Of a stretch of DNA of 9,768 nt, positions 1 to 9,768 are shown in pieces (within the stretch, counting starts at the first letter, position 1; every line of letters begins with the position of its first letter). The stretch covers positions 1-9,768 of the forward strand of contig JAFGBW010000243.1 of the NCBI GenBank assembly GCA_016932965.1, in the 5' to 3' direction. The notes beneath the pieces are model-generated. The model did no database searches. It was not told where the DNA came from and saw only the letters and a program-made list of their open reading frames with translations. The stretch comes from Candidatus Auribacterota bacterium. Lineage in GTDB: Bacteria; Auribacterota; JAFGBW01. Position numbers and translations under genes: made by a program.

Positions 1-878
1 GACTGATCCTCATTTTCTTTTATCCGGACAGGCTCACTGCCGGCAGAAATTTTATCCGGAAAAGGATTCCCGGGTATCTTGATTTTCATTTCATTTGCGT
101 TTGTGTCATCGGGTTTGGCCAAAGGGGTCATGGAAGCAGTCAGAGCCGCCGCCAAAACCGATGCTGTTTCACCGGGATCGTCAGTCGTATCTTCTTTCCG
201 GGATGAATTGAGTTTTGACAAATCAATCACCGGCTGGTTTGGCATACTGGTTTTCATGTTTTGCATGTAAGCTTTCATTTTTTCCAGGTTCCGCTTTGCA
301 ATCTTCTGACGCGCCTCGTTTTCCATCTGGGTTGCCTCCATGGCCACCCTTCTGTCTGATGCTGACGGATTTTTAGGAGCCAGCGCGGCGCGGCGGATCT
401 GTTCAGCCCTTGAGATGGTTTCCTCCGGGGTTCTGCCGCGGGAGGTGTTTAAGGTGACATGACCGCCGACGGCGTAAAATTTTCCATCAGGTCCCCGTCT
501 GTATTCATACTGGGGCATGCTGGCTAACGCTCCTCCCACTGCCTGGTGGGCGGACTCATGTTGCCGGACTTCAGTGTCCCTGGCTTTCAGGGCTTCCAGT
601 TCCTTTTTCTCCTTCTCAGACAGGTCCCTGGTTCCGCTCAGGTCAAAAACCGTGTCTTTCTTTAAGTCAGCAGAGGTAGCGTTTGTATTTTCAGTCTGAT
701 TATATTTCTGGATTTCTTCATTTTTCTTCCAATAAAAATTATTTATAACATTATCATTACGAACAGGTTGAGATTTTTCTGAATGTCGTGAATCAACAAA
801 ATAACCTTCTTTCTGAATCAGCCTGAAAGGCTGGGGAAATTCATAGGTATAATTGATAGAACTGATATTCATTTGCAT
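1..878 (-). CDS. SprA-related putative metalloprotease (partial, C-terminus off window)
   Basis: The frame is open from ATG 878 down to base 1 (292 codons seen), so the C-terminus is missing. Residues 107-111 read HESAH, a zinc-binding HExxH motif inside RQHESAHQAVGG. Soon after come a Y-x-Y-R-R-GPDG segment (about 125-132) and KFYAVGGHV (133-140). This order, HExAH..GG, then GPDG, then YAVGG, is the hallmark of the SprA-related family (Pfam PF12118), which is annotated as putative metalloproteases of unknown substrate. Residues 1-80 are polar and low in complexity, with no signal peptide. A Glu/Lys/Arg-rich helical stretch (about 86-106) precedes the HExxH. After about residue 150 the chain is helical and Met/Lys/Gln-rich, then becomes a polar, probably disordered tail. 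A second in-frame ATG at 872 is an alternative start. The gene is divergent from the giant AAA-propeller gene, so it need not share its role. The family call rests on motif recall; the proteolytic activity is inferred. Confidence 0.8.
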   Translation of the reverse strand, partial: MQMNISSINYTYEFPQPFRLIQKEGYFVDSRHSEKSQPVRNDNVINNFYWKKNEEIQKYNQTENTNATSADLKKDTVFDLSGTRDLSEKEKKELEALKARDTEVRQHESAHQAVGGALASMPQYEYRRGPDGKFYAVGGHVTLNTSRGRTPEETISRAEQIRRAALAPKNPSASDRRVAMEATQMENEARQKIAKRNLEKMKAYMQNMKTSMPNQPVIDLSKLNSSRKEDTTDDPGETASVLAAALTASMTPLAKPDDTNANEMKIKIPGNPFPDKISAGSEPVRIKENEDQ

Positions 879-880
879 AT

Positions 881-886
881 TTCTCC
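881..886 (-). promoter_or_regulatory. Ribosome binding site of the SprA-related gene
   Basis: On the minus strand GGAGAA lies just before the start. The GGAG core is 4 bases from ATG 878 and 10 bases from the in-frame ATG 872. The first spacing is short and the second slightly long, so the true start could be either. The choice changes the protein by only two residues. Confidence 0.6.
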
Positions 887-1049
887 ATATCCTATATCGG
901 CAGATCATGGAAAAACTTTAGCAGAATCGCATATATTTTTTTATAATAGGTTAAAAACCACAAAGCCCGATGAATGAATCCATTTTCCAACAATAATCAG
1001 GGCCCTTGTAATCATCCTTTTCCGGATCATATAAAAACATCCACGGACC

Positions 1050-1078
1050 TTGCTCACTATGGCTGCTTGTGGTATAAT
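1050..1078 (+). promoter_or_regulatory. Candidate sigma-70 promoter of the giant gene, extended -10
   Basis: TTGCTC at 1050-1055 serves as the -35 (4 of 6 matches to TTGACA). It is followed by a 17-base spacer and a perfect TATAAT -10 at 1073-1078. The TG at 1070-1071 gives the extended -10 form TGGTATAAT. Transcription would begin at about 1084-1086 and leave a leader of about 86 bases before ATG 1171. Optimal spacing, a perfect -10 and the TGn extension together make this a good prediction, though there is no experimental support. Confidence 0.7.
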
Positions 1079-1083
1079 TTTAT

Positions 1084-1116
1084 TACCGTTTTCAGGTGTT
1101 AACCTGATGTACGGTA
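1084..1116 (+). promoter_or_regulatory. Inverted repeat at the predicted transcription start
   Basis: TACCGT (1084-1089) pairs with ACGGTA (1111-1116), and inside it TCAGGT (1092-1097) pairs with ACCTGA (1102-1107) around a GTTA loop. A small 2/3-base internal loop separates the two 6-bp stems. The element sits exactly where the predicted transcript would begin, so it could be an operator dyad, or a 5'-end hairpin that stabilises the mRNA. No T-tract follows, so it is not a simple terminator. Confidence 0.6.
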
Positions 1117-1170
1117 GAGGATATAAACAGGTTTACAGGATTCGGATAAAAAATATTGAGTCACCATTAA

Positions 1171-1245
1171 ATGTTTAAAAAAATCACAGGTTATCTGATA
1201 TTTTTTCTGACTGGAATCTGGCTGACTTTCCGCACTTTATCTGCG
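1171..1245 (+). other. N-terminal signal peptide or signal anchor of the giant protein
   Basis: Residues 1-25 show a short basic start (MFKK), a hydrophobic core of about 15 residues (YLIFFLTGIWLTF) and LSA before TEMPP, a plausible signal peptidase I site after residue 25. There is no cysteine lipobox. Residues just after the core carry several Arg and Lys (21, 35, 40, 53, 59) and few acids, so by the positive-inside rule an N-out/C-in anchor is also possible. That orientation would keep the ATPase in the cytosol. Confidence 0.65.
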
Positions 1246-4200
1246 ACTGAAATGCCCCCGACTTCTTTACAACGGCAAAGTATTGGGAAAGTCACCTGTT
1301 CGGTTTCGAGCATGACATTGGCACCTCGCAGCCCTTTTCAACCCCGGACTTCAGGATCATCTTCTGAACTTCCGGTTCTTCCAGATTTGAATGACGAAGT
1401 ATTCCTCGGCAGGGACAATCTGGAACTCATGGAACTGTCATATTCTGAACTGGCTGAATTGACCCGGGATTTGAATGATTTCGAAGACAAAATAAGGGGA
1501 GACCCATCTCTTTTTGAAATTTCAAAAATGCTCATCTCTCTCAGGTCTCAATACCGTTTCAGCCAGGATGTACTGGCTGTCCTGAAGCTTTTAAAAGGAA
1601 GGGTTGAAAATCCATTCAGCCACGCTTTGATATTCGGATTCTACAACCAGTATGCTGATCTGGCTTCAACCGGAAGTGAAAAATCAGATCTGCTGAACCA
1701 TTTTATGTCCCATTGTCAAAAATGGCTGAAAGGAATGGATCCTGCCACGTCTGAGAATACCGTTTTAAACATCCTCTATCCTGATAAAAAGGAATGGAAT
1801 GATATTGAAAAGAAAACCGCGCGAATGCTGATCATGAACACCCCGGCGATGTTCATGGAAAAACCCGGCTCTGACAGGGAATTGATGAAAGCCTTTAAAA
1901 GCGTGGCCCCCTCCGCCAAAATCAGGAGCGTGTATCTGCATCCGTTTTCCGATGAGTCCCATTTACTGGGACGTAAAATCCCCAGAAAAAATCAGGCTGG
2001 ATTCGAATACGGATACGGTGAAATTTTAAGAACCATGGAGGCAGCCAGAAAAAATCCAAAAGAAAAACATATCCTTTTATTTAAAAACACTGATCCGCTG
2101 GAACCCGGCATCCGGACGCTCATGCAGGAAATCTTACGACTCAGGGAGATTCGGGACACCAATCTTCCTGAATTCATGAAGCTTCCAGACAACATGCAGA
2201 TCATTTTTACCATGGATCACGAAATGGACCTCGAAGATGATTCCTTCATGGACCGCCTGACAGTAAAAAAGATCGCCCCCAGCGGGCCGGTCCCGGATAA
2301 ACGGCTGGATTTGTCCGTTACATGGAGCGACGTCAAAACCGTGCGGGTTGAAAAAGGAATCCTGATTTTACCCCATGCTCAAATTCCCCTCGGGGCCGGA
2401 TTCACTGATCTGACCACTGAAAATCTCGGTGAAGAACTCTATAAACGCCTGGAACTGGTCCTGGATGAAGACACGGTCCTCATGCTGGAAGCCATGCAGA
2501 TGAGCGTTGAAAAAGGAGAAACCATCTTAAGGATCGAAGGATCCTCCGGGGTTGGAAAGACATTCACAGCCAGGCAGTTTGCGACTCTCACCGGACGGAA
2601 ATTTTCTTCCAATCCTGTCAGCCAGGCAACAGACATTTCAGAATACATCGGCTTCTATGAACAGGACGAATCAACCGGACGTTTTCATTTCAATATCCGG
2701 ACCGCGTTCAGGGAAATCCTGGAAAAGGGCGGGGTCATCGCGCTCAGCGAAATAAACGCATTGGTGGACAATAACGACAAGGTGAGTCTTTCCTGGTGGC
2801 TGGAGCAATTGGCTGAAGCCGAGCCTGACAGCGACGGTTATAAAACCATCTATTTGTCTGAAATCCCAACCACATCGGTTGATTTTGATCCTGATAAACT
2901 TGAAAAAATCCGGGTGCATCCAAAAGCCCTGGTCATAGCGGACACCAATCCTGAGGCGGAATACACGACCCGCGGAGCGTTTCCGGAAATATTTGATCTC
3001 AACACGGCCAGTGTCCGGGTCGGCGAATTCATCCGCAGGGAAAACAGGCAGTCCTCCATCCGGAGGATCAATCTCGGAAAAATTGAAAATCATCTGGAAT
3101 TTTTCCTGAAGTCAGACTGGAAAATCCAGGGACAGGTCATTGCAAAAGGCATCACCCAGCGCGGGACTCTGACCACCTTGAGGCAAAAGGCGGCGATGCT
3201 TTTCAATACGATGGTCCAGGCCTACCTGGAGGGGGAAATCGGAAGCGAAGAAACCGTCATCTTCACCAAAAGGGAGCTCAAAAGGTTTAGTGAAGATATC
3301 CTTTACGCCAAAACCGTTCTGAAAAAATCCGATGAAGACTCGCTCAAATACGCCTGTTCCCTGCACCTCACTCACCGCTGGAATTCCAAGGAAGACCAGC
3401 AAAAGGCCGAAAAAATCCTGGGCATCCATTTTGACTCCGCCGGGTTCCCTGAATTCTCCCTTTCTGAATTCATCCGGGATCAGTCTCTTGTAAAGAAAAG
3501 AACCGTTCATATGAACGCGGATCCCAAAACCGACATGACGCGCGAGATTGAACTCATCCGGAAAGCCAATCCGAAGTTAAGGATCAAGTCCCTGCCGGCG
3601 ACCGATGAAACCAACCGGCTCATGCTGGAGGGAGGATGGGTTGCCGGAGACCAGGGAAGACTCGAACTGGCCAGGGGGGTTTTGGGCAGGATGATTGACG
3701 AGGCTTTGCAGGCTGATGACGGCGAAGAGGTCATGTACGTGATTGAGAATGCCCACAATATTCCTCCCCAGGAAATCATCGCCCTGAATGAATTCCTCCA
3801 GGACCGGATCTTAAAGATCAAAGGCAAGGAAGCGGGCAGGCAGCCATTGAACGCGCATGTTCTTTTCATCAGCCGCATGGACTCTCAGGTGGAATGGTCC
3901 CAGGCTGAAAAATCGCGGGCCGTTCCCTTCGGATATCATCCGAACAGGAATGACATTGAGACCGCTTTCATCAGACGGCTTCAGGAGGAGAATATCGAAT
4001 GGGCAGAATTTAAAACCCAGATGGTTGAAATATTTTCCGGCCTGGATCAGAAATTTGAGGAGCGTTACAAAAGTCTGGAAGTGTATGAGTCCCATGTATC
4101 CCTGACACGATACGAACAGTTCCTGGACGAGGTTTTCTTTGTTCTGAAACATTTTCCGGTCAAGGATTATGAGGCCTGTTTTCTTCAGATCCATGAGATC

Positions 4201-7200
4201 ATTGATCTGATTTATATTAAAAGCATTCAATTAAGGCCGGAATCATTCAGGGACATCATGGAATGGTATGGAAATTCCCTGAACTACCCAAGACATTTTC
4301 TTTTTCCCCGGTATTTTGAAAGAAGGAGAAGGGAGGCATTAAAAACCGTGCCCAAAGCTGCGGCCCCTTCCACCTGGCAGGAAAAATTCAGGGAAAAGCA
4401 AACCGAACTCGCTGATGAGACTTCCTCCGAGCAAAAAATCTCCCGTGCCCGGACCCTGTCCCGCATGGTCAAAGAACATCCCGGTCCTGATGAATGGGAG
4501 GACAGGGAAAGGATCAACAAAGAACAGCTGGAGCAGGGTATGGTGTTTACCTCAGATGACGTTAAAAGAACCATAGGCGATTATCAAAAGAACATCCATG
4601 CCAGTCTGTTTTTATCAGGAGGAAGACTGACCGTGGCAGGCGACGGGGGAGAAATCAGAATATGGGATCCCCTGGAAGCAACCCCCGGGGATACTCTAAA
4701 CGGATGGCGGACAATCGGTCGTCATCCGGAAGATGTTAAAAAAATACAGGCATTACCAGACGGAAAACTGGTGGTTCTCCTTAAAAAGGGCATCATCCAG
4801 ATCTGGAATCCGGAGGAGGCCATACCGGGAGACCTGGAATCCGGCTGGCAGACCATTAAAGTTCCTTATGACTATTCCATTCAGATCCATGCTCTTTTAG
4901 ACGGAAGAGTGGTTGTGATTGGAGAGTATGGAGCCATTCAACTTTTAAATCCCGAAGAACTCCGCCCTGAAGATGTTCTGTCAGGCTGGACTACCATTGG
5001 AACCAAAATGGGAATGAATGTTTCTGTACGGGAATTATCGGATAAAAAAATAATTTTTGGTTCATCAGAAGGCAAAATTCATCTCTGGAATCCAGAGGAG
5101 GCCATACCGGGAGACATGAAATCCGGCTGGCACTTGATTGGCGATCCCGGAGATGAGGATTCTTATATCAATCAGATTGAAGAGTTGCCGGATAAGAGGG
5201 TGCTCACAGGGAACCGGTATACGGGTGAAATAAAAATCTGGAATCCGGCGGAAGCCGTCCCGGGAGACCTGGAATCCGGTTGGAAGACGATCGGAATTTA
5301 CGGAAAAAATTTAACAGCCATGTGTAAATTATCAGACGGAAGGCTGGTTGCGACCGGAGCCGGGGGGGAAATAAAAATCTGGAATCCGGCGGAGGCCATA
5401 CCGGGAGACATGGAATCCGGTTGGACGACGATTGGAGATTATGATGGACTGGAAGCAAATACCATACAGGAATTACCTGACGGAAATCTCATGATTGCCG
5501 GAGAGGGCGGAAAAATCTATATCCTTGAACCATCCCCTCAATATCTCCTTGCAGATAAAGAAGCCGGAACATTGATTTCTATTGCTACCGGGACATTGTA
5601 CAACCTTTCCGATATTTCCTCTTCCTCTGTCACCCCCCTGGAACCGAGATCAGAGCGTCCCTGGCAAGAGGAGCTTAAAGACAAAAGCGATGCTCTCGCT
5701 GACGAGACCCGACCGAAAGAAAAGCTAAGGAAGGCACAGGCCATGGCCCGAATAGTCAAAGCCCATCCTGAAGAAGAGGTGTGGGAAGACAAAGGGACAA
5801 TCAATAAAGAGCAGCTTCAGCAGGGAATGGTGTTTTCAGGAGCTGAGGTTAGAAAGACGGCAGGTGATTATCATAGTGATATAGAGACCAGCTCGATATT
5901 ATCCGGAGGCAGACTGGTTGTTGGAGGCGATAGCGGGGAAATTAGAATATGGAATCCTCTGGAAGTAAAAGAAGAAGACCCTCAAAGCGGATGGCAGACT
6001 ATAGGCCGTTTCCCTGATCGGATAAAAGAAATCCAAACATTAACTGATGGAAAACTAGCGGTACTTCTTGAATCAGGAGATCTCCATCTGTGGAACTCTA
6101 AGGAAGCGATTCCGGATAATCCTCAATCCGGATGGAAACCAGTGAGAGTGCCTTTGTTCTATCCAATGAGAATTCAGGCTATTTCCGGCGGGAGGCTTGT
6201 TGTGATGGCAGATCAAGGAAAGATTTCTATCCTGAATCCTGATGAAATCAAAGAGGATGATATTGAATCAGGGTGGACCTTGATAGGGACTATAATTGGG
6301 ATGAATGTTTCAGTCAGGGAATTATCAGATAAAAAAATTATTATTGGTTCATCCAAGGGTAAGGTCCATCTGTGGAATCCTGAGGAAGCGATCCCGGGTA
6401 ATCCTCAATCAGGATGGCGTCTTATTGGGGAAGACCCGACAGGACAATCTTATATTATGGTAGAAGAATTACCGGGTCATGGAGTTGTCACATGTAATAG
6501 GTATACCGGAGAAATAAAACTTTGGAATCCTGAAGAAGCGATCCCGGGCAGAGCTCAGTCCGGATGGAGGATTATCGGTAATTATGGAGAACAATTAACC
6601 GCTATGCTGAAATTATCCGATGGAAGGCTCGTGGTTGCGGGGGTGGGTGGAAAAATTAAACTGTGGGATCCGGCTGAAGCCATTCCGGGTGATAGCGAAT
6701 CCGGGTGGAAAGTCCTCAACGATTATGACGGATTGATTGTCAATACATTCCAGGAATTATCTGACGGCAGCCTGATGGCGGCGGGAGAGGGAGGAAAAAT
6801 TCGTATTTTTGAATTGACTCAGCAATTCCTGTGTTCTGATAAAAAAAGAGGAAAGTTAATTTCTGTTAATACCGGCATATCGTATAATATTTCAGACATT
6901 CATTCACCTTCCGTCACCCCCCTGGAACCCCGGTCAGAACGTCCCTGGCAGGAGGAACTGAAGGAGAAACAGAATCGGCTTGCCGATGAGACCATACCGG
7001 GCCGAAAAATCTCACAGGCCAGACGTATCACCAGACTGGTCAACGCCCATCCGGATCCTGAGGAGTGGGAGGAAGGAGTGTCCCTCAATAAGACTGACCT
7101 GGAACAGGGCATGGTGTTTGTTCCGGACTGGGTGAAGGAACAGTTGATAAAACAACTTCCCTACGGCGTCGCATTCACGACCCAGCCAATTCCCGCTTGC

Positions 7201-9768
7201 ACACTCTATCCTCAGGGAGCGATAGCAATCGGAGGAGTCGGGGCAATTTATTTATTTGATTTTGCCAACCCCGGAAAAAAACCTCAGTCCATCAAAAAAA
7301 ATATTGATCAGTATTTTATTCTGTCAATCCAGTTGCTTCCCAAAAGCAGTAAATATCCACAAGGGGCCCTGGCTGTAGCGGGAGAAGGTATTAAAATCAT
7401 GGAAGCAGGTCAAGCAACTACCGTAGCCGTGGCAACGCAAGTTGAAATCATGATTTATGATTTCAATGAGCCTCAGAAAGGTCTTCTCCCAATCAAGGAT
7501 AAACAAGGAACAGCGATCAGTTATGGAGAGGATGTTAGTGTAATGCAGGTATTACCGGATGGACGAATAGCCGTGGCGAGGGAAAAGGGTGAAATAATAA
7601 TTTATGACCCTTCCAGGCCAGACAAAAAACCAAAAGCATTTAAAACAAATTATGGCGGGGGTACTGTCAGGTCAATGCAGGTATTGAAAGACGGACCGTT
7701 GGCTGGTCATATCGCTGTGGCTGGTGATGGCGGCCAAATAATGATTTATGATCCTGAAAATTTAGAAAAAGAACCAAAATCCTCCGGTAATTATGAGGAA
7801 GATATTTTTTCCATGCAGTTACTTCCCGATGGCCGGCTTATTGTAGCCGGAGGAGGAGGTGAGTTAGCCACAATATCACTCAATCCAAAATGCGTGATGG
7901 CTGATAAAGAAATCGGGTCATTCATCAATGCTGAAACTGGAATTGAACATGACCTATCCAGACTTCATGCAGAAGCCGTCACTTTGCAGGAACCAAAAAG
8001 ACAGATCCCCTGGCAGGAGGAGTTGAAGGGGAAACAAGACAAACTCACTGATGAGACTCGGCCTGAACAAAAACTCCCCCAGGCTAGAAGTATTGCAAAA
8101 ATAGTGAAAGCCCATAGAGATCCTGAGGAATGGGAAGAAAAGGCAACACTCAACAAATCCGACCTGGAACAGGGCATGGTGTTTAGGGCGGGAAAGTTGC
8201 AGGAAAAATTCATGGAGGGGGATGGAAATGATTTTACAGGTTTGGAAATATTATCCGGGAACCGTCTTGTCGTGAGAACAGGAGGCAGAATAAAAGCATA
8301 TGACATCAGTACAAAAAAAATGCTTCCTTTACCGGTAAGTTATGAAATTCATATTGCCGCCATTCATTTGATTTCGGAAAACCGTCTGGCTGTGGCGGAA
8401 GATACAGGGGAGATAAGAATTTTTAATTTAACAACAGGGAAGGAAGAATCCTTTTATTGTCACTATGGAGATTCGGTTAAGGCCATGCAATTATTGCCGC
8501 AAAACCGTCTGGCTGTGGCAGGTTCCGGAGGTAAAATAAAAATTTATGATTTAACAACCGGGAATGAAATCCCTTTTGCGGGAAATTATGGGCATACCGT
8601 TTATTCCATGCAGCTTTTGCCTGATAACCGTTTGGCTGTAGCGGGTGTCGGGGGTGAAATTAGAATTTACGATTTAAAAACAGGGGAGCATGAATCTTTC
8701 CCTGTGAATTATGGTGAAGCGGTTTTTGCCATGTGTTTATTGCCTGATAATTGTTTAGGCGTTGCAGGTATAGGGGGGGAGATAAAACGTTATGATCTCA
8801 CAACTGAAAAAGAACTTCCCTCTTTAGGCCAATATGGAAATGCTGTTTATTCCATGCTTTTACTTCCGGACGGCAGGCTTTGCGTGGCAAGTGACGGCAG
8901 CGAGCTTATTACAATAGAATTTTCTCCCATAGGCGTTATGGTCGACAAAGATGCAGGGATATTCGTTTCAGCACAAACCGGAATTAACTATCCTGTTTCT
9001 TCAATCCCCTCAGATTCCGTCACCATCCTGGAACCCAGATCAGAGCGCCCATGGCAGGAGGAGTTGAAGGAGAAACAAGATAAACTCGCTGATGAAACCC
9101 GGCTTGATCAAAAACTCTCCCAGGCCCAATCCTTGGCCCGCATCGTGAAAGCTCATGGTGATCCTGAGGAATGGAAGGAAATGACAACACTCAACAAAAC
9201 TGACCTGAAAGAGGGCATGGTGTTTGAAAGCGAATCAAATTTTAAAAAAACCATTGGAAATTATGGAGATAGTGTTCAGACCATCCAGGAGTTATCCGAC
9301 AAACGACTTGTTGTGGCTGGAGACGGAGGGAAAGTCAAAATCTGGAATTCTGAAAAAGCAATTCCGGGCAATCCTGAATCCGGCTGGGAGACAATTGATG
9401 ATTATGGAGATAGTGTTTTGACCATCCAGGAGTTATCCGACAAACGACTTGTTGTGGCTGGAGACGGAGGGAAAGTCAAAATCTGGAATCCAGAAGAACC
9501 TGATAAAGGTCTGCAATCGATTGGAAATTATGGAGATGGTGTTAAAACCATCCAAGAGTTATCTGACAAACGAGTTGTTGTGGCTGGCGGAAAGGAAGTC
9601 AAAATCTGGAATCCAGAAGAACCTGATAAAGGTCTGCAATCGATTGGAAATTATGGAAATCTTATTTTAACCATCCAAAAATTATCCGACAAACGACTTG
9701 TTATAGCGGGATTTGGAGGGGAAGTCAAAATCTGGAATCCTGAAAATGCACAACCAGGCAATCCTGAA
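1171..9768 (+). CDS. Giant AAA (midasin/dynein-like) and multi-propeller protein, partial at 3' end
   Basis: The frame is open for 2866 codons to the window edge, with no stop. ATG 1171 is chosen because a TAA in the same frame lies directly before it (1168-1170). The ribosome binding site is weak (only TTGAG, about 10 bases upstream), and the next ATG, codon 28, has no visible site. Order of parts: hydrophobic N-terminus (about 5-25); unassigned helical region (about 30-215); three AAA-like modules (about 219-363, 451-710 and 777-985), only the middle one with a Walker A (GSSGVGKT, 457-464); helical linker to about 1060; then five WD40-like propeller units separated by constant spacers. No family for the whole chain is known to me. 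The combination suggests an ATP-driven machine or sensor in which the propellers bind partners. The hydrophobic N-terminus would send it out of the cytosol, which is hard to reconcile with ATP use. The C-terminus and total length are unknown. Confidence 0.93.
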   Translation, partial: MFKKITGYLIFFLTGIWLTFRTLSATEMPPTSLQRQSIGKVTCSVSSMTLAPRSPFQPRTSGSSSELPVLPDLNDEVFLGRDNLELMELSYSELAELTRDLNDFEDKIRGDPSLFEISKMLISLRSQYRFSQDVLAVLKLLKGRVENPFSHALIFGFYNQYADLASTGSEKSDLLNHFMSHCQKWLKGMDPATSENTVLNILYPDKKEWNDIEKKTARMLIMNTPAMFMEKPGSDRELMKAFKSVAPSAKIRSVYLHPFSDESHLLGRKIPRKNQAGFEYGYGEILRTMEAARKNPKEKHILLFKNTDPLEPGIRTLMQEILRLREIRDTNLPEFMKLPDNMQIIFTMDHEMDLEDDSFMDRLTVKKIAPSGPVPDKRLDLSVTWSDVKTVRVEKGILILPHAQIPLGAGFTDLTTENLGEELYKRLELVLDEDTVLMLEAMQMSVEKGETILRIEGSSGVGKTFTARQFATLTGRKFSSNPVSQATDISEYIGFYEQDESTGRFHFNIRTAFREILEKGGVIALSEINALVDNNDKVSLSWWLEQLAEAEPDSDGYKTIYLSEIPTTSVDFDPDKLEKIRVHPKALVIADTNPEAEYTTRGAFPEIFDLNTASVRVGEFIRRENRQSSIRRINLGKIENHLEFFLKSDWKIQGQVIAKGITQRGTLTTLRQKAAMLFNTMVQAYLEGEIGSEETVIFTKRELKRFSEDILYAKTVLKKSDEDSLKYACSLHLTHRWNSKEDQQKAEKILGIHFDSAGFPEFSLSEFIRDQSLVKKRTVHMNADPKTDMTREIELIRKANPKLRIKSLPATDETNRLMLEGGWVAGDQGRLELARGVLGRMIDEALQADDGEEVMYVIENAHNIPPQEIIALNEFLQDRILKIKGKEAGRQPLNAHVLFISRMDSQVEWSQAEKSRAVPFGYHPNRNDIETAFIRRLQEENIEWAEFKTQMVEIFSGLDQKFEERYKSLEVYESHVSLTRYEQFLDEVFFVLKHFPVKDYEACFLQIHEIIDLIYIKSIQLRPESFRDIMEWYGNSLNYPRHFLFPRYFERRRREALKTVPKAAAPSTWQEKFREKQTELADETSSEQKISRARTLSRMVKEHPGPDEWEDRERINKEQLEQGMVFTSDDVKRTIGDYQKNIHASLFLSGGRLTVAGDGGEIRIWDPLEATPGDTLNGWRTIGRHPEDVKKIQALPDGKLVVLLKKGIIQIWNPEEAIPGDLESGWQTIKVPYDYSIQIHALLDGRVVVIGEYGAIQLLNPEELRPEDVLSGWTTIGTKMGMNVSVRELSDKKIIFGSSEGKIHLWNPEEAIPGDMKSGWHLIGDPGDEDSYINQIEELPDKRVLTGNRYTGEIKIWNPAEAVPGDLESGWKTIGIYGKNLTAMCKLSDGRLVATGAGGEIKIWNPAEAIPGDMESGWTTIGDYDGLEANTIQELPDGNLMIAGEGGKIYILEPSPQYLLADKEAGTLISIATGTLYNLSDISSSSVTPLEPRSERPWQEELKDKSDALADETRPKEKLRKAQAMARIVKAHPEEEVWEDKGTINKEQLQQGMVFSGAEVRKTAGDYHSDIETSSILSGGRLVVGGDSGEIRIWNPLEVKEEDPQSGWQTIGRFPDRIKEIQTLTDGKLAVLLESGDLHLWNSKEAIPDNPQSGWKPVRVPLFYPMRIQAISGGRLVVMADQGKISILNPDEIKEDDIESGWTLIGTIIGMNVSVRELSDKKIIIGSSKGKVHLWNPEEAIPGNPQSGWRLIGEDPTGQSYIMVEELPGHGVVTCNRYTGEIKLWNPEEAIPGRAQSGWRIIGNYGEQLTAMLKLSDGRLVVAGVGGKIKLWDPAEAIPGDSESGWKVLNDYDGLIVNTFQELSDGSLMAAGEGGKIRIFELTQQFLCSDKKRGKLISVNTGISYNISDIHSPSVTPLEPRSERPWQEELKEKQNRLADETIPGRKISQARRITRLVNAHPDPEEWEEGVSLNKTDLEQGMVFVPDWVKEQLIKQLPYGVAFTTQPIPACTLYPQGAIAIGGVGAIYLFDFANPGKKPQSIKKNIDQYFILSIQLLPKSSKYPQGALAVAGEGIKIMEAGQATTVAVATQVEIMIYDFNEPQKGLLPIKDKQGTAISYGEDVSVMQVLPDGRIAVAREKGEIIIYDPSRPDKKPKAFKTNYGGGTVRSMQVLKDGPLAGHIAVAGDGGQIMIYDPENLEKEPKSSGNYEEDIFSMQLLPDGRLIVAGGGGELATISLNPKCVMADKEIGSFINAETGIEHDLSRLHAEAVTLQEPKRQIPWQEELKGKQDKLTDETRPEQKLPQARSIAKIVKAHRDPEEWEEKATLNKSDLEQGMVFRAGKLQEKFMEGDGNDFTGLEILSGNRLVVRTGGRIKAYDISTKKMLPLPVSYEIHIAAIHLISENRLAVAEDTGEIRIFNLTTGKEESFYCHYGDSVKAMQLLPQNRLAVAGSGGKIKIYDLTTGNEIPFAGNYGHTVYSMQLLPDNRLAVAGVGGEIRIYDLKTGEHESFPVNYGEAVFAMCLLPDNCLGVAGIGGEIKRYDLTTEKELPSLGQYGNAVYSMLLLPDGRLCVASDGSELITIEFSPIGVMVDKDAGIFVSAQTGINYPVSSIPSDSVTILEPRSERPWQEELKEKQDKLADETRLDQKLSQAQSLARIVKAHGDPEEWKEMTTLNKTDLKEGMVFESESNFKKTIGNYGDSVQTIQELSDKRLVVAGDGGKVKIWNSEKAIPGNPESGWETIDDYGDSVLTIQELSDKRLVVAGDGGKVKIWNPEEPDKGLQSIGNYGDGVKTIQELSDKRVVVAGGKEVKIWNPEEPDKGLQSIGNYGNLILTIQKLSDKRLVIAGFGGEVKIWNPENAQPGNPE
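1825..2259 (+). other. AAA-like module 1, degenerate
   Basis: Residues about 219-363. The strand MLIMNTP (219-225) sits where a P-loop should start, but there is no GxxGxGK[ST]. Next comes PFSDESHLLGRKIP (258-271), matching the (T/S)D-x-x-x-L-L-G segment that follows Walker A in midasin-type AAA units. HILLFKN (300-306) occupies the Walker B place with K and N where D and E are expected. IIFTMDH (344-350) matches the sensor-1 strand, and FMDRL (359-363) resembles the end-of-core RF/RL segment. The module is probably unable to bind or split ATP. The assignment is by pattern and by parallel with modules 2 and 3. Confidence 0.55.
2521..3300 (+). other. AAA module 2 (AAA_5/midasin-like) with intact Walker A
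   Basis: Residues about 451-710. ILRIEGSSGVGKTFTARQF carries a full Walker A (GSSGVGKT, 457-464). DISEYIG (about 488-494) is the conserved segment after it. GGVIALSEINAL (520-531) is the Walker B strand with the catalytic Glu (527) kept and the Mg-binding Asp replaced by Ser (526). ALVIADTNPEAE (586-596) is a typical sensor 1 (I-A-x-x-NP, Asn 593). Near 698-706, FTKRELKRF resembles the lid motif (S-x-R-x-L-x-R) of this group. It is the only module likely to bind nucleotide; the Ser substitution makes hydrolysis uncertain. Confidence 0.8.
3499..4125 (+). other. AAA-like module 3, degenerate
   Basis: Residues about 777-985. The strand RTVHMNADPKTD (777-788) takes the place of the P-loop but lacks the GK[ST] core. 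LPATDETNRLML (808-819) parallels the (S/T)DE-x-x-x-L segment of module 1. VMYVIENAHNIPPQEIIALNEFLQDR (854-879 in full) is very like the Walker B plus helix of midasin units (hhhhDEINLAP..hLN.LL), with E859-N860 in the DE place. HVLFISRMDS is the sensor-1 strand, and VSLTRYEQFL (976-985) is a lid-like motif. It is probably structural, completing a partial AAA ring with modules 1 and 2. Confidence 0.6.
4375..4548 (+). repeat. Spacer module copy 1 (58-residue core only)
   Basis: Residues from WQEKFREKQ to EQGMVF. This is the first of five copies of a predicted helical spacer rich in Glu, Lys and Arg, with landmarks WQE, LADET, ARxLxRxVK, P-x-x-WE, NK-x-x-L-x-x-GMVF. It joins the AAA half to propeller 1. 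It lacks the 37-residue DK-x-x-G...TG..Y...SVT-x-LEPRSERP lead present in the other copies, as expected if that lead belongs to the exit from a propeller. Confidence 0.9.
4549..5550 (+). repeat. Propeller unit 1, seven WD40-like blades
   Basis: Seven blades are read from strand patterns of the type TIG-x-Y / LPDGRLVVAG / GGEIKIWNPEEAIPGD-x-ESGW. Blade ends (SGW or NGW) fall at 4707, 4848, 4989, 5130, 5283 and 5424; blade 7 ends near 5538 with no SGW. Blades 2, 3, 4 and 6 are exactly 141 nt; blade 5 is longer (153 nt) owing to an insert before NRYTGEIKIWN. Seven is the classic WD40 number, but the WD dipeptide is mostly WNP here. The likely role is a rigid protein-binding platform; the partner is unknown. 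Confidence 0.8.
5551..5835 (+). repeat. Spacer module copy 2 (full 95 residues)
   Basis: Begins ADKEAGTLIS, passes TG-x-x-Y and SVTPLEPRSERPWQEEL (ending at about 5676), and ends QQGMVF. It is exactly 285 nt, like copies 3 to 5. The core from Trp 5662 is 174 nt. The lead part probably closes propeller 1, and the helical core connects to propeller 2. Confidence 0.9.
5836..6834 (+). repeat. Propeller unit 2, seven blades, duplicate of unit 1
   Basis: Blade ends (SGW) fall at 5994, 6135, 6276, 6417, 6567 and 6708. Blades 2, 3, 4 and 6 are 141 nt and blade 5 is 150 nt, mirroring unit 1. Each blade resembles its counterpart in unit 1 more than its own neighbours: blade 4 of both has GMNVSVRELSDKKII and HLWNPEEAIPG, and blade 5 of both has NRYTGEIK. 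The unit therefore arose by duplication of a whole propeller plus spacer (about 1.28 kb), not by adding blades. Confidence 0.85.
6835..7119 (+). repeat. Spacer module copy 3 (full 95 residues)
   Basis: Begins SDKKRGKLIS and contains SVTPLEPRSERPWQEEL, the same 17 residues as in copy 2. It ends DLEQGMVF. Length 285 nt; the core starts at Trp 6946. This copy has HPDPEEWEEG in the middle. Confidence 0.9.
7120..7899 (+). repeat. Propeller unit 3, about five visible blades, divergent
   Basis: The blades have IYDP or YLFDF in place of IWNP, and no SGW ends. Three are clear: LPDGRIAVAREKGEIIIYDP, GHIAVAGDGGQIMIYDP and LPDGRLIVAGGGGELATISL. Two earlier, longer blades carry the repeated phrase YPQGA before the strand. 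An extra segment around 7399-7440 (EAGQATTVAVATQ) interrupts blade 2 between two IMIYD/IKIM-like strands and may be a decayed extra blade. At 260 residues the unit is shorter than units 1 and 2 and its blade count is uncertain. Confidence 0.65.
7900..8184 (+). repeat. Spacer module copy 4 (full 95 residues)
   Basis: Begins ADKEIGSFIN and ends DLEQGMVF; 285 nt, with the core from Trp 8011. This is the most divergent lead: LQEPKRQIPWQEEL replaces LEPRSERPWQEEL, yet the length is unchanged. The core has LTDETRPEQKL and RDPEEWEEK. Confidence 0.9.
8185..8940 (+). repeat. Propeller unit 4, six blades of 41 residues
   Basis: The blade pattern is NYG-x-x-V-x-x-MQLLPDNRLAVAG / GGEIRIYDLTTG. The IYDL strand recurs at 8419, 8542, 8665, 8788 and 8911, exactly 123 nt apart each time. 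A less regular first blade (RLVVRTGGRIKAYDI) precedes them, giving six. The unit lacks the IPG..SGW blade tail of units 1 and 2, so it belongs to a different blade subtype within the same protein. Confidence 0.8.
8941..9225 (+). repeat. Spacer module copy 5 (full 95 residues)
   Basis: Begins VDKDAGIFVS and contains SVTILEPRSERPWQEEL, then LADETRLDQKLSQA. It ends DLKEGMVF. Length 285 nt, with the core from Trp 9052. Its presence shows that another propeller follows, and units may continue past the window. Confidence 0.9.
9279..9348 (+). repeat. Perfect 70-bp direct repeat, copy A (copy B 9420-9489)
   Basis: These 70 bases recur without mismatch at 9420-9489, 141 bases downstream, in the same reading frame. 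They encode TIQELSDKRLVVAGDGG and the KVKIWN strand. Perfect identity including third codon positions points to a recent duplication or gene conversion. Confidence 0.9.
9420..9489 (+). repeat. Perfect 70-bp direct repeat, copy B
   Basis: Identical to 9279-9348. It overlaps the start of the 62-bp repeat pair (9473-9534 and 9596-9657), so this blade shares recent sequence with both its neighbours. Confidence 0.9.
9473..9534 (+). repeat. Perfect 62-bp direct repeat, copy A (copy B 9596-9657)
   Basis: It recurs exactly 123 bases downstream and codes for KIWNPEEPDKGLQSIGNYG. It spans the end of one blade and the start of the next, which fits slippage or unequal crossover by one whole blade. Confidence 0.9.
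9596..9657 (+). repeat. Perfect 62-bp direct repeat, copy B
   Basis: Identical to 9473-9534. The blade just before it has lost one residue relative to its neighbours (VVVAGGKEVKIWN against LVVAGDGGKVKIWN), an in-frame change within the otherwise recent array. Confidence 0.9.

Follow-up and report, generated by a model that had tools for sequence, protein, structure and literature searches.

The locus analysed here raises the question of what kind of machine is encoded by a bacterial gene which joins several AAA modules to a series of beta-propellers in one giant chain. The window, i.e. the whole stretch of DNA that was analysed (9768 bp), is the entire contig C29 of genome G000, whose assembly comprises 3.14 Mb in 300 contigs. 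A first-pass annotation had proposed a giant protein with midasin-like AAA modules and propellers in a single open frame of 2866 codons. This frame was found at 1171..9768 (+), with no stop before the contig end, and the protein is real as described, but it is only the first half: the window appears to carry the 5' part (2866 aa) of a giant gene which continues on contig C262. The neighbouring gene at 3-908 (-) belongs to an SprA-related family (PF12118, E 3e-30).

Three AAA modules were placed in the window protein by HMMs built without the window sequence. AAA1 lies at 1798..2298 (+) (aa 210-376; E 6e-29) and is further supported by an AF2 model, fold matches and the motif table; AAA2 lies at 2458..3432 (+) (aa 430-754; E 2.5e-20) and is supported by Pfam (AAA_5 at aa 456-530, E 5e-6) and the motif table. 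AAA3, at 3454..4260 (+) (about aa 762-1030), has an HMM match over aa 762-892 (E 1e-9) together with hhalign and alignment evidence. The sole Walker A, GSSGVGKT (aa 457; nt 2539-2562), is located in the middle module AAA2, accompanied by a Walker B-like motif (..SE..). AAA1 has neither a Walker A nor the catalytic Glu and retains the arginine-finger Arg (DDSFMDR); AAA3 is also devoid of a Walker A and carries an Arg in WSQAEKSR. The AF2 model of AAA1 (aa 200-430), for which eight odd-module sequences were aligned as input, gave a mean pLDDT of 70.6, with values of 80-90 across most of the core. In Foldseek it matched NorQ, CbbQ, McrB and dynein AAA domains at E about 1e-8, and in VIA it was superposed on NorQ with Z 16.7 (rmsd 3.6 A, 159 residues) and on a dynein AAA domain with Z 15.9 (rmsd 3.0 A, 160 residues). 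AAA1 is hence predicted to have the AAA+ fold. Both in fold and in sequence (AAA1 fold matches; AAA_5 matches) the modules are nearest to MoxR, NorQ, CbbQ, McrB and dynein, as expected of members of the MoxR clade.

The assignment of AAA3 rests on profile matches, with hhalign of the family profiles giving P about 99% against AAA1 and AAA5, and this module could not be folded confidently alone. A three-module model (aa 171-1100, three sequences) was poor (pLDDT 45.6), and the Foldseek matches of this model, among which Rea1 and dyneins ranked first, are supportive at most. Searches with single modules against solved structures returned nothing at E 1 for AAA3 and only McrB (E 0.18) for AAA1.

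The AAA modules are followed by five units, in each of which a helical linker of 60 residues leads into a WD40-type propeller; the units start at aa 1065, 1494, 1922, 2277 and 2624 according to the blade register. Repeated blades and WD40-like signatures, as required for WD40-type beta-propellers, are present in these units, and the Pfam WD40 match on the window protein has E 3e-25. Unit 1, with seven blades, occupies 4363..5649 (+) (Pfam, blade register); unit 2, at 5650..6933 (+), is 61% identical to it; unit 3 lies at 6934..7998 (+) (blade register) and unit 4 at 7999..9039 (+) (Pfam, blade register). Of the last unit, at 9040..9768 (+), only the first four blades fit on the contig before it ends. 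The five propeller units and the Walker A in the middle of three AAA-like modules, both claimed in the first-pass annotation, are thereby borne out, and a sixth propeller is found on C262. The same annotation named the lack of any predicted AAA fold outside residues 451-710 as a reason to give up its reading; AAA1, which lies outside them, is predicted to have this fold, and the annotation thus passes its own check for AAA1.

The remainder of the gene is probably to be found on C262, another contig of the same genome, in a minus-strand, 5'-open frame of 2621 codons. It consists, in order, of three blades, a linker, the sixth propeller, AAA4-6, an HExxH motif (HELGH), an acidic stretch and a vWA domain with the MIDAS motif DFSGS, and it stops about 440 residues past this motif. 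The DxSGS and TDG parts of the MIDAS are kept and the middle Thr appears to be replaced by Asn. Pfam vWA matches were obtained in C262, G251, G348 and G140; the acidic stretch before the MIDAS contains 26-29% D/E in C262, L039 and G012, and the HExxH domain of C262 has no Pfam match. The domain after the C262 MIDAS (aa 2396-2597) is also present in several giant ORFs of G020 (L033-L038; 700-4600 aa), which show no AAA ring matches. Genes resembling pgk and fba are among those next to this frame on C262.

The strongest evidence that C29 and C262 belong to one gene is the intact 4261-aa frame of G251 (Omnitrophota), which has the same module order. C29 aa 58-922 matches G251 aa 435-1287 with 35% identity (E 6e-138), and C262 matches G251 aa 2461-3176, 3127-3515 and 3915-4194, all within that single frame. 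AAA and propeller queries hit only these two contigs in the genome. The four blades at the end of C29 and the three at the start of C262 add up to one seven-bladed propeller, C262 terminates in an exact tandem blade repeat, and the codon usage of the two parts is correlated (0.94). Exact tandem repeats are a usual break point of assemblies. An end-to-end overlap between the contigs was looked for and not found, and the junction remains unbridged by sequence. This gap, along with the occurrence of several such giants in some relatives (G243), leaves room for two separate paralogous giants, in which case the window protein would not be the MIDAS-bearing one. Such an arrangement is very improbable: C29 holds AAA1-3 and C262 holds AAA4-6 without overlap and with each part in a single copy, the blade counts complete one propeller, and the intact frames of G251 and G012 hold both parts in order. 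One gene encoding a protein of at least 5487 aa is the reading inferred from the comparison with relatives.

Members of the family were found in Omnitrophota, and the small phylum to which the window belongs contributed two genomes. A profile of the AAA6-HExxH-MIDAS region, applied to 384 Omnitrophota genomes, matched 23 at E 1e-10, some of them only in the HExxH part. In a set of 384 relatives of the window's genome, some 43 of which are from its own phylum, matches were confined to the window's genome and G012; a direct protein search with the window AAA1-3 in 59 relatives (E 1e-5) returned the window's own genome only. Window-like N-terminal halves are rare: six Omnitrophota genomes gave a hit at E 1e-15, and in G251 alone did the match cover the full length. 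L039 comes from an Omnitrophota MAG, and L040 is the same contig as that of G012, filed as 'Chlamydiae bacterium'. In the ring-bearing relatives the order AAA1-6 is the same, and in most of them the HExxH and MIDAS domains follow AAA6. G251 has a transglutaminase-like domain at the position of the C262 HExxH domain, and about 930 aa at its AAA3/AAA4 junction, in which two propeller-like units were read from the sequence and Pfam gives a single weak propeller match. The G012 frame (5976 aa) is collinear and without propellers.

Some further observations were made in these genomes. The G012 frame (L032) runs about 2650 aa past the MIDAS (aa 3300-5976). This extension includes several membrane-like stretches, and a second copy of a segment found close to the N-terminus of the frame also lies after the MIDAS. 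Omnitrophota ORFs L052-L058 (about 1140-1220 aa) match in the HExxH region only, i.e. this domain also occurs without an AAA ring. Several ring-type giants (multiple paralogues) lie on contigs C13, C11 and C2 of G243. In G221 the ORF that follows the giant in tandem (L067 16524-18998) has a nearly identical copy of its leader, and L065 of G348 shows a Pfam death effector domain at aa 297-343 (E 3.5e-5, below the curated cut-off).

Comparison of the six modules revealed two groups. In profile-profile comparisons AAA1/3/5 match each other (P 98.4-99.2) and AAA2/4/6 match each other (P 98.6-99.8), with much weaker matches between odd and even modules. P-loop and catalytic Glu are present in AAA2/4/6 of all 13 members in the motif table, although the family members are only about 20% identical, and neither is present in AAA1/3/5 (the AAA1 cell of G353 in this table actually shows its AAA5). 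The P-loop of G251 AAA4, whose cell in the table is empty since the local match began too late, reads GPSGAGKT. An Arg aligned with the Rea1 arginine finger is found almost always in AAA1 and AAA5 and wherever alignable in AAA3, and the even modules have mostly non-Arg residues at this position, Lys being common in AAA4 and AAA6. Since P-loops are contributed by the even modules and arginine fingers by the odd ones, three composite ATP sites are predicted, and the simplest reading is that the ring may be a triplicated pair of one inactive and one active AAA module. How many of these sites hydrolyse ATP remains open, because AAA2 has S/N at the Walker B Asp position and AAA4 and AAA6 often have Lys at the finger position.

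The N-terminus of the window protein (MFKKITGYLIFFLTGIWLTFRTLSA|TE; 1171..1245 (+)) was read from the sequence as signal-peptide-like, and similar N-termini were found in relatives with a known start. Such a start is present in most family members with a readable or complete start, the start codons of G251 and G353 being uncertain. As a background rate, 13 of the 38 ORFs in the loci retrieved satisfied a crude signal-peptide rule, although some of the giants themselves are in this set; in this rough test the feature looks enriched among the giants. The signal peptide suggests that the machine may act outside the bacterial cytoplasm, its export and location being inferred. An exported ATPase fits badly in one respect, because ATP is not expected outside the cytoplasm.

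The reading which we prefer, with a probability of roughly 0.6, is that the gene encodes a midasin-like machine comprising a six-AAA ring, three ATP sites, propellers, an HExxH domain, a MIDAS and export. Six AAA+ modules of MoxR/midasin/dynein type would close into a ring within a single chain. Between AAA3 and AAA4 this chain carries six propellers of seven blades each, mounted on helical linkers; AAA6 is followed by the HExxH (zincin-like) domain, the acidic stretch and, near the C-terminus, the vWA/MIDAS. AAA2/4/6 would give P-loop and catalytic Glu and AAA3/5/1 the arginine finger, such that three sites alternate around the ring. The target would be bound by the MIDAS and by the propellers, the latter serving as added binding surfaces. 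By analogy with midasin and NorQD (PMC8837202, PMC13036017), the MIDAS may dock on the ring and ATP hydrolysis may shift the ring so that the target is pulled or twisted; it would then be processed by the protease domain, which is of HExxH type in this protein and transglutaminase-like in G251. The likely function is that of an exported AAA-driven remodeller or processing machine, with ATPase activity, location and substrate inferred. No experiment supports ring closure, ATP hydrolysis, force, proteolysis, export or substrate, all of which are inferences; the analysis does show the module order and the motifs, the continuity of the gene as judged from its relatives and, as a prediction, the AAA fold of AAA1.

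A more specific form of this proposal, in which an exported single-chain AAA+ machine has arrived independently at the midasin layout by pair triplication, has three sites as in F1-ATPase and draws ATP from outside its own cytoplasm, e.g. inside a prey or host cell, is possible but doubtful. In an unlikely alternative, the protein is an exported surface or adhesion protein whose degenerate ring serves as a scaffold without hydrolysing ATP, the work being done by the propellers and the MIDAS. The P-loop is missing in three of six modules, the signal peptide predicts a location without ATP, and Omnitrophota giant ORFs have been proposed to act in cell-cell adhesion (PMC10066038). This degeneration is at odds with the retention of P-loop and catalytic Glu in the even modules of every member at such low identity, and of the arginine finger in the odd ones.

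These results matter in several respects. Parts of otherwise unannotated Omnitrophota giant proteins can now be assigned. AAA rings built from six concatenated modules, as in dynein, midasin and RNF213, are considered to be an invention of eukaryotes, and a bacterial family with the midasin layout provides a second case for asking how they arise; the pairing of the modules suggests that a dimer was triplicated. With P-loops and arginine fingers divided almost strictly between the two groups of modules, the three-site ring can be tested, and the presence of a signal peptide leads directly to the question of where such an AAA+ machine obtains its ATP.

Among known systems, the dynein heavy chain and RNF213 likewise have concatenated AAA modules in a giant chain, but they are eukaryotic with other accessory parts, and the dynein motor chain is not known to have a MIDAS or propellers inside. 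The NorQ/NorD, CbbQ/CbbO and other MoxR/vWA pairs have a MoxR-type AAA+ ring with a vWA/MIDAS partner (PMC13036017); NorQ, however, is a homohexamer of single-module subunits with a separate vWA protein, whereas the present family has six unlike modules and the vWA in one chain. The MoxR-vWA beta-propeller ternary systems (subsystem 4, PMC7159879) share MoxR AAA+, vWA, beta-propeller and an unusual P-loop. With these same three ingredients, and with the AAA6 P-loop GxTGTAKT of several members resembling their unusual GXXXTAKS motif (PMC7159879), the giant could be a fused single-chain form of the conflict systems of Kaur and colleagues, acting in immunity. We consider this improbable, as PADLOC gave no match for either half (C29, C262), no operon was seen and the family is one chain with a signal peptide. 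The ternary systems have a MoxR ring of separate subunits encoded by a separate gene, a propeller of about four blades C-terminal on the vWA protein and a third, variable component, and no concatenated ring; here all parts are in one chain, with the propellers between AAA3 and AAA4.

Midasin is the closest of the solved proteins to the whole-ring family profile (E 2e-47; next NorQ, 9e-6), and AAA4 alone matches it at E 6e-57. The single-domain scores of AAA4 are closer (best midasin domain 39.6 bits, NorQ 32.9 bits), and the gap is larger for the ring since scores over repeated modules add up. A Midasin AAA lid match above Pfam's cut-off was also found in G348 AAA5. The midasin-like reading of the first-pass annotation is supported in this way, and G251, with the same order, and the Omnitrophota family provide the architecture in other genomes. 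Its AAA modules stand, but the full protein has six of them (AAA1-3 on C29, AAA4-6 on C262, the join being inferred) and a MIDAS domain, rather than three AAA modules. It could not match the protein to any described system; the outline is in fact that of midasin, and it remains true that no described bacterial family with this layout, and no relevant paper on bacterial midasin-like proteins or an Omnitrophota midasin, was found in the open-access literature searched (most subscription papers and preprints being outside its scope).

The shared layout (a single chain with six AAA modules, an acidic stretch and, towards the C-terminus, a MIDAS), together with midasin being by far the best solved match, would also suit a eukaryotic midasin gained by horizontal transfer with propellers added later. 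The module-by-module correspondence expected from such a transfer is absent: the best Rea1 partners are out of position, AAA4 pairing with Rea1 AAA5 and AAA6 with Rea1 AAA4. A signal peptide or protease-like domain is not known from midasin, and transfer is accordingly held to be a poor explanation. The functional ATP sites of Rea1 are AAA2-AAA5 (PMC6286127), whereas the family is paired odd/even with P-loops in AAA2, AAA4 and AAA6 only. The family can be said to resemble midasin in outline, without being shown by our tests to be midasin or its orthologue; it differs in being bacterial, in its much shorter linker, in the propellers within the ring-forming region, in the protease-like domain and signal peptide, and in having odd/even pairs with three P-loops against midasin's four functional sites.
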